Part shown: piece by piece, positions 1 through 64,000 of the stretch
Layout: the number at the start of each line of letters is the position of its first letter
Numbering within the stretch: the first letter of the stretch is position 1
Source: Natrinema halophilum
GTDB lineage: Archaea; Halobacteriota; Halobacteria; Halobacteriales; Natrialbaceae
Length of the DNA stretch: 64,000 bases
Direction: 5' to 3'
Assembly (NCBI RefSeq): GCF_013402815.2
Contig: NZ_CP058601.1
Span: 3,100,001 to 3,164,000 of the forward strand
Program-made: the position numbers and the translations under genes
The notes under the pieces: generated by a model
Told to the model about the DNA's origin: nothing
Databases searched by the model: none
The model's input: only the letters and a program-made list of their open reading frames with translations

Positions 1-120
1 CGAGACGCCGGTTACCTCGTCGTCGGCGATGTGAAGTCCGTGGTCGTTTTCACGCATGGTTACGTCCGCATCCTCGAGGGCCTCGTACTCCGAAGGATCG
101 ACGTCCGCATCGGAACTCAT
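1..120 (-). CDS. Partial hypothetical acidic protein (N-terminal 40 residues)
   Basis: The minus strand carries an ATG at 120 that opens a frame running off the left edge of the window, so only the first 40 residues are visible. They begin MSSDADVDPSEYEALED and are strongly acidic, as usual for haloarchaeal cytoplasmic proteins. No domain can be recognised. The gene diverges from the SRP54 gene, and the 109-base gap between them must hold both promoters. The function is unknown; that it is a real gene rests on codon composition and the lack of stops. Confidence 0.6.
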   Translation of the reverse strand, partial: MSSDADVDPSEYEALEDADVTMRENDHGLHIADDEVTGVS

Positions 121-229
121 ATCCACTGATTGTCGCGGTCGAGTGAAATACCCACCGACGCCGCACCCCAAATCCGACCTGTCGGTCGTAGAAAAAGCCT
201 TTAACGCCATCGCCCCGTAGACGAAGCAA

Positions 230-1618
230 ATGGTACTCGACGATCTCGGGAGTTCTCTGCGGGGCACCCTCGATACACTCCGCGGAAAGTCGCGACTCAG
301 CGAGGAAGACGTCGAGGAGATCGTCAAGGAGATCCAGCGGTCCTTGCTCTCCGCCGATGTCGACGTCTCGCTCGTAATGGAGCTTTCGGACAATATCAAA
401 GAGCGCGCACTCGAGGAAGAGCCCCCCGCCGGAACCCCCGCGCGGGACTTCGTCCTCCGTATCGTCTACGAGGAACTGGTCGATCTCATCGGCGAGTCGA
501 CCGATCTCCCGCTCGAAGAACAGACCATCCTGCTGGCGGGCCTGCAGGGGTCGGGGAAGACGACTTCCGCCGCGAAGATGGCCTGGTGGTTCTCGACGAA
601 GGGGCTTCGACCGGCAGTTATCCAGACCGACACCTTCCGGCCCGGCGCGTACGACCAGGCCGAAGAGATGGCCGAGCGAGCCGAAGTCGATTTCTATGGG
701 AATCCGGACAACGACGATCCTGTCGAGATCGCCCGGAACGGACTCGAGGAAACCAGCGATGCCGACGTTCACATCGTGGACACGGCGGGACGCCACGCTC
801 TCGAAGACGATCTGATCGACGAGATCGAGCAGATCGAAGACGTCGTCGATCCGGATACGTCGCTGCTCGTCCTCGACGCCGCGATCGGCCAGGGGGCGAA
901 AGATCAGGCCCAGCAATTCGACGAATCCATCGGGATCGACGGCGTCGTCATCACGAAACTCGACGGGACGGCGAAAGGTGGCGGCGCACTGACCGCGGTC
1001 GACCAGACCGACTCGTCGATCGCCTTCCTCGGGACCGGAGAAGAAGTTCAGGACGTGGAACGCTTCGAGCCAGACGGATTCATCTCGCGGCTGCTCGGGA
1101 TGGGCGATCTCGGCCAGCTCGCCGAGCGCGTCGAACGCGCCATGCAGCAGACCGGGGAGGAAGAAGAGGAGTGGGACCCCGAGGACATGTTACAGGGGCA
1201 GTTCACCCTGAACGACATGCAAAAACAGATGGAGGCGATGAACAACATGGGGCCGCTCGATCAGGTGATGGACATGATCCCGGGCTTTGGCGGCGGGATC
1301 AAAGACCAATTGCCGGACGACGCGATGGACGTCACTCAGGAACGGATGCGTACGTTTAGCGTGATCATGGACTCGATGACCGACGCCGAAAAGGAGTATC
1401 CCAAGGCTATCGGCGCGAGCCAGATCGAGCGCATCGCCCGCGGTTCGGGGACGAGCGAGGAAGAGGTCCGAGAACTCCTCCAGCAGTACAAGATGATGGA
1501 ACGTACCATCAAGCAGTTCCAGGGAATGGGCTCCGAACAGGAGATGCAACGCATGATGAAGCAGATGCAACAGGGTGGCGGGGGCGGCGGTATGGGCGGT
1601 ATGGGTCCGTTCGGATAG
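230..1618 (+). CDS. ffh: Signal recognition particle GTPase SRP54
   Basis: SRP54 is the GTPase subunit of the signal recognition particle; it binds signal sequences emerging from the ribosome and docks on FtsY at the membrane. The 462 residues show the N domain (about 1-90), the G domain with P-loop GLQGSGKT at 104-111, DTAGRH and the KLDGTAKGG guanine-specificity motif, and a Met-rich M domain (about 300-440). The tail is Gly/Met-rich ([11 protein letters not shown]), common in haloarchaeal Ffh. A TATA-like cctttaac at 198-205 lies about 28 nt before the ATG, which points to a leaderless mRNA and supports this start. The gene is full length. Confidence 0.97.
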
Positions 1619-1737
1619 GGCCGGATGATCAGTATTCCGTTGTCCCGATTGCCACTCGAACGACCTCGTTTTTCAATTTCGGTGACACTCTCTGTGCCAC
1701 TACGTTAATGCACCTCTAGACGTACCTTCGGGTAGTA

Positions 1738-2730
1738 ATGAACCGTCGACAGTATCTCACTCGCACGTGTGCGGCCACTGGTCTTCTCGCTTCGGTCGCC
1801 GGCTGTCTCGGCGACCTCAACGGGGCATCCGACACGAACGACGACAATACCGACGTCGCTAGTCGGGCAGGCGAACGCGCGATCGCTCGCGCCGCCGGCA
1901 AACTCAACAAAGCCGCGCAGTCGCTTTCCGAACTCGGGAACCTTGAGGACCCTGAGAACGTCGAATTCGACCCTTCGGAGCCACGTAACAAGATCTCGGC
2001 GGCGCGCGATCACCTCGAGACCGCCGAAGCCGAACTGGGGGAGGACCGGCAAGCTGACGTCGAGATGCTCCGGTCGTATGCGGACGCGCTCGAGGGGCTG
2101 ATCGAGGTAACGGTGACCGTCACCGACGATACGATCTCCGACGACATCGACACCGTCACGACGGCGATCGAAGAGGAAGGCGATATCGAGACGGCGAGCG
2201 AAACCGTCCACGGCCGGTACGGGGAAATCTCCGCCGCCCACAAGCGCTTCGAGGCGGCGGACGAAACCATCCAGAACATCGACGCCGACCGACTCACGGA
2301 ACTGGCCGGCATCGAACTTACCGATCTCGAGGATGGAGCGGACGCCCTCGGCTCGGCCGTTGGCTCGCTCGAGACGCTGGCGGCTGCATACGACTCGACG
2401 CTGGATACGGACGCCGGATACGGTGCACTCGAGCAGGGCCGGACGGACTTCGAGAACGAAGCGTACGAGACCGCAAAGAGCGAGTTCGAGACTGCAGAGT
2501 CGACGTTCGCGAACGCGCGCCAGAACCTCGAGAACGGGATGGGGAACGCCCCCGACGGGCTCGTCCAGTACTTCGAGACGGCGGAGTGCCAGAACCGCCA
2601 CCTCGCAACGGCAGCGGGGGAGTTCGCCGCGGCTGCGGGGGCCGCGACGGACGGCGATCCGTTCGCCGCCAGAAATCGGAAAGAGGACGGCGAGGCCGCC
2701 CTCGACGACGTCAGAAACTGTACGAGTTAA
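1738..2730 (+). CDS. Tat-exported lipoprotein, helical, function unknown
   Basis: This 330-residue protein starts with a twin-arginine signal (RRQYLTR) and a hydrophobic stretch ending in the lipobox VAGC with Cys23, so it should be exported folded and lipid-anchored. The mature part is Asp/Glu/Ala-rich and looks largely helical, with repeated heptad-like EALEG, ETAE and NARQNLE segments suggesting coiled coils. No catalytic motif is visible. The TATA-like cgttaatg at 1702-1709 lies about 29 nt before the ATG (leaderless). Its stop overlaps the convergent stop of the CBS-MaoC gene by 4 nt. I do not recognise a family beyond haloarchaeal hypothetical lipoproteins. Confidence 0.85.
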   Translation: MNRRQYLTRTCAATGLLASVAGCLGDLNGASDTNDDNTDVASRAGERAIARAAGKLNKAAQSLSELGNLEDPENVEFDPSEPRNKISAARDHLETAEAELGEDRQADVEMLRSYADALEGLIEVTVTVTDDTISDDIDTVTTAIEEEGDIETASETVHGRYGEISAAHKRFEAADETIQNIDADRLTELAGIELTDLEDGADALGSAVGSLETLAAAYDSTLDTDAGYGALEQGRTDFENEAYETAKSEFETAESTFANARQNLENGMGNAPDGLVQYFETAECQNRHLATAAGEFAAAAGAATDGDPFAARNRKEDGEAALDDVRNCTS

Positions 2731-3662
2731 CTATCCCCGGTCATCGTCGCGTCGCCCTCGCGGGCCGCCATCGGCGGAAGGTCATCGACGAGGACGACCG
2801 CATCCCCCTCGAGAACCGCGGCTTCGTCGCTGTCCACGACGGTCGTCTTGATCCGGTACTTCGACCGGCCGAGATCTTCTACGACTTCGCAGATGGCGGT
2901 GACTCGCCCGCCGATCGGGAGCGGCGCGCGGAAGCTACTTTCCTGTGAGAGGTAAATCGTCAGTCCCGGCAGTCGGGCGAGGGCCGCACTGATGAGGCCG
3001 TTTGCGAGGACGCCGTGGACGATTTGCTCGCCGAACCGGGTTTCGGCGGCGTAGTCCGCGTCGAGGTGGAGCCGGTTGGTATCACCGGTCACCTCCGCGA
3101 ACGCTTCGACGTCGTCCTCGGAGATGGTCTTCGTGAACCGAGCGGTGTCGCCCACCGAGACGGTCGACTGAGCCTCGCCGCGATACTCGAATTCCCAGTC
3201 GTCGCGCTCGTACATCGTGTCCGTTCGCACCTGTCTCCGCGTCGGGTGGGTTTCGAGTCGTCCCGTTTCGCGGGCCAGATGCGGGACGTAGTAGGACAGT
3301 TCCGTCGTCGTGAGGATCCCCACGAGCGTCCTGTCATCCTCGTCGACGACTGGCAGGTGCTCGACGTCCGCCATCCGCAACAGTTCGACGGCATCGACGA
3401 TGGAGGCGGTCGGTGCAACCGTCGTCAGCGGCTTCGACATGACCGCCGCTAGCTCGAGGTGACCGAGGTCTTCCCGTTCGCAAAGACACGTCGCAAAGTC
3501 GCCTTCGGTAACGATACCGACGGGTGTCTCGTCTCGAACGACGAGCACCGAACTCACGTGTTCGTCGCGCAAGAGCGTCGCCGCCTCGGTTGCGGTTGCA
3601 TCGGGTGGAGCTGTGACCACGTCTTCGATCATGATCTCCGCGACGGATATCGTGTCGTGCAT
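2727..3662 (-). CDS. CBS-domain pair fused to MaoC-like hot-dog domain
   Basis: The 311-residue protein has two tandem CBS motifs (about residues 8-60 and 72-125, with typical VVRDETPVGIVTEGDF and VVDEDDRTLVGILTT strands) followed by a MaoC-like hot-dog domain (about 155-300). The latter shows FAEVTGDTNRLHLDADYA and the hydratase signature GEQIVHGVLANGLIS. MaoC domains act on (R)-hydroxyacyl/enoyl thioesters, and CBS pairs usually bind adenosyl nucleotides, so an energy-sensing acyl-CoA hydratase is plausible but inferred. CBS-MaoC fusion is uncommon outside haloarchaea. The gene converges on the lipoprotein gene. Confidence 0.85.
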   Translation of the reverse strand: MHDTISVAEIMIEDVVTAPPDATATEAATLLRDEHVSSVLVVRDETPVGIVTEGDFATCLCEREDLGHLELAAVMSKPLTTVAPTASIVDAVELLRMADVEHLPVVDEDDRTLVGILTTTELSYYVPHLARETGRLETHPTRRQVRTDTMYERDDWEFEYRGEAQSTVSVGDTARFTKTISEDDVEAFAEVTGDTNRLHLDADYAAETRFGEQIVHGVLANGLISAALARLPGLTIYLSQESSFRAPLPIGGRVTAICEVVEDLGRSKYRIKTTVVDSDEAAVLEGDAVVLVDDLPPMAAREGDATMTGDS

Positions 3663-3865
3663 TTGACGGTCCTACGTTGCCAGGCCCTATCAGTCGTGGG
3701 TGGGCTGGTGCGACCGATCGTTTATCTCTACTCGAGGACGCGTCGCGTGTCTGAACGGCTTCTCGCGATAGACTCCGGCGGAATTGACGAGGAGGGGCAG
3801 GCCTCGGATGAGGCAGTTCTTCCGTCACCGCTAGCGGTTTTCTGGCCGAACTATGATTGTAATGC

Positions 3866-4228
3866 ATGATTGGAATTAAATTTATTACTGTAGCTTGTGA
3901 GGGCCCGCGGAAACTGGCGGCCTTCTGGGCCGCGGCGCTAGACGGAGACCTGCGAGAACTCCCACCGACAATCGACCCGGTGATCGTCGAGCGTTCCGGA
4001 GACGGGCCGGCTCTCCTCTTCAAGGAGCTACCGAAAGGGACGACACGCGACTTACCGATCCACCTCGACCTGTCGACGTCGGATCGCGAGGCGACCGTCG
4101 AACGGCTCTGCGATCTCGGTGCCGCCGTCCGCGAGACGAAGACCGAGACGGTCGACACGCAGACAGCGACGTGGACGGTCATGGAAGACCCGGAAGGCAA
4201 CAGGTTCTGCGTGAGCGAATACCAGTAG
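3866..4228 (+). CDS. Small glyoxalase-like VOC-fold protein
   Basis: The 120 residues match the single-module glyoxalase-like (VOC, Glyoxalase_6 type) pattern: an opening beta strand with ACEGPRKLAAFWAAAL, a middle IHLDLSTSD strand and the closing VMEDPEGNRFCVSE. The conserved His in IHLD and Glu near the C-terminus could be metal ligands. The substrate is unknown. Members of this group are often annotated as 'VOC family protein' without a reaction. The gene stands alone, preceded by an AT-rich stretch in which I see no clear promoter. Confidence 0.8.
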   Translation: MIGIKFITVACEGPRKLAAFWAAALDGDLRELPPTIDPVIVERSGDGPALLFKELPKGTTRDLPIHLDLSTSDREATVERLCDLGAAVRETKTETVDTQTATWTVMEDPEGNRFCVSEYQ

Positions 4229-4386
4229 GACAGATGCGGCCACGCGAGCACGGCACATCACCGACGACCGCGGTCCACTTCGAATCACCGTCAACTGATC
4301 CGCGACGACTGATTCGACCGTCGACGACTGAAAACGGGAATCGAGACGGACGCGCCGCCGCGATGTCCCAATGAAACCGGACTGAA

Positions 4387-4800
4387 TCAGGTGTCAACCG
4401 GCCGGCCGTCCTCGGTCGGCGGCGCGATGTGATCGACGTATTCCTCGAGACTTGGGTCTTCAACGCGCACGCGAACGCTAATTTCTCCGAGTTCGTCCGG
4501 TTCACCGACCGAGAAATTCACCCGGTCCTCGAAGGCTGCCTGCTTCTTCAGAGCGAAGGTGACGGTGTCGCCCTCGCGGTTCGAGAAGAACTCGCCGCGG
4601 GCAGTATCGAGGATCTCCTGTCGATGAAGCAGGTCCGAGAAGTGATCGAGCGCGTGGGCCTCACCTCGCACCTCGCCGAACCCCTCCTCGAGGTCGGCGG
4701 TCGGAAAGATATTCGCCACGGCATCGACAACGCGACTCGTGACTTCGGTGTCGTAGATCGGTGCCGTTATCTCGACGTCGACGCGGTAGATGTCGCTCAT
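4387..4800 (-). CDS. COG1325-type RNA-binding protein
   Basis: This 137-residue acidic protein matches the archaeal COG1325 family, small RNA-binding proteins related in fold to ribosomal protein L5 and predicted to work with the archaeal exosome. Visible hallmarks are the opening VDVEITAPIYDTEV, the central LHRQEILDTAR and the late GEISVRVRVEDPSLEEYV. It overlaps by 4 nt (ATGA) with the upstream UPF0200 kinase gene, so the two are probably translated together. The pairing of these families is common in haloarchaea. The role in RNA processing is inferred from the family, not shown here. Confidence 0.85.
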   Translation of the reverse strand: MSDIYRVDVEITAPIYDTEVTSRVVDAVANIFPTADLEEGFGEVRGEAHALDHFSDLLHRQEILDTARGEFFSNREGDTVTFALKKQAAFEDRVNFSVGEPDELGEISVRVRVEDPSLEEYVDHIAPPTEDGRPVDT

Positions 4801-5381
4801 GATTCCAGTTCCGGGTCGGTGCGCTTTTCACCGTCGATTCCCGTTCGAATGACCGACCGAATCCGGTCGTGAAACGCCTCGAGCGAGTCGGCGTTCTCGA
4901 CGACCACGTCGGCTCGCTCCATCGCGTCGTCCATTCCGAAGCTTCGTTCGCGATCGTCGCGTGCGGCCAGGCCTTCGCCGCCGTCTGCCTCGTCCGCGTC
5001 CCGCCCCCGCTCGTCGATCCGGTCTGCCCGGACCTCGTAGGGGGCCTCGATACTGACGAGCGTAAACGCGTCGCCGAACTCCGCTTCGAAGACGTCGACC
5101 TCGACGCCCGATCGTATGCCATCGACCAGTACCGTCTCGTGATTCTCGAGGCGATCCTCGATCATCGGCAGTGACCGTTCGGCGATCGCCGTCGGGCCGT
5201 TTTCTTCGCGCAGTGCCTGCGCGACCGTCCCGTGATCTTTCGTGGGGTCCAGTCCGCGGTCGGCCGTCTCCTGGCGGACGACGTCGCCCATCGTCACCAC
5301 TGGGATCCCGTCTTCGCGTGCGACGGTGGCGGCTTCGCCCTTGCCGCTTCCGGGAAGTCCCACCGTTCCGATGACATGCAT
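4797..5381 (-). CDS. UPF0200 P-loop kinase-like protein
   Basis: The protein begins MHVIGTVGLPGSGKGE, giving a P-loop (GLPGSGKG) at residues 7-14, followed by GDVVRQE and LVDGIRS, which resemble nucleotide and dephospho-CoA kinases. This is the archaeal UPF0200 family; its substrate is not established. I chose the ATG at 5381 because family members start just before the P-loop strand; a GTG at 5390 would add three residues. An insert with an acidic EADGGEG stretch is seen near residue 130. The gene runs into the COG1325 gene with a 4-nt overlap. Confidence 0.85.
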   Translation of the reverse strand: MHVIGTVGLPGSGKGEAATVAREDGIPVVTMGDVVRQETADRGLDPTKDHGTVAQALREENGPTAIAERSLPMIEDRLENHETVLVDGIRSGVEVDVFEAEFGDAFTLVSIEAPYEVRADRIDERGRDADEADGGEGLAARDDRERSFGMDDAMERADVVVENADSLEAFHDRIRSVIRTGIDGEKRTDPELES

Positions 5382-5390
5382 CGGACTCAC

Positions 5391-5822
5391 GTACCGGCGA
5401 GACGTGTATAAGCGCTGTGTTCCCGCCCTCCGACCGAGCCGACACGATCCACGGGTTGGATTGTAGCCGTTTCATCGCCTCATTCCCGTCAGTTTGTCTG
5501 ACGCCGTTGTTTCGCTGCAACGATTTTAGGGCCGATATGTGCCGCGTTTCATCAGCCACGGGTGCGTGATTCGCGACGAAACTGTTCCGATCGAACCCAA
5601 TCGAGACGATACAGATGTTACAGATGTGGTTTCGGATCCGCTCGATCCAGTACGCCTTAGTCGGTCGCTATCGGATTTCAATTTCTCACCGAACGGCCGC
5701 ACTCTACGATATCGGCTGACTCAATCGTTCGAATTCGAGTCGATTAATTCAAATTCCAACTAATTTGCGAAACGAAGTCTCGCTGTTATATTGCTGTCCG
5801 TCCCGCAAACAGGTGCCGCACT
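5391..5822. other. Intergenic region with no clear gene
   Basis: Between the UPF0200 start and the next Tat lipoprotein I see no reading frame with haloarchaeal codon bias. The right part (about 5680-5820) is AT-richer, with runs such as ttcaaattccaac and ttatattgc, and probably contains the promoter of the downstream gene. Nothing else could be supported. Confidence 0.5.
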
Positions 5823-6149
5823 ATGACAGAAAAGCGCATCAATCGGCGTCGATTCACGGCCGGACTCGGCGTCGGACTGGTCGCAGCAGTCGCAGGTTGT
5901 ATGGACAGCAGCGAATCCAGCAACGAGTCGAGCGACGATTCCGGCGACTCGAGCGATGGAGCCGACGGGACCGACGGCTCGGATTCCGACGAGCCCGAAG
6001 ATACCGAGTCCGACGACGGACTCGGCAACGAATCCGAAGACGATGGGCTCGGCAACGAGTCCAACGAGACGGACGGCAACTCGAGCAACGAATCCGACAC
6101 CGGGATGTCCGAAAACGAGTCCAGCGAGGATTCAGAGGTAGAGTACTGA
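5823..6149 (+). CDS. Tat lipoprotein with Ser/Asp/Glu low-complexity body
   Basis: The 108 residues contain a Tat signal (NRRRFTAG), a hydrophobic core and lipobox AGC with Cys26. Everything after it is low-complexity Ser/Asp/Asn/Glu, with the phrase GLGNES repeated. It should be a lipid-anchored, highly acidic surface peptide without an enzymatic fold. Such short lipoproteins occur widely in haloarchaea and may act as spacers or hydration-layer components, but that is a guess. It could also be the N-terminal rest of a longer lipoprotein; I see no continuing homologous frame downstream. It lies just before tRNA-Arg. Confidence 0.7.
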   Translation: MTEKRINRRRFTAGLGVGLVAAVAGCMDSSESSNESSDDSGDSSDGADGTDGSDSDEPEDTESDDGLGNESEDDGLGNESNETDGNSSNESDTGMSENESSEDSEVEY

Positions 6150-6319
6150 CGTCGGTGACGATGCACACGTCGTCGTAGGACCGGTTTTCTTTTTGCGTAT
6201 ACCGAGACAGCATCGGTTCCAATCACGTCTTCGGCCACGCCCCCCTCCTCGCAGATCGGCCTCGATTGCGACCTGAAATCCCAACTGCTTATACCGTTCC
6301 GCCGAGGATTCGGACTCGA

Positions 6320-6394
6320 GGGCACGTAGCTCAGTCCGGAAAGAGCGTCGGACTTCTAATCCGACGGTCGTGGGTTCAAATCCCATCGTGCCCG
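6320..6394 (+). tRNA. tRNA-Arg (anticodon TCT)
   Basis: The acceptor stem GGGCACG (6320-6326) pairs with CGTGCCC (6387-6393) and is followed by discriminator G6394. The D arm contains TAGCTCAG, the anticodon stem TCGGA/TCCGA encloses loop CTTCTAA with anticodon TCT at 6355-6357, and the T arm reads GTGGG-TTCAAAT-CCCAT. All four arms fold without a variable arm or intron. It decodes AGA. CCA is not encoded. tRNA genes are usual integration sites for haloarchaeal elements, and the next 1.4 kb contains mobile-element-type genes, but I found no repeat of the tRNA 3' end in the window. Confidence 0.96.
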
Positions 6395-6490
6395 CTCCAG
6401 AACCGTCGGTTTAGGATATCTACTAAAAGGTGAGATAGAGGCCCGATACGGTTCGAATTCGAGGTATTTCCGATGCGGTATTCGTGGTGA

Positions 6491-6718
6491 GTGTCCGAAC
6501 TTCGTTCAGCAGTTGAACACCCCTCTTCGCCCGCCTTCGTTTTTCGTTGTCGGGCAGGCCGTGAGGTGGTCGGCGTGACGGTCGCGCCCTGGCCGTCGGT
6601 CGTCAACTCGATCTGCCGGCTCTGTGGCGCTTACGTCACTGACCGATTCCGTCGTGTCTTCGGTGACGACGACGATGGAACTAACCGGTGTGATGACTGT
6701 GATCCTACGCACGACTGA
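6491..6718 (+). CDS. Small double-CxxC zinc protein (DUF7563-like)
   Basis: The 75-residue frame ends in CRLCGAYVTDRFRRVFGD and CDDC, a two-knuckle pattern seen in small haloarchaeal proteins often carried by proviruses and plasmids. The pairs should hold one zinc. The start is uncertain: the GTG at 6491 gives the full frame, but only the C-terminal 35 residues look conserved, and internal GTG codons upstream of the first knuckle could be used instead. It lies about 100 nt after tRNA-Arg. Role unknown; DNA or protein binding is usual for such zinc knuckles. Confidence 0.6.
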   Translation: MSELRSAVEHPSSPAFVFRCRAGREVVGVTVAPWPSVVNSICRLCGAYVTDRFRRVFGDDDDGTNRCDDCDPTHD

Positions 6719-6953
6719 GCCGCGGCTCCGCTGCTGCCGTTGACGTGGCGATCCCGAGCCGGAAACGCCGCCCGGTCGCCACGGGGGTGGGGCCAATGCG
6801 TAACGGGTTCGTTCCGCCGAATCGGCTCTATAATGTCGAGAGTCGGACGCCGGTCGCTCATCCGGCCCATCAAGCGACCGACGAGGGCGTTCGGCGGGTG
6901 GTCGAAGGGCGAGAGTTCCGGATCGACGGCGGGCGATCACTGAGCGCTACTGC

Positions 6954-7211
6954 TCACACCAGTGTCCGAAAATCACCGTTCCCGCAGGTGCAGTTGTCTC
7001 TGACCCCAATTGGGCGGATTTCTCCGTCTTCATCCACTTCTGAAGCGAAGATCGACCGACAGTTCACACACCTCGCAGCGGTTCTCTTCCGCACACTGTG
7101 GGTCGTCATCGTAACTGTCCACGGGGCCCGCATCGTCATCACTGTCTCTCCAAATCCTGTTGGACCCGAAAGAAGACTATTCCCGATCGAACGGTCACCT
7201 GATTCGGACAT
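6954..7211 (-). CDS. Zinc-ribbon microprotein of mobile-element type
   Basis: The C-terminal 40 residues read CVNCRSIFA...GEIRPIG...CTCG followed by FRTL, a compact four-Cys zinc ribbon. A second copy of the same family is encoded at 62801-62953. The N-terminal half of the frame is not convincing, and the real start may be an internal Met (for example the one before TTHSVRKR). This family is common in haloarchaeal proviruses and integrative elements. Function unknown. Confidence 0.6.
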   Translation of the reverse strand: MSESGDRSIGNSLLSGPTGFGETVMTMRAPWTVTMTTHSVRKRTAARCVNCRSIFASEVDEDGEIRPIGVRDNCTCGNGDFRTLV

Positions 7212-7235
7212 CGGCCACGAGGAGGGTGATTCTCG

Positions 7236-7355
7236 GTGAGCCGCTTCGACGAATTTGACGAGTGTGAGCGTTGCGGCGACCGCGTCGACGCGCTCCGACG
7301 GCTGTGTCCGGACTGTACCCGCGCGGTTCGCGACGCACGGGAAGGGCCGCTATGA
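7236..7355 (+). CDS. 39-residue CxxC...CxxC microprotein
   Basis: A GTG at 7236 opens a short frame reading FDECERCGDRVDALRRLCPDC before the stop at 7353-7355. Two CxxC pairs separated by about a dozen residues make a minimal zinc finger. An ATG overlapping its stop (7352, ATGA) begins a second tiny frame MSVEAASQSDGG that ends after 18 codons at 7408 and may be the truncated start of the next gene of a former element operon. Both have the overlapping, same-strand packing typical of viral or plasmid operons. Confidence 0.55.
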   Translation: MSRFDEFDECERCGDRVDALRRLCPDCTRAVRDAREGPL

Positions 7356-7464
7356 GCGTCGAGGCCGCCAGCCAGAGCGACGGCGGCAGTTTCTTTGTGC
7401 CGTCGTAGACGTACTGACGCTTTCGGTCTGGAGCGGCGGATATCGTTTTTCGTGATGCTGATGT

Positions 7465-7630
7465 CGGAATCGACCCGCTTTCCGGGCGTTCCGTGGAACG
7501 GGTATGCTGCGCCGGCGTCGTCGCCGGCGATGTGGCTGCCGGGGATACCGATCAGTACGTCTATCGTTCCGTTGTCGGTCGCGTTGCCGCGGGCGACGGT
7601 CCAGCCGTCGCGGGCCTCCGGCACCAACAT
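7465..7630 (-). pseudogene. FG-GAP (integrin-type propeller) repeat relic
   Basis: On the minus strand the first ~55 residues of a frame beginning at 7630 contain DVLIGIPGSHIAGDDAGAAY followed by PFHG. This is a close match to one FG-GAP blade (typical form: DVLIGAPGDD...AGAAYVFYG). Only one blade is present; what follows no longer looks like propeller sequence, so I read it as a leftover of a larger secreted beta-propeller gene. There is no start region with a signal peptide in the window. The rest of 7409-7810 holds no gene I can support. Confidence 0.45.
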
Positions 7631-7810
7631 GGATAACCGCAGTCACGACCAGGATGGTTGTGAATGGCGGGTTAGACCGCGACCTTCCTGTTCTTCGTCT
7701 GCGGTGGTGGGACGCCGAGGGGAAGCTATCGTACTCCTGGTTCTCGTAGACCAGCGGGTGGAAACGAGCGACCACTCCGACCGGATTGTGACCACACGAG
7801 AGCGGAGCGA

Positions 7811-8914
7811 TCATTTTCGAAGCAGCTGGTCCACATCTCGCCTGAGTCGCTCCCCGTATCGAAGACGGATTTCCCGGGCTTCGTCTAGACTGACGTGATC
7901 GTGTCCGTCTATTTCTCGTGTGAGTGGTTCGTATTCCTGAACGGAGAATCCCATCCGCTCGAGGTAGGCAGCTAGCTGTTCCGACTCCAGGCCGTCGTGT
8001 ATAGCTTCCTGAACATAGTCGAGTACAGTATCGAACTCGGGAAGCGTTATTCCGTCATCTGTCACTTCTCCAGTGTCGCCCTCTATACGAACTTCTGCGT
8101 GGTAGAGCTGTTTCATCACGCTATCTACCTCCTTGGTTAGCTGGAGGATCTGACTTGGGAGTGATGTGTCAGGTGCTCGCCACTCGACAGTTGGCATCTC
8201 GTCACGTAACCGAACCGGTGTCCAAACGATATCTTGTGGCGAGAAACTCGCATCGATATCGACTTCGTTGACTCCCTCGTTCATGGACGCTTCTTTGAAC
8301 GAGTCGAAGAGCCGATCAAGTTGTCTCTCCCACTGCCCGACGGTATTGACGTAATCCCAGAGTTGACCGTGCAGTGGAAAGTATTCGTAACATTTCTGCC
8401 TATAAATATACGCTCGTGCGCTGTTCGCAGTTCGCTCACCACGGAAGTATGGCGATGAATTGAGCAGTGCCAGTGCCGGGTCGAGGCTGGTAAGAACGTT
8501 AAGTTGGTCTGTGACGTTTCGCTTCTCGAAATGTAGATGGGTCCCGGCACAATACTTCGCATAGGCAAAGTTGTCGCCGAGAACGCGTTTTTGTATCCGA
8601 CTTCGCTTGCTGGGTCGCACCTCGATCGGCCCACTATTGAGCGGAGTCCCGAGCGGGACGAGCGTCTTGTCGAGTTCATCAGCCTTGGAGAGCAGTTCAT
8701 CTAGTAGCTCTACGAACGTCGATCTGAGGGCCGCATACGACTCACACGGAGGGGTTTTTAGTTCGAGGAGGGGATACACGAACTCTTCTTCCACGAACTC
8801 CGAGTAATTTGTGAGTTCTCCCGGTTTCGTGAGGGCGCCGTCCTGATCGACGACCCAGTACTCTACTTCGATACTCTTTTGCATTAATTTGTTATCTTCC
8901 TCATTGTGACTCAT
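7811..8914 (-). CDS. GCS2-like carboxylate-amine ligase
   Basis: The protein (367 residues from the ATG at 8914) resembles the glutamate-cysteine ligase 2 / carboxylate-amine ligase family: IEVEYWVVDQDG near the N-terminus, LELKTPP, a CAGTHLHFE stretch in the middle (metal/ATP site) and PTVEWRAPDTS later. Family members join an amine or amino acid to a glutamate-like carboxylate using ATP. An AGGAGG Shine-Dalgarno at 8926-8931 supports the ATG at 8914 over an upstream one. It follows the aspartoacylase-like gene by 7 bases, so the two form an operon. It is divergent from the main haloarchaeal GshA-type enzymes, so the substrate is open. Confidence 0.75.
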   Translation of the reverse strand: MSHNEEDNKLMQKSIEVEYWVVDQDGALTKPGELTNYSEFVEEEFVYPLLELKTPPCESYAALRSTFVELLDELLSKADELDKTLVPLGTPLNSGPIEVRPSKRSRIQKRVLGDNFAYAKYCAGTHLHFEKRNVTDQLNVLTSLDPALALLNSSPYFRGERTANSARAYIYRQKCYEYFPLHGQLWDYVNTVGQWERQLDRLFDSFKEASMNEGVNEVDIDASFSPQDIVWTPVRLRDEMPTVEWRAPDTSLPSQILQLTKEVDSVMKQLYHAEVRIEGDTGEVTDDGITLPEFDTVLDYVQEAIHDGLESEQLAAYLERMGFSVQEYEPLTREIDGHDHVSLDEAREIRLRYGERLRRDVDQLLRK

Positions 8915-8921
8915 AGTGCTC

Positions 8922-9758
8922 CTATCCTCCTTTCTTATTGAGTAAGGCCTCTCGTGCTTTTTCAAGCGACTCCGCTATTTTGGTCCCCCTGTAGCCGAGG
9001 ATGTCCGAGTACCCGTCCTCTGACATCAAGATCGGATTGAACGGGTCATCCGCGACCAGTTCTTCTCCGTCGACGCTTGCATAGGCCGTTCCCGTTGGGA
9101 CATATTCGAAATTCTTGACGTAAACCTCGTAGGATCTACCGGGAGGCTTTCGAATTGGGTCGGCCATATGGAAGTAATCCGGATCTCCAGGGGGCGACTC
9201 TCCGGGGAGCGCACCCGTCAACTTGAGGAACGCGTAGGCCTGTTTTTCGGCAGCTCCAGCCGCTTCCTCTGTTCCCTGTGGTCCGACTTCTATCTCGACG
9301 GAGATCCCGCATGCAGTGATCGCGCCCTCGTTTACTCCCCAGTGGTCAACGACGTATGGCACGGGCATCTGCGCAGCAAGATCGAGTTGCTGGGGTCGAG
9401 AACGGTGAATGAGCGCAAATGGCGTGGGGCGAGAATGAGTACCATGTAGTGAGAGCGTCGGGCAGTTCTGAATTAACTCGCTGAGTTGGGCGGCGAGTTG
9501 CTCTTCGTGATTTCCGGCCCGGTTGCCGGGGAACGCGCGATTGAGGTCCGAATCCAGATACCGTTTACCCGCATCGACTGCGGCTGAATTGGCAACTACG
9601 AACGCGACACCCCGCTTCAGGTCGAGGTCTGCCTCCCGCAAACGGCGTACTGCACGGACGCCACCCGTCTCGTCGCCGTGGACCCCCCCGACAACCACTA
9701 CCTCTGGCTCTCTCGGGCCTCGAACTGTCACGTCGAGTGACGAAAATCTATTTTCCAA
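8922..9758 (-). CDS. AstE/aspartoacylase-family zinc hydrolase
   Basis: The 278 residues show the zinc-carboxypeptidase fold of succinylglutamate desuccinylase/aspartoacylase: VVVVGGVHGDETGGV contains the His and Glu metal ligands (HxxE), DSDLNRAFPG the Asp-Asn-Arg substrate loop, and SLHGTHS the second His. VEIEVGPQG supplies the catalytic Glu. Such enzymes remove acyl groups from N-acyl amino acids. Its partner downstream is a GCS2-like ligase, so the pair may make and trim the same amide compound; that is inference. The AT-rich upstream region around 9840-9870 carries a TATA-like element. Confidence 0.8.
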   Translation of the reverse strand: MENRFSSLDVTVRGPREPEVVVVGGVHGDETGGVRAVRRLREADLDLKRGVAFVVANSAAVDAGKRYLDSDLNRAFPGNRAGNHEEQLAAQLSELIQNCPTLSLHGTHSRPTPFALIHRSRPQQLDLAAQMPVPYVVDHWGVNEGAITACGISVEIEVGPQGTEEAAGAAEKQAYAFLKLTGALPGESPPGDPDYFHMADPIRKPPGRSYEVYVKNFEYVPTGTAYASVDGEELVADDPFNPILMSEDGYSDILGYRGTKIAESLEKAREALLNKKGG

Positions 9759-9990
9759 GTTCTTACCTCAGGCGTGAGAGAGACATTCCGTTGCCGTTAA
9801 AGTTCTGTCTCTCAGATTGTACGGAAGGAAGATACCAGACTCGTGATTATCGGAAGAATATATTATCACAGTAGCTGGTTTTTCACATCGTGTCTAACAG
9901 TGTACCTGTACAATTCATCCGGCGAATGTGTTAGATCCACACACAAACAGGATGCGTGATATCTATCATCTCGGTGTGCCATCGGTCGCT

Positions 9991-10167
9991 ATGGAGCGAC
10001 GCCGACTCGGGGCGCTCGTCGGTCTGGGGATGGTGATACTGGGTGTCGTGCAGGCGGGCCTGTATGCGGGCCAAGCAGAGTGGATACCCACCGCTCTAGG
10101 CCTCTTCTATCTGGCACTCGGCGTCGCATACCTCCGGGCCGAGGTTTTTCACCGCCGATTAATATAG
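9991..10167 (+). CDS. Small two-helix membrane protein
   Basis: From the ATG at 9991 the frame encodes 58 residues with two hydrophobic segments (LGALVGLGMVILGVVQAGLY and a second around PTALGLFYLALGVAYL), separated by a short loop. An upstream start at 9928 or 9952 is possible but would add a non-conserved polar leader. It has the size and pattern of haloarchaeal two-TM hypothetical proteins. Role unknown. Confidence 0.6.
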   Translation: MERRRLGALVGLGMVILGVVQAGLYAGQAEWIPTALGLFYLALGVAYLRAEVFHRRLI

Positions 10168-10807
10168 CAGTCGTTGAAACGATGTACCCACCGCTCGCAC
10201 TGCTGCGGCCAGCGTGCACTCGTTGGCCGCGAATTCGCGATCGGGGTGTGTAATGACGTTCAGCGACTACTCTAATCGCGGTGTCTGAGCTGGAGGGCGG
10301 TAAGACGCAGTAAGCCACTTTTCGAGGCCGACCAGTATGAACGGTCGACGACGAAACCGTATGGCTACGTGAAAATATATTGGGAATTTGATTACTTTCG
10401 ATACATTAAAGATAGCCACTCCTATTAAATAGGACGTCGGCAGCGTCAGTGATGGTCCCACAGGGGATACCGGGGATACGCAGGTCATCGTGATTCATGC
10501 ATGGCGATTACCATCCCACTGCCGACGTGTACACCCTTTCTACTGCACCAGCCCGCTCGCCGGTGATCCTTCTCGCGGTTGCTCGACTGCATTCGACCTC
10601 TCCCGTCGGATTCGGCCAGCGGACACCGACGATCACCGTCCCATCTGACCGTCGATGCGAGCCGTTCTGCCCTGTCTCCGCATGCCGGTGCGGATTCCGA
10701 CCCACCGTCGACGAACTCAATCGGGCATCGCTGACCGTTGCCGGGCGTACCGATGCCGGTGATCTCGAGCCGGAAACCCTGAATAATCGGAGCAACGACA
10801 CCAATGT
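10168..10807. other. 640-base region with no supported gene
   Basis: Several frames are open on both strands here, but none shows a recognisable motif, signal peptide or coherent acidic composition. An AT-rich segment around 10375-10430 (aatatattgggaatttg, acattaaag, cctattaaatagg) is unusual against its surroundings and could be a promoter or the scar of an old insertion. Confidence 0.4.
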
Positions 10808-11473
10808 ATGGACGGACACGTATGGCGGCTGCTTGTTGATCCGTCGACGTTTTTCGAATCCGACTCGCTCACCCTATCGCAGTCTGTCGGCTTCCTCGTG
10901 GCGATCGGTGTGCTGTGTCTTGGCGTGCTCCCACCGACTATCTCGTTGTTGGAATCGCCGGTGATTCCCGACGAAGTGGTCTTCGGCGCGTTTCCTCCGA
11001 TCAGGTACGTCACGTTCGGCTGGGAAGCGTCGATTCCTGGAATCGTTGGCATACTTGGTGGTGCCCTGATCGCAGAGCCGCTCGTCGCTTGGGTCGCGTT
11101 CTCGGTCCTGTTTTATACCCTCTCGTGGCCGGTCGCGAACGAGCGCGGATTCTGTCGAACTGCCAGGTGCGTCGCCTGGGGATTCGTTCCACAGTTCGTC
11201 GCGAACGTCCTCGCTCTCGTCGTCCTGTTCGCCACGTTCCCGTCGACACCGACCGAAATCTGGGGTATCGGGGTGACGATACCGGCACGGATCTACGTCT
11301 CGCCGCCGACGGTTGGTCCGCTAGCCGCCGCGGTGAGCGCCGTCGGAATCGTCTGTACGCTCTGGTCGGGGTATCTCTGGGCTCACGCGGTCGCAGCCGC
11401 TCGCGGGCTGACGCTTCGCCAGGGGGCCACCGTCGTTGCCGTCCCGACTGTGCTCGTTCTCGGTCCAATATAG
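10808..11473 (+). CDS. Yip1-family membrane protein
   Basis: The 221 residues begin WRLLVDPSTFFE, the usual opening of prokaryotic Yip1-domain proteins, and then show five hydrophobic segments (about 28-50, 70-95, 98-115, 125-150 and 170-220). In bacteria and archaea Yip1-fold proteins are of unknown function. No partner gene is evident. The ATG lies shortly after a weak AT-rich element. Confidence 0.75.
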   Translation: MDGHVWRLLVDPSTFFESDSLTLSQSVGFLVAIGVLCLGVLPPTISLLESPVIPDEVVFGAFPPIRYVTFGWEASIPGIVGILGGALIAEPLVAWVAFSVLFYTLSWPVANERGFCRTARCVAWGFVPQFVANVLALVVLFATFPSTPTEIWGIGVTIPARIYVSPPTVGPLAAAVSAVGIVCTLWSGYLWAHAVAAARGLTLRQGATVVAVPTVLVLGPI

Positions 11474-11599
11474 GCGCAGTTCCGTCATCGCGTGGAATGA
11501 CGGGACCGTTAGGGTGCCTATAAATTCGAGCAGATCACGCCCTCGGTTCGGTCGAGCCAGTGATCGAAAGCGTGTCACTCGCAAAGAGTGTACACGGCT

Positions 11600-11684
11600 G
11601 TAGACGCGGAACTGGCCCTGCAGACGCGGGACTGGCACATTTAGACGCGGGACTGGCGCCTGCAGACGCGGGACTGACACCGCA
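11600..11684. repeat. 21-bp imperfect tandem repeat, four copies
   Basis: The core AGACGCGGGACTGGC recurs with starts at 11602, 11622, 11643 and 11664, giving spacings of 20, 21 and 21 bases. The repeats sit in an otherwise gene-poor stretch (11474-11930). Read in frame they would encode DAGLA-type peptides on the plus strand or SPASA/VPRLQ-type peptides on the minus strand, but no flanking sequence supports either as a gene. The function is unknown; unlike CRISPR, there are no spacers. Confidence 0.75.
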
Positions 11685-11930
11685 GAAGGGCCACGAGCCG
11701 GACTCCGGTGGCGATGGGGGGACGAGCGCTTGCTTCGAGTCGCTGTTCCGACTGAACGCGAATTCAGTGCTGTTCGAGGCCGAACTCGAGGTGATCGGTG
11801 GACCGGTCGGTATCATCCTCAGTGCTAGCGTGACCATCTCGTTCGCCGAGGCCACTGACATCGATGTTACGTGGTTGTTCGGGGGTTGCTACTGGATTGA
11901 TACCTTTCCGGTAACATAAGGTAACTACAG

Positions 11931-12539
11931 ATGAGTGACGAGACGACTGCAGACGATGTATCAGTGATCGTTGTTGGCGGCGGCCCGGCCGGATTGAGTG
12001 CAGCCCTCTTTACCGAGAAAAATGGGCTCAAGACGACGGTGTTCGATACCGACGAGACGTGGATGCACAAAGCTCACCTCTTCAATTACCTCGGGATCGG
12101 CTCGGTCGGCGGAAGCGAATTCATGGCGACGGCCCGTCAGCAGGTCGACGATTTCGGCGTCGACCGCCGGCAGGGTGAAGCCGTGACTGCGGTCAGCGAG
12201 ACCAAAGACGGATTCGCGGTCGAGACCGAGGAGGACCGTTACGAGGCTGATTTCGTCGTTCTCGCGACGGGTGCGACCCGCGACCTCGCCGAGGATATCG
12301 GCTGTGACTTCTCCTCTGAGGACACCGTCGACGTCGGCGTCGAGATGGAGACGAGCGTCGAGGGCGTGTACGCGACCGGCGCCATGGTCCGTACAGAAGA
12401 GTGGCAGGCCGCGATTGCGGTCGGCGACGGGGCCGCCGCAGCACTGAACATCCTCTCGGCCGTACAGGGTGATCACTTCCACGACTTCGACGTTCCCGAC
12501 GATGCATCGCGGATCTTTGCGGGTCATGTCGCGGAGTAA
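11931..12539 (+). CDS. Short FAD-dependent thioredoxin-reductase-like oxidoreductase
   Basis: The 202-residue protein has the N-terminal Rossmann motif VIVVGGGPAGLSAALF for FAD, VVLATGATRDLA, and the C-terminal FAD motif VEGVYATGA...AIAVGDGAAAALN. The NADPH domain and the CxxC of thioredoxin reductase are absent, so the protein is about two thirds of the usual 300 residues, a known short form in haloarchaea. It may oxidise or reduce a small protein or quinone. It is followed 50 bases later by the VOC/esterase pair and may belong to the same stress operon. Confidence 0.8.
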   Translation: MSDETTADDVSVIVVGGGPAGLSAALFTEKNGLKTTVFDTDETWMHKAHLFNYLGIGSVGGSEFMATARQQVDDFGVDRRQGEAVTAVSETKDGFAVETEEDRYEADFVVLATGATRDLAEDIGCDFSSEDTVDVGVEMETSVEGVYATGAMVRTEEWQAAIAVGDGAAAALNILSAVQGDHFHDFDVPDDASRIFAGHVAE

Positions 12540-12590
12540 TCGCAGCGGGAAAATCACAGAAGCGCCAACCCACGATCGATCAGATTCACC

Positions 12591-13217
12591 ATGTCATCCG
12601 AACCACCAAACCCAGTCACGCCAGAACTGCCAGACAGTCCCGTCCACATGACGGGAACGGACCACATCACCATCTGGGGGAGCAACGAAGCGGACACGAT
12701 CGAGTTCTACCGCGACCTCCTCGGGATGCCGCTGGTCCTTCGCCAGCCGAACCTCGATGACCCGTCGCAGACGCACCTGTTCTTCGACACGGGTGACGGT
12801 CGCATCCTGACGTTCTTCGTCAGCGACGACCGCCCATCGAACCAGCGCGGCCAGCCCGGGAGCGGCATCGGCGCCGTCCACCACCTCTGTTTCAGCGTCG
12901 CCCCCGACGAGTACGAGGACACGATGGACGCCCTGGAGGAAGCCGGCCACCAGTACAACGTCTTCGACCGGGGCATCTTCCACTCGATTTACACCCGCGA
13001 CAACAACGGCCTCGTCATCGAACTCTCGACTGATAAGTACGAGTTCCCCGACGAACGCCGCGGTGAGGTGCTGGCAAAGGCCCAGGAACTCCGTGAGGAA
13101 GACGGTGCGGAGTACGCGAAAGACGAACACCTCCGGAGCGCTATCGAGGCCCTCGGCCTCGAGGTCGTCGAACACGACCTGCCCGACGCCAGCGCCGGCG
13201 TCGGTGGTGTCGAATGA
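12591..13217 (+). CDS. VOC-family protein, ring-cleavage dioxygenase-like (MhqO-like)
   Basis: The 208 residues contain two glyoxalase modules: GTDHITIWGSNEADTIEFYR with a metal-ligand His, TLFFDTGDG-type strand LFFDTGDGRILTFF, then GAVHHLCFSV with a second His, and VIELSTD with the Glu ligand. This arrangement matches extradiol ring-cleavage dioxygenases of the MhqO/MhqA kind, which act on hydroquinones. The stop overlaps the start of the esterase gene by 4 nt (ATGA). In Bacillus the mhqO-mhqD pair gives resistance to quinones; the same order here suggests, but does not prove, that role. Confidence 0.8.
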   Translation: MSSEPPNPVTPELPDSPVHMTGTDHITIWGSNEADTIEFYRDLLGMPLVLRQPNLDDPSQTHLFFDTGDGRILTFFVSDDRPSNQRGQPGSGIGAVHHLCFSVAPDEYEDTMDALEEAGHQYNVFDRGIFHSIYTRDNNGLVIELSTDKYEFPDERRGEVLAKAQELREEDGAEYAKDEHLRSAIEALGLEVVEHDLPDASAGVGGVE

Positions 13218-13867
13218 GCGCCGGCGCCGACGTGGACGGTCCCCACCAGGGGCAGCAACTCGCGATTGGCGGAACGGATCTCGCGGACGCCGAGGCGGCG
13301 CTCGTACTCGCCCACGGCCGCGGAGCGACCGCAGGGGGAATGCTCCAGATGGCCGACGAATTCCATCGGGAAGGAATTGCCTTCCTTGCGCCGCAGGCGG
13401 CCCGCCAGACCTGGTATCCGAACTCGTTTCTCGCACCCGCCGAGCGCAACGAGCCCGGCAGGCAGTCCGGATTGCAGGCGATTAGCGACGCGATTGAGCG
13501 GGCGAACGATGCCGGCATTCCAACCGGCCGGATCATGCTGATCGGCTTCTCGCAGGGCGGCTGTCTCGCCAGCGAGTACCTCGCTCGGAACCCGCGACGG
13601 TACGGCGGCCTCGCCGCCCTGAGCGGCGGGCTGATCGGCGAGGAACTGGACGACGAGTACCCGGGCGACCTCGAGGGGACGCCGATCTTCCTCGGCTGTA
13701 GCGACGTCGATCCCCACATTCCGGAAGTGCGAGTTCACGAGACGGCCGCGGTTTTCGATTCCATGGGCGCAGACGTGACGAAACGACTGTACGAGGGGAT
13801 GGCCCACGGCGTCAACGACGACGAACTCGAGTTCGTCTCGAAGATGGTCGTCGATCTCGTCGCCTGA
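13214..13867 (+). CDS. Phospholipase/carboxylesterase-family hydrolase (MhqD-like)
   Basis: A 217-residue alpha/beta hydrolase. LVLAHGRGATAGGML forms the oxyanion region, the nucleophile Ser sits in GFSQGG, the Asp in CSDVDPHIP and the His in MAHGVND, so the catalytic triad is intact. It is translationally coupled (4-nt overlap) to the upstream ring-cleavage-like protein. MhqD-type enzymes accompany such dioxygenases in quinone detoxification; the actual ester substrate is unknown. Confidence 0.82.
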   Translation: MSAGADVDGPHQGQQLAIGGTDLADAEAALVLAHGRGATAGGMLQMADEFHREGIAFLAPQAARQTWYPNSFLAPAERNEPGRQSGLQAISDAIERANDAGIPTGRIMLIGFSQGGCLASEYLARNPRRYGGLAALSGGLIGEELDDEYPGDLEGTPIFLGCSDVDPHIPEVRVHETAAVFDSMGADVTKRLYEGMAHGVNDDELEFVSKMVVDLVA

Positions 13868-13887
13868 TCGGGGTCCGCGTTCCTCGA

Positions 13888-15588
13888 CTATTCTTCGGGT
13901 TCGTCATCGGTCGCCCGACGGCGGAGCCACTCGAGCGTGATCCCGCCGCCGACGAGGCCAGCACCGGTGGTGAAGCCGGGCGTGCTGTCGGAGCCGCCTG
14001 TCTCCGAATCGGCCCCGTCGGTGCCACTGGAACTGTCGTTTCCGGTGGCCGTGTCACCGTCTCCGCCGGTGCCGGTAGTTTGGTTTCCGTCTCCCGAATC
14101 GCCCGGCGCACCATCTTGCGGATCGCTTTCGGTCCCGTCGGCTCCATCGCCGTCTTTCCCTGACGACTGGTCGTTGCCGTCCGATTCGCCGTCCCGGGAC
14201 CCGTCGGTATCGCCGTCACCGCTATCGTCGTCTTTTTCCGGCGACTCGTCTTCGCCGTTCGACTCACCGCTTTCCGGCCCGTCGCCGGCGTCACTATCTG
14301 TGTCGCCTCGAGTATCCTCGTCGCTCGACGCCGGCCGCATCGCCACGAGTTTCCCGCTCGGCCTGAAGAAGATGGTGTCGTCGACGGCGATGGGGTCGAA
14401 GCTGCGTGCAGAATTCGCGTATTCGACTCCGATGTTAGCCAACGAGAATTTCCACTGCTCGCTCCCGTCTTCGAGGTCGTATCCGTACACCCACGGCTCG
14501 ACGTCGCCGCCCCCGATGGGTTCTCGAGGCCCATACGGTGCGATCACCGTCTCTCCGATGATCTTCGGAGCCCCCCATTCATCGACGGTTTTTCCTGAGA
14601 CGTTCCAGCTCTCCTCCGTTTCGGTATTGTAGACATCGAAGCCGTATCGACCCGAGCTAATACGGTATTTCCCGGTCGATACGGGCGGTGTCATATACAT
14701 GGTATCTCCGATCTCTTCCCCCGTTTGCGGATCGTAAATGGGGTAAAACACCGTATCAGAGTACGAACCCGTGTACAGCCGGTCTTCAGTCGCGATGAGA
14801 TTACTATGTGATTTCCCTTCCCAAAGCGACACCCATCTCGTCCAGTGTGTCTCGCCCGACGATGTATCGAGTGCGACGAAGCCACCGAAGCTCTCTCCAT
14901 CGTCTGTCGTCCCGCGAAGGGCCCCGAAGACTGACTCGTAGGCGACGGCAAGCGGGATCATGGCGTACGAGACCGATTCGACGCTGTCGCTGCTGTCCAC
15001 CCCGTCTTTGGTATCGAACTCGGTCGATTCGCGACGCCACTCGAGGGAGCCATCCGTCGCATTGAACGCGAAGAGGCTCGTTTCGGCCGCGACGAAGACA
15101 GATCCGTCTGCAACGGCCGGGTCCGCAACGTGTTCGTCAGTTTCGAATTCTTTGGTCCAGCGGACGGCACCGGTTTCGGCGTTCAACGCGGTGAGCTGTT
15201 CGCCACCGACGACGACTGTGTTCCCGATAACTCCGGGCGTTCCGCGGGCTCCGGACACGTCGGTTTTCCACAGTACTTCGCCGTCAGCAGCGTCGAGGGC
15301 GTGGACGCCATCGGCGTTGAGATAGACCGTTCCGTCGACGACGGCAATCTCCCCCGTTTCGTCGTACTCCCAGGCGACTTCCTCCGGTTTCGGAACAGCA
15401 TCGTCTCCGGGCAAATTTTTGGTATTGCCGGCATTCCCACCATACGAGGACCAGCCGTCCGATTCCGAGAGCGACGGCGGACAGTCACAGTCCTCGCGTG
15501 TACCGCCCGCCACGGCTGCGGAAAGCATTCCGCCTGCTGTCAGTGTCGCTCCGAGAGATAACACGGATCGTCTCTTGAGATTCTCCAT
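13888..15588 (-). CDS. Tat-exported PQQ-like beta-propeller with PGF-CTERM-like tail
   Basis: The 566-residue protein starts with a Tat-type signal (LKRRSVLSLGATL), continues with a PQQ-like propeller (about 40-410; repeated ALDAADGEVLWKTDV, ALNAETGAVRWTKEF and AFNATDGSLEWRRES strands) and then about 120 residues of Asp/Gly/Ser/Glu linker. It ends TPGFTTGAGLVGGG, a hydrophobic stretch and LRRRATDDEPEE. This tail follows the PGF-CTERM plan (PGF, membrane segment, basic residues), so archaeosortase A may process it and attach a lipid anchor. The helix is short and Gly-rich, so this is likely but not certain. A role in cell-surface binding is inferred. Confidence 0.85.
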   Translation of the reverse strand: MENLKRRSVLSLGATLTAGGMLSAAVAGGTREDCDCPPSLSESDGWSSYGGNAGNTKNLPGDDAVPKPEEVAWEYDETGEIAVVDGTVYLNADGVHALDAADGEVLWKTDVSGARGTPGVIGNTVVVGGEQLTALNAETGAVRWTKEFETDEHVADPAVADGSVFVAAETSLFAFNATDGSLEWRRESTEFDTKDGVDSSDSVESVSYAMIPLAVAYESVFGALRGTTDDGESFGGFVALDTSSGETHWTRWVSLWEGKSHSNLIATEDRLYTGSYSDTVFYPIYDPQTGEEIGDTMYMTPPVSTGKYRISSGRYGFDVYNTETEESWNVSGKTVDEWGAPKIIGETVIAPYGPREPIGGGDVEPWVYGYDLEDGSEQWKFSLANIGVEYANSARSFDPIAVDDTIFFRPSGKLVAMRPASSDEDTRGDTDSDAGDGPESGESNGEDESPEKDDDSGDGDTDGSRDGESDGNDQSSGKDGDGADGTESDPQDGAPGDSGDGNQTTGTGGDGDTATGNDSSSGTDGADSETGGSDSTPGFTTGAGLVGGGITLEWLRRRATDDEPEE

Positions 15589-15749
15589 AGAAAGTGGTTT
15601 GACTGACTTGGTATAAATTATTGTAATTTGGAATTAACTCTTTATGACGATTACTGTAAGTAACGGGGTTACTTGTAAGTAATTCTCCCGGGTCTCGTGA
15701 CCACCGGGTACCGAACCGAATCCGCGGCTGGTGCTGCTCGAGCGCCGAG

Positions 15750-16166
15750 TCAGCGCATGACGGTAACCGGGACAGGCGCTCGACGGACGACCGTTTCCGC
15801 GACGCTGCCGAGCAAGACGCGGGTGAGGCCGGATCGCCCGTGGCTGCCGATGATGATGTGGTCGACGTCGTGTTCCTCAGCGTAGGAGACGATTTCGCGT
15901 GCGGGCTTCCCGACGACGAGTTCGGTCCGAAACTCGACGTCGGGATCGCTGACGATGTCCCGAATCTCGTCGGGGAACTCGGCGGAAACCTCCTCCGTTC
16001 GCTCTCGAATCGCTTCCTGTGTGAGCTTGATGCCGGCTCCGGTGAACCCGTCGGCTGCTTCGATGACGCGCAGCAGAACGATCTCCCGATCTGGATACGT
16101 GACAAACGCGTGTTCGACCGCTTTCTGTGCTGGTTCCGAGCTGTCGTAGGCGACGAGGACTACCAT
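15750..16166 (-). CDS. Universal stress protein A family
   Basis: The ATG at 16166 gives a 138-residue UspA domain: VVLVAYDSSEPAQKAVEHA at the start, VLLRVIEA, and the ATP-binding signature IIGSHGRSGLTRVLLGSVAE, ending VVRRAPVPVTVMR. The GxxGxxG-S pattern means it belongs to the ATP-binding class. Upstream frame extension would add an unrelated leader. Such single-domain Usp proteins respond to stress in haloarchaea. It lies on the minus strand upstream of the PQQ protein but is probably transcribed on its own. Confidence 0.9.
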   Translation of the reverse strand: MVVLVAYDSSEPAQKAVEHAFVTYPDREIVLLRVIEAADGFTGAGIKLTQEAIRERTEEVSAEFPDEIRDIVSDPDVEFRTELVVGKPAREIVSYAEEHDVDHIIIGSHGRSGLTRVLLGSVAETVVRRAPVPVTVMR

Positions 16167-16581
16167 ACGGCATAGTCGTTCGGAGAGGACCATAAACTCG
16201 GCCGATCGACGGCTATCAGGCTCGCTTATCTGGACCGACGGGTGACAGGAGTCATCGACCGTTGCGCATCCGTTCGGACATCTCGAGTGGAGTCCGCAGT
16301 GGCGATTCCTGACTGTCGCCCAGTACGAACTGGAGTGCACTCATCGAACTACGACGGCGGTCATAGGTCGGGTGGACGGCGGAACGCCTGCTGGGCTTTC
16401 ATCCCGGTGTCGATACCCGATCCGCTGTCAGTGGGCCCCCAGCGATCGACGACTTCGGGTGCCGAGGTTCGCGATCACCGAAGCGCGGTTCCGTCGTGGT
16501 TCGTCGTCCCAGCAATACGGTGAGACGGCCGAGGGGCGATACGAGCGGCCGGACCATAGGACACCACGGTGGTGGCCCTTC
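16167..16581. other. Intergenic region, no supported gene
   Basis: This 415-base stretch separates the UspA gene from the signalling operon. Open frames exist but show no motif or acidic bias. I see no repeat or clear RNA. The right end must contain the 3' region of the RAD55-like gene transcript. Confidence 0.4.
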
Positions 16582-17238
16582 TCAGAACGTGGCCCACGAC
16601 GTCCCCCGCTGGCCGAATCCGCGGACGCGGCATTCGCGTTCGCCGGTGTCAGTTTCCCGGAGTTGGATCACGCCGTCGAACTGCCCGGTAATCGTGTTTA
16701 CGACCTGCTGATCGTGGCTATCGTCGTCGAGGGTGTAGATGCCGAGGCCACACGTTTGGCTGACACGTTTGGTGTATATGTGGAGAAATTTGAACACCTT
16801 CTGACTGCTCAGATGCTGTAACAGGGTCGAAATCGAAATCAGTCCGGATCGGATATCGGTGATACCGTAACTCTTGAACTTTTTAAAGAGCTTCGCCATC
16901 CCGATGCTGATTCCGGTAAGGTCACTCGGTGAAGACACGTTCTCTACCATCGCATCGAGAACGGCCTGACCATCGTGGCCCGACGTGTCGACGATGCCAA
17001 CGCAGTTTCGATAGAGCGAATCGACGTAGCGCTCGAGGGCGTTGTACATCGTCTCTGCGCCGTCGGTCGTGATACAGAGGATGCCCTCTCCTGGCTCGTA
17101 CTCCGTTGCGAGCAACTGCAGCGCCAACTCCCGCTTCCCGCTCATCGATGGGCCGACGATCGCAACGTTCGTCCCGGCTGGCAATTCTCCGACGCCATCG
17201 TTCGGGAGGAGGCCGCTTACGTCGTACGAGTCATTCAT
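16582..17238 (-). CDS. RAD55/KaiC-like ATPase domain protein of a signalling operon
   Basis: The 218-residue protein has a RecA/RAD55-like core with a P-loop-like GPSMSGKRELALQLLA near residue 26, a second strand GILCITTDGAE and a late QFDGVIQLRE strand. This is the haloarchaeal family often found beside HalX regulators and bacterio-opsin-type signalling genes (DUF7504-like). The P-loop departs slightly from GxxGxGKT, with Arg in place of Thr, so ATP hydrolysis is uncertain. I chose the ATG at 17238, which overlaps the upstream HalX gene by 8 nt and indicates translational coupling. Confidence 0.8.
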   Translation of the reverse strand: MNDSYDVSGLLPNDGVGELPAGTNVAIVGPSMSGKRELALQLLATEYEPGEGILCITTDGAETMYNALERYVDSLYRNCVGIVDTSGHDGQAVLDAMVENVSSPSDLTGISIGMAKLFKKFKSYGITDIRSGLISISTLLQHLSSQKVFKFLHIYTKRVSQTCGLGIYTLDDDSHDQQVVNTITGQFDGVIQLRETDTGERECRVRGFGQRGTSWATF

Positions 17239-17890
17239 CGGTTTCTTCCTCTTCTGTCTCGAACGCATCGACACCATCCAGTTCGGTGGTCTCGAGGTCG
17301 CCGTCGCTGGCGTCGACTTCGCGAACCGCGCTGACGAAATCGATTTCTGAATCCATATCACCGAGGTCCTCGTCGACTTCCTCTCGTTTCATCTCGATGC
17401 GGTCGAGTAACTCCTGGTACTCCTCGCTCTCTGCCAGTTCCAGCTCGGTTTTTTGGGTCTGAAGTGTCCCTTTGCGCGCCATCAGTGAATGATACTCCTG
17501 CAGTGCATCGTCGACCGACGCTCTATCGAGCAACTGTTCGATCGTCTCGATTAACTCTTGTCGTTCCGGGGGTTTGGTGACGTACGCGTCGAACCCCATC
17601 TCGATGACGTCGAAATCCGGTTCGACCGCCGTTACCATCGCGACCCGACAGTCCATTTCGCGCTCGCGAATCTCCCGAAGCACCTGTCTTCCGGATACCT
17701 GCGGCATCATCCGGTCCAGCAACGCGACATCTACTGTCTCGTCGATTGCATCGAGTGCCTCCTGTCCGTCGGATACCAGTCTGACCTCGTACTGATCTGC
17801 AAGCCAGAGTTCGTACCCCTCGGCGACGGATCGTTCGTCCTCTGCGATGAGGATTACTGGCTTTCGTTGATCTGGCCGCTGGTCTGTCAT
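17231..17890 (-). CDS. HalX-type response regulator
   Basis: The 219 residues start with a receiver domain (ILIAEDERSVAEGY acidic pocket, phospho-acceptor Asp in ALLDRMMPQVSG, switch Thr in AMVTA, Lys in YVTKPP) and continue with a HalX domain (about 125-195; YHSLMARKGTLQTQKTELE), then an acidic tail. HalX regulators lack a classical DNA-binding output and act on unknown targets. The preceding gene is the histidine kinase, its likely phosphodonor, 43 nt upstream. Confidence 0.9.
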   Translation of the reverse strand: MTDQRPDQRKPVILIAEDERSVAEGYELWLADQYEVRLVSDGQEALDAIDETVDVALLDRMMPQVSGRQVLREIREREMDCRVAMVTAVEPDFDVIEMGFDAYVTKPPERQELIETIEQLLDRASVDDALQEYHSLMARKGTLQTQKTELELAESEEYQELLDRIEMKREEVDEDLGDMDSEIDFVSAVREVDASDGDLETTELDGVDAFETEEEETDE

Positions 17891-17933
17891 CGTTTCGTTC
17901 CCCGTTCGGTCGGTCGACTGATTAGCGTTCGCG

Positions 17934-20072
17934 TCATTGTTCTGCCCAGTCTCGAGTTAATTCGATTACGAATCGAGCGCCGCCGGTGTCGCTGTCCTCG
18001 ATCCAGACCTCGCCGCCGTATTTCTCGATCATCACGTCGACGAAGAAGAGCCCGAATCCGGAGCCGGTTTCCTTCGCGTGGGACGTCTCGCCGCGTCGAA
18101 AGACGGATTGCTTTCGGTCGTCTGCGATCCCCCGTCCGTTGTCGGCGATACGGATTCGGACGATGTCGTCGTCAGGTTCGACAGTGGTCGTGATCCGAAG
18201 ATCGGTCTCGTCGTTGTGTTCGATGCTGTTGGACAGGACGTTACCCAGAACGTCCGTGAGCAACGAATCCGCCCGGACACGGACGTCAGCCGGGACTGCC
18301 GATTCGAATTCGACCGAAGGGTACGCGTTGTCCAGTTTCCCCAGCTTTCGCTCGAGGATCGACGATACGTCGACCGGTTCGAGGTCGTGTTCTTCATCAG
18401 GTGTCGTGAGGGTTTCGATGACTTTCCGGACACGTCTGGTTACCTCCGTCGTCGTATCACACCAGTCGATGATCGTCTGTGCGTACTGTTCGAGGTCGCT
18501 GTCGAGTTCATCAGCGAGCAACTCCGCACGCATCTTGATGACGGTCATCCCGTTGAGGACGTCGTGACGGAGGATCGAATTGAAAAACTCCATTCGCTCG
18601 CGTTGCCGGTGAAGTTCCGTGACGTCCGTCGAAACGCCGATCACGCTCGTCACCTCGCCATCTGCGTAGACTGGTTTGTATTTGGTTTCGAGCGTGATAT
18701 CCCCGAGCGTTAGCGTGTACCGGAACGACTCTCCCTCGAGTGCACGTCTGGCCGCCGCTGTGACGTGCTCGTTGTCGCCGTAGAACTCGAAAATCGATTC
18801 GCCGATCAGGTCGTCTGGTTCGAGTCCCAGTTCTTCCAGCATATCGCCACGTGCCTCCTGAAAGATGCCGTCACTGTCGAATCGATAGAGGACGATGGGT
18901 GTGGTGTCGAGAATGCTTACCAGCGCTTCTCGCTGATCGGTGATGTCCGTCGACACAGCCGCGATACCGTTTTCGTACGGGTACACCTGAACGCTGACCC
19001 ATTCACCGGATTCGTACTGGTATTCGAAGTTCTGTGGGGTGCCCGTCTCCATCACCTCCTGGAACGTTCGCTCGGCGACGGTCCCCTCCGCTTCCGGAAG
19101 GAGGTCCCAGATTACTTCGCCCTGGGTCTCCTCGACCGTCAGTCCGAGTCGATTCGCCAGAGCCTCGTTACAGAAGGTGATTCGGTACTCGCTGTCCATC
19201 GTGTAGTGTGCGTCCGGAAGCCGTTCGACGAGTTGCCGATACCGACGTTCCTGCTTGCGAAGTTCCTGCTGGGTCTCCTTTTGCTCGGTGATGTCGGTCA
19301 CGATGCCGACTATCCGTCCAGGTCCGTCCGCTGCGTCCTTCAGTTCGCCGCGCGCGTGCACCCACCGTTGGACCCCGTCGTCGCGCTGGATTCGATATTC
19401 AGTCTGGAACATCTCATCGCGTTCGATCGCGGTCTCGATAGCCCCTTGCACGTCCGAAAGATCGTCGGGATGGACTCGTTTGGCAAACCCCTCGAAGGTT
19501 CCTTCGAACGTTCCGGGTTCGACCCTGAACAGCCGTTCCATGCTCGGGGTCCAGATCACCTCATCCGTCTCCATATCCCACTCCCAGATGCCGGTGTTCG
19601 TCCCGGAGAGAGCGATTTCGAGCCGTCGATCCGAAGGCGTGGGTTTGACCTTTCCGTCTCGGTCCGCGACAGAACGGAGCGTCGAAAGGAGACGCCTCTG
19701 GCCGTCGACCGCGATCGTTTCCAGTTCGAACGTCACCCGCAGTGTCGAACCGTCATCCGCTATCAAGCCGGTCTCTATTTGTTCGCTTTCGCCGTCGAGG
19801 GCACGTTCAATTGCCGCCGTGAGGGCGGTCGCCTCCTGGCTTGCCAACTCGGCAAGCGACCGCCCCTCGAGTACCGATGGGGCGTACCCGAGTGCGTCGG
19901 CGTACGCCCGGTTGACCCGCGTAAAACGAGCGTCATCGGGCTCGTGTACTGCAATGCGTGCTGCAGTATTCTCGAATATGTGTTCGTAAATTGAACTTTC
20001 CATCTTCGCTGGTCTCCCTTGGGCCGTCTCTATCCACCCCTGATAGGCTTTTGGCCGAAACGGATTATTCAT
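17934..20072 (-). CDS. Soluble histidine kinase with four PAS domains
   Basis: About 712 residues. PAS segments lie around 25-140, 150-265 (with a PAC end IVGIVTDITEQKE), 275-385 (VSTDITDQREA) and 385-500 (VIGVSTDVTELHRQ). The kinase core follows: H-box FNSILRHDVLNGM, N-box NVLSNSIEHND, G1 IADNGRGI, G2 GSGFGLFFV. No membrane segment is present, so it should sense a cytoplasmic redox, light or small-molecule signal through PAS. The start could instead be the ATG at 20003 (MESSIYEHIFE), which begins exactly at the first PAS. A strong AT element (ttatatataatatcgc) around 20138-20153 is the likely promoter. It heads the HalX/RAD55-like operon. Confidence 0.9.
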   Translation of the reverse strand: MNNPFRPKAYQGWIETAQGRPAKMESSIYEHIFENTAARIAVHEPDDARFTRVNRAYADALGYAPSVLEGRSLAELASQEATALTAAIERALDGESEQIETGLIADDGSTLRVTFELETIAVDGQRRLLSTLRSVADRDGKVKPTPSDRRLEIALSGTNTGIWEWDMETDEVIWTPSMERLFRVEPGTFEGTFEGFAKRVHPDDLSDVQGAIETAIERDEMFQTEYRIQRDDGVQRWVHARGELKDAADGPGRIVGIVTDITEQKETQQELRKQERRYRQLVERLPDAHYTMDSEYRITFCNEALANRLGLTVEETQGEVIWDLLPEAEGTVAERTFQEVMETGTPQNFEYQYESGEWVSVQVYPYENGIAAVSTDITDQREALVSILDTTPIVLYRFDSDGIFQEARGDMLEELGLEPDDLIGESIFEFYGDNEHVTAAARRALEGESFRYTLTLGDITLETKYKPVYADGEVTSVIGVSTDVTELHRQRERMEFFNSILRHDVLNGMTVIKMRAELLADELDSDLEQYAQTIIDWCDTTTEVTRRVRKVIETLTTPDEEHDLEPVDVSSILERKLGKLDNAYPSVEFESAVPADVRVRADSLLTDVLGNVLSNSIEHNDETDLRITTTVEPDDDIVRIRIADNGRGIADDRKQSVFRRGETSHAKETGSGFGLFFVDVMIEKYGGEVWIEDSDTGGARFVIELTRDWAEQ

Positions 20073-20385
20073 CCGTCAGCGGGGAGTTTCCGATGACCGC
20101 TCTCGCCTTTGCGCTCGCTCTCGAGTCATCCTCACTCGTTATATATAATATCGCTTATATACCGCTCCAGCTCGGGGTCGGGTTCCAGGTTCGGAACAGT
20201 GTGGCGTCAGCCAATTCTTGCATTTGGCGGAGTGCAAACGCGCTCTCGTTCGCGTTCGGTGTGGCGTCGATTCGGACCAGGATCGGAGCTCTCTCCGTGG
20301 CTCTTCCGGATACGCTGGCACCCACTATTCGATATATTCTCACGTATTAGCAGTAGATATAAGTTATGCTGGGGAGACAACCAAA

Positions 20386-20480
20386 GTGGAAGCCCGCTCC
20401 AACGGAGGCAGGGGGCATACGCGGAAATGCCCCGGGTGGTAGAGTCACCCGAGACGTGGCTTCCAAGCCGACACCGGCTT
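20386..20480 (+). ncRNA. Candidate structured RNA, omega-RNA/sotRNA-like relic
   Basis: The stretch folds into a compact multibranch element: an outer 7-bp stem GGAAGCC (20388-20394) / GGCTTCC (20458-20464) encloses three perfect hairpins, CTCC/GGAG (20397-20407), GGGGCAT/ATGCCCC (20412-20433) and GGGTG/CACCC (20434-20450). A fourth hairpin AAGCCG/CGGCTT (20465-20480) follows at once. No protein-coding frame explains this. The cluster of GC hairpins resembles the transcript overlapping the 3' end of IS200/IS605 tnpB genes in haloarchaea (sotRNA/omega RNA), but no tnpB is visible nearby. It could be an orphan guide-RNA relic or an independent ncRNA. The strand is chosen by that analogy. Confidence 0.5.
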
Positions 20481-20604
20481 CGAAAGCCATGATTACGTTG
20501 CTTCTGACGGGATATAAACGTCCCGCACGATCGTCGAATCGCCCGCCACGACCAGCGATACCGCCGGCGTTCGGATATCGCCGGTTCGAGACGCGAGGTG
20601 GAAC

Positions 20605-20943
20605 ATGAGCGGTGATTTCGACTCGAGTGACGAGCCAGACGGGTCACTCGAGCGCGACGAACCGACCCAGTCAGCCGTGCGCGACGAGACAGATTCGTCG
20701 TTCTCGAACGACGATACGGACGACCGAAATGACCGTCTCGAGATTGATGGGCTCGAGTCGAGCGCGGGTGCTGCGGAGCGAACCCGGCGAACCAGCACCG
20801 AATCCGCCGAATCGTCGTTCCCGCCGTGTCCACGGTGCGGCGATCCGGTCGTCCGGACGATCCTGACCGGTCCACTCTCCGGGTCCGTTCGCCCCTGTGG
20901 CTGTTCCGTCCTGCCGGGCGCCCTCGAAAACGACTGCGAGTAA
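20605..20943 (+). CDS. Acidic protein with C-terminal zinc ribbon
   Basis: The 112-residue frame has an acidic disordered N-terminal 70 residues (many Asp, Ser, Glu) and a compact end with FPPCPRCGDPVVRTILTGPL, SVRPCGCSVLPG. The CxxC and CxC pairs should bind zinc. Haloarchaea encode many such small zinc-finger proteins of unknown role. The last codons lie inside the first copy of a 38-bp tandem repeat, so the C-terminus may have been lengthened or shortened by repeat slippage. Confidence 0.65.
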   Translation: MSGDFDSSDEPDGSLERDEPTQSAVRDETDSSFSNDDTDDRNDRLEIDGLESSAGAAERTRRTSTESAESSFPPCPRCGDPVVRTILTGPLSGSVRPCGCSVLPGALENDCE

Positions 20944-21033
20944 TTTCCTCGCCGGGCGCCCTCGAGAACGACTGCGAGTGATTTCCCCGCCGGGCCCCCT
21001 CGAGAACGACCGCGAGTGATTTCCCCGCCGGGC
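20920..21033. repeat. 38-bp direct tandem repeat, three copies
   Basis: Three near-identical 38-base units start at 20920, 20958 and 20996 (opening GCCCTCGAAAACGACTGCGA, ending CGCCGGGC); copies 2 and 3 differ from copy 1 at a few positions. The first unit overlaps the last codons and stop of the preceding zinc-ribbon gene (the stop codon is TAA in copy 1 and would be TGA in the others). Beyond 21033 the sequence diverges. There are no spacers, so it is not a CRISPR. It is most simply explained by slippage or unequal recombination at the gene's 3' end. Confidence 0.9.
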
Positions 21034-21188
21034 CCCTTTCGTCGATGGTCGACTCGAGTCCCGGCGGACAGCCGGTCCGTCGTCGTCCGACGCCACCACC
21101 GAAACCACCGCGTCGGCGGCGAGAGACGGGTCCGTAAATGTGGTTCGATCGTCGACGGAACCGGCTGGCCTCGGCCGTGAGGATATGC

Positions 21189-21578
21189 CTAGGTGTCGAT
21201 ATCCGACCTGATGGTGGTCTGTTTCCCGTCCGTGTCGACCGCGACGATGGTATTTCCGGCGGAACAGTTGAACGTCGTTCCGATGCTGCTCGCCGTTTCT
21301 TTCGGTGTGGATGGTCCGACACACTCGACCGCGTTCGTTTTGTCACCCAACGCGGTGAGCGTGACCTGTAGTCCCGGAGTTCCGGTCTCGTTCTCTATGC
21401 TGACGCCTGCCGTCGCGGGCGCGCTTTGGTCTTCCGCCGTGTTGAGTGCGAGTGACGCGGCTGCGGCCGCCAGAATGACCGTTATTACGACCATCAGTAC
21501 GACACTGATCACGGGCGACACTGCGCGTTCGTCTTCGGTTCCACTCTGCTTCGTATCGTTCTGCTTCGTGTCCATCAT
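21189..21578 (-). CDS. Type IV pilin (Pilin_N/DUF1628 family)
   Basis: The 129-residue protein has the archaeal class III prepilin plan: a short polar leader (MMDTKQNDTKQSGTEDERA), a cleavage region at ERAVSPV, and the hydrophobic helix VISVVLMVVITVILAAAAA. The rest is a small beta-rich head with two Cys (VECVGP, FNCSAG), which could form a disulfide. PibD would remove the leader before assembly into a surface pilus. It is paralogous to the pilin pair at 22505-23274, and the sequence before its start is shared with that pair. The upstream ATG at 21617 is rejected because the leader would be too long. Confidence 0.88.
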   Translation of the reverse strand: MMDTKQNDTKQSGTEDERAVSPVISVVLMVVITVILAAAAASLALNTAEDQSAPATAGVSIENETGTPGLQVTLTALGDKTNAVECVGPSTPKETASSIGTTFNCSAGNTIVAVDTDGKQTTIRSDIDT

Positions 21579-21850
21579 TGTTCTGACACACCGGGTGTGA
21601 ACGGCGAGAAAGCGCACCCATCCCCGATCACGTCGGGCGATTGCAGACCTCGGTCGATTGCAACTTCGTCCCGTTGCTTTCTCGAGTAGCCGTTCCGATG
21701 CTAAAAGAGCGACTCTGTTCAGTTCATAAATACATACTAGATCGTGTATGTAATCGCCGTTGTGATGGCATTCAAAGGTGATAATCAGCGGCTGACAGAA
21801 GTGTTACAGCGGGTTCTTGAAGCCATACTGGTGGGCGATTGTTGACTTTG
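21579..21850 (-). promoter_or_regulatory. Conserved pilin upstream region, copy A
   Basis: This non-coding region upstream of the pilin at 21189 matches the region 23275-23545 upstream of the second pilin. Shared blocks read in plus orientation are ttgttctgacacat/c-type bases next to the ATG, gtgaacgg.gagaaagc, ctttctcgag, ccgatgctaa, cataaatatata-like bases, gataatcagcg and cttgaagcca. The AT element around 21722-21735 (minus strand TATTTATG) could be the TATA box, which would leave a leader of about 120 nt. A GACACACCGGGTGTGAAC near-palindrome lies next to the start. Similarity over about 270 bases suggests shared regulation or recent duplication. Confidence 0.7.
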
Positions 21851-22504
21851 GTCGCCGCTACTGCGACTTCTACTCTGCTACACAAACCTGCGGATGTGAC
21901 AGAAAGTGATCTCTCGGCATTTACTGGAAGATGCGATCAGTCCCGCACCTTGTTATCTGCTATTCCCTCCTCACCGACAGGGGGGTCGTGCTAGTCACGT
22001 ACTCTCTATGAATAAAACGTCCGCAAAATGCTACTCTCTCGAGTACAAGGGGTTCGCTCATTATTTTCCTTGCATCGGTAGCCGCACGTCCTTACCGATT
22101 GCCGATGTTCTGTCGCTAGGCGCTAGCATCGGGATTACCGAATTGATACCGGAGACCGGTCTGAAATTGTCGGTCGAAATCCTGCAAATCATATCAGGAA
22201 TTCTCATGGACGGCCACAAGCAATAAGATATAGTTCGGATATCGATTCGGAGTGGAGATGAAGGCTGATAAATGAATTTATTAGTCGTTGGCTCGTCCCA
22301 TTTTTGGACTGTATATCCGCTCGCCAATACAACAAAGCGACTGATATAATACCCAACGAACAGTGCGAGTTTTGAAATATACCGGAAAACGAGTTGCCTT
22401 ATCTGAACTGTCTGGATTACACTCCATCTAATTGTTCAGTACACATCACTGACAGTCAAATTAGCAGAAAATTGGCTAAATAGGCCGGATACCTGCCGTT
22501 CTAT
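21851..22504. other. AT-rich intergenic stretch between pilin units
   Basis: No gene is supported here. Open frames of about 90-106 codons exist on both strands, but neither shows a motif or the acidic composition of true haloarchaeal proteins. The base composition is clearly AT-richer than the surroundings (for example 22321-22500), which could mark a decayed gene between the duplicated pilin units. Confidence 0.4.
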
Positions 22505-22891
22505 TTAGAGGTCCGACTGAAGGACCGTTTCCTTGTCCTCGTCATTCACACCGATGATACTCGAACCATCTGGACATTTGAATTTGCCGCCAACACTAGT
22601 CGCTTTTTCAGATGGCTTGGACGAACATTTGACAGTCTTCGTGTTATCTCCCATCGATGTGACGGTCACGTTGTAGCCTCCTGGGGAGGTGGTGTTTTGC
22701 GTGTTGTTAGAGATATCGAGACCAGCCTGTGCGGGTGCACTCTGATTACTACCCATATCCATCACGAACGCGGCGATCACAGCAGCCAAAATGACAGTGA
22801 TGGCAACCATGAGTATAACCCCGATGACTGGGGATACCGCACGTTCATTATCGTCTCCAACCAGTTTTGGTCTGATAAATTTCAAATCCAT
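22505..22891 (-). CDS. Type IV pilin, second gene of pair
   Basis: A 128-residue pilin with a short leader (MDLKFIRPKLVGDDNERA), the H-domain [20 protein letters not shown] and the same [14 protein letters not shown] continuation as its neighbour. The head has two cysteines (VKCSSK, FKCPDG). It begins 11 bases after the stop of the pilin at 22903-23274, so both are transcribed together. The two N-terminal halves are almost identical, while the heads have diverged, as expected after tandem duplication with selection on the exposed face. Confidence 0.9.
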   Translation of the reverse strand: MDLKFIRPKLVGDDNERAVSPVIGVILMVAITVILAAVIAAFVMDMGSNQSAPAQAGLDISNNTQNTTSPGGYNVTVTSMGDNTKTVKCSSKPSEKATSVGGKFKCPDGSSIIGVNDEDKETVLQSDL

Positions 22892-22902
22892 TGTATATCA
22901 AT

Positions 22903-23274
22903 TCACACATCCGATTGGAGAACAGTTTTCTCCCCTTCTTCATTGATTCCAACAATACTATTCCCACTCCCTGTCGGGCAAGTAAAGGTCCCTCCTACAC
23001 TCGTTGCGGAACCACTACCACCTCCCTCACATGTTACCTCTTGCGTATTCTCACCCATTGAGGTAACAGTCACCTGGTTTGAGGATTCGTTGATATCAAA
23101 CCCGGCTTGCGCGGGCGCGCTTTGATTACTGCCCATGTCCATCACGAACGCCGCGATCACGGCCGCCAGAATGACCGTGATGGCGACCATCAGTATCACA
23201 CCGATCACGGGTGACACCGCGCGTTCGTCGTCGGTCCCAACCAGTTTGTTGCTGTATTGTTTCAAGTCCATCAT
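22903..23274 (-). CDS. Type IV pilin, first gene of pair
   Basis: The 123 residues have leader [20 protein letters not shown]-domain [20 protein letters not shown], then [16 protein letters not shown] and a small head with two Cys (VTCEGG, FTCPTG). The protein belongs to the archaeal pilins cleaved by PibD. It leads a two-gene unit with the pilin at 22505. Its upstream region is copied before the third pilin at 21189. These pilins may build adhesion pili; no pilB or pilC assembly genes are in the window. Confidence 0.9.
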
Positions 23275-23545
23275 TGTTCTGACACATCTGGCGTGAACGG
23301 TGAGAAAGCTTATCTATCACTTTCCCGAACGGACACTTGCGGACCAAGGGGATTGGATTCAACCTCGTGTCCCCGCTTTCTCGAGCCGTCTTACCGATGC
23401 TAATACTGGGACTACACTCGACCCATAAATATATACTGGATAGTGTAGGTCACTGAACTTGATAAGACTTTCAAGACTGATAATCAGCGACCGGCGGAAA
23501 CCTTACAGTGAGGCCTTGAAGCCACTCAGTCGGGCGATTCTCGCC
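23275..23545 (-). promoter_or_regulatory. Conserved pilin upstream region, copy B
   Basis: This is the counterpart of copy A at 21579-21850, with the same order of blocks: the ttgttctgacacat bases beside the ATG, gtgaacggtgagaaagc, ctttctcgag, ccgatgctaa, the AT element cataaatatatact near 23427-23440, gataatcagcg and cttgaagcca. On the minus strand the AT element would place a transcription start roughly 130 nt before the ATG. A long conserved leader suggests a shared regulator or RNA-level control. Confidence 0.7.
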
Positions 23546-23912
23546 GCTCTCCGGCAGCAATAACTCTTTCGGCCACGCTACCAGATCTAACTACATCTCA
23601 TATTTTCATAGTTACACCCCGGATGATGTGTTCGCGTTCATATTGTCGAGCGGTTCCCACCGCCGCGTCCCACCGCTCGTTGAAAACCACCCCAGAAACT
23701 GTCTCGCCCCCTCTCGGTTCACCATGTCGTCCTCACGAGCGGTTCCCTCCGACCGTATCACAACCGAGCACCGTGGCCGCTTTATCGACCGTGATACTCC
23801 CCGTTCCGCTCGCTACCTCGTCTCGAGTGGGTCGCGGCCGTCGGACCACGCCGTCTGCCACCGCTCGCGTCGCGACTCGGCTCGAACCGCGGCTCTCGGC
23901 AGACTCAGCCTG
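23546..23912. other. Intergenic region with no supported gene
   Basis: The 367 bases between the pilin promoter and the aminopeptidase stop contain open frames that look like shadows of GC-rich sequence, with no recognisable motif. I see no tRNA, inverted repeat or terminator of note. Confidence 0.4.
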
Positions 23913-25007
23913 CTACGCTTCGAATCCGTCCTCGAACACGAACGTCCCGTCTCGCTGGACCACTTCGCCGTCGACTTCGATGACCGAGTCCTCGCTCATG
24001 TCGACGATCATATCGACGTGGACCGCAGAGTCGTTGGCTTCGTTGCCCTCGCCGACGGTATCGTCGTAGGCCCGACCGACTGCCATGTGGACCGTATCGC
24101 CCATCTTCTCGTCGAAGAGCATGTTGTAGGTGAACCGGTCGATGTCGCGATTCATCCCGATACCGAGTTCGCCAAGGCGGCGCGCGCCGTCGTCCGTGTC
24201 GAGCACCTCGGTCAGGACGTCCTCGTTTTTCCCTGCCGAGTGCGAGACGACCTCGCCGCCCTCGAACTCGAGGGAGACGTCGGTGATCTCGCGGCCCTGG
24301 TGGTACAGCGGCATGTCGAACAGCACCTCGCCCTCGACGCTCTCGGGCTGGGGTGCGGTGAACACTTCGCCGCCGGGGAGGTTGTGCTCGCCGTGGTCGT
24401 TCAGCGTCGGGTTGCCCGCGATGGACATTGTGACGTCGGTCGTGTCGCCGCTTTTGATCCGGATCTCCTCGGCGGGATCCATGATCTCGACCATGTTCTC
24501 CTGGTGTTCGCGTTGTTCCTCCCAGTCTTTGTTGACGGCGTCCCAGACGAAGTTCTCGTAGCCCTCGGTGCTCATTTCGGCAAGCTGGGCGTTTGCAGGC
24601 GCAGGGAACTGCGTGAGACACCACCGCTTCGAGAGCCGCTCCTCTAAGATCGGTCGGTGGGCCTGTTGGTGGGCCGCGCTGATTTCGGGGTCGACGTCGC
24701 TGGTCTGGGTGACGTTGTCGCTGGCCCGGATAGCGATGTAGACGTCGGTGTTCTGGATGAGTGCGAGTTCGTGTTCGGGCGTATCGAAGTCGCCCTCCGC
24801 AGCGCGCAGGTACGCGCGTTGGCTGCGCTTGCCGGTCCGCTGACTCGTGGTGACCGGATTTGCGCCCCGGTCGCCGATCACTTCGTGTAGTGCGACGACG
24901 AGGTCCTCGGCGACGGGATGTGCGTCGACGACGACGTTGTCGCCTTCCGCCAGATCAACCGAATGGGTCGCGATAATCTCGGCGTGTTCGCGGATTCGCG
25001 GGTCCAT
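23913..25007 (-). CDS. M29-family aminopeptidase
   Basis: The 364-residue protein starts MDPRIREHAEIIATHSVDL and carries the M29 (thermophilic aminopeptidase) pattern: NVVVDAHPVAEDLV, SAAHQQAHRPILEE, FTAPQPESVEGEVLFD with the catalytic Glu, LEFEGGEVVSHSAG, LGELGIGMN (metal-ligand Glu), MLFDEKMGDTVHMAVGRAY (His ligand) and AVHVDMIVDM (His and Asp ligands). These bind two metal ions and remove N-terminal residues from peptides. I chose the ATG at 25007 over the longer frame from 25085 because the family starts there. The gene is single, convergent with nothing. Confidence 0.92.
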   Translation of the reverse strand: MDPRIREHAEIIATHSVDLAEGDNVVVDAHPVAEDLVVALHEVIGDRGANPVTTSQRTGKRSQRAYLRAAEGDFDTPEHELALIQNTDVYIAIRASDNVTQTSDVDPEISAAHQQAHRPILEERLSKRWCLTQFPAPANAQLAEMSTEGYENFVWDAVNKDWEEQREHQENMVEIMDPAEEIRIKSGDTTDVTMSIAGNPTLNDHGEHNLPGGEVFTAPQPESVEGEVLFDMPLYHQGREITDVSLEFEGGEVVSHSAGKNEDVLTEVLDTDDGARRLGELGIGMNRDIDRFTYNMLFDEKMGDTVHMAVGRAYDDTVGEGNEANDSAVHVDMIVDMSEDSVIEVDGEVVQRDGTFVFEDGFEA

Positions 25008-25143
25008 GTCCCGGTATTGATCGGGGGAGGGAAAAACGGTTCGTGATGAGGAATCTCGGGTGGGGCTTCGACCGACCACTGTCACGACCGCAGTCTGTGG
25101 CCCACCCGCCCGCGTTCGGCTCGGCTGTTCCGCTATTGTGACT

Positions 25144-26181
25144 CTATGGGCATGCCGGGCGGTTTCGAATCCCCCCGTCGATCGCCTCCTGAAAGAACGA
25201 GACCGTCGCCGCCGTCAGAACGAGCGCGAGCGGGGTCGAAAGGAGCAACGCGAGGAGGAATCCGAGTCCGCCGAGGCGCAACACCAGTGACAGAATTACC
25301 GACGAGACGACCGCCGTAAGGAGGTGACCGACGCCAAACCTGAGGACGGGCCCGCCAGCGGTCGTGAGTCGTGCCGACTGGCGAAACGCGTCGATGAAGG
25401 GTGTATCGTCGACGACGAACAGAAACGGGACGGGATAGAAGACGTAACTGATCAGGAAAATCACCGGAACTGCGAGCAAAACGAGCGGCGGAACGAGAAT
25501 GAAGACCGGAAGGACCACCAGAAATGCGCCGAAACCGACGAGGTTGTACAGAATGAACCGCGGTGCGTAGGTGACGAGACACGATGCGATGGCGACCGGT
25601 TCGCCCCGGAGCCGTCGGTCGATGCCGCCAACGTATCCCGCCATCAGTAGCCCCTGTAGAACGGCGTACGCGACGAGCGCGAGTGCGATCCAGCCCAGCA
25701 TCTCCGCGCCGATCGCTTCGAGCGGGACGCGGATGGTTTCCACCGGCGTTTCGATCGTCACGTCGGTGCCGCCGGTGTCCGAATATCTAGCGGGCGGCGA
25801 TCCGCCAGTCGGGGCCGATTCGCCGGGTGTGTCGCCGAACGACGGGGAGCCAAACAGCTCTTCGCGAGACGGTTGCGTGGTCGCTGCCGGCGGAGGCTGC
25901 GGGGTGGCGAACCGCCACAGCGTCACGAGCGACGATGGAAAGGCGAACTCGAGATTGATGGAAGCCCCGCGACCGGCGGGGGCGAGCGCGCGGCGGACCT
26001 TCTCCACGTCGAGTAACGTGGCGAACAGGGGCACCAGGGCGAATGCCAGGAGATCGTCGAATCGGTCGATGACGCGAGAAACGTGGCGGATGAACGGCCT
26101 CGATCCGCCGTCCTCAGATCCATCAGCCACCGTCGGACCGCTATCGCCCGGATACGATCCCGGTGACGGAGCAGAATCCAT
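25144..26181 (-). CDS. Multi-pass membrane protein (DUF7544-like)
   Basis: From the ATG at 26181 there are 345 residues: a polar N-terminal part, a Pro/Ser/Thr-rich segment (about 95-150), then six hydrophobic helices with IALALVAYAVLQGLLMAGYV, FLVVLPVFILVPPLVLLAVP and SVILSLVLRLGGLGFLLALL. The end VSFFQEAIDGG with DAFRQSARLT resembles haloarchaeal DUF7544 and DUF4013-like channel-forming proteins. The function is unknown. An upstream frame extension is possible but gives a non-acidic leader. Confidence 0.75.
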   Translation of the reverse strand: MDSAPSPGSYPGDSGPTVADGSEDGGSRPFIRHVSRVIDRFDDLLAFALVPLFATLLDVEKVRRALAPAGRGASINLEFAFPSSLVTLWRFATPQPPPAATTQPSREELFGSPSFGDTPGESAPTGGSPPARYSDTGGTDVTIETPVETIRVPLEAIGAEMLGWIALALVAYAVLQGLLMAGYVGGIDRRLRGEPVAIASCLVTYAPRFILYNLVGFGAFLVVLPVFILVPPLVLLAVPVIFLISYVFYPVPFLFVVDDTPFIDAFRQSARLTTAGGPVLRFGVGHLLTAVVSSVILSLVLRLGGLGFLLALLLSTPLALVLTAATVSFFQEAIDGGIRNRPACP

Positions 26182-26298
26182 ACGTGTCACCACGCATATC
26201 AAACTGGTGAATGTTCCGGACAAACGGAACGTCCACACTCGATTGTCGAAACCGAGTCGCCAACGGCATCGGGAGGAACTCCGACGATATCGTTCGTC

Positions 26299-27555
26299 TC
26301 ACCCACCGTCGACACGCATCACTCGCTCGAGCGCGACGGCGAGATCCCGCCCGAACCGGCGTGCACTCGCCGGCGTCACGGGGTCCGTCTCCGTCCCGAC
26401 GTAGGGCACTTCGAGCGTGGCCGCCGGCTCGGCACCCCGTCGCGAACAATACCGGCTGAACGTGTGAAGCAGGCCCGACTGGCCGTCGAAACTCGCCAGC
26501 CCGGTGCCCGGGCTCGCATCGAAGGTGAGCGTCGGTCCGTCCGTGCTCGAGCGTGCTCGCGTCACGGACTCGAGACGCGTTGCGAGCCGCTGTACTGCGT
26601 CGCTCGCCCCCGCGGGTTCGGTGGCGAAGAACGGCCGGTCGTTGATATCCCCGCCCCATTTGAACGGACAGTGGAAATCCAGCGCGAGCGCGAGAGACTC
26701 GATCGAGCGCAGATCGCGGGTGATAGCCGCTGTCGTCCGGTACAGTGGTGAGAGCTCGGCGATCGCGTTCGCGTCGACGTAATCCCGATTGTGATCGTGG
26801 GGCCCGCGGTGTTTTCCCTGATCGCCGCGCTCGACGCCGTCTACGTCTCCGAACGGGTAGACGGTGATTCGGTGCGACTCGAGCAGCGTGCTCGCCTCCG
26901 CGCCCTCGAGGAGCTCTCGCAGGACGCCCTCGAGAACGTACGAGGCCGTCGATTCGTAGGCGTGGTGACGGGCCGCGAGTGCGATGGCGGGGGCGGCGTC
27001 GGACGAGCCGAGCCGCACGACCGGAACCGCTCTCCCGCAATCGGTCGTCGTCAGCGTCTCGACGGTTAGTCGCGGGTCGGACTCGTATTCGAACGCGAAC
27101 GCGTCGAAATCGGAACGCTGGTAGGGGAACGACAGGGAAAACTGTGCCTGCTCACCTGCGTCGAACGCGTATCGGAACCCGTACACATCGATGCGATCGG
27201 CGGTCCCGAGCCAGTGCCACTCATCCCACGCGCCGTTCCGGATCGGCCCTCCACAGGGCATCGCCGTTCGAACCGCCGGCCCGCGCGGCCCGACTACCTC
27301 GTCGTTTGGGAACTCGAATCGGAGGGTCTGGGCGACGTCGCTTTCTACGTCGATGTTCCAGTAGAACCAGCGCGTGGTCGAATCTCGCTGTTCGGGCTCG
27401 ATTCGGATCGTGTCGCCGTCGACCCCGAGGACGCGCCCGTTCCCGCCGGGATGGGTGGTGCGCACCGTCGCCCGACCGGACGGCGTCTCGAGGTCGTATA
27501 CTGCGCCGGCGGCCGCCGTAGTCGCCGGATCGCGGCCTGTCCCAGTACCGTCCAT
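26299..27555 (-). CDS. M14-family zinc carboxypeptidase-like protein (cytosolic CCP type)
   Basis: The 418 residues combine a beta-sandwich-like N-terminal domain (about 15-165: WNIDVESD, RFEFPN, YGFRYAF) with an M14 catalytic domain. Motifs are ARHHAYESTASYVLEG (Zn-ligand HxxE region, like RVHPGET in CCPs), YPFGDVDGVERGDQG, HDHNRDY (substrate Asn-Arg) and DFHCPFKWG (third ligand), with a late LEVPYVG supplying the Glu. The layout matches eukaryote-like cytosolic carboxypeptidases (M14B), which trim C-terminal glutamates. The target in archaea is unknown. Confidence 0.8.
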   Translation of the reverse strand: MDGTGTGRDPATTAAAGAVYDLETPSGRATVRTTHPGGNGRVLGVDGDTIRIEPEQRDSTTRWFYWNIDVESDVAQTLRFEFPNDEVVGPRGPAVRTAMPCGGPIRNGAWDEWHWLGTADRIDVYGFRYAFDAGEQAQFSLSFPYQRSDFDAFAFEYESDPRLTVETLTTTDCGRAVPVVRLGSSDAAPAIALAARHHAYESTASYVLEGVLRELLEGAEASTLLESHRITVYPFGDVDGVERGDQGKHRGPHDHNRDYVDANAIAELSPLYRTTAAITRDLRSIESLALALDFHCPFKWGGDINDRPFFATEPAGASDAVQRLATRLESVTRARSSTDGPTLTFDASPGTGLASFDGQSGLLHTFSRYCSRRGAEPAATLEVPYVGTETDPVTPASARRFGRDLAVALERVMRVDGG

Positions 27556-27658
27556 ACGTTCCTGTTGGATGACGTGAACCTAAATTCGTGCATTCCGGCG
27601 ATCCGTCTCTGAATGGCCGAACATCGACTATTTGGATTCCCCTCTTGTAAGGCGACCC

Positions 27659-28732
27659 GTGATCGATCTGCGCTCGGATACGGTTGCGATACCCGGCGAG
27701 GCGATGCGCGAGGCCGCATCGACGGCCACGGTCGGCGACGACGTCTACGGGGAGGACCCGACCGTAAACGAACTCGAGGCCCGCGTTGCCACCCGGCTCG
27801 GAACGGAGTCGTCCTTGTACTTCCCGGCGGGAACGATGGCGAACCAGGCCGCCGCTCGCGTTCATACTGAGCACGGACAGGAGGCACTCGCCAATCATCG
27901 GGGCCACGTCGTGAAAGACGAACTCGGGGGCTTGCACAGCACTCGGGGCTGCAGGTACGGATTCCCGGCGCGGACCGCGGAGTGCCTTCGCCCGGAAAAA
28001 CCGCCACCGCATCGGTCGAGGAATACGTGCACTGTCCCGAAACCGGATTGTTATGCCTCGAGAACACGCACACGCCCGTGGCGGACTCGCGATCGACCCA
28101 AAACGGACTCGCGATCGACCCAAAACGGACTCGCGATCGACCCAAAAAATCGATGCCGCGGCGGCAGCGGCCCGCGACCGCGACGTCGCGGTGTATCTCG
28201 ACGGAGCACGGTTGTTCACCGCTGCGACAGCCCTGGACGTGCCGATCACAGCGTTTACCGACCCCGTCGATTCGGTCATGATCTCACTTTCGAAGGGACT
28301 GGGTCCCCCCGTCGGCTCGGTACTCGCAGGCGACGAGGCGTTCATCGAGCGCGCCCGTCGCACTCGCAAGCTGTCCGGCAGCGAGGTGCGTCAGGTCGGA
28401 ATCGTCGCGGGCCCCGCACTCGAGGTCAGAGGGACCGTCTCCGATCTCGAAACGGATCACGAAAACGCACGCCTGTTGGCGATGGACTGGCCGACGTCGA
28501 CGGGTTCGACGTCCGGCAGCCGGAGACGAACATCGTTCTCGCGAACGTTTCGGGAACGGGACTCGAGTCGGGAGCTGTGGTCGACCGATTACGTGACCGG
28601 AACGTGCTGACGACGGCCTTCGGTCCGACCACGATACGGTTCTGTACGCACCGCGACGTCACTCGCGATGACGTTATTCGGGTGCTCGATCGGCTCGCGG
28701 AGGACCCGATCAATCGCGAGACGACGGCCTAA
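27659..28732 (+). pseudogene. L-threonine aldolase, broken by three frameshifts
   Basis: Parts of a low-specificity threonine aldolase (PLP, cleaves L-threonine to glycine and acetaldehyde) are read in different frames. Frame 1 from GTG 27659 gives VIDLRSDTVAIPGEAMREA to GGLH at about 27935. The next frame gives GLQVRIPGADRGVPSPGK and CPETGLLCLENTHT. The third begins in a 22-bp triple repeat and gives DAAAAAARDRDVAVYLDGAR and SLSKGLGPPVGSV with the PLP Lys. The last, from about 28478, gives DGLADVDGFDVRQPETN to the stop at 28732. All key segments survive, so decay is recent or sequence errors exist. No functional full-length protein can be made from it. Confidence 0.88.
28082..28147. repeat. 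22-bp tandem repeat, three copies, inside the threonine aldolase
   Basis: The unit beginning CGGACTCGCGATCGACCC and ending in a run of As starts at 28082, 28104 and 28126. In intact relatives this segment reads GGLAIDPKKIDAAA and occurs once, so two extra units (44 bp) were inserted. Because 22 is not a multiple of three, each unit shifts the frame. This is a textbook slipped-strand scar and one of the lesions that broke the gene. Confidence 0.9.
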
Positions 28733-28878
28733 CGCTCGCCGCCGCGCATTCCGTCGCGGAACTCGAGGACCGTCCGCCGTAAAAGGAGATACGAGAAGAA
28801 CACGAGCGAAAGCAGGATCAGGACGACCGCGATGATGACGGGATCGTCGGGAAGGAGATCGGTGATGAGGTCGAGCAT
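28729..28878 (-). CDS. 49-residue single-helix membrane microprotein
   Basis: The ATG at 28878 begins MLDLITDLLPDDPVIIAVV, followed by one hydrophobic helix (IAVVLILLSLVFFSYLLL) and a basic tail with RRTVLEFRDGMRG. It ends one base frame inside the aldolase stop (4-nt overlap, convergent). The same short type is common in haloarchaea as hypothetical protein (DUF7859-like). Role unknown. The long upstream frame extension is not used. Confidence 0.7.
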   Translation of the reverse strand: MLDLITDLLPDDPVIIAVVLILLSLVFFSYLLLRRTVLEFRDGMRGGER

Positions 28879-28987
28879 ATGGCACGCATTCACTGTCAGC
28901 GTGGTTAATCGTTTCGACCTGGATTCACAGCCTGTCGTCCCGAATAAACTAACTGAAATCGGCATTTTAGCTTGCGGTGTTTATAAT

Positions 28988-29116
28988 GGGTGGCGGGCCG
29001 TAGCCATGCGTAGGCCTCGGTCGTTGGCCCTCCACCTGCCACCGACCTGTCCGGGGTTCGCCCTCGAGATCGAGGCCAGCCGCCCTTCCCGACGACGCCG
29101 GTTCGCCCGCCATCCC
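28988..29116. ncRNA. Candidate structured RNA/inverted-repeat element
   Basis: This gene-free stretch (28879-29271) is unusually structured. GGGTGGCGGGC (28988-28998) pairs with GCCCGCCATCCC (29105-29116), GGCCTCG (29013-29019) pairs with CGAGGCC (29071-29077), and GGGG-TTCG-CCC makes an inner hairpin (29053-29063). A TATA-like tttataat lies at 28979-28987 on the plus strand, so a plus transcript would begin near 29010, inside the outer arm. The pairing is symmetrical, so the strand is open. I considered SRP and RNase P RNA but could not find their conserved cores. Confidence 0.35.
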
Positions 29117-29271
29117 ATCTGACAGATCGAAACCACCTCGGGCAACCGGCTATCCCCCGATATCGCTCAGCTACACAGTCCCCGCTGGCGCTGCGTACTG
29201 GTCCCACGCGCGTATCTATCGCTCCTATTCACCGATCAGAGCCGGCGTCCCTTCCGGCCGGCCCGGAACCG

Positions 29272-29820
29272 TTACCTTCGCCGAATCTCGAGCGTCTCGA
29301 TGAGCGTCCCATCCGGTTCGCGAATTGCCCCTTCGAGACTGCCGCCGCCGGTACTCTCAGCGCTCTCGTGTCCATCGTTCTCCGCTTGCTCGAGGACGGC
29401 GAATCCCGGCCGGTTCCCGCGCGGATCGGCGTGGCTGCCGGGATTTAACAGCGTAACGTCGTCGGCATCGATAACCGTTGGCCTGTGGCTGTGGCCGAAG
29501 ATGACGACGTTAGCCCCTCGCGACCGGCCGAACATCGCAAGTCCCGTCTCGCCGCCATCTCGCCGGTGCGTAACGGCGATCCGAATGCCAGCCGCCTCGA
29601 CGACGCGAGCCGTCGGCAAGCGGTCGCACACCGCCGGGTCGTCGGCGTTTCCGTGGACCGCGTACAGCCGGTCGCACTCCCCCCGAAAGGCCTCGAGGGC
29701 CGCCTCGCTCGTGAAATCGCCCGCGTGAAGGACGACGTCGGCGTTTCGCGCAGCCGCCAGGGCTTCTCCCTCGAGTTCGTGGCCGCGATTGCTGTGCGTA
29801 TCCGAGAAGATCGCGATCAT
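29272..29820 (-). CDS. YfcE/MJ0936-family metallophosphoesterase
   Basis: From the ATG at 29820 the protein has 182 residues with the five phosphoesterase motifs: IFSDTHSN (DxH), HAGDFTS (GDx), VHGNADDP (GNxD), a mid His in AVTHRRDGG, and FGHSHRP (GHxH). These bind two metals and cleave phosphodiesters; YfcE-type enzymes usually have broad specificity. A C-terminal 40-residue acidic tail is an addition. I rejected the longer frame from 30009 because the catalytic fold starts at MIAIFSDTH. The divergent CDF gene lies 155 bases away. Confidence 0.9.
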   Translation of the reverse strand: MIAIFSDTHSNRGHELEGEALAAARNADVVLHAGDFTSEAALEAFRGECDRLYAVHGNADDPAVCDRLPTARVVEAAGIRIAVTHRRDGGETGLAMFGRSRGANVVIFGHSHRPTVIDADDVTLLNPGSHADPRGNRPGFAVLEQAENDGHESAESTGGGSLEGAIREPDGTLIETLEIRRR

Positions 29821-29975
29821 GGTCGCCGTTCGGCTGCCGGTGTCAGGACCCTTTCGGATGCGGTCGCCTCCGTCGTTCGTCCTCGATCGAGAACGACACC
29901 GACTGCGCAAGGCGAACGGTCGACCTGCTCTAGAACGGCTTATACTTTTGACGCGCCCCTTCGTAGTCGCCGCTG

Positions 29976-30920
29976 ATGGCCAGTAGTACCTCCGTCGTCC
30001 TCGCCGCACTGTTCGCGAACGGCGCGATCGCGATTCTCAAATTCGGCGGGTTTCTGCTCACGGGAAGCCCCGCGATGCTCTCGGAGACGTACCACTCGAT
30101 TTCGGACACGGGAAATCAGATCTTTCTACTGGTCGGAATCAAGTACGGCGCACAGGAAGCGACCCGAGAACACCCGTTCGGTCACGGCAAGGCGCAGTTC
30201 TTCTACAGCCTGCTCGTCAGCGTCATGCTCTTTGGCATCGCCGGCTGGGAGAGCGCACGACACGGCTACGACGCGCTGACTCACGGCGGCGTCCACCGGG
30301 CAAGCGAGGACGTCACGTTGCTGGGACAGACGTTCGATCCCATCTTGGTCAACTACGCGGTGTTGCTCGGCGCTATCGCCTTCGAGTCGTACGCGCTCTG
30401 GAAGGCCTATCAGGGGATGCGCCGTCAGATGGACGAGTACGGCTGGTCGAGTTTCCGCGAGGCGTTCCGGAAAACCAGCGACGTGACGACGCTGACCGCG
30501 CTTACCGAGGACACCATCGCGCTTTCGGGGGCCGGAATCGCGCTTTTCGGTATCTACCTCACGAGAATCACCGGAAATTCGATGTACGATGCCGGTGCTG
30601 CGCTCATTATCGGCATTATGCTCATGGGATTCGCGGTCGCGCTCGCGTGGGAAAACAAGCGGCTCATCATCGGCGAGAGCCTGTCGAAAGACGCGGAAGA
30701 CGACCTCAGACGAATAATCTCCGACTGGGACGGCGTCACCGAACTCGTCGACTTTCGGACGGTCTATTTCGGCGCCGAGGAACTGCTCGTCACCGCCGAC
30801 GTCGCGTTCGAACCCGATCTGGACACAGAAACGCTCGAGCGGCGCATCACCCAGATCGAACTGGCCCTGATGGACCACGACGATCAGGTGCAGAAGGTCT
30901 ACATCGAACCGGAGACGTAA
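29976..30920 (+). CDS. Cation diffusion facilitator (CDF) transporter
   Basis: A 314-residue transporter with about six hydrophobic segments. Metal-site motifs are YHSISDTGNQ (TM2, HxxxD type) and EHPFGHGKAQFFYS in the loop after it; the TM5 site reads TEDTIALSGAG. The C-terminal domain (about 215-314) with RRIISDWDGVTELVDFRT is the cytoplasmic CDF dimerisation fold. Such carriers exchange Zn, Fe, Mn or Co for protons; the ion cannot be read from sequence. A plasma-membrane location is certain from the helices. Confidence 0.9.
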   Translation: MASSTSVVLAALFANGAIAILKFGGFLLTGSPAMLSETYHSISDTGNQIFLLVGIKYGAQEATREHPFGHGKAQFFYSLLVSVMLFGIAGWESARHGYDALTHGGVHRASEDVTLLGQTFDPILVNYAVLLGAIAFESYALWKAYQGMRRQMDEYGWSSFREAFRKTSDVTTLTALTEDTIALSGAGIALFGIYLTRITGNSMYDAGAALIIGIMLMGFAVALAWENKRLIIGESLSKDAEDDLRRIISDWDGVTELVDFRTVYFGAEELLVTADVAFEPDLDTETLERRITQIELALMDHDDQVQKVYIEPET

Positions 30921-30934
30921 CCGTTGCGGTCGCG

Positions 30935-31369
30935 TTACTCGGTTCCGTCCGAGCGGTCGGTTCCCTCGGTTGTCTCATCGCTGCCGTCGAAGGCGGCGAC
31001 GACCGTCGAGCCCGGGGGCCGGTCGTTCAACACCGCGGTCACCGTCGTCTCCTCGAGATCGACCGTCGAGAGGAGTCGGTCCCATCCGTCTTCGGTCTCG
31101 ACGGCCACCGCAACGTCGGTGGGGCTCGCCCCCGGCGGCAGCCTCGACGGATCGTACACGAGCGCGATGCGGACCGCTTCGACCGCTTTCAGGTCCTCGG
31201 AGTCGACGAGGTCGATGGGATCGGCGAGGCTCTCCGCCGGCGGTTCGCTGACGCTCTTCTCGAGGCCGAACTCGTCGGGGACGACGCCGGCGACGAGGGC
31301 GACGCGGGCCCCCGCGCTCTCGAGGGCGTATTCGGCGACGTTGCTAGCATCGTATCCGGGAATCGCCAT
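30935..31369 (-). CDS. Hypothetical haloarchaeal protein
   Basis: The 144 residues run from MAIPGYDASNVAEYALES through ARVALVAGVVPDEFGLEK to a Asp/Ser-rich tail. No family motif is recognised. The acidic bias and unbroken frame support a real gene. Its start (31369) is divergent from the helicase start (31512), so the two may share an intergenic promoter region of about 140 bases. Confidence 0.6.
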   Translation of the reverse strand: MAIPGYDASNVAEYALESAGARVALVAGVVPDEFGLEKSVSEPPAESLADPIDLVDSEDLKAVEAVRIALVYDPSRLPPGASPTDVAVAVETEDGWDRLLSTVDLEETTVTAVLNDRPPGSTVVAAFDGSDETTEGTDRSDGTE

Positions 31370-31511
31370 ACCGGAATCAGGTACTGGAGATATATGTCCC
31401 TGTAGCGCGCGTTCGCCGGCCGTGAATATCGCGGCCGGCGGTCAATCCGTGTCCGAGCGGCGACTGAATCGAGACGAACCCTTTTATTGCAGCGCGAACC
31501 TATCACGTAGT

Positions 31512-33683
31512 GTGTCCGAGACAGCCGGGTACATGCGCTTTTTCCCGTACGACCAGCCGTACGAGAATCAGCGCGAGGCGATGGACCGCATCCACAACTC
31601 CCTCTACAGGGGCCAGAATGTCCTCTTCGAGGGCGCCTGCGGGACCGGTAAAACCCTCTCGTCGCTCGCGCCCGCCCTCGAGATCGCCCGCGAGCAGGAC
31701 AAGACGGTCGTCATCACGACGAACGTCCACCAGCAGATGCGCCAGTTCGTCGCCGAAGCCCGCGCTATCAGGCGTGAAGAGCAGATTCGTGCGATCGTTT
31801 TCAAAGGTAAATCGTCGATGTGTCACATCGACGTTGGCTACGAGGAGTGTCAGGCGCTGCGGGACAACACCCGGGCGGTCGTCGACGCCGAACGCGACCG
31901 CGAGCAACTCGAGCGCCGTCAGCGCGAACTGCTCGCCGAAAGCCAGGACGGCGACGGATCGGCGGCAGACGCTCGCTCGGCGGTGATGGACGAACTCGAG
32001 TCCATCGAGGACCGCCTCGAGGAGTTAGAAGAGCAGAACGTTTGCGACTACTATCGGAACAATCTCACCCGGGATACGGACGACTTCTTCGCGTGGCTCT
32101 ACGAGGACATCCGAACGCCCGACGAGATCTACGAGTACGCCGAACAGCACGGCTTCTGCGGGTACGAACTCTTGAAGGAGGGAATCGACGGGGTCGATCT
32201 GGTCGTCTGTAACTATCATCACCTGCTCGATTCGACGATTCGGGAACAGTTCTTCCGATGGCTGGGCTGCGATCCGGAGGACGTGATCGCCGTGTTCGAC
32301 GAGGCACACAACGTCGAAGACGCCGCCCGCGAACACGCGACCCGGACGTGCTCCGAGCGGACCGTCGAATCGGCGTTAGACGAACTCGCCGACACCGAGG
32401 ACCCGCGCTCCGAAGACGCCGCGAACGTCCTTTCTGCGTTTCACCGCGCACTCGTCGAGACCTACGAGGACTCCTTCGGCTTCGGCGAGCGCGAGCGGAT
32501 CGGCGACGACTGGTCGGACATCTCCATCGCCAACGACGACCGCAAGGACGACCTCACGCTCGAGTTCCTGCATCGCTACTCCGGGCGGGGGATCGATGAC
32601 GACCTCGAGGCCGCGATGAAACTCGGCCAGGAACTGGACGAGCAGTACGAGGACGCGTATCGGGAGGGCGAAACCGCCACGCGCACCGAATGCCAGACGC
32701 TTCAGGCTGCGGCCTTCGTCAGCGCGTGGATGAACGAGGGTTCGAAAGAGGGTCTCTATCCGGTCGTCGCCGTGACGCGGGATATCGGTACCGACGAAGT
32801 CTACGGCCGCGCGGAGCTGTACACCTGCTTGCCGCGGCAGGTGACCGGCCACCTGTTCGACGAAGTCTACGCGACGGTGCTGATGAGCGCGACGCTGCAG
32901 CCCTTCGACGTTACCGAGGACGTACTGGGGCTCGAGGAGTCGGTGACGATGGCGTACGGACTGCAGTTCCCCGCCGACAACCGTCGCACGTACGCCGTCG
33001 AGACGCCGGCGCTTTTTGCGTCGGACCGCGACGATCCTGCGGTCCAGGAGGAGGTGGCGGGAACGATCCACGATGCGGTCCGCATGACGCCTGGTAACAC
33101 GCTCGCGTTCTTCCCCAACTACGGTGAGGCCGGACGGTATGCAGATCGGCTCGAGGCTCGCGGCGACCGAACGGTGTACCTCGACGAGCCGGGCACGTCC
33201 GTCGAGGAACTCAGACGGGAGTTCGTCGCGGACGACGACGCGGTGCTGTGTACGTCGCTGTGGGGGACCCTTTCGGAAGGGGTGAGCTTCGATGGCGACG
33301 ACGCCCACACCGTGCTGGTCGTCGGCGTTCCGTATCCGCATCTGGACGACCGGGCGGAGGCGGTACAGGACGCCTACGACACGGCGTTCGATGGTACCGA
33401 TACCGGCTGGCGGTACGCCGTCGAGATTCCGACGGTCCGAAAGACCAGGCAAGCGCTCGGCCGGGTCATCCGATCACCGGACGACGTCGGCGTCCGCGCA
33501 CTGCTCGACCGACGCTACTCGAGGCGGGCGAAGTCCGACCTCGGCAAGTACAGCGTCAACGGTACCTTTCCCCACGAAGAACGCGAGGAGCTGATAGACA
33601 TCGACCCGGAGAAGCTCAAGTTCGCGATGATGAATTTTTACGGCGATCACGACGCGTACGACGGCGAACCGCCGTCCCCGTGA
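31512..33683 (+). CDS. XPD/Rad3-type DNA helicase with Fe-S cluster
   Basis: The GTG at 31512 (VSETAGYMRFFPYDQPYENQ) begins a 723-residue superfamily-2 helicase. Walker A is EGACGTGKTLSSLAPALE, Walker B is the DEAH box FDEAHNVED, and motif VI appears as RQALGRVIRSPDD. Four cysteines between motifs Ia and II (SMCHID, YEECQA, NVCDYY, HGFCGY) fit the 4Fe-4S domain typical of XPD, and the segment between them is long and charged. XPD-like enzymes unwind 5' to 3' in repair or replication. A longer frame to 30924 exists but lacks helicase features. It is of full family length. Confidence 0.9.
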   Translation: MSETAGYMRFFPYDQPYENQREAMDRIHNSLYRGQNVLFEGACGTGKTLSSLAPALEIAREQDKTVVITTNVHQQMRQFVAEARAIRREEQIRAIVFKGKSSMCHIDVGYEECQALRDNTRAVVDAERDREQLERRQRELLAESQDGDGSAADARSAVMDELESIEDRLEELEEQNVCDYYRNNLTRDTDDFFAWLYEDIRTPDEIYEYAEQHGFCGYELLKEGIDGVDLVVCNYHHLLDSTIREQFFRWLGCDPEDVIAVFDEAHNVEDAAREHATRTCSERTVESALDELADTEDPRSEDAANVLSAFHRALVETYEDSFGFGERERIGDDWSDISIANDDRKDDLTLEFLHRYSGRGIDDDLEAAMKLGQELDEQYEDAYREGETATRTECQTLQAAAFVSAWMNEGSKEGLYPVVAVTRDIGTDEVYGRAELYTCLPRQVTGHLFDEVYATVLMSATLQPFDVTEDVLGLEESVTMAYGLQFPADNRRTYAVETPALFASDRDDPAVQEEVAGTIHDAVRMTPGNTLAFFPNYGEAGRYADRLEARGDRTVYLDEPGTSVEELRREFVADDDAVLCTSLWGTLSEGVSFDGDDAHTVLVVGVPYPHLDDRAEAVQDAYDTAFDGTDTGWRYAVEIPTVRKTRQALGRVIRSPDDVGVRALLDRRYSRRAKSDLGKYSVNGTFPHEEREELIDIDPEKLKFAMMNFYGDHDAYDGEPPSP

Positions 33684-33729
33684 TGCACGCGCTTCCGGGC
33701 CCGCCGGCGGGCCCGGCCCGCCTTCGAAA

Positions 33730-34230
33730 TCAGGCTGGCAACGAGATCCGACTCACCGGCAGCTTGTACGTTCCGTCCCAGAACTCGAGTTCGCTGACGG
33801 TCCACCGAACGGGCTCGATTTCGCGGTCGGCGAGCCGTTGTGCGGTCTCGGCGTGTCCACCCCGGGCCAGCGTCACGTGGGGGACGTAGTCTCGTCCCTC
33901 GAGTCCGTCGACGGGCTCGAAGGCGTCCGTAAGAGTAGCGTGGATTTCCTCGAGGCCTGGACTCTCGACGGCCAGGTAGACGACCGGTGCGGAGCCAAGC
34001 GGCGGGTCTGCGAAGTAGTCGATGCCCGTGATTTCGGCTTCGACGGCCGGGGCGCCCTCGAGCGCGCGGTGGGCGCGATGCTGGAGCTGTGCGACGTGGT
34101 CTGCCTCGCCCAGGCGCTTGAGCAGGCACGAGTGGTCTTCGCGGACGGTTTCGAACCCGACCAGCTCGGGATAGAGCCGGTCTGCAAGCCGGCGGACCCG
34201 ACCGGGAACCGGAACGTTGACGCTGTACAC
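33730..34230 (-). CDS. thpR: 2'-5' RNA ligase / cyclic phosphodiesterase family (LigT-like)
   Basis: The 166-residue protein begins MYSVNVPVPGRVRRLADR and has two catalytic His motifs: H in REDHSCLLKRL and H in VPHVTLARGG, about 85 residues apart as in the 2H phosphoesterase fold. These enzymes open 2',3'-cyclic phosphates or join RNA ends. The first motif reads HSCL instead of HxTL, so activity could be changed. The function in tRNA or RNA processing is inferred from the family. Confidence 0.85.
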   Translation of the reverse strand: MYSVNVPVPGRVRRLADRLYPELVGFETVREDHSCLLKRLGEADHVAQLQHRAHRALEGAPAVEAEITGIDYFADPPLGSAPVVYLAVESPGLEEIHATLTDAFEPVDGLEGRDYVPHVTLARGGHAETAQRLADREIEPVRWTVSELEFWDGTYKLPVSRISLPA

Positions 34231-34292
34231 TTCGCCCGAAGTAGGATCGGCCCGGCTATCAGTCTGCTGATTTCTGGGCCCGGACGGTCCCG

Positions 34293-34487
34293 TCAGATTC
34301 GGTCGAGAAGCCAGAGGACGATCAGGACGGCAATCGCGAGCTGCAAGAGCGGCGTGTACAGGCCGACGAGGGTTGCGATACTGCCGAGTATGGCCTCGAG
34401 AATCTCGAGGACGAGTAATACAGCGATCAGTCCGAGGACGAGCTTCAGCAGCAATTCGACCTCGAGTTCCCCACTATTGTCGCGCAT
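34293..34487 (-). CDS. Small two-helix membrane protein (DUF7554-like)
   Basis: The 64 residues start MRDNSGELEVELLLKL and contain two long hydrophobic stretches: LVLGLIAVLLVLEILEAILG and LLQLAIAVLIVLWLLD. This resembles small haloarchaeal membrane proteins of family DUF7554. No role is known. It is divergent from the next gene and convergent with LigT. Confidence 0.75.
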   Translation of the reverse strand: MRDNSGELEVELLLKLVLGLIAVLLVLEILEAILGSIATLVGLYTPLLQLAIAVLIVLWLLDRI

Positions 34488-34573
34488 ACGTTCATGTTTG
34501 CATGACTATTAGAAAAACGCAGCGCTACCGCGGTCGGAAAGACCTATTTAGACGGCCGCAACATGTCCCCATA

Positions 34574-35692
34574 ATGGACGTGAGGGGGCTGCGGGCCCTT
34601 GTTTGCGTGCTCGTGGTGGTTGCCTGTACGATTGCGTTCGTTCCCGGTCCGGCCGCAGTGGCGGCGGACCACGGGGCCCAACGAGCGGCGCTACAGGAGG
34701 ACGGAAACGAGAGTATCGGCCTCGAGGACGCCGATCAGATCCACGTCGACGTCTTCATCGCCGAGAACGGCACGGCGCTGATGACCGTCGACTATCAGTT
34801 CCATCTCGACGACGAGAACGGGTCTGCGGCGCAGTGGGAGTCGCTGCGGAGTGATATCCGGTCGAATCCGGATGAATACGTCACTGGCGAGCGAACGAAA
34901 TGGAGCGAGACGCTCACGCAGGGCGAAAACAGGACCGACCGCGACATGACCCTGTCGAACCTTTCTATCACGACGGAAGAAAATTCCGCACCGCGGCCGA
35001 TCGGCCACGCGAAGGTCACGTTCCAGTGGTCTTCGTTCGCGCACGTGGAATTGAATCGGATCGATGCGGGCTCTGCACTCTCCGGGTTTACGCTCGACGA
35101 CGGAACGACCCTGCAGCTCCGCTGGCCCGAAGAGTACACCATCTACGAGAACGACGGCGAACGTCAGATCGATCCATCCCCGGACGGAGAGGCGGATGAT
35201 TCGGTCACCTGGAAGGGTTCCGAAACCACGTTCACCGACGATCAACCGCGGATCGAACTGATCAAAGACGGTGACACGGGCGCGAAATCGACCCCGTCGA
35301 ACGAGGGGCCGGCGATGCCGTGGGCGATCGTTCTGCTAACTCTCTCCCTGCTCGCGGTCGTCGGAATCGCCGGTTGGCTGGTCGGACGCAAGCGAAATGG
35401 GGCCGTGGGGGCGGGTGCGAAACCCGAAACGGCGCGACGGACCGATGGCTCGGCCGACACCATGTCGAACGCGCCGGACGGGCCACCGCCGGAACTGTTG
35501 AGCAACGAGGAACGGGTACTTCGACTGCTCGAGAATCGGGGCGGCCGGATCAAACAACAGGAGGTCGTCTCCGAACTCGACTGGACGGAAGCGAAGACGA
35601 GCCAGGTGGTCGGCGACTTACGCGAGGACGACGAGATCGACGTCTTCCGGATCGGTCGGGAGAACGTGCTGGCATTGCCGGACGAGGAATGA
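34574..35692 (+). CDS. Membrane-anchored extracellular domain with cytoplasmic winged helix
   Basis: A 372-residue protein: an N-terminal signal or anchor (VCVLVVVACTIAFVPGPAA), an extracytoplasmic beta domain (about 40-235; DUF7345-like), one membrane helix (AIVLLTLSLLAVVGIAGWLV, about 240-262), an acidic linker and a C-terminal winged-helix HTH (about 305-372; EERVLRLLENRGGRIKQQE and DWTEAKTSQVVGDLREDD, DUF7343-like). It has a sensor/output layout: an outside ligand could be relayed to DNA binding in one polypeptide, which is inference. TATA-like cctatttag at 34544-34552 indicates a leaderless start at 34574. Confidence 0.85.
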   Translation: MDVRGLRALVCVLVVVACTIAFVPGPAAVAADHGAQRAALQEDGNESIGLEDADQIHVDVFIAENGTALMTVDYQFHLDDENGSAAQWESLRSDIRSNPDEYVTGERTKWSETLTQGENRTDRDMTLSNLSITTEENSAPRPIGHAKVTFQWSSFAHVELNRIDAGSALSGFTLDDGTTLQLRWPEEYTIYENDGERQIDPSPDGEADDSVTWKGSETTFTDDQPRIELIKDGDTGAKSTPSNEGPAMPWAIVLLTLSLLAVVGIAGWLVGRKRNGAVGAGAKPETARRTDGSADTMSNAPDGPPPELLSNEERVLRLLENRGGRIKQQEVVSELDWTEAKTSQVVGDLREDDEIDVFRIGRENVLALPDEE

Positions 35693-36055
35693 CTGACGAC
35701 GCGGTGACGTCGAGCGGCGACCGAACTGATCAGGCTTCGTCGCTGCGCCGGGTCGCCCGCGTATTATCGCGATCTCACTAAGAAAGGCTTTAGTAGCGCG
35801 ATATCACATACTTCGGCTAATGGGCCTCTCCGTCGGCACGACGCTCGCCGATTTCGCTACCGGCGGGACCGTCACTCGGCGGCCACGACGACCACGACGG
35901 GCCTTTTGAGCCCGCATTCTACTTCACCCATCGATCCTGGTTCGTTCCAACATCTCGGAAACAGCATTTTTCCACATAGCAGATGCTCTCTCGCTTATTT
36001 TCGAAAATGAAACCAACGGGCTTAAGTCCGTCCTGGGATTTCACTCGAGTACGAT
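35693..36055. other. Intergenic region upstream of the arginine cluster
   Basis: No gene is supported. A 29-codon frame at 35820 (MGLSVGTTLADFATGG) may be a relic. Close to the right end, the TATA-like cttaag at 36021-36026 lies about 30 bases before the argG ATG, so a leaderless argG transcript is likely; an AT-rich stretch (attttccaca, cttattttcgaaaatg) precedes it. Confidence 0.5.
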
Positions 36056-37336
36056 ATGACCCGCGTGGCACTTGCGTTCTCGGGCGGCCTGGACACGACT
36101 GTCTGTGTTCCGTTGCTCGAGGAAGAATACGGATACGACGACGTAATCGGCGTCACCGTCGACGTCGGCCAGCCGGCCTCGGAGTTCGACGAGGCTGAAG
36201 AGACTGCTGAGGCACTCGGCCTCGACCACTACGTCGTCGACGCGCGAGCGGAATTCGCGCAACTCTGTCTCGAGAGCGTTCGCGCGAACGCGACGTACCA
36301 GGGCTACCCGCTGGGAACGGCGCTGGCCCGTCCAGTGATCGCCGAGGCGATCCTCGAGGTCGCGGAGGAACAGGACTGTACCGGCATCGCCCACGGCTGT
36401 ACGGGCAAGGGCAACGACCAGCTTCGATTCGAGGCCGTCTGGCGTGACTCCGACCTTGAGGTAATCGCACCCGTACGCGAACTCGGTCTCACCCGCGAGT
36501 GGGAACAGGAGTACGCCGACGAGAAGGACCTCCCCGTCGAGGGCGGCAGCGGCGGCGACTGGTCGATCGACACCAACATCTGGAGCCGCTCGGTCGAGGG
36601 CGACGACCTCGAAGACCCCAGTTACGTCCCGCCGCGGGACATCTACGAGTGGACCGACGAGCCGTCCGGCGAGACCGAGGAAATCGAGATCGCCTTCGAG
36701 CAGGGTTATCCCGTGGCTGTCGATGGCGAGGAGTACGATCCGGTCGAACTGATCGAGTACTTGAACGACCTGGCGGGCGGATACGGCGTCGGTCGGACGG
36801 ATACGATGGAAGATCGCATGCTCGGGCTGAAGGTGCGCGAAAACTACGAACACCCGGGCGCGACGACGCTTTTGAACGCTCACGAGGCCCTCGAGGGACT
36901 CGTCCTCACTCAGGAGGAGCGCCAGTTCAAACAGCAGATCGATCAACAGTGGGCCCAGAAGGGCTACGAGGGGCTGATCGACGCACCGCTCGTGGGCGCA
37001 CTCGAGGGCTTCATCGCCGAGACCCAGAAACGCGTCACCGGAACAGTGACGATCCGCTTCGAAGGCGGACAGGCCCGCCCGGTCGCTCGCGATAGTTCGT
37101 TCGCGGCCTACTCCGCCGAACACGCATCGTTCGACACCGAAACGGTCGGCAAGATCAAACAGGAGGACGCGACCGGCGTCGCGAAGTATCACGGGTTCCA
37201 GCGCCGTCTCGCAAACGAGGCGATCGCCGCGAACGCCGCGGACGAGGAAGTCGAACTCGCGACCGACGGGAGCGGCGGTAACGCGAGCGAAGCGAGCGGA
37301 TCCTCGTCGGAGCTACGCTCCGACGTAGACGAGTAA
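36056..37336 (+). CDS. argG: Argininosuccinate synthase
   Basis: ArgG joins citrulline and aspartate with ATP to form argininosuccinate. The 426 residues start with the PP-loop strand LAFSGGLDTTVC and contain ARAEFAQLCLESVRANATYQG, AHGCTGKGNDQLRFE (citrulline and aspartate site), GGDWSIDTNIWS and GYGVGRTDTMEDR, all as in the family. A C-terminal Ser/Gly-rich extension follows the usual end. It is the first gene of the cluster, with argH starting 2 bases after its stop, so both are co-transcribed. Confidence 0.97.
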   Translation: MTRVALAFSGGLDTTVCVPLLEEEYGYDDVIGVTVDVGQPASEFDEAEETAEALGLDHYVVDARAEFAQLCLESVRANATYQGYPLGTALARPVIAEAILEVAEEQDCTGIAHGCTGKGNDQLRFEAVWRDSDLEVIAPVRELGLTREWEQEYADEKDLPVEGGSGGDWSIDTNIWSRSVEGDDLEDPSYVPPRDIYEWTDEPSGETEEIEIAFEQGYPVAVDGEEYDPVELIEYLNDLAGGYGVGRTDTMEDRMLGLKVRENYEHPGATTLLNAHEALEGLVLTQEERQFKQQIDQQWAQKGYEGLIDAPLVGALEGFIAETQKRVTGTVTIRFEGGQARPVARDSSFAAYSAEHASFDTETVGKIKQEDATGVAKYHGFQRRLANEAIAANAADEEVELATDGSGGNASEASGSSSELRSDVDE

Positions 37337-37338
37337 CC

Positions 37339-38844
37339 ATGTCCGAGGAGAGCGCTCGCGACGGTGACGCCGAGGGGAATTCGGTCCGCGCTGACGGTGG
37401 CGCTGACGACGAAAGCGTCGTCCGCCGGGACCGCTTCAGCGGCGGCCCGGCTCGGAGCTTCCTCTCCTCGCTCGAGGCCGACGACCGCATTTTCGAGGCC
37501 GATCTGGCGGTCGACCGCGCACACACGGTTATGCTCGCCGAGCAAGGTATCATCGCGGACGACGTGGCCGGTCAGATCCTGACCGCGCTCGACGCGACCG
37601 AGGTCGACGGCCACGATTCCCTGCCCGACGGCGAGGACGTCCACGAGGCCATCGAGACGGCCGTCATCCAACGCATTGGTGCGGACGGCGGGAAGATGCA
37701 CACCGCGCGGTCGCGCAACGACGAGGTCGCGGCCTGTATCCGCTACCGACTGCGCGAGGACATCCTCGAAGCCATTGAGACGACGCTCGCGCTGCGCGAG
37801 TCGCTCGTGGACGTAGCGACCGACCACTCGGAGACGATCATGCCCGGCTACACCCACCTCCAGCCTGCACAGCCGACGACGGTAGCTCACTGGGCGTTAG
37901 CGTACGAGGGGGCCGTCGGCCGCGACACCGAACGACTACTCGAGACCTACGCGCGGATCAACGAGTCGCCGCTGGGAGGTGCGGCCTTCGCGGGGACCAC
38001 GTTCGACGTCGATCGCGAGCAGGTCGCCGACCTGCTGGGTTTCGACGGGGTCGTGGAAAACTCGATGGACGCCTCCTCGGGTCGGGATTTCCTGCTCGAG
38101 GCGGTACAAGCGCTTTCGATCCACGCGACGACGCTGTCCGGGTTGGCCGAAGACGTGATCATCTTCGCGAACCGCGGGTTCGTCGATCTTTCGGACGACT
38201 ACTCTTCGACGTCGTCAATCATGCCCCAGAAGAAGAACCCGGACACGCTGGAGCTCGTCCGTGCCGTCGCGGGCGATGCGGCCGGCGGCGTCCAGGGATT
38301 GGCGACGACGCTCAAGGGGCTTCCGCGCGCGTACAACCGGGATCTCCAGCGGGCGACGACTCACGCCTGGGAAACCGTCGATGCGGTTACCGAGGCGAGT
38401 GAGGTCGCGGCGGGAGCGGTGGCGACAGCGGACTGGAACGAGGGGACTATGGCGGCGGAGGCCGGCGAGGGGTTCTCGACGGCGACCGGCGTCGCCGATC
38501 TGCTGGCCGCAAACGGGCTCCCCTTCAGGACGGCACACGAACTGGTCGCCATCGCGGCGGAGAACGGTGCAGATTACGATGCACTCGAGTCCGCGGCACA
38601 GGAGGTACTCGGCGAATCGCTCGAGGCACACGTCGATCCCGCCGCCGTCGAGGATGCGCTCGACCCCGCTCGGAGCGTGGCGAGTCGCGATTCGCGGGGC
38701 GGTCCCGCCCCCGAGGCGGTTGAGGCACAACTCGAGCCGGCCCGCGAGCGACTCGTGGCGGATGAAACCGCGCTCGACGAACTGATCGGGACACTCGAGT
38801 CGGCACACGAGTCGCTTCGGTCGGAGGTGAACGACTATGTGTGA
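37339..38844 (+). CDS. argH: Argininosuccinate lyase
   Basis: ArgH splits argininosuccinate to arginine and fumarate. The 501-residue protein shows the conserved HTARSRNDEVAACIR, PGYTHLQPAQPTTVAHW and the catalytic loop SSTSSIMPQKKNPDTLELVR. An N-terminal acidic leader (about 35 residues) is a haloarchaeal addition. It ends about 230 bases before lysW, and that gap contains a separate promoter for the downstream genes. Confidence 0.97.
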   Translation: MSEESARDGDAEGNSVRADGGADDESVVRRDRFSGGPARSFLSSLEADDRIFEADLAVDRAHTVMLAEQGIIADDVAGQILTALDATEVDGHDSLPDGEDVHEAIETAVIQRIGADGGKMHTARSRNDEVAACIRYRLREDILEAIETTLALRESLVDVATDHSETIMPGYTHLQPAQPTTVAHWALAYEGAVGRDTERLLETYARINESPLGGAAFAGTTFDVDREQVADLLGFDGVVENSMDASSGRDFLLEAVQALSIHATTLSGLAEDVIIFANRGFVDLSDDYSSTSSIMPQKKNPDTLELVRAVAGDAAGGVQGLATTLKGLPRAYNRDLQRATTHAWETVDAVTEASEVAAGAVATADWNEGTMAAEAGEGFSTATGVADLLAANGLPFRTAHELVAIAAENGADYDALESAAQEVLGESLEAHVDPAAVEDALDPARSVASRDSRGGPAPEAVEAQLEPARERLVADETALDELIGTLESAHESLRSEVNDYV

Positions 38845-39036
38845 CCTCGTGTCTCGATCAGCGAGAACGGAGCTGTCCGCGCTTCTGGGGGTCGTCTACC
38901 GCACGGTTCGGCGGCGATCCCCGCGAGGGGAAAAATTACCTACTTCATGATATGTCAAAGTAAAACTGCGGTAAGATAGCATCTACGTCCCGTTAGAGGG
39001 CAGTGCAGATAGTATAATTTTGCTGTTAAGTTCGAA

Positions 39037-39045
39037 GGCTTTAAG
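39037..39045 (+). promoter_or_regulatory. TATA-like promoter of the lysW-lysX-argCBDE genes
   Basis: The element ggctttaag at 39037-39045, with the purine-rich gttcgaa just before it as a possible BRE, lies about 28-36 bases ahead of the lysW ATG. This spacing fits a leaderless haloarchaeal promoter. The 230-base argH-lysW gap suggests the cluster is transcribed in at least two units. Confidence 0.55.
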
Positions 39046-39072
39046 GGAGCGCGGCACCCACGTGCGAATACA

Positions 39073-39237
39073 ATGACCGAATGCGTCGAGTGTGGGGCTG
39101 AGGTGTCCCTGCACGACGATCTGGAAGTCGGAGAGATCGTTGACTGTACGACCTGTGGCGCCGAACTGGAAGTCGTCGACACCGAGCCGCCAGTCCTCGA
39201 GCGGGCCCCCGAGCTCGAAGAGGACTGGGGTGAGTGA
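39073..39237 (+). CDS. lysW: Amino-group carrier protein LysW
   Basis: The 54 residues encode the tiny carrier that holds glutamate or alpha-aminoadipate by an isopeptide bond on its C-terminal Glu. Visible are the N-terminal zinc ribbon (ECVECGAEVSLHDDLEVG, then CTTCGAELEVVD) and the C-terminal EEDWGE signature, whose final Glu is the attachment point. It was too short to be listed among longer frames, but the motif is unambiguous. lysX follows 82 bases later. Confidence 0.96.
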   Translation: MTECVECGAEVSLHDDLEVGEIVDCTTCGAELEVVDTEPPVLERAPELEEDWGE

Positions 39238-39319
39238 CCTTGCAGTCGGGCACGATACCGGCCCGCGCTGCGGACGCGACTCGAGTGGCTCGTAACGGGC
39301 CTTTCATACCCACCCGGAG

Positions 39320-40204
39320 GTGGCTCGCGTGAACGTAGGCATACTCTATTCACGGATTCGCAAGGACGAGAAGCTCCTCTTAAATGAGCTTCGCGAGCGC
39401 GATCACGAGGTGACGAAGATCGACGTCCGCAAGCAGACGTTCGACATTTCGGGCGCGCCCGCGGAATTCGACGATCTCGACATCGTCGTCGACCGCTGTC
39501 TCGCGACGAGTCGGAGCCTGTACGCCACGCAGTTCCTCGAAGCGTACGGAATCCCTGTCGTCAACAGCCACGAAACGGCGGACGTCTGTGCGGACAAAGT
39601 GAAAAACAGCCTCGCGCTCGAGGCTGCGGGCGTGCCGACGCCCGCGACGACGGTCGCCTTCACCAAGGAAACCGCGATGGAAGCCATCGAGGACTTCGGC
39701 TATCCGTGCGTCCTCAAACCCGTCGTCGGTTCGTGGGGGCGCCTGATGGCCAAAATCGACTCCCGCGACGCTGCAGAAGCCATCCTCGAGCACAAGGCGA
39801 CGCTCGGCCACTACGAACACAAGGTGTTCTACGTCCAGGAGTTCGTCGAGAAGCCGGGCCGTGACATCCGCGTGCTTGCGACCGACGGCGAGCCTATCGC
39901 CGCGATGGTCCGCTCGTCTGACCACTGGATTACGAACGCAGCAAAGGGCGCCGAGACGGACGTCTTCGACGTCGACGACGAAGCGAGAGAACTCGTCCGG
40001 AAGGCCAGCGACGCCGTCGGTGGCGGGCTTCTCGGCGTTGATCTCATGGAGACCGGTGATTCCTACACCGTTCACGAGGTCAACCATACCGTCGAATTCA
40101 AAGCGCTCGACGGGGCCGTCGACACCGACGTCGCTGCCACCGTCGTCGACTGGCTCGAAGCAAGAGCCGAGGCGGCCGACCCGGAACTCGAGGTGACCGT
40201 CTGA
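39320..40204 (+). CDS. lysX: LysW-dependent glutamate/aminoadipate ligase (ATP-grasp)
   Basis: LysX attaches the amino acid to the C-terminal Glu of LysW with ATP. The protein has the RimK-like ATP-grasp fold: ARVNVGILYSRIRKDEKLL, NSHETADVCADKVK, YPCVLKPVVGSWGRLMAK and VHEVNHTVEFK near the end. The frame opens at GTG 39320, but the Shine-Dalgarno GGAGG at 39316-39320 is better placed for the GTG at 39329 (MNVGILYS). Both give full-length enzymes. The gene overlaps argC by 1 base. Specificity for glutamate, not aminoadipate, is suggested by the surrounding arg genes. Confidence 0.94.
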   Translation: MARVNVGILYSRIRKDEKLLLNELRERDHEVTKIDVRKQTFDISGAPAEFDDLDIVVDRCLATSRSLYATQFLEAYGIPVVNSHETADVCADKVKNSLALEAAGVPTPATTVAFTKETAMEAIEDFGYPCVLKPVVGSWGRLMAKIDSRDAAEAILEHKATLGHYEHKVFYVQEFVEKPGRDIRVLATDGEPIAAMVRSSDHWITNAAKGAETDVFDVDDEARELVRKASDAVGGGLLGVDLMETGDSYTVHEVNHTVEFKALDGAVDTDVAATVVDWLEARAEAADPELEVTV

Positions 40205-41280
40205 TGGCGGTCGACACCGAAACCGGCGCGGACGAACGTGCCGAGACGGTGACCGCGACCGTTATCGGCGGGAGCGGCTTTACGGGCGGCGAACTGCTGC
40301 GATTGCTCGCCGGCCACCCGAACGTCGAGATCGCGCAGGTCACCAGTCGCTCGAAGGCCGGCAAGAGCGTCGGCTCCGTCCACCCACCGCTTCGCGGGAC
40401 CGACCTCCGCTTTACCGAACCGGACGATCTCGAGTCCGTCGACGTGTTGTTCGCGGCGACGCCACACGGCGTCTCCATGGGCCGAATCGACGACTTTTTC
40501 GACATCGCAGATACCGTCGTGGATCTCTCGGCCGACTTCCGCCTCGAAAGCGAAGCGCAATACGACGACTGGTACGACGGCCACGACGCGCCCGAGTACC
40601 TCGATCGCGCGGAGTACGCGCTTCCCGAAATCAACCGCGAGAACCTCGAGGGTGCAGACCTCATCGCGGGCGGCGGCTGTAACGCCACTGCGACGATCCT
40701 CGGACTGTACCCGCTGTTCGAACACGGCGTTCTCGACGGCGGCGAGCAAGTCGTCGTCGACGTGAAAGTCGGCTCCTCCGAAGGCGGTGCGGGCGGCGGC
40801 GAAGCCTCGAGTCACCCCGAGCGCTCGGGCGTCGTCCGACCGTACGCGCCGACCGGACACCGCCACGAGGCGGAGATCGAGCAGTTCCTCGGCACGAGCA
40901 TGTCGTTTACCTGCCACGCCGTCGATATGGTTCGCGGTGCCAGTGCGACCAACCACGTCTTCCCATCGGGGCCAGTCTCGAAAGGCGACCTCTGGCAGGC
41001 GTACCGCGGCTGCTACGAGGACGAGCCGTTCGTCCGGATGGCTGCCGGCGGCTCCGGCGTCTACCGCTACCCCGAGCCCAAGGCGGTCGCCGGGACCAAC
41101 ATCGCCGAGGTCGGCTTCGAACTCGATCCGTCGAACAAGCGCGTCGTCGTCTTCTCCGCCATCGACAATATGATGAAGGGCTCGGCGGGGCAAGCGGTCC
41201 ACGCCGCGAACGTCGCGCTCGGCTTCGAGGAGACGGCCGGCCTCGAGTTCACGGGACTGCACCCCGTGGGGGCACCTTGA
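40204..41280 (+). CDS. argC: LysW-gamma-glutamyl-phosphate reductase (ArgC/LysY)
   Basis: The 358-residue NADPH-dependent dehydrogenase reduces the LysW-bound gamma-glutamyl phosphate. It has the Rossmann start ATVIGGSGFTGGELLRLL, the catalytic Cys in AGGGCNATATILG and the later His in YAPTGHRHEAEIE, and ends with the usual KGSAGQAVHAANVALGF. An unusual acidic/Gly extension (EGGAGGGEASSH) sits near residue 195. It is transcribed with lysX and argB. Confidence 0.94.
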   Translation: MAVDTETGADERAETVTATVIGGSGFTGGELLRLLAGHPNVEIAQVTSRSKAGKSVGSVHPPLRGTDLRFTEPDDLESVDVLFAATPHGVSMGRIDDFFDIADTVVDLSADFRLESEAQYDDWYDGHDAPEYLDRAEYALPEINRENLEGADLIAGGGCNATATILGLYPLFEHGVLDGGEQVVVDVKVGSSEGGAGGGEASSHPERSGVVRPYAPTGHRHEAEIEQFLGTSMSFTCHAVDMVRGASATNHVFPSGPVSKGDLWQAYRGCYEDEPFVRMAAGGSGVYRYPEPKAVAGTNIAEVGFELDPSNKRVVVFSAIDNMMKGSAGQAVHAANVALGFEETAGLEFTGLHPVGAP

Positions 41281-41281
41281 A

Positions 41282-42151
41282 ATGACGACAGTGGTCAAGA
41301 TCGGTGGCGCTCGCGCCGTCGATCCCGAAGGCGCACTCGCCGACGTCGCCTCACTGGTCGAGGACGACGAGGATGTCGTCCTCACCCACGGTGGTTCTAC
41401 GGCGGTCGACGAGACGCTCGAGGAACTCGGCGAGGAACCGGTCTACGTCGAGACTCCCGGCGGCGTGGTCGGTCGGTTCACCGACGAGCGCACGATGGAC
41501 GTCTTCAAGATGGTGATGCCGGGCAAGCTCAACACCGATCTGGTGGAGAGCCTGCACAACGAGGGCGTCGACGCGGTCGGCCTCTCGGGCACGGACGGCA
41601 AGCTTCTGGAGGGGAAGCGGAAGTCCGCCGTCCGCGTCAAAGAAGACGGCAAGAAGAAGATCAAGCGCGGCGACCACTCGGGAACGATCGAGTCAGTCAA
41701 CGCTGATCTGCTCGAGACGCTGCTGTCGAACGGTTACACGCCCGTCGTCTCCGTTCCGGTACTCGGCCGCGAGAAGGAAGGTGGCTACACCGCGGTCAAC
41801 GCCGACGCCGACCGCGCAGCGGCCGCGATCGCCGGCGCACTCGAGGCGGATCTGGTCGTCCTCACGGACGTATCGGGGATCTACGAGGACCCCGACGACG
41901 AGTCGACGAGAATCGACTCGGCCGCCACGCCCGCGGCGTTCGACGCGGTCAAAGACGCCGCGGCGGGATTCATGACCAAGAAGGTCATGGCAGCGGAAGA
42001 GGCCCTCGAAGGCGGTGCAGCGTCGGTGACGGTCGCGACTGCGAACGCCGACGAACCGATCACGAGCGCGCTCTCGGGCGACGGAACGACCCTCGAGCCA
42101 AGCGTGCTCGCGGACGAAGCAGACACCGAAACGGGGGAGACTGCACAATGA
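41282..42151 (+). CDS. argB: LysW-glutamate kinase (ArgB/LysZ)
   Basis: The 289-residue amino acid kinase phosphorylates the LysW-bound glutamate. It starts VVKIGGARAVDPEG and shows LTHGGSTAVDETLEEL, VSVPVLGREKEGGYTAVNAD and the ATP-site DLVVLTDVSGIYEDPDD and GGFMTKKVMAAEEALEG-like segment (reads AAGFMTKKVMAAEEALEG). It starts 2 bases after argC and overlaps argD by 4 nt. Confidence 0.95.
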   Translation: MTTVVKIGGARAVDPEGALADVASLVEDDEDVVLTHGGSTAVDETLEELGEEPVYVETPGGVVGRFTDERTMDVFKMVMPGKLNTDLVESLHNEGVDAVGLSGTDGKLLEGKRKSAVRVKEDGKKKIKRGDHSGTIESVNADLLETLLSNGYTPVVSVPVLGREKEGGYTAVNADADRAAAAIAGALEADLVVLTDVSGIYEDPDDESTRIDSAATPAAFDAVKDAAAGFMTKKVMAAEEALEGGAASVTVATANADEPITSALSGDGTTLEPSVLADEADTETGETAQ

Positions 42152-43302
42152 GTGACCTGGATTTCGTCTCCGGCGGCAAACCCATCGGCATCGAGACCGG
42201 CGATGGGCCGTTCCTCTACGGCACCGACGGAACGGAGTACCTAGACGCCGGGGCAAGTTATGCCTGCACGCCACTGGGCCACTGCCACCCTGCGGTCGTC
42301 GACGCGGTTCAGGAGCAGGTCGGCGAGTTGACGTTCGTCGACTCCTCCTATCCCGTCCAGGCGCGCGAGGACGCCTACGCCTCGCTCGTCGCGGCCGCAC
42401 CCGACGGGCTCGAGGGAGCCTGGTTTTGCAATTCCGGGACCGAGGCAAACGAGGCCGCGCTAAAATTCGCCCGGTCGGCGACCGGCGAGTCGAAGATCGT
42501 CGCCGCGACCCGCTCGTTCCACGGGCGGACGATGGGATCGCTCGCGGCGACCTGGAAGGACAAGTACAAGAAACCGTACGAACCCCTGGCCGGCGACGTG
42601 GAGTTCGTCCCCTACGGCGACGCCGAGGAACTCGCTGCCGCCGTGGACGACGAAACCGCGGCGGTAATCCTCGAACCGATCCAGGGTGAAGGCGGTATCA
42701 ACGTCCCACCCGCAGGATACCTCGAGACCGCCCGTGAACTGACCGACGAGGCCGGCGCGGCGCTCGTCTTCGACGAGGTCCAGACCGGGATGGGCCGCAC
42801 CGGCCGGATGTGGGCCTGCCAGAACGCGGGCGTCACGCCGGACGTGCTGACGACGGCGAAGGGCCTGGGCAACGGCCTGCCCGTCGGCGCGGTCGCGGTA
42901 CGGGACTGGATCGCTGACGGCGCGGCCTCGCACAACGCGACGTTCAGCGGCGGCCCCGTCGTCGCCGCGGCGGTCCACGCGACCGTCTCGACGCTGGTCG
43001 AAGAGGAGTGGCCCGCTCACGCCGCTGAAATCGGCGACTACCTCGTCTCCGAACTGGACGCGGCGCTGGGCGACGAGGTCCGCGAGGTTCGCGGCGACGG
43101 GCTGCTCGTCGGCGTCGAGTTGAAACGCGGCGCGAACCGCGTCGCCCGCGATCTGGCGCTCGAACACCAGATCCTGGCGCTGCCGGCGGGCCGGACCGTG
43201 CTGCGATTACTTCCGCCGCTCGTGATCGGCGAGTCGGAGGCGGACCGGCTCGTGGACGCGCTGACCGAGATCCTCGCACCCGAAACCGAGTCCGAATCAT
43301 GA
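42148..43302 (+). CDS. argD: LysW-bound aminotransferase (ArgD/LysJ)
   Basis: A 384-residue class III PLP aminotransferase that aminates the LysW-bound semialdehyde. Diagnostic strings are YLDAGASYACTPLGHCHP, FCNSGTEANEAALKFAR, EPIQGEGGINVPP, LVFDEVQTGMGRTG and the PLP-Lys region TTAKGLGNGLPVGA. It is full length. Coupled by 4-nt overlaps to argB and argE. Confidence 0.95.
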   Translation: MSDLDFVSGGKPIGIETGDGPFLYGTDGTEYLDAGASYACTPLGHCHPAVVDAVQEQVGELTFVDSSYPVQAREDAYASLVAAAPDGLEGAWFCNSGTEANEAALKFARSATGESKIVAATRSFHGRTMGSLAATWKDKYKKPYEPLAGDVEFVPYGDAEELAAAVDDETAAVILEPIQGEGGINVPPAGYLETARELTDEAGAALVFDEVQTGMGRTGRMWACQNAGVTPDVLTTAKGLGNGLPVGAVAVRDWIADGAASHNATFSGGPVVAAAVHATVSTLVEEEWPAHAAEIGDYLVSELDAALGDEVREVRGDGLLVGVELKRGANRVARDLALEHQILALPAGRTVLRLLPPLVIGESEADRLVDALTEILAPETESES

Positions 43303-44408
43303 GCGCATCCATGGAAGACACCGCTGACGTCTCGCTCGAGGCAGCCCGCGACCTCTTGACCGACCTCGTTTCGATTCCCTCACCCTCGGGTGAAGAGGAC
43401 GCGGCCGCCGAGCACCTGGTCCAATTTTTCGACAGCTACGGCCGCGAGGCCCGGATCGACGAGGTCGGCAACGTACGCGCACCGGCGGACGATGCCGTTC
43501 TATTGACGTCCCACGTCGACACCGTCCCCGGGGAGATTCCGGTCCAAGTCACGACCGCGGACGAAGAAGACGAAAACGCAGACGTCGCCGCGGTCGGTGA
43601 CGACGTCCTCTGGGGACGAGGAAGCGTCGACGCGACCGGCCCGCTGGTGGCGATGGCCGTCGCAGCCATTCGAACCGGCGTTTCCTTCGTCGGCGTCGTC
43701 CAGGAAGAGACGAGTTCGCTGGGTGCCCGCCACCTCGTCGCGGATCGCGAGACCGAACCGGACGCCGTGATCAACGGCGAACCGAGCGGTTCGACGGGCA
43801 TCACGCTCGGCTATCGAGGCTTTCTGGCCGGAACCTACGTTGCGACCAGCGAATCCGGTCACACGTCCAGACCGGGACCCAACGCGATTCAGCACGCGAC
43901 CAACTGGTGGACGGGCGTCGAGGACGCGTTCGAACAGGACGAGTACACGCCCGTCTTCGAGCGGGTGACCGCTAAACCCGTCGACATCGACGGCGGGATC
44001 AGCGACGACGGACTCTCCGTCGAGGCAACCCTCGAGGCGCAGTTGCGGGTCCCCCCGTCACTGGACGTCGAGTCGGTTCGCGAGACAGCCGAAGCCAAAC
44101 TCGAGATCGGCACTGTCTCATGGGACGAGCCAATTCCGCCGGTGATGGAGAGCCCGCGGACGGAGGTCGCGCGGGCGTTCCGTGCCGCCATCCGTGCGGA
44201 AGGCAGCGATCCGCGTCTCCTCCGGAAGACCGGGACCAGCGATATGAACCTCTACGCCGACGCCTGGAGTTGTCCGATGGTCACCTACGGACCCGGTAAC
44301 TCGGCGTTGGACCACGCACCCGACGAACGGCTCTCGCTGCCGGAGTTCGACCAATCAGTTGCGGTCTTAGAGCGGGTCGCGACGACGCTCCGCGGAGGAG
44401 ACGACTGA
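43299..44408 (+). CDS. argE: LysW-ornithine hydrolase (ArgE/LysK, M20 family)
   Basis: The 369-residue M20 metallohydrolase releases ornithine from LysW. Metal-ligand motifs are LTSHVDTVPGEIP (His and Asp), WGRGSVDATGPLVAMAVA (bridging Asp), VQEETSSLGARHLV (catalytic and ligand Glu) and SGHTSRPGPNAIQ in the dimerisation domain. An acidic insert (EEDENADVAA) lies near residue 90. It overlaps argD by 4 nt and precedes argF by about 55 bases. Confidence 0.94.
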   Translation: MSASMEDTADVSLEAARDLLTDLVSIPSPSGEEDAAAEHLVQFFDSYGREARIDEVGNVRAPADDAVLLTSHVDTVPGEIPVQVTTADEEDENADVAAVGDDVLWGRGSVDATGPLVAMAVAAIRTGVSFVGVVQEETSSLGARHLVADRETEPDAVINGEPSGSTGITLGYRGFLAGTYVATSESGHTSRPGPNAIQHATNWWTGVEDAFEQDEYTPVFERVTAKPVDIDGGISDDGLSVEATLEAQLRVPPSLDVESVRETAEAKLEIGTVSWDEPIPPVMESPRTEVARAFRAAIRAEGSDPRLLRKTGTSDMNLYADAWSCPMVTYGPGNSALDHAPDERLSLPEFDQSVAVLERVATTLRGGDD

Positions 44409-44463
44409 TGACGACGATGTTCCCACTAGTAGACGTCCGAACGCGGACAGGCGGTGATCCTCT

Positions 44464-45384
44464 ATGATGACCGATTCCAATCCGACACACTTTCTCGATA
44501 TCGACGACGTCTCGCGCGACGAACTACTGACGATTCTCGACCGGGCGAGCGAATACAAACGCGCCCAGCGGGCGGGTGACGACCACGCCGCCCTCGAGGA
44601 TCGGACGCTCGGAATGATCTTTCAGAAGCCGAGTACGCGGACCCGCGTCTCGTTCGAGACGGGAATGACCCAGCTAGGCGGTCACGCCGTGTTTCTCGGC
44701 GAAGACGACATCCAGCTGGGCCGGGGAGAGCCACTGAAAGACACCTCACGGACGCTTTCACGGTACGTCGACGCGGTGATGGCCCGGGTGTTCAAACACG
44801 AAAACATCGAGGTGCTCGCGGAGTACTCGTCGGTCCCGGTGGTTAACGGTCTCACCGACGACGCCCACCCGTGCCAGACGCTCGCGGATCTACTGACGAT
44901 CCGCGAACACGAGGACGGGTTCGACGGCGTCTCGGCGGCCTGGGTCGGCGACGGTAACAACGTCGCCCAGTCGTTTGCGCTCGGCTGTGCACTGACCGAC
45001 ATCGATCTGACGGTGGCGACGCCCGATGGGTACGATATCGACGACGAAGTCCTCGAGCGCGCCCGCGCCCTCGGCGGCGATCCGACGATCTCGACTGACC
45101 CCGTCGACGCGGTGACCGACGCCGATATCATTTACACCGACGTCTGGATCAGTATGGGCCAAGAGGACGAACGTGACGTCCGAATGGACGACTTCGAAGG
45201 GTTCCAGGTCTGTTCAGACTTGCTCGAACACGCCCCCGATGCATCGGTTATGCACTGTCTTCCGGCCCATCGCGGCGAGGAAATCACCGATGCCGTCATC
45301 GAGGGCGATCGCTCGATCATCTTCGATCAGGCGGAAAATCGACTGCACGCACAGAAGGCGCTGTTGAGCTGGTTGCTCGAGTAG
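44464..45384 (+). CDS. argF: Ornithine carbamoyltransferase
   Basis: ArgF makes citrulline from ornithine and carbamoyl phosphate. The 306 residues show the carbamoyl-phosphate loop KPSTRTRVSFETGM, the ornithine site HPCQTLADLLTI, WVGDGNNVAQS and the HCLPAHRGEEI signature. Start codons ATG 44464 and ATG 44467 are adjacent. This is the last gene of the cluster and gives citrulline to ArgG, so the window contains the whole LysW-to-arginine path. Confidence 0.97.
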   Translation: MMTDSNPTHFLDIDDVSRDELLTILDRASEYKRAQRAGDDHAALEDRTLGMIFQKPSTRTRVSFETGMTQLGGHAVFLGEDDIQLGRGEPLKDTSRTLSRYVDAVMARVFKHENIEVLAEYSSVPVVNGLTDDAHPCQTLADLLTIREHEDGFDGVSAAWVGDGNNVAQSFALGCALTDIDLTVATPDGYDIDDEVLERARALGGDPTISTDPVDAVTDADIIYTDVWISMGQEDERDVRMDDFEGFQVCSDLLEHAPDASVMHCLPAHRGEEITDAVIEGDRSIIFDQAENRLHAQKALLSWLLE

Positions 45385-45461
45385 TCGGTTGACCCCGATC
45401 GCGCGAGCGAACGGTTTCGGTCTGGTTTCTCTTCGAAGTGTGTGCTGACAGTAGGGAAGTG

Positions 45462-45502
45462 CGAGGAGAACGCCCCGCCCTATAGGGCGGCGAGGATGTC
45501 AA
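45462..45502 (+). mobile_element. Possible IS200/IS605-family right-end relic
   Basis: After argF, CCGCCC (45475-45480), TATA loop and GGGCGG (45485-45490) make a compact hairpin followed by cgaggatgtcaatt. Haloarchaeal IS605/IS1341 elements typically end in a GC hairpin of this CCCCGCCC...GGGCGGGG pattern followed by gaggatgtca. No tnpA or tnpB is present nearby, so this could be a solo end left after excision or a single-copy relic. A plain argF terminator is possible, but the trailing gaggatgtca is not expected of one. Confidence 0.55.
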
Positions 45503-45683
45503 TTAGTACACGAGAGGGTAAATGGGCGAGTCGACTACCACTCAGAACGCGTCGACCAGCTGTCGATTCGAAAAATAGAATAGATATTTGACATTTTCTC
45601 CTTTAGTCAAATCCTATTATAACCAATGTTTTTGAACAAACTGTGGTATTTATATCAGTGGATGATCTGGTTAAAGTCGAGCC

Positions 45684-45761
45684 ATGTCACTCAGATTGCT
45701 ACTCGCCACGTTACTCATGGTCCTTGGACCGGTGGCTCTGGTCGTGGTGTACGTGCTGTAA
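45684..45761 (+). CDS. 25-residue hydrophobic leaderless microprotein
   Basis: The ATG at 45684 begins MSLRLLLATLLMVLGPVALV and ends after 25 residues, nearly all hydrophobic with one basic residue near the start. A clear TATA-like tttatatc at 45647-45653 lies about 31 bases upstream, which would start the mRNA at or just before the ATG. A very small TM peptide with its own promoter is the simplest reading, though it could be a signal-like fragment of a lost gene. Confidence 0.5.
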   Translation: MSLRLLLATLLMVLGPVALVVVYVL

Positions 45762-45823
45762 CGACGGGTGAGGGGGTATCGGCGACCGACCAGCAGGAGG
45801 ACACCTCCCTCTGCGGATTCGGT

Positions 45824-46297
45824 TCAGGTTCGCTCGAGCAGTGCGTACGTCACGCCGAGGACGAGTCCGTAGGCTGCGTGGCCGACGATGCTTTCGACGG
45901 CGATGTTCGGCACGGCGGGCGCCATTTCGAAGCCGACCGCCGAAAGCCATATCGGCATAACGATAGCCGCGAGGATTGCCCAGATGACGAGACCGTACGT
46001 TATGCCGAGTATTCCACCGGTCGCGAGGCTGGGATTGGTCCGATTGGCAGCCACGAGCACCGCTGCGAAACCGACGCCGATGACGGCTCCGTGTGCCACG
46101 TGGATGGCCATGCCGACGGTGCCGCCCTCGAGACCGTACATCGCCGGAATCGCCCCGTCGAGGACGCCCGGCATTTGCATCGCCATCATCGCGCCGAACA
46201 CGATGGCACCGGCGATGCCGCCGACGGTCCCTGCTTGCCAGGGCTCGAGTGCAGTTCCGGTTCGTTCGCTTCTTCGTATTGACGTTTCCGATGCCAT
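45824..46297 (-). CDS. Four-helix membrane protein
   Basis: From the ATG at 46297 the frame gives 157 residues with four hydrophobic segments: GGIAGAIVFGAMMAMQMPGVL, IHVAHGAVIGVGFAAVLVA, TYGLVIWAILAAIVMPIWL and the final GHAAYGLVLGVTYALLER. His residues lie in the helices (HVAHG, GHAAYG). Haloarchaeal copies are sometimes mislabelled 'histidine kinase' but no kinase core is present. Related in pattern to DUF6789-type membrane proteins. Function unknown. Confidence 0.75.
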   Translation of the reverse strand: MASETSIRRSERTGTALEPWQAGTVGGIAGAIVFGAMMAMQMPGVLDGAIPAMYGLEGGTVGMAIHVAHGAVIGVGFAAVLVAANRTNPSLATGGILGITYGLVIWAILAAIVMPIWLSAVGFEMAPAVPNIAVESIVGHAAYGLVLGVTYALLERT

Positions 46298-46512
46298 GGT
46301 GCGAGGTACGACCTGATCCAGTGTAGCGGTATCTCGGTCTGGTGTCACTCGTTCACATCCGTCTCCGGTCGGACGATTCGACGCGACTCTATGGTTTTCG
46401 TGGCATACTTCGTATATGTTTGATGGGTACTGGACTGTCGATAGGGGTGGGTACAACGGGGTGGAACGGCCGACGCGAACCTTCTTTAGATCCGAACACG
46501 CAGTTTCACCCG

Positions 46513-46761
46513 ATGGCGGAGCCCCTCCGTATTTCAGCAGGCGAACTCGAAACAGACGCGATCATAGAGGCGATTCAGGACGGACGACGAGTCGTTATTA
46601 CGACCACCGCAGTGGAGACGGATTACGAGGTAACGCTTCGATACGACGGCTCGGTGTATTACTGCGATACGCCGACGCGACTCCATCGTCACGAGAGCGA
46701 GCGAGCGATGCGGGCTTGCATCCGGAAAATGGGATACGGATCGGAGGCCCACGACGAATAA
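46513..46761 (+). CDS. Small haloarchaeal conserved protein (HalOD-like)
   Basis: The 82-residue product starts MAEPLRISAGELETDAIIEA and has alternating short strands VVITTTAVETDYEVTLRYDG and a Cys/His pair (YYCDTPTRLHRHESE). It is a small alpha/beta protein widely seen in haloarchaea. TATA-like tctttaga at 46481-46488 precedes the ATG by about 28 bases (leaderless). The upstream frame extension to 46342 is not acidic and is rejected. Function unknown. Confidence 0.7.
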   Translation: MAEPLRISAGELETDAIIEAIQDGRRVVITTTAVETDYEVTLRYDGSVYYCDTPTRLHRHESERAMRACIRKMGYGSEAHDE

Positions 46762-46824
46762 TATCGTCCCAGCGGGACAGATACCAACGGCATCGTTTTC
46801 ATCCCGTCGCGCGTATTACCCGGT

Positions 46825-47208
46825 ATGTCCGAACCTCCGCAGCACCGTCTCGGGGAACTGATGGAGGAATCGAATCCGCCGTTCGAGGAAGTGATGAGCT
46901 GCGTGTTCGGCATCGAAAACCACGAAACGTGGACGTATCTCGTGTTATGCGATCAACCCGGGAGCACGATCGACGAACTGGCCGCGACGATGGAGCGCGA
47001 CCGAAGTACGGTCAATCGCTCACTATCGACGTTACGCGACCGGGGGCTCGCTCGGCGGGACCGACGTCTGCTGGACGGTGGCGGCTACGTCTACCAGTAC
47101 ACCGCAATTGCGCTTCCGGAGGCGAAAGCCCTGCTGCACGATGCCTTGGACACCTGGACGGCCACGGTTCACGACGTAATCGACGAGTTCGACGGCCAAA
47201 CCAGGTAA
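46825..47208 (+). CDS. TrmB/MarR-type winged-helix regulator
   Basis: The 127 residues contain a winged helix: TWTYLVLCDQPGSTIDELAA, recognition-helix region ERDRSTVNRSLSTLRDRGL and a wing ARRDRRLLDGGGYVYQY, followed by a short coiled dimerisation end. No sensor domain is present. A regulator of neighbouring genes is plausible; thrC follows 58 bases later on the same strand, but their co-regulation is not shown. Confidence 0.85.
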   Translation: MSEPPQHRLGELMEESNPPFEEVMSCVFGIENHETWTYLVLCDQPGSTIDELAATMERDRSTVNRSLSTLRDRGLARRDRRLLDGGGYVYQYTAIALPEAKALLHDALDTWTATVHDVIDEFDGQTR

Positions 47209-47265
47209 GCGACACCACACCCGAATCCACTCACTTTTTCCCCCTCGCCACCTTCTCGACCGACA

Positions 47266-48525
47266 ATGAGTCTCAGCCTCTCCGCTGATCGGCCGACAGT
47301 GCCCGCCGACGCCGACGAGGGCGTCTGGCTCGAATGCATCGAGTGCGGCGAGACGTTCGCACCTTTCGCGGACGTTCGGTACACGTGTGACGACTGCAAC
47401 GGTCTTCTCGAGGTCCGATACGCCGACGTACCGACGTTCGACGACTTCGAAGGCGAGGGCGTCTGGCGCTACGCGGACGCCCTCCCGTTCGAGGCGGGCG
47501 TCTCGATTCAAGAGGGGGCGACGCCGCTGTACGAAGTCCCGCGACTGAAGGAATCGATCGGTGTCGAGGCCTTGCGGATCAAACACGAGGGAATGAATCC
47601 GACGGGGTCGTTCAAGGACCGCGGAATGACCGTCGGCGTCAGGGTCGCAAGAGAGCTCGGTGTCGATCGATTGGCCTGTGCCTCGACGGGTAACACCAGT
47701 GCCGCCCTGGCCGCCTACGGCTCCCGCGGCGGGATGGAAACGCTCGTTCTCCTCCCCGCCGGGAAGGTCGCGGCGGGCAAAATCGCTCAGGCGAGCCTCC
47801 ACGGCGCGCGCATCCTCGAGGTCGACGGCAATTTCGACGCCTGTCTCGACATCGTTCAGGAACTCGCCGGAAAGGGGGAGGCCTACCTGCTGAATTCGCT
47901 GAATCCGTTCCGCCTCGAAGGCCAGAAGACGATCGGCCTCGAGATTCTCGAAGGTTTCCTCGCAGATTACGACGCCGTTCCCGACCGTATCGTGCTCCCC
48001 GTCGGGAACGCTGGGAACACGTCTGCGCTGTACAAAGCCTTCCGCGAACTCGTCCAGGCCGGCGCGCTCGCCGAGAGCGACGTCCCGAAACTGACCGGGG
48101 TCCAGGCCGCGGGCGCTGCGCCGATGGTCGAAGCGATCGAAAACGGTGCCGATGAGGTCCGCCGCTGGGACAACGTGGAGACGCGTGCGACCGCGATTCG
48201 GATCGGCAACCCTGTCAACGCGCCGAAGGCCCTGCCCGGAATCCGCGAGACCGGGGGCACTGCGGTCGCGGTCTCCGACGAGCAAATCACCGATGCTCAG
48301 CGCGACCTCGCGGGCGAAGGGATCGGCGTCGAACCCGCCTCCGCTGCCTCCGTCGCCGGTCTGCGAAAACTTCGCGACGAAGGCATCGTCGCCGACGACG
48401 AACGCGTTGCCTGTCTCACCACGGGACACTTGCTCAAAGATCCCGACGCTGCGGCCGCCGCCGGTCGAGAACCGGAACCCGTTCCGGCCGACACCGAAGG
48501 TATCCTCGCGCACCTTCGAGCGTAA
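47266..48525 (+). CDS. thrC: Threonine synthase
   Basis: PLP enzyme that converts O-phosphohomoserine to threonine. The 419-residue archaeal form has an N-terminal zinc ribbon (LECIECGETFAPFADVRYTC and CDDCNGLLEV), the PLP Lys in NPTGSFKDRGM, CASTGNTSAALAAYGSRGG and a late Gly-rich phosphate loop GNAGNTSALYKAF. It ends with an acidic tail. Full length. With the broken threonine aldolase at 27659, threonine can still be made but probably not cleaved by that enzyme. Confidence 0.95.
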   Translation: MSLSLSADRPTVPADADEGVWLECIECGETFAPFADVRYTCDDCNGLLEVRYADVPTFDDFEGEGVWRYADALPFEAGVSIQEGATPLYEVPRLKESIGVEALRIKHEGMNPTGSFKDRGMTVGVRVARELGVDRLACASTGNTSAALAAYGSRGGMETLVLLPAGKVAAGKIAQASLHGARILEVDGNFDACLDIVQELAGKGEAYLLNSLNPFRLEGQKTIGLEILEGFLADYDAVPDRIVLPVGNAGNTSALYKAFRELVQAGALAESDVPKLTGVQAAGAAPMVEAIENGADEVRRWDNVETRATAIRIGNPVNAPKALPGIRETGGTAVAVSDEQITDAQRDLAGEGIGVEPASAASVAGLRKLRDEGIVADDERVACLTTGHLLKDPDAAAAAGREPEPVPADTEGILAHLRA

Positions 48526-48615
48526 CATCGGCCGACTGCACGACTGACGTCGGACGCGTCTGACGCCCGACTGACTGACCTTTTTCCGAAGCAGCGTGGA
48601 AGCCGTACGTGGCCC

Positions 48616-48969
48616 ATGTCCGCCGAGCAACGAAGCCCCGACTTCACCACCCCCGCTGACGAACGGATTCGAACCCGTCAGTCGGATTCGACCGACGAAC
48701 CGATCCACCACTGTGTCAGTCCGAACCACCAGTCCGCTGTCGGCCCGAGCCCCCCTGAACCGCCGCTTTCGTACCGGATCGAACAAACCCGACTCCGAAT
48801 TCGAATCGCCGTCCTCGAACGCGCACTCGAGACGAGCGAGAACCGTCGGCAGGCCGTAATTCAGCAGTACGAACGCCTTCTCGCAGATCGCAACGATGTG
48901 AGTGACCGACACCGCTCCGAGTCACCGTCTCGCTCGCGCTCTCTCCTGGCCCAGATCTTCGCCCGATAG
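48616..48969 (+). CDS. Hypothetical protein with C-terminal coiled coil
   Basis: A 117-residue protein with a polar N-terminal 50 residues and a predicted helix SYRIEQTRLRIRIAVLERAL plus ENRRQAVIQQYERLLADRND, which has heptad spacing. It is the basic-rich kind of small haloarchaeal hypothetical. No family motif. It lies between thrC and the TFB pseudogene on the same strand, with its own likely promoter. Confidence 0.6.
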   Translation: MSAEQRSPDFTTPADERIRTRQSDSTDEPIHHCVSPNHQSAVGPSPPEPPLSYRIEQTRLRIRIAVLERALETSENRRQAVIQQYERLLADRNDVSDRHRSESPSRSRSLLAQIFAR

Positions 48970-49070
48970 GCTCCTCCGCCTCGCTTGCAGTTTTTCTCCT
49001 CTTCGTTCAGGTTTTCCAACAATTTAAATACGAAGGGGGAGCTATCGGTCATAGGGAGTCACAATAACTA

Positions 49071-49981
49071 ATGGCAGAGACCGATTCGTCTGCGGTCTGC
49101 CCCGAATGCAACGGCAGATTACGGAGAAGGGGTACTGAAGTTGTCTGTGAAGAATGCGGACTCGTTGTCGCCGAAGACGCGATCGATCGTGGTCCGGAGT
49201 GGCGTTCGTTCGACGACGAAGAGACCGACCGTCGACGAACCGGCGCACCGCTGACCCGTTCAAGACACGATCACGGGCTCTCGACGGAAATTGGGTACGG
49301 TTCCGGTTCATATTCGGGGTATAGCTCACGAGTAACCGGGCGCAAGCGACGACAGATCGCACGTTTGCGCCGAGAACACAACCGTGCCCGGATCGCGTCG
49401 AAAGCGGAGCGCAACCAGGTCTACGGGTTCACGGAAATCAGACGGATGACCGCCTTGCTTTCGCTCCCAGACTCAGCACGAGAGCAGGCCTGCACCCTCT
49501 TTGAATCTGCACAGTCCGAAGGACTGTTCCACGGACGGTCACTCGAAGGATTCGCTGCTGCCGCGATCTATGCGACCTGCAGGACGCGTTCGATCGCCCG
49601 GACGACCGACGAGATTGCGGCTGTCGCGCGCCGACAGCGACGAACTCTCGGCTGCGTACACTGCCCTGAACCGGGAACTTGGTCTTCCAACGGGGCCGAT
49701 CGATCCCGCTCAGTACCTTCCCCGCTACGCCTCGAAACTCGACCTCGGGACGGCCGTCGAGCGTCGAGCACGCGAACATATCGATGCACTGCTCGAAGCG
49801 AGAAAAATCGGCGGCCGTAACCCGAGCGGCGTTGCCGCGGCTTGCCTGTACAGGGGCTGCCGGTGAACGCGACGAATGGCCCTCGGTCACCCAAGCCGCG
49901 GCGGCAGATGTCGCCGACGTCGCACCGGTGACTATCCGTTCGACGGTCGCTGCAATCGACGACCTCGGCGACGATCGGTGA
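49071..49981 (+). pseudogene. Transcription factor B (TFB/TFIIB) pseudogene
   Basis: The N-terminal part from ATG 49071 is typical TFB: zinc ribbon VCPECNGRLRRRGTEVVCEE, WRSFDDEE B-finger region, and first cyclin repeat start ERNQVYGFTEIRRMTALL, then GFAAAAIYATCR. At about 49625-49632 (gcgcgcc run) the frame breaks; the second repeat continues in another frame as ADSDELSAAYTALNRELGL and IDPAQYLPRYASKLDLG. At about 49853-49856 (gggg run) it breaks again to AGERDEWPSVTQAAAADVAD and the stop. TATA-like tttaaata at 49022-49030 remains. A truncated protein with ribbon and one repeat could still be made. Haloarchaea keep several tfb genes, so loss of one is tolerable. Confidence 0.88.
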
Positions 49982-50016
49982 GTACGACGTCCGCTAACGG
50001 GGGTGATTCCTTGCCA

Positions 50017-52119
50017 CTACGTCGTTCGAAGAGTGTCCGTACTTGGCTCGTAGACCTCGCCCTTCTGTTTGAGCTTGTCTATCTCGTGTTCGGCCTTGGA
50101 GTGGTCCATACCGACTTCCTCGGCACGCTCTAAAACGATGTCGACCGGCGCACCGTCGTCGTACTCCTCTTCGATATCGCTAATGAGCTGTTTGAGGTTC
50201 TTGATTCGGTCGCGCTGGGACTTCGAGGTGCCGGCTTCGACGATGTCCGCGTCGAACTCGCCGGTCTCGGGATCGACCCCGACGTCCTGGAGACACGAGC
50301 GAACGATTTCGATGACCTGCTCGGCGTCCGACTGTTCGACCGTGTCCGACAGCCGAACGCGAGCACTCGCCTCCGAGAGGCGAACCAGCGCCTCGAGCTT
50401 TCGTGCCGTGACGGGTACGGCGGCATCTTCGTCGGTTCCCTTCGAGCGCAGATCGACGTAGAACTCACGGATGGCCTCGCGGGCCTCCTCGGTCATCCGC
50501 GGGTGGCAGTTTTGTTTGGCGTAGGCGATGTACTTGCGCAGGAGTTCGGCGTCGATTTCCGGATCGACTTGCGCCGTCATCTCGTCGATTTCCTCGGTGG
50601 TCACCTCGAGCGAGGACAGTTGTTCGCGCTGAGTGGTCAACTCGCCGGCGTAGTTCGTCGTGATGATGTGTTCTGCGAGATTCCGATCTTTCTCTTCGTC
50701 CGGCGTGTCGGTGACGGTGAATATCAGGTCGAACCGTGAAATCAGTGCTGGTTCGAGGTCGATCTGCTCGCTGATTGGCTCGTACTGGTCGAATCGGCCG
50801 TACTTGGGGTTAGCTGCGCCAAGCAGCGAACATCGGGACTTGAGCGTGGCGTTGATACCCGCTTTGGAAACCGATATCTTCTGTTGCTCCAACGCCTCAT
50901 GCATGGCGCTCCGGTCTTCCGCGCGCATTTTATCGAGTTCGTCGATGGCGGCGATCCCTTGATCGGCGAGGACGAGCGCACCAGCCTCGAGGGTCCACTG
51001 CTGGCCGTCTCCGAAGTCGTCGCGAACGGCAGCCGCAGTAAGTCCGGCCGAGGACGACCCTTTCCCAGAGGTGTAGACGGCTCGAGGTGCGATGTTCTGA
51101 ATGTAGCTCAGCATCTGCGATTTACCAGTTCCCGGGTCACCGATCAGCAACATGTGCAGGTCCCCCCGGATTCTCGAGCCGTCGGGCAACTGCTTCGTGA
51201 CGCCCGAGAATAACTGCAGGATCATCGCGAGTTTCTCCTGCTCGTAGCCGTAGATGGAGGGCGCGATCGAGGCGATCATGTGCTCGTAGATGTCGTCTCG
51301 ATTCGAAATCTCGTAGATTGCCTTCTTGTCCTCCTCGGTGATGTCCATGTCCTCGAACTGCTCTTCGTCGATATCGACGGACATGCCCTCCATGTAGAAG
51401 TCGAAGACGGGAGATTTCTCCTGCTGGTCGCCCTGTTGCTCGAGCCGGAGGACGCCGGTCGCGGAGACGTGATCACCGGGGGTTACTTCGCCCGTGATAT
51501 CGTCTTCGACGTGGATGTCGAGCGACTGTGGCGTTTCACCACCCCGGAGCCCTTCGGGACTTTCCTGAATGCGAAGCTTCTGCGAGTCGACGAACTCCGA
51601 TTGATCGAAGTTGACGCGGAATGGTCCCTGCCGTTCACAGCCCTGACATTCGTGGGGTTCCTGGAAGTCGCCGCTCGACTGGGGAACTCGAGTGAGGGTG
51701 CCACAGAGCTGGCATTCGAAGGCAGCTTCCTCGATTTTGGGGCGGACATCGGTGGCTTTCCGGACGATTCCACGGACCTGAACGAGGGAGTTCATGTCCC
51801 GCGCGCGAATCTCCCTGATCTCGGGCGATTCCGTCTCGGGGAGGTTTCGAACTCGGACGTGGGCCTGTCCGAGACTCACGTCGATCGGCAGGTCGTACAG
51901 TCGCAGTGCTTCTTCCCCGTAGCGCTGCAGTTGTTCGGGCTGTGCGATATAGTCGTCTGCAAGGTCGGGATCGAATCGGTAGAGGTCCTGCCAGTCGACG
52001 TGCAGTGAGCGCTGTTCGTTCGGGTACTGCTGGGCAAGCTGTTTGATCTCGTTGTCGTAGTAGTTGCGGAAGAACTGCTCGAAGGAGTCGACGAGTTCGG
52101 AATTTCCCGCTTGCGCCAT
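50017..52119 (-). CDS. mcm: MCM replicative DNA helicase
   Basis: MCM is the hexameric 3'-5' helicase of archaeal replication. The 700 residues show an N-terminal zinc motif (CQLCGTL and CQGCERQ, C4 type) and OB region, the AAA+ core with Walker A GDPGTGKSQMLSY, Walker B AAIDELDKM, Arg finger SRFDLIF and sensor motifs, and a C-terminal winged helix (about 610-700). It is complete and intein-free. Start ATG at 52119; upstream sequence is AT-poor with no strong TATA. Confidence 0.97.
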   Translation of the reverse strand: MAQAGNSELVDSFEQFFRNYYDNEIKQLAQQYPNEQRSLHVDWQDLYRFDPDLADDYIAQPEQLQRYGEEALRLYDLPIDVSLGQAHVRVRNLPETESPEIREIRARDMNSLVQVRGIVRKATDVRPKIEEAAFECQLCGTLTRVPQSSGDFQEPHECQGCERQGPFRVNFDQSEFVDSQKLRIQESPEGLRGGETPQSLDIHVEDDITGEVTPGDHVSATGVLRLEQQGDQQEKSPVFDFYMEGMSVDIDEEQFEDMDITEEDKKAIYEISNRDDIYEHMIASIAPSIYGYEQEKLAMILQLFSGVTKQLPDGSRIRGDLHMLLIGDPGTGKSQMLSYIQNIAPRAVYTSGKGSSSAGLTAAAVRDDFGDGQQWTLEAGALVLADQGIAAIDELDKMRAEDRSAMHEALEQQKISVSKAGINATLKSRCSLLGAANPKYGRFDQYEPISEQIDLEPALISRFDLIFTVTDTPDEEKDRNLAEHIITTNYAGELTTQREQLSSLEVTTEEIDEMTAQVDPEIDAELLRKYIAYAKQNCHPRMTEEAREAIREFYVDLRSKGTDEDAAVPVTARKLEALVRLSEASARVRLSDTVEQSDAEQVIEIVRSCLQDVGVDPETGEFDADIVEAGTSKSQRDRIKNLKQLISDIEEEYDDGAPVDIVLERAEEVGMDHSKAEHEIDKLKQKGEVYEPSTDTLRTT

Positions 52120-52345
52120 TGCACCGTTCTAGGACCGGCATCCGGTATAAATGGTCGTATCCCTCGGTGAAACTGATCGGGTGCTGTCTTCCTCGCTTAT
52201 CACTGCCTTCTGCGCTGCGTGGTACTGCCACGTTCACGAATAGACCGGACCGTTGGTGCTCGTTCCGGGTGCTCGAGATCATGGCTCCATCACGAAGCGC
52301 ATTTGAGACGGCGACCAAATCAGGACCTCGTCGTTCGAATACTCG

Positions 52346-52501
52346 TCATTCCGCCTCGGCCACTCCCTCAGGCTTTGATGCGAGTTGCGGACCACATCCC
52401 CTTCCAACGAGATAGCTAGCAGCAAAGTAAATATAGAAACGAATGAAACCATTCACAAATATAAATAATCTAGACAATCCTGGGAAGAACGCAGATACCA
52501 T
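52346..52501 (-). pseudogene. C-terminal fragment of a DUF4013-like paralogue
   Basis: The frame from ATG 52501 reads MVSAFFPGLSRLF, then IRFYIYFAASYLV and GRGCGPQLASKPE. It matches the end of the intact DUF4013 protein just upstream (GRFFP, NFYMYYIATYLI and ASGCGPQLTAV). The start overlaps that gene's stop as TGATG, so it may still be translated by reinitiation as 51 residues. Only the last helix of the family is left. A tandem copy of a candidate immunity gene is the simplest interpretation. Confidence 0.65.
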
Positions 52502-53190
52502 CAACTGTCTGCCACTGCGGTAAGCTGCGGCCCACACCCGCTCGCAATGAGGTATGTCGCGATATAGTACATGTAAAAATTAATTATGGCTAATACGACC
52601 AGCATGAGCTGGGGGTCGATCAGTAAACGGACATCGATTAAAGGGAAGAATCTCCCGAGCGTGTACACCAATATGCTGTATGGGATGAATGCCTTAACAT
52701 ACCGCTTTGAAATCCCTGCATTTTTTATCGCTTTGAAATCAAATCCAGAAGAGAATTGATCTTCTATCGCAAAGTTAGTTAATGCGATAGGTGCCACGTA
52801 CGATGTAATCAGGAACAAAAGAATACCAAATCCAGAAATAACATATATCCTAAAATAAGCGCCACCGAGCCATATCGATACGCTGGGAAGAAAGAAAATT
52901 ACACCGATGAGTAATGTCTTGACCCCATCGATAAACAATTCCTTCCCGTTGTTGAATTTTGGTCTGCTATCTATATCAGCCCCAGCAGCTCTCGCAACAC
53001 GCAGGTAAAAACCTGTCACGAATATTGTCAGCGCAGGTGTTGTGAGATATATAATGGAATATGATCTCGGATCTATCGTTAAGTCGATAATTATGAAAAT
53101 CGGATATAGTAACAGCAATCCTCCCCCAATCAACCCTTCCACGTACCATTCATCCCCCTTGAATGGATAGGAAACTGCCTCCCTAATCAT
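52501..53190 (-). CDS. DUF4013 multi-pass membrane protein, candidate immunity gene
   Basis: The 229 residues start MIREAVSYPFKGDEWYVEGL (typical DUF4013 opening) and have about five hydrophobic helices, including LIGGGLLLLYPIFIII, GVIFFLPSVSIWLGGAYF and ILLFLITSYVAPIAL. DUF4013 proteins are integral membrane proteins of unknown biochemical role. Here the gene is clearly AT-rich (about 30-40% in sampled lines) and sits directly downstream of the toxin-like gene and a small TM gene, which is the place and composition expected of an immunity gene. That role is inference. Confidence 0.75.
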   Translation of the reverse strand: MIREAVSYPFKGDEWYVEGLIGGGLLLLYPIFIIIDLTIDPRSYSIIYLTTPALTIFVTGFYLRVARAAGADIDSRPKFNNGKELFIDGVKTLLIGVIFFLPSVSIWLGGAYFRIYVISGFGILLFLITSYVAPIALTNFAIEDQFSSGFDFKAIKNAGISKRYVKAFIPYSILVYTLGRFFPLIDVRLLIDPQLMLVVLAIINFYMYYIATYLIASGCGPQLTAVADS

Positions 53191-53198
53191 ACGTTATA

Positions 53199-53440
53199 CT
53201 ATCTCTCGAGCCGTAAGTAATTTACTGAATGCAGGATGTGAAATATAACAGCTGCGAAGAATGTGAGGATAGACACTAGGGGAAACTCGAGGGACGAACT
53301 CCATTGAAATGGAAAGAGTACACTAGTAACAAAATAGCATATGCAATGGCGTCACAAGGATCTGGGAAGAGATATTTGCCAGGAAGTTCGTCGGCCTCTG
53401 GTACCCATTTCAATAACTCACGTCAACCTGGGTTAAACAT
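53199..53440 (-). pseudogene. Frameshifted relic of a small membrane protein
   Basis: On the minus strand one frame reads KWVPEADELPGKYLFPDPCD, then AIAYAILLLVYSFHFNGVRP and a stop; the next frame goes on with LVSILTFFAAVIFHILHSV and NYLRLER to the stop at 53199. Together they look like one ~80-residue two-helix protein broken by a -1 shift near 53280. The segment AIAYAILLLVYSFHFNGVRP resembles IASAILLCIIYYLYFAHIRP of the intact gene at 53479-53757. I read it as a decayed paralogue of that gene. Confidence 0.45.
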
Positions 53441-53478
53441 GAGACGGTCAAGTGACTTGGTCAGTAAAGAAAACCGTC

Positions 53479-53757
53479 TCAAAAATCAATATATTCAGAT
53501 AATGCTGGTCTTATGTGGGCAAAGTACAGGTAATATATGATGCACAGTAGGATCGCGCTAGCTATCTGTGTCTCGTTAGTGTATAGACCGTACACACCAG
53601 AATATGAATAGTCAAACATTGGGTGAATACGCTGTAATGCCGGATGAATATAATGGGTGAATGCGATAGCAACCAAAACTGCAATTATCGCCATTTCAAT
53701 AAATATTGAATTCTTCTCCATAACACGTTTCACATTTTCTAGGATTTCTTTCCCCAT
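53479..53757 (-). CDS. 92-residue two-helix membrane protein, candidate immunity gene
   Basis: The protein starts MGKEILENVKRVMEKNSIFI and has two hydrophobic stretches, IFIEMAIIAVLVAIAFTHYI and SAILLCIIYYLYFAHIRP, with a tyrosine-rich loop between. AT content is high and no family is recognised. It is the first gene after the toxin-like gene on the same strand (178 bases from the toxin stop), the position where cognate immunity proteins of polymorphic toxins usually lie. A membrane-located immunity protein would fit an exported toxin that acts at or across the membrane; unproven. Confidence 0.6.
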   Translation of the reverse strand: MGKEILENVKRVMEKNSIFIEMAIIAVLVAIAFTHYIHPALQRIHPMFDYSYSGVYGLYTNETQIASAILLCIIYYLYFAHIRPALSEYIDF

Positions 53758-53934
53758 ATTGAGTCCCTTTATTATCTAATCAATATTCAACCAATCAATC
53801 TACTTCCATACGATGCATTATTCTGCCTCGATACTAACCATAACGGTTGGCTTTTTTGCCAAGCATGCGAGTACAGTTTATCCTCTCTATCCGATGTAGG
53901 ATTTTGACACATCGTTCTCACGATCTATATTACG

Positions 53935-55773
53935 TTATCCAGTCTGGGACTCTGGCAAGTCCTTGCACAATTGCTCAACGTCTTCGGAAACTTCCTGGCT
54001 TCCACACTCTTCTTCGAGAGTTCTGTATTTTTCAATGGTTTTACCTTTATCTAATACATTGTATGTATCCGGGAGGTTGTCCAGGATTTTTAGCGTCCGC
54101 TGCAAGTTTGAAGGTTTTGTTGCTGTCTTATCCAGCAATTGGATTGCTACTTCACCGTGAATGTCTTCTTCCAGCAGATATCTCATATCCGCTTCTGATA
54201 CCCCTCTCTTTTTCAGGCCCTCCATCTTTTTCAGGTTTCCTCTCTTTGCGGCCCAATCACGGACATTTCTCCAGTCTGAACCGTGCTTACCAGTTAGTTT
54301 GGTCGCTCTACCATTGGTATACTGATCAAGTGTTTTGGCATTCGCTGGGCTCTTTCCGAGATTCTTTGCCACTATTCCAGCATTGTCTGCTTTCGAACTT
54401 CCCTTCAGTGCTTTCTTGATCTTGCCAAATTTCTTCGTTGCTCGGGCGCTATCGCCAAGCACTGGGACCGCCCCGAGGGCCGAGATACCCGCCTGAGCGT
54501 GGTTGCCATGTCTATAGTGTGCTTCTGCATCTAATAGATCCCTGGCACTCCCATAATATGGAATGAAACTTCCCCCTAGATGTCCGACTTGATACGATGC
54601 AGATGCTGCTTGATTCGGTGCTACGCACGATGGATCATACGGATCACAAGTAGGATCGTACGCACTGTAACCCGGATTACCCCATGAACCCAAAGCTGCT
54701 CCTTTTATAGAATTCGTATAGAACTGGAAGTCGCCTCCAGACATAAACAGATTTTGCGGGCCTGGGATCGGTCCAGCCATCGTCATTCTCCCAATAATAG
54801 CCTCAGGCGAATGTTCCCAGATTGCTTTCCCGTTTCCATTGAGATCCCCCCGCAGCATACTCCCTGGTGTCGGGAGATCTTCATCGAACACCGTGTGTTT
54901 TGCAATAGTTCCTCCCGGATCATCCATGAAATTGTCTACTCCATTTTTTCCACCAGTAACGACGTCTCCCGCAAATTCCGTGCCGCCATTGATTTTCCCA
55001 CCGACGTACTCTTTTCCACCATTGATCTGCTCACCAGCAAATTCTCCGGCACCCTTTGCCTTACCTTTCCCGTAGGCTACCCCCTTGTCTTTACAGGTGC
55101 CCCATGTCCCCACACTCAGCACTTTACAATTCTCGTCGTCGCCACCCGAGTCACTGCTGTCACCCGAGTCACTGCTGCCACCCGAGCCACCGTCGCCACC
55201 TGAGCCCGTGTTTACCGGCGTTCCACCTTCCCGTCCATTCAGTTCGGAAACAGGCGTTCCTGACACGTCGGAATCTGCGTTCACCGTTATCGATTCAATC
55301 ACCTTCGACTCGTCGTACTCGCTGACGTCGATCGTGAGCCCTACACTGACGCTTTGTCCAGGCTTCAGAGAGATGGCGTTCGCTTTGCGTTCGATTGGGT
55401 GGCCCGATTTCACTGTGAACGTGACGTCTTCGTGGACTTCGTCCAGCCAGATTCCGATCGGCTGATCGCCCTGATTCGTGATCGTAAACACGTCTCGAAT
55501 ACCGGTCTTTGCGCCGCGATTGATACCGCCGCCGCCCCCTTTCTTGACTGATTCGTCCAACGCGAGCTGTAATTCACCGTTCTTCGTTGTGGCATACTCG
55601 CCGTTGGGTCCGTCTGACGGCTCGAGGCCGATGAACGCGTTCGCGTCGCCGACGACGTCGACGTTGGCATCCCGGTCTGCGGTGAGACTCGAGAATGCGC
55701 CTGGGCCGAAAACAGCGCTGCTGACGACTGCGACCGTAATTAACACGATGCCGAGTTGTTTCGTCCGGTTCAT
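53935..55773 (-). CDS. Secreted polymorphic-toxin-like protein with DUF1102/TasA-like N-terminus
   Basis: 612 residues: an exported N-terminus (LGIVLITVAVVSSAVFGPGA), a DUF1102/TasA-like beta domain (about 28-170; DRDANVDVVGDANAFIGLE, VFTITNQGDQPIGIWLDE), a Gly/Ser/Asp linker (180-213), three 11-residue repeats (243-277; EFAGEQINGGK, EYVGGKINGGT, EFAGDVVTGGK), and a segment (about 404-458) IPYYGSARDLLDAEAHYR ... ISALGAVPVLGDSARATKK, which matches the pre-toxin TG pattern placed just before the toxin tip in bacterial polymorphic toxins. Residues 460-612 (with HGSDWRNVRDW, EEDIHGEVAIQLLDK) match nothing I know and are the candidate toxic domain. Three close Cys pairs (216/227, 376/383, 590/603) could form disulfides. 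GC drops from 68% at the 5' end to 32-42% at the 3' end. SipW-like peptidase lies nearby. Confidence 0.75.
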   Translation of the reverse strand: MNRTKQLGIVLITVAVVSSAVFGPGAFSSLTADRDANVDVVGDANAFIGLEPSDGPNGEYATTKNGELQLALDESVKKGGGGGINRGAKTGIRDVFTITNQGDQPIGIWLDEVHEDVTFTVKSGHPIERKANAISLKPGQSVSVGLTIDVSEYDESKVIESITVNADSDVSGTPVSELNGREGGTPVNTGSGGDGGSGGSSDSGDSSDSGGDDENCKVLSVGTWGTCKDKGVAYGKGKAKGAGEFAGEQINGGKEYVGGKINGGTEFAGDVVTGGKNGVDNFMDDPGGTIAKHTVFDEDLPTPGSMLRGDLNGNGKAIWEHSPEAIIGRMTMAGPIPGPQNLFMSGGDFQFYTNSIKGAALGSWGNPGYSAYDPTCDPYDPSCVAPNQAASASYQVGHLGGSFIPYYGSARDLLDAEAHYRHGNHAQAGISALGAVPVLGDSARATKKFGKIKKALKGSSKADNAGIVAKNLGKSPANAKTLDQYTNGRATKLTGKHGSDWRNVRDWAAKRGNLKKMEGLKKRGVSEADMRYLLEEDIHGEVAIQLLDKTATKPSNLQRTLKILDNLPDTYNVLDKGKTIEKYRTLEEECGSQEVSEDVEQLCKDLPESQTG

Positions 55774-56042
55774 TGGTGTCTTCGTCGCGTGAGGTGTGCC
55801 TGCGGCTGAATTCTCGTCTCAGTCTGTGGTTGGATCCCGACTCGGCCCGTCGATCGGTGACGGACTGGCTGGTAGCCGTTTCGTATCGGAAAGTCCCGAA
55901 ATCCGAACGGATGTATGAAATACGGTCGAACGCGCGCGTCGCGTGGCCGTCGCTGGCGCTTGCGTTGTGTGCCGCTGTGAGGGCCGCGCCTGCGGGGACC
56001 TGTCGCCGTCCGACGACCACGCAACTGGCTCATCGCGTGTGG

Positions 56043-56639
56043 TTATTCACCGCTGCTTGAGCCACCGTTACCGCTCGAGCCGCTGTCTGGGCCGCCAGCG
56101 GCTTTTTCGTCGGATTCGGCGATGACCGTCACTTCGCCGCCGTCGTTACCTTTGATGAGGCTCTCGGCCCCGTTGCCGCTGTACTCGTATCCGGTGGTGT
56201 CGACTTCGATGCCGACGTTGATTTCCTCACCGGGGCTGATGCTGTTTCCATTGATCGGCTTCCCGGAGTCGCTGTCGTAGAAGGTGACGGTGTCGCCGGC
56301 TGATTGGTAATCGAGCCGGACGGATACTTCCTGAGCGCCCTGATTAGTGATCGTGAAGACGTTGTCTATCGTGGTGACAGCCTCCGGGTTGACACCCTGG
56401 CCGCTGCCTTTGATGTCGGCATTCTCGCTCAGGTAGAGCCCGAGTGTGCCGCCTTCGTTTTTCGCGTAGCCTTTTTCTTCGTTTGCTTCGAGACCGAGGA
56501 ATGCATCCTCGTCGCCTGTGACTTTGACCTCTGCCGTTCGATCCGCTTTGACACTCGTGAACGCGCCCGTCGCAGTGACCATCGACGCTGCGAGGATGAA
56601 CGCGACCAGTGCCAGGAGTTTGCCTCGTGGGACGTACAT
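56043..56639 (-). CDS. DUF1102/TasA-like secreted protein
   Basis: The 198-residue protein has a signal (LLALVAFILAASMVTATGAF) and a domain parallel to the toxin's N-terminus: DRTAEVKVTGDEDAFLGLE and VFTITNQGAQEVSVRLDYQS, with a Gly/Ser-rich end. DUF1102 proteins are cousins of TasA/camelysin, which SipW-type peptidases mature and which form surface fibres or are exported. It lies 270 bases upstream of the toxin-like gene on the same strand, so they may be co-transcribed. A stand-alone carrier or fibre subunit is likely. Confidence 0.78.
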   Translation of the reverse strand: MYVPRGKLLALVAFILAASMVTATGAFTSVKADRTAEVKVTGDEDAFLGLEANEEKGYAKNEGGTLGLYLSENADIKGSGQGVNPEAVTTIDNVFTITNQGAQEVSVRLDYQSAGDTVTFYDSDSGKPINGNSISPGEEINVGIEVDTTGYEYSGNGAESLIKGNDGGEVTVIAESDEKAAGGPDSGSSGNGGSSSGE

Positions 56640-56976
56640 GATTGATCTCGTGTTCTGTCCCGCAAGCGCCGTCCGCTGCGGGGTTGGGTTGATACATTCA
56701 GCTACTACACCATTGTATTCAACACCGTGAACCGACTCACGGAAGCCGTGAATGCCACTTTTAGAAACTGGGATCGATTATTCACCAGTTAGAAACGGAG
56801 TCGCTTGCGCTCGAGCGTAGCTCAGTCATGCGATTTTGAAATTAATACCGAATACTACCCTTCTTAATTACTTAATCAGAAAGGTTAAAGTATAGTACAT
56901 ACGGACGAATAGTGGGGGGATCGACAATGGCACAGGGCTTCAGGCGCGTTCAAACCACACTCACGCGCAAACGTTG
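56640..56976. promoter_or_regulatory. Divergent AT-rich intergenic region of the toxin locus
   Basis: The 337 bases separate the DUF1102-toxin side (minus strand) from the regulator-SipW side (plus strand). From about 56830 the sequence is rich in A and T (aaattaatacc, cttcttaattacttaatc, ggttaaagtatagtac), unlike surrounding GC-rich genes. It must hold both promoters. Candidate TATA boxes include ttaaagtata near 56883-56892 for the plus-strand gene. No operator could be fixed. Confidence 0.55.
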
Positions 56977-57561
56977 ATGACTGAATGTATGGTTTCCGCA
57001 ATAGAGACGAGTGAAAACGAGGGGGACGAACTGACGAAAGATACGCTGTTTCACCTGCTCGAGAGCCGGCGACGTCGGTGGACCATCCGCTATCTCAAAC
57101 AGCGCGGTGGGAGAGCGGATATCGGGGACCTTGCGGAACAGATCGCCGCGTGGGAAAACGAAACGTCCACCGATCGGGTGTCCTCGCAACAGCGCAAACG
57201 CGCGTACACGGCACTACAGCAGCGTCATGTTCCGAGGCTCGATAAGGCGGGTGTCGTCGACTTCGACCGAAACCGTGGCACGGTCGAGGTCACCGATCGG
57301 ATGCAAGAACTCGATGTCTATCTCGAGGTCGTTCCGAAACGCGACATTCCGTGGAGTACGTACTATCTCGGTCTGGGCATCGTCAGTTGTACGTGGGTCG
57401 GTCTCATGGCGGTTGTGCAATCTCCGTTCGAATCGGCTCCAGACCTCGGCTGGGCGGCACTCATCGGATTCTTGTTTACTGCCTCCGCGGCGGTCCACAC
57501 GTACCGGTCGAACAAACTGCCAAACGACCCACACGACACGCTCCCGGAGTCTGAGCTATGA
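56977..57561 (+). CDS. DUF7344-like winged-helix protein with two membrane helices
   Basis: From the ATG at 56977 the protein has 194 residues. The N-terminal 110 form a winged helix (LTKDTLFHLLESRRRRWTIR, DIGDLAEQIAAWENET, YTALQQRHVPRLDKAGVVDF), as in haloarchaeal DUF7344 proteins. The C-terminal half has two hydrophobic segments (YYLGLGIVSCTWVGLMAVV and WAALIGFLFTASAAVHTY). A membrane-tethered DNA-binding protein could sense the surface state. It overlaps the next gene by 4 nt, so it is the first gene of the SipW operon and its likely regulator. Confidence 0.78.
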   Translation: MTECMVSAIETSENEGDELTKDTLFHLLESRRRRWTIRYLKQRGGRADIGDLAEQIAAWENETSTDRVSSQQRKRAYTALQQRHVPRLDKAGVVDFDRNRGTVEVTDRMQELDVYLEVVPKRDIPWSTYYLGLGIVSCTWVGLMAVVQSPFESAPDLGWAALIGFLFTASAAVHTYRSNKLPNDPHDTLPESEL

Positions 57562-58112
57562 AACGACGAAAAATGATCGGACTGGGACTGATGGCCGGTA
57601 GCGCGGGGTTCGTTGCGTTTCCGACGGGATCGTATAGTACCACCTCCGCTGATAGGGGCGCCGCTATCGCCGTCGCTGACAACTCGAACGCCTATCTCGA
57701 ACTCGAGACTGACGAGGCGAGAGTGACGTCTGCTGGCGAAACCGCTGTCTCTGTTGGATCGATAACGAACAATTTTGTCGACGAGGTCATGACGGTCGAT
57801 ATCTGGAGTACCGATGTCGCGGACTCGGTCGTTCAGGAGGTGTACCCATCTACTCGGTGGCTCAAGCCGGGGAAGTCCACCGATATAAATGCGACCGTCC
57901 GCTGTGAGAGCGGAACCCAGGAGGTCGAGTTGGTCTCGGTCGACATTGAGGCATCAGGTTCGGATACCGAGGTCTCGACGACGGAGACTGTCGAAATAAC
58001 GTGTGACGTTCCGGAACCGCCGGAATCAGACGACTCATCAACTGACTCGAACGAACCGTCTGAGCCTGGTGAACCGCCGGAGTTCCCATTCCCATTCCCA
58101 CTCCATCGATGA
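57558..58112 (+). CDS. Second DUF1102/TasA-like secreted protein
   Basis: 184 residues: a short signal (RRKMIGLGLMAGSAGFVAFP) and a domain with DRGAAIAVADNSNAYLELE followed by beta strands (VSVGSITNNFVDEVMTVDIW), the same core pattern as the other two DUF1102 proteins. The C-terminus is Pro/Glu/Ser-rich and ends FPFPFPLHR, an odd aromatic tail. It is coupled to the DUF7344-like gene by a 4-nt overlap and precedes the SipW-like peptidase, which probably cleaves its signal. Confidence 0.75.
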   Translation: MKRRKMIGLGLMAGSAGFVAFPTGSYSTTSADRGAAIAVADNSNAYLELETDEARVTSAGETAVSVGSITNNFVDEVMTVDIWSTDVADSVVQEVYPSTRWLKPGKSTDINATVRCESGTQEVELVSVDIEASGSDTEVSTTETVEITCDVPEPPESDDSSTDSNEPSEPGEPPEFPFPFPLHR

Positions 58113-58220
58113 TTTCGAGCACGGTGACGGAGCAGTTACGGTCCTGGAGGCCGGGAAGCGTAAGCCGGCCATCGATCGGAGCGATCGGTATCCTTCTCGA
58201 CCGATCGGAATGGTACAGCC

Positions 58221-59480
58221 GTGTCGTCATCGTCCGGAAATCAGGATCCGATCGGCCCGGGCGATGGGGAACCGAAACGGAATCGAGAGACAATCAGAAA
58301 CAATACATATAATTTAAATTATATGTGGGGACGCGTCAAATCAGCAGTGTACCTGTTCGTCGTCCTCGCTATCGTTGCCGTTGCGCTCGGACACGTCATC
58401 GGACAGCCCGTTCTCCTTTCGTATGTCATCAGCGACAGCATGGAACCGACGATTTCGGAGGGTGACGGCTATCTCGTCGTTCCGGCTGCTCTCTCCGGAC
58501 CACCTGAAGAGGGAGATATCATCGTCTTCGAGTCGAAGACGCTCGAGAACGACGGCGGACTCACGACCCATCGGGTGGCCGAACGGACGGATGAAGGATA
58601 CGTTACGAAGGGTGATGCGAACCCCTTTACCGATCAATCCAACGATGAGCCGCCAGTAAAAGAGGCCCAGATCGTGGGCAAAGCGGTTCAGATCGGCGAT
58701 GATCCGATCGTTATTCCACATCTCGGTAGCGCGCTCGGTCTGATTCGTGGCGGCGTCCAAAACACACAGCGAACACTTGCGACGACGTTCGGAATCCGAT
58801 CACTACAGGGATCGAACGGACTCGCATATCTCCTGTTCGGAGTTGGCTGTCTGCTTTTCGTCGGAAGCACTGTTACGGAACGCCGAAACGGTCCGAAGGC
58901 CCGACGATCCAGAAACCGTCGAACTGGCCTGTTCCCTCGCGGGATCCCGACGTGGATAGTCGCTGCCACGCTCGCCGGAGTACTTATCACATCGTTGACG
59001 ATGACGATGGTTCTTGCCGGTGGTACCCACGAATTTGGCGTCGTCAGCGCCGAGTCTCCCTCGCAAAGTCCGACCGTCATCGAGTCGGGTGGGTCGGATA
59101 CGATCGAGTACACCGTTCCCAACGATGGTGTTCTCCCGATCGTTGCCTACGTCGACCCGGCGAGCAAGGGTGTCGAGACTCCGGACAAGCAACTCCGCGT
59201 CGGCCCCGGCGACCGCGAGACGGTCGTCGTAGAACTTTCCGTCCCTGAATCGACCGGGTATTACAATCGTTATGTTACCGAGTATCGATATATCCGAATC
59301 CTCCCCCAGTCGGTAATCCACGCCCTCTATCGACTGCATCCGTGGCTCCCGATACTCGTGATCGATGTGTTAGTGTTCAGTCTCGTTTTTGCCGGTACAC
59401 TGGCAATTATCGGCCGCGGACGGATTCGTCCTCGCTCTCGTCGATCGCTTTTCCAGCGCATTAAGAGGTCATTCGGGTGA
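58221..59480 (+). CDS. sipW: SipW-like signal peptidase I with C-terminal ectodomain
   Basis: The Sec11/SipW-type type I signal peptidase has its Ser nucleophile in VISDSMEPTI, a His base in LTTHRVAER (instead of the bacterial Lys) and Asp in KGDANPFTDQ. A first helix (VYLFVVLAIVAVALGHVI) precedes it. After the catalytic part the protein continues with a second helix, an extracytoplasmic beta region (about 255-360) and two more C-terminal helices, an extension seen in haloarchaeal SipW proteins. Two starts are possible: GTG 58221 (419 residues) or ATG 58323 (385 residues, MWGRVKSAVYL), the latter at the edge of a 20-bp palindrome. It probably matures the DUF1102 proteins and the toxin-like protein. 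Confidence 0.88.
   Translation: MSSSSGNQDPIGPGDGEPKRNRETIRNNTYNLNYMWGRVKSAVYLFVVLAIVAVALGHVIGQPVLLSYVISDSMEPTISEGDGYLVVPAALSGPPEEGDIIVFESKTLENDGGLTTHRVAERTDEGYVTKGDANPFTDQSNDEPPVKEAQIVGKAVQIGDDPIVIPHLGSALGLIRGGVQNTQRTLATTFGIRSLQGSNGLAYLLFGVGCLLFVGSTVTERRNGPKARRSRNRRTGLFPRGIPTWIVAATLAGVLITSLTMTMVLAGGTHEFGVVSAESPSQSPTVIESGGSDTIEYTVPNDGVLPIVAYVDPASKGVETPDKQLRVGPGDRETVVVELSVPESTGYYNRYVTEYRYIRILPQSVIHALYRLHPWLPILVIDVLVFSLVFAGTLAIIGRGRIRPRSRRSLFQRIKRSFG
58306..58325. promoter_or_regulatory. Perfect 20-bp AT palindrome at the sipW start
   Basis: The half-site CATATAATTT (58306-58315) is followed directly by its reverse complement AAATTATATG (58316-58325). It is exact over 20 bases, 90% A+T in GC-rich sequence, and its last three bases form an ATG codon for one possible sipW start. 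It looks like an operator for a dimeric regulator or a promoter element. Inside a coding frame (if GTG 58221 is used) such a string would be hard to explain by codon use, so I favour the regulatory reading. Confidence 0.6.
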
Positions 59481-59484
59481 TACC

Positions 59485-60888
59485 ATGGTTGATCCACACC
59501 AGAAAACACGATTGAAAGTAACGGTAGATGAATATTTCACGGTACTCGTACTCACGTTCGTGCTAGTCGCAGCCGTCGGCGGTTGGGTGTCCTACACGAC
59601 AGTGGCTGCTCCGGGCACGACAGAAGAGCGGTACGTCAAGGGATCGTGGCAGGCTACCGGTGAGTTCAATCACAGCGCAACGGTCCAGAGGGATACACCG
59701 CTATTGAGGGAGGGTAACGTACACGTCAACGAGACGGTCTACCTTACGGAGGGGACACCAGCCCTCGCCGGAACATTTGCGTTCCAATTCGGTGGTGCAC
59801 CCGGCAACGCGACGGTCACGACCGAGTCGACACTCGTTAACTACGCCTACCACGAGGGATTGAAGACTCGTCTGTGGGAAACGGAAGCGTCGATCGGTTC
59901 GAAGAAAGAACAGGTGCAGGCGGGCGAACCGGTTTCCTCTAACTTCACCGTCGACGTCGGCGCGATTCGTGACGGCATCAACAGAATCGAGTCAGTCCAC
60001 GAGTCGACTGTGAAGCAAGGTGACGTCCGAACGGCTGTCGATATCGACGTGACTGTCGAGGGGACCGTCGCTAACCAACCTGTCGAACAGACGTACACCT
60101 ACACGCTTCCGATCAATAGTACAGATGGCTACTATGTCGTCCTTCCACCGAAGAAAGATGACGAGCAATACAACGTCATGGGTCAACGAACGGTGACCGA
60201 CACACCTAGTACGTTCGCCGTTCTCGGCTCATTGACGCTGTTCTTCGCACCGTTGGCCGCTCTGGGATGTCTCTATTACGGTCGCGAAAACGACTGGTTC
60301 ACGGTCTCCTCCGAAGCCCGTGCTGTGGCCCAGCGCGAAAAGGTCCGTTCGGAATTCGACGACTGGATCAGCACAGGGACGGTGAACGACGACGACCGAA
60401 TGATCGTCGAAATCGACTCGCTCGAGGATCTCGTCGACGTCGCGATCGATGCCGATCGTCGTGTCGTCGTCGATAGCGAGACGCACACGTACGTCGTTCT
60501 CGACGACGACGTCAGGTACCAGTTCGTCCCCGACTGGGCCGACTCGCTCGGAGACGATCCCGCCAATACGGCCAAAGAAACCGACGACGGCGATACTACT
60601 GACTGCAAGGACGAAACCGGGGATATCGACGCTACCAGTGATGGTGGTACCCACGATGATACCAGTGGTGATGGTGGTACCCACGATGATACCAGTGGTG
60701 ATGGTGGTACCCACGATGATACCAGTGGTGATGGTGGTACCCACGATGATACCAGTGGTGATGGTGGTACCCACGATGATACCAGTGGTGATGGTGGTAC
60801 CCACGATGATACCAGTAGTAATGGTGTAGATGGGGCTACCAACGACCAGGAAGCGCCGGATACTACAGCAGACGATACCGATGCCTGA
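59485..60888 (+). CDS. DUF5305 membrane protein of the SipW cluster
   Basis: From ATG 59485 the protein has 467 residues: a TM anchor (TVLVLTFVLVAAVGGWVSY), a long extracytoplasmic beta domain (about 45-245; DUF5305), a second helix (FAVLGSLTLFFAPLAALGCL), a cytoplasmic alpha/beta domain (about 275-365; VEIDSLEDLVDVAIDADRR) and a hydrophilic end with six copies of the 10-residue phrase SGDGGTHDDT. DUF5305 genes are regular partners of sipW in haloarchaea and may hold the substrate or peptidase. It begins 4 bases after the sipW stop. Confidence 0.8.
   Translation: MVDPHQKTRLKVTVDEYFTVLVLTFVLVAAVGGWVSYTTVAAPGTTEERYVKGSWQATGEFNHSATVQRDTPLLREGNVHVNETVYLTEGTPALAGTFAFQFGGAPGNATVTTESTLVNYAYHEGLKTRLWETEASIGSKKEQVQAGEPVSSNFTVDVGAIRDGINRIESVHESTVKQGDVRTAVDIDVTVEGTVANQPVEQTYTYTLPINSTDGYYVVLPPKKDDEQYNVMGQRTVTDTPSTFAVLGSLTLFFAPLAALGCLYYGRENDWFTVSSEARAVAQREKVRSEFDDWISTGTVNDDDRMIVEIDSLEDLVDVAIDADRRVVVDSETHTYVVLDDDVRYQFVPDWADSLGDDPANTAKETDDGDTTDCKDETGDIDATSDGGTHDDTSGDGGTHDDTSGDGGTHDDTSGDGGTHDDTSGDGGTHDDTSGDGGTHDDTSSNGVDGATNDQEAPDTTADDTDA
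60640..60819. repeat. 30-bp tandem repeat, six copies, coding
   Basis: The unit starting GATGGTGGTACCCACGATGA and ending AGTGGT repeats six times (60640, 60670, 60700, 60730, 60760, 60790), nearly without change until the last copy. Thirty is a multiple of three, so copy number can vary without breaking the frame; it encodes the DGGTHDDTSG phrase of the DUF5305 protein. Near-perfect identity at the DNA level suggests recent expansion. There are no spacers and no cas genes, so it is not a CRISPR. Confidence 0.95.
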
Positions 60889-61422
60889 CATTTACCGTCG
60901 CTAGAACGGTATCGTCCATCGAACTTCCCGCTACTCGAGGAGAACAGAAATCGTGCTACTGGACGGCGCCGGAATTCCGCGCCGCGTCTGCTCACCCGAC
61001 GATTTCTCGCCCGCTGAGTCGGACCACTCCGCTCACCGCGTCGATCATCAACGCGGTCAGTACTCTTCGATAGGCACGATTCCGTTCCTCTCTGCCGTCG
61101 GCGTCGTTTTCCCACTGTTCGGACGCCCAATTCCCGAACGAGGCGTAACGAACGATTCGTAATCGTCGGACGGTGCGTTGTTCCACTTGGTCATGGATCG
61201 ACCGGGTGGATGTACTGTAGTCGATTCTAGTCACTCTCGAGTGGCCGATCGACGGGCCCGTTACGGACGGATGTCGGCCTGTGGCGTGGTGGGCGATGCG
61301 ACCGATCGGATCGGCTCGGAGTTCGATGCACTTCGCAGGTCAATCGCTCTTGGCAGCGGTATACAGCCCCGTCTTCGAGCCAACGTTTATGCCTATTCAC
61401 GAATTCATTGGCAGTGGTTGAC
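60889..61422. other. Intergenic region with no supported gene
   Basis: A frame of 80 codons on the minus strand (60992-61234) is open but unrecognised. No RNA, repeat or insertion-sequence end is evident. The right end has the TATA-like tttatg at 61386-61391, about 35 bases before the LLM oxidoreductase ATG. Confidence 0.4.
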
Positions 61423-62370
61423 ATGGGCGATATCGCTATCGGTGTTGGGCTGGGGCAATTTCACGACGGACTTCCCGAGCCCGAGGAGCTGTTTCGGTAC
61501 GTCGAACGGGCCGATGAATTAGGGATCGACTCGATCTGGCTGCCCGATCACGTTATCTCTGAGCGTCCGGAACTGGACACCACTGTCCTGATGTCCGTAA
61601 TCGCCGCGCGGACCAGGGACATTAAAATGGGCCCTAGTGTCCTGACGCTACCGGCTCGAAACCCGGTAGCGGTAGCGAACACCTACGCGAATCTGGACTA
61701 TCTCACAGGAGGGCGCGGCCGGGTGATTATGGCAGTCGGTCTCGGAGCCGATCCCCGACTCTGTGACGTTCTTGGTATTTCGTCGGCTCAGCGCCCCGAA
61801 CGTCTTCGAGAGGCAATCGAACTCATGAGGCGTCTCTGGACCGAGGACAGCGTGGACTATGACGGAGAGCACTATCAGCTAAACGGAGTGACGGTAACCC
61901 CCAAGCCCGCGCAGGGGACTCTCGATATCTGGATTGGAGGGAATAGTGACGCGGCCCTGAAGAGAGTCGCACGGTACGGGGACGGCTGGTTCCCGGCTTT
62001 GATGTCGCCCCAAGAGTTCAATACGAAACTGGACCGGTTGATGGCGTTCTGTGACGAGGTCGGACGTGAGGTCGAGCGTGACGAAGCCGGCGTGATTCTG
62101 CCATCTTACGTCGCTCGGGATCCGGACCGAGCCCGCGAAATCAAAGCGCGCGTTCTCGAGCGCCGAGGCCTCGTCGGTTCTTCGTCCAAATTCGAGGAAT
62201 GTTCGGCGTTCGGAACCCCTGTGGACTGCGTCGAAACGATACAAAAATACGTTGACGCCGGCTGTACCAAGTTCGTTCTGATGCCGGCTGGACCGCCTTC
62301 CGAACGCATCGGACAACTCGAACTCTACAGCAGGGAAGTACTCCCGGAACTTTCCTCGTCAACGTCGTAA
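61423..62370 (+). CDS. F420-dependent LLM-class oxidoreductase
   Basis: The 315 residues (from ATG 61423) match the luciferase-like (LLM) family: MGDIAIGVGLGQFHDGLPEP at the start, WLPDHVISERPELDT, LTLPARNPVAVANTYANLDY and PIWIGG-like LDIWIGGNSDAALKRVARYG. LLM enzymes of this type use the deazaflavin F420, common in haloarchaea, for hydride transfer to various substrates. The substrate is unknown. A TTG at 61408 would add five residues, but the ATG fits the TATA spacing. Confidence 0.88.
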   Translation: MGDIAIGVGLGQFHDGLPEPEELFRYVERADELGIDSIWLPDHVISERPELDTTVLMSVIAARTRDIKMGPSVLTLPARNPVAVANTYANLDYLTGGRGRVIMAVGLGADPRLCDVLGISSAQRPERLREAIELMRRLWTEDSVDYDGEHYQLNGVTVTPKPAQGTLDIWIGGNSDAALKRVARYGDGWFPALMSPQEFNTKLDRLMAFCDEVGREVERDEAGVILPSYVARDPDRAREIKARVLERRGLVGSSSKFEECSAFGTPVDCVETIQKYVDAGCTKFVLMPAGPPSERIGQLELYSREVLPELSSSTS

Positions 62371-62800
62371 CGCAATACGACCTCGTCTCGCTCGAGGCCG
62401 CCTTCAAATGATATCCCTGTCTATTCTCTCGATGGGGTCGAGCGACCGCCTGCCCATCGCCGACGTACTCGCGGTCGGCGGCGGTCTTCCGATATCGTCC
62501 CCGATTGCGTTGCCGCTTACTTCTGTTCTCTCGAGCGGTGGCGCTCGAGACCCCATAGCGATCTCTCCCGCGCACCACGAATGGCGCGTGTACGGTCGAG
62601 CCAGAGCTGGCGAAGCGCGTCGATCCGATCGCCGCATCGTTCAAATCGTCGAATTCGTCGAGCCGGCTCGTTGCGAACCCTCATCCACGTGGTCAGTCTC
62701 AGTCGATTGTGTACCCCCGGGAGTGAATATCACTCTGGAACGAACTATATGTGAGACCTCATAGGGGTGGAAGTTGATTCCATGCCCTGCGTGGAGTGGG
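62371..62800. other. Intergenic region without a supported gene
   Basis: Frames of 75-165 codons are open on both strands, but none has a recognisable motif. The segment with several CTCGAG and GCTCGAG sites (62390-62560) has a GC-rich, palindrome-dense look. It could be the remains of a mobile element, but I cannot show it. Confidence 0.35.
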
Positions 62801-62953
62801 GTGATCGCCTTGCGCGACCACAACCGCGTTGTGGCCGTGTGCGTTCGCTGCGAGTCGGCGTACGCGGCGAAAGAGCTATTGAATGGTCGGATCCGCCCTA
62901 TCGGAACAGACTGCTGTTCCTGTGGGTGTGAGAACTTCCGCGCGCTCGGGTGA
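62801..62953 (+). CDS. Zinc-ribbon microprotein, paralogue of the 6954 gene
   Basis: From GTG 62801 the 50-residue protein reads VIALRDHNRVVAVCVRCESA, then GRIRPIG, CCSCGCE and NFRALG. The pattern CVxCxS-GxIRPIG-CxCG-FRxL matches the gene at 6954-7211. A purine-rich ggagtgggg precedes the start. The same family sits close to integrated elements in haloarchaea, so two copies at both ends of the window are notable. Function unknown. Confidence 0.65.
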   Translation: MIALRDHNRVVAVCVRCESAYAAKELLNGRIRPIGTDCCSCGCENFRALG

Positions 62954-63697
62954 ATCGCTCCGGTCTTCCCATTCGCGGTCGCCCTTTTTCCTCGCAATAG
63001 TCAATCAATCGTCCACTCGTTCCCACTATAGTGAGGCAGTAGATGCCCTCTCTCGAGCTTTTAAGGTTCCTCTGCAAGATGAGGGCTCGACGTCCGAACT
63101 GTAATGAGGGACTGGGAAACAACGTAGAACGTACGTGTCCGACGGGTCTGCGATAGCGGACTTCATCTGCTCGGATTGCGACCATGAGTGGTCACTACCG
63201 CTATAGTCCGGTCCCTCTTCGCTAGTATATATCGTATAGGCGTCTTGATCCCGACCGTATAGCGAGTCCAAGCACCTATTCCGTTCCTCAAGTACAAGGT
63301 CTGACCGGGCCGGACCGGTTCCTCGAACGGGATTCCATCATCTCGTAGACCACTGTCTGCGCTGGAGGGTGAGTGATGGGTGGCAGCAGGAAGGAGGGTA
63401 ACACGCGCAAGTGGGGAGCGTGCAGTGAGTAATCTGGTGGGTGATCCTTGCCGCATTCCAATCTTTAACCCGGATTGGTAGTACCATTGTCCCAAACAAA
63501 TTTGGTCTCAGTAGTCATCCTCAAGAGACTTCACCTTGAGAAAACGCCAACTGGGGGTCGGGGTTGGAACTGCCCATCCCTTAGGTGATTTCGAGGTAAC
63601 GAGGGTATGTCTCGGAGTTGACCATAGGTGCGTATACGTTCGAATCTTCTCCCATCATTATTGTATTGTAATGGAAGGATATATATTGGTAAGTTTA
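62954..63697. other. Sparse region with a possible 23-residue CxxC peptide
   Basis: No full gene is supported in these 744 bases. A GTG at 63135 opens a 23-codon frame, MSDGSAIADFICSDCDHEWS plus three residues, ending at 63206; its single CxxC followed by HEW resembles half a zinc ribbon and may be a truncated member of the family at 62801. The right part is AT-richer (atatatattggtaag near 63678), probably the downstream end of the partial gene that follows. Confidence 0.4.
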
Positions 63698-64000
63698 TCA
63701 CTGGTTAGCGTATGGCTTGAGCGTCCGACAGTTGGTTATCATTTGTTCGGGAAGAGCATCGGCTGCCGCCGTCATCGCCTGGATGATGGCTTCAACTTCC
63801 CTAAAGTTTGGGCCCTGTCTGGCTTCGAACGGGGATTCCTCCCAGATCACAAACCCATGGTTCGCTAATTTTGGGAGATGCTTGTGATAGAGGTCCAGTC
63901 GAAGGTCCTCGCTAGTTCCTTCGAAGTGAGGCGAATGTGCAGCATCGGGGAGCGGTACCCAATCAGAGGCTGACTTACCTGCGAGCGAGATCACTAATTC
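63698..64000 (-). CDS. Partial DUF7344-like winged-helix protein (C-terminal part)
   Basis: The frame is open to the right edge (it continues upstream of the GTG at 63994 as EL...), so the N-terminus is outside the window. The visible 100 residues contain LRLDLYHKHLPKLANHGFVI followed by NFREVEAIIQAM, which matches the C-terminal half of haloarchaeal DUF7344 winged-helix regulators (typical: HVHLPKLADAG). Residues before it (DWVPLPDAAHSPHFEG) are less typical. The regulator could control neighbouring genes beyond the window. Confidence 0.6.
   Translation of the reverse strand, partial: ELVISLAGKSASDWVPLPDAAHSPHFEGTSEDLRLDLYHKHLPKLANHGFVIWEESPFEARQGPNFREVEAIIQAMTAAADALPEQMITNCRTLKPYANQ

What the first reader, a model, noticed from the sequence alone, without database searches (positions are those of the whole stretch)
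53935..54398. Unrecognised C-terminal domain (residues 460-612) as a possible new toxin fold
The pre-toxin-like segment (about 404-458: IPYYGSARDLLD and GAVPVLGDSARATKK) normally precedes the active toxin domain. What follows has no motif I know, though it has conserved-looking polar positions (KHGSDWRNVRDW, DIHGEVAIQLLD) and a terminal Cys pair. It may be a nuclease, a membrane toxin or a novel activity.
Basis: partly seen in the sequence, partly recalled or inferred. Interest (0 to 1): 0.75.

Follow-up and report, generated by a model that had tools for sequence, protein, structure and literature searches.

The report
Archaeal fimbria-linked toxin with membrane immunity

Summary
The ORF (window 53935-55773, minus strand, 612 aa) and the described motifs are real. 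The C-terminus matches no Pfam or NCBIfam family, but it is not an orphan. The same layout (TafE-like fimbrial N-terminus, pre-toxin-like segment, helical repeats, short tail) occurs in 14 further haloarchaeal proteins examined. All 15, the window's included, have a small 2-3-TM protein of one family at the 3' end (window 53479-53757). Relatives with the same N-terminus and pre-toxin segment but nuclease-like C-termini have unrelated soluble neighbours. Displaced tail/membrane-protein cassettes lie behind some toxins. The membrane protein co-varies with the tail (Mantel r 0.53, p 4e-4), not with the TafE domain (r -0.08). This is the signature of a polymorphic toxin and its immunity protein. 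The likely effector is the last ~50-110 residues, including the Cys590/Cys603 tail. A membrane immunity protein suggests a membrane-acting toxin, as for the CdiA-CTo10 ionophore. Toxicity, disulphide, delivery route and target are inferred, not shown. I could not check whether Makarova et al. 2019 already list the scaffold.

The parts
55249..55773 (-). TafE/TasA-like fimbrial N-terminal domain with signal sequence (residues 1-175)
   Evidence: NCBIfam TafE E 5.7e-16, below its curated cutoff; profile A8 matches PDB 9p0a_C 'Pilin' E 1.2e-17
54607..55248 (-). low-complexity and Gly-rich linker specific to this protein (residues 176-389), with two further Cys pairs
   Evidence: sequence; absent from relatives
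54394..54606 (-). haloarchaeal pre-toxin-like segment (residues 390-460), shared by toxins with different C-termini
   Evidence: profile without window E 1.3e-9; same profile finds the nuclease-type proteins
   Evidence: AF2 pLDDT 83-92; profile without window E 4.3e-8; PDB helical-repeat and BurrH profile matches
53938..54078 (-). variable C-terminal tail (residues 566-612) with Cys590/Cys603; proposed effector tip
   Evidence: weak direct profile match E 0.006; co-varies with the immunity family across relatives
53479..53757 (-). predicted immunity protein, 92 aa, two TM helices, motif IHPALQRIHPMF
   Evidence: HMM built without window row E 6.7e-12; family adjacent to all 15 tail-type toxins; AF2 two helices
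56043..56639 (-). standalone TafE-like fimbrial protein directly upstream in the same orientation
   Evidence: NCBIfam TafE E 6.5e-13, DUF1102 E 7e-6; same arrangement in L118, L128, L115
52501..53190 (-). DUF4013 membrane protein, low GC, downstream; role unknown, possibly part of the cassette
   Evidence: Pfam DUF4013 E 2e-19; GC 0.43 versus 0.60 for the window

Best explanation
The protein is a haloarchaeal polymorphic toxin. Its N-terminus is a fimbrial (TafE/TasA-like) subunit domain that exports it and probably places it on or near a cell-surface fibre. A pre-toxin-like segment and an alpha-solenoid spacer hold out a short, variable C-terminal effector: the last ~50-110 residues, with a Cys pair that may form a disulphide. 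The effector most likely acts on the cell membrane of related archaea, by depolarising or permeabilising it, or by blocking a membrane protein. The 92-aa, 2-TM protein encoded just downstream is the immunity protein that protects the producer. Shown by comparison: modular C-terminus, adjacency, co-variation, displaced cassettes, low-GC cassette. Inferred: toxicity, membrane target, disulphide, fimbrial display.
For: A 2-3-TM protein of one family, undescribed in Pfam, lies at the 3' end of all 15 solenoid+tail proteins examined. It is absent from the loci of the nuclease-type relatives used as controls. Four of the 15 loci (L112, L114, L121, L125) were found only after the profile was built. 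Those nuclease-type relatives have soluble neighbours instead. Displaced tail/immunity cassettes: L112 carries two. One is 79% identical over 147 aa to the C-terminus of the Halocatena pleomorpha toxin and is followed by an immunity gene nearest to that toxin's own. L029 and L128 have an orphan tail behind the immunity gene. Tail-immunity co-variation: Mantel r 0.84 over 18 pairs, 0.53 over 11 non-redundant pairs (p 4e-4); TafE domain versus immunity r -0.08, p 0.64. The signal is strongest in the last ~110 residues. In the window, GC falls from TafE 0.57 to C-terminus 0.45 to immunity 0.37; 11 of the 12 other loci show the same order.
Against: No toxicity data. The window's own tail matches the tail profile only weakly (E 0.006), and two relatives (L028/L120, L065/L115) lack the Cys pair. 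The tail has no obvious TM helix, so pore formation is a guess. A 2-TM partner could also be an anchor or assembly factor. The immunity profile's seeds were chosen by adjacency, so the match between genome sets is partly circular. The co-variation test does not fully correct for shared ancestry.
Confidence: 0.72

Rival explanations
1. The C-terminus is a fimbrial tip adhesin or recognition module, and the 2-TM protein is its membrane anchor, chaperone or receptor; there is no toxicity.
For: TafE-like fimbrial N-terminus, a standalone TafE gene upstream, solenoid repeats typical of binding scaffolds, no enzymatic motif.
Against: Sister proteins with the same N-terminus carry nuclease-like C-termini (PBECR1 E 0.0019, EndoU E 0.006) and have no 2-TM partner. 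Tandem and toxin-free immunity arrays (L113, L115, L107) and displaced tail cassettes fit immunity, not assembly.
Confidence: 0.15
2. The C-terminus is a new enzyme (for example a nuclease) with HGSDW/DIHGE as active site.
For: Position after a pre-toxin-like segment; nuclease-like domains occupy the same place in relatives.
Against: The motif positions are not conserved and lie in an alpha-solenoid; no nuclease match (only sub-significant colicin E5 matches); the partner is an integral membrane protein, unlike the soluble neighbours of the nuclease types.
Confidence: 0.05
3. Toxin/immunity pair as proposed, but the tail enters the cytoplasm or binds one specific membrane transporter, and the 2-TM protein blocks entry or shields that target; no membrane permeabilisation.
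For: The tail is short, polar and without a TM helix; in CDI, a SecY mutation protects target cells from a membrane-depolarising toxin and partly from a tRNase toxin (PMC7858069).
Against: Nothing specific; depolarisation simply has a closer precedent.
Confidence: 0.3

Closest known systems
Bacterial polymorphic toxin systems (Zhang et al. 2012, PMC3482391)
   Same: conserved N-terminal trafficking part, pre-toxin-like segment, swappable C-terminus, adjacent immunity gene, displaced cassettes, immunity arrays
   Different: fimbrial TafE-like trafficking domain; archaeal; effector and immunity families with no Pfam match; that paper found such systems generally absent from archaea, with rare exceptions in methanoarchaea and haloarchaea
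CdiA-CTo10/CdiIo10 of E. coli EC869 (PMC7858069)
   Same: immunity protein with two predicted TM helices; C-terminal effector on a large surface protein
   Different: no homology shown; delivered by two-partner secretion; depolarisation shown there, only inferred here
TafE family fimbrial adapter (NCBIfam NF052522) and PDB 9p0a pilin
   Same: homologous N-terminal domain (E 6e-16; profile E 1e-17 to 9p0a_C)
   Different: well below the family cutoff (58.7 versus 155 bits); the family model is 176 aa long and has no toxin-type C-terminus
Haloarchaeal T6SS-like toxin/immunity pairs of Halogeometricum borinquense (PMC11566945)
   Same: haloarchaeal toxin genes with downstream immunity genes, validated in Haloferax volcanii
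   Different: delivered by a contractile injection system, with DUF4157 proteins among the candidates; the proteins here carry a fimbrial-type domain
BurrH/TALE-type and designed helical-repeat proteins
   Same: short helix-loop-helix solenoid units (profile E 1e-6 to 5e-11)
   Different: weak structural matches (Z 6 or less), generic for helical repeats; no evidence of DNA binding

Membership tests
Polymorphic toxin system | conserved N-terminal part with different C-terminal domains | tested here: met
   TafE + pre-toxin with nuclease-like (L116, L119, L122, L123) or solenoid-tail C-termini
Polymorphic toxin system | adjacent immunity gene specific to the C-terminal type | tested here: met
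   15 of 15 tail-type loci, none in control loci; co-variation with tail
Polymorphic toxin system | standalone or displaced toxin/immunity cassettes | tested here: met
   L112, L029, L128; not seen in the window itself
Polymorphic toxin system | toxicity neutralised by the immunity protein | not testable with these tools
   needs expression experiments
TafE fimbrial adapter (NCBIfam NF052522) | score at or above the curated cutoff of 155 bits | tested here: not met
   58.7 bits, E 5.7e-16: a homologous domain, not a member as defined
Pfam pre-toxin domains | match of residues 404-612 to a Pfam family | tested here: not met
   no family at E 1 or better; called pre-toxin-like by position only
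BECR/EndoU nuclease toxins | recognisable nuclease domain in the query C-terminus | tested here: not met
   no match for the query; present in relatives
Membrane-depolarising toxin of CdiA-CTo10 type | immunity protein with two TM helices | tested here: met
   hydropathy and AF2 model
Membrane-depolarising toxin of CdiA-CTo10 type | sequence homology of the effector to CdiA-CTo10 | not tested
   no such sequence was fetched
Membrane-depolarising toxin of CdiA-CTo10 type | loss of membrane potential in target cells | not testable with these tools
   experiment needed
Halocin C8 (Cys-rich archaeocin) | homology to the halocin C8 peptide and its immunity protein | not tested
   no direct comparison was made

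The most novel reading that the evidence does not exclude
Haloarchaea display toxins on TasA/Taf-type fimbriae: the fibre subunit itself carries a swappable effector (nuclease or membrane-acting tail) that acts on neighbouring cells by contact, a delivery route not described among polymorphic toxins in the sources I could read.
Probability: 0.35. Interest if true: 0.82.

Novelty: new variant of a known kind. Interest (0 to 1): 0.62.

Why it matters
Archaeal weapons against other archaea are poorly known. This gives a concrete toxin/immunity family in several haloarchaeal genera, with natural orphan cassettes, that can be tested in Haloferax volcanii. It also raises the question whether fimbriae, known as biofilm fibres, serve as toxin carriers.

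Tried and rejected
Catalytic reading of HGSDW/DIHGE: positions not conserved. Foldseek against PDB: nothing at E 0.001 or better; VIA-align best Z 6.0, to designed helical repeats, which is not diagnostic. Repeat HMM of the unit on the query: one weak unit at 519-533 (E 0.007), not above the best of 300 shuffles, so the repeats in the window protein rest on the structure model and on homology, not on internal periodicity. L007, L012, L013, L014 and L017 were taken as chance hits: unrelated or non-coding frames. Immunity topology by charge: suggestive only. Phylum-wide immunity search: only the window's genome, but the draw left out known carriers, so it says little beyond rarity. Searches for literature on Taf fimbriae and for 9P0A found nothing useful. 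Makarova 2019 (mBio) is not held. The foldable set was limited to the window and related-loci loci, so no complex of tail and immunity protein was modelled.

Full report
What is there. The ORF 53935-55773 (minus) encodes 612 aa. Residues 7-163 match NCBIfam TafE fimbrial adapter (E 5.7e-16, below cutoff) and, weakly, DUF1102. A profile of this domain from the window and relatives matches PDB 9p0a_C 'Pilin' at E 1.2e-17. The C-terminal part (404-612) matches nothing in Pfam or NCBIfam. The window is from a haloarchaeon (MCM and TFB genes nearby). Within 29 genomes of its genus only this one has the protein; others have TafE-like paralogues.

Relatives. Searching 391 genomes of the class with the C-terminus and then with a profile, and then scanning genome contigs, found a family in Halocatena, Halococcus, Actinarchaeum and unnamed Halobacteriales. 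The TafE-type members have the layout TafE-like domain, linker, pre-toxin-like segment, then C-terminus. One group ends in GW.H..RH nuclease-like domains (PBECR1 E 0.0019, EndoU_bacteria E 0.006, both below cutoff; best PDB profile match 'Toxin CdiA' E 4.5e-5, partial). Larger haloarchaeal proteins with PKD or other N-termini carry the same pre-toxin segment (L070, L073, L075, L076, L030). The other group, to which the window protein belongs, ends in short helical repeats and a tail, usually with a Cys pair. A profile without the window row finds the window C-terminus at E 5.8e-17 overall; the pre-toxin part (1e-9) and solenoid (4e-8) are clear, the tail alone is weak (0.006).

AlphaFold2 with 13 family sequences gives helical hairpins at residues 476-565 with pLDDT about 83-92; the pre-toxin part is poorly modelled and the tail scores about 70. 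KHGSDWRNVRDW (496-507) and DIHGE (537-541) lie inside this solenoid and are not conserved. In L070 a similar-looking segment (HGDEWIQSVARQGGDLRGAKRLSEQGVNPEVIKRL) stands before a nuclease-like domain (by eye, the profile match is not significant). The motifs are spacer, not active site.

The partner gene. Next to every one of the 15 solenoid-tail proteins lies a small 2-3-TM protein, most with the motif [IV]xPxL..[IL].P. An HMM built without the window's copy finds it at E 6.7e-12. Among 4026 ORFs of the window and 35 loci, its hits lie in the solenoid-tail toxin loci plus L127, whose toxin appears frameshifted. The nuclease-type controls have none. In 391 class genomes, matches below E 1e-12 occur only in the seven genomes that have tail-type toxins. 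Since the profile was seeded from those genomes, the informative part is the absence elsewhere, plus the four loci L112, L114, L121 and L125, which were not used as seeds. Six genes lie on the toxin's strand, nine are convergent. Arrays of three or four copies (L113, L115) and a toxin-free array (L107) also occur. AF2 models the window copy as two long helices.

Cassettes and co-variation. L112 shows toxin / immunity / orphan tail 1 / immunity 1 / orphan tail 2 / immunity 2. Orphan tail 2 is 79% identical to the Halocatena pleomorpha C-terminus, and its immunity gene is nearest to that toxin's. L029 and L128 have an orphan tail after the immunity gene. Tail and immunity distances correlate (r 0.53, p 4e-4, 11 non-redundant pairs); TafE and immunity distances do not (r -0.08). 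The best segment is the last ~110 residues. GC falls along the window gene from 0.57 (TafE) to 0.45 (C-terminus) and 0.37 (immunity), against 0.60 for the window; other loci show the same trend. These are hallmarks of polymorphic toxins as described in PMC3482391.

Mechanism. The 2-TM partner parallels CdiIo10 of E. coli EC869, whose toxin collapses the membrane potential (PMC7858069). I therefore favour a membrane-acting effector at the C-terminal tip, probably held by a disulphide outside the cell. Toxicity, target, disulphide and fimbrial display are inference. The standalone TafE-like gene upstream (window 56043-56639; also in L118, L128, L115) and a signal peptidase nearby suggest assembly into a fibre, but export as a free protein is equally possible.

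Verdict. It is a new variant of a known kind: a polymorphic toxin with a fimbrial N-terminus and a new tail/membrane-immunity pair in haloarchaea. A catalogue of archaeal polymorphic toxins (Makarova et al. 2019) exists that I could not read, so parts may already be listed there.

Noticed in passing
window 49071-49890: TFB-like gene appears split over two frames (49071-49820 and 49501-49866): frameshifted pseudogene or sequencing error.
   Followed up: no
window 52349-52537 (-): Fragment resembling the 3' end of the DUF4013 gene 52501-53190, as if that end had been duplicated.
   Followed up: partly
window 57558-59480 (+): Further TafE/TasA-like secreted protein and a signal peptidase I; the region looks like a fimbrial cluster.
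   Followed up: no
window 59389-60888 (+): Secreted/membrane protein with a tandem repeat of GGTHDDTSGD near its end.
   Followed up: no
L112 5001-9617: Three stacked toxin-tail/immunity cassettes of different types behind one full-length toxin (Halobacteriales archaeon YIM A00010).
   Followed up: yes
L107 6460-7890: Three immunity-family genes in a row without a toxin gene (Actinarchaeum halophilum).
   Followed up: partly
L127 from 5731: Toxin gene of this family apparently frameshifted while an immunity gene remains (7714-7998).
   Followed up: no
L070 4287-8480 (-): 1397-aa PKD/Ig-repeat protein in the window's genus with the same pre-toxin segment and a nuclease-like C-terminus, beside a second long ORF with a repetitive sequence (2932-4281).
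   Followed up: partly
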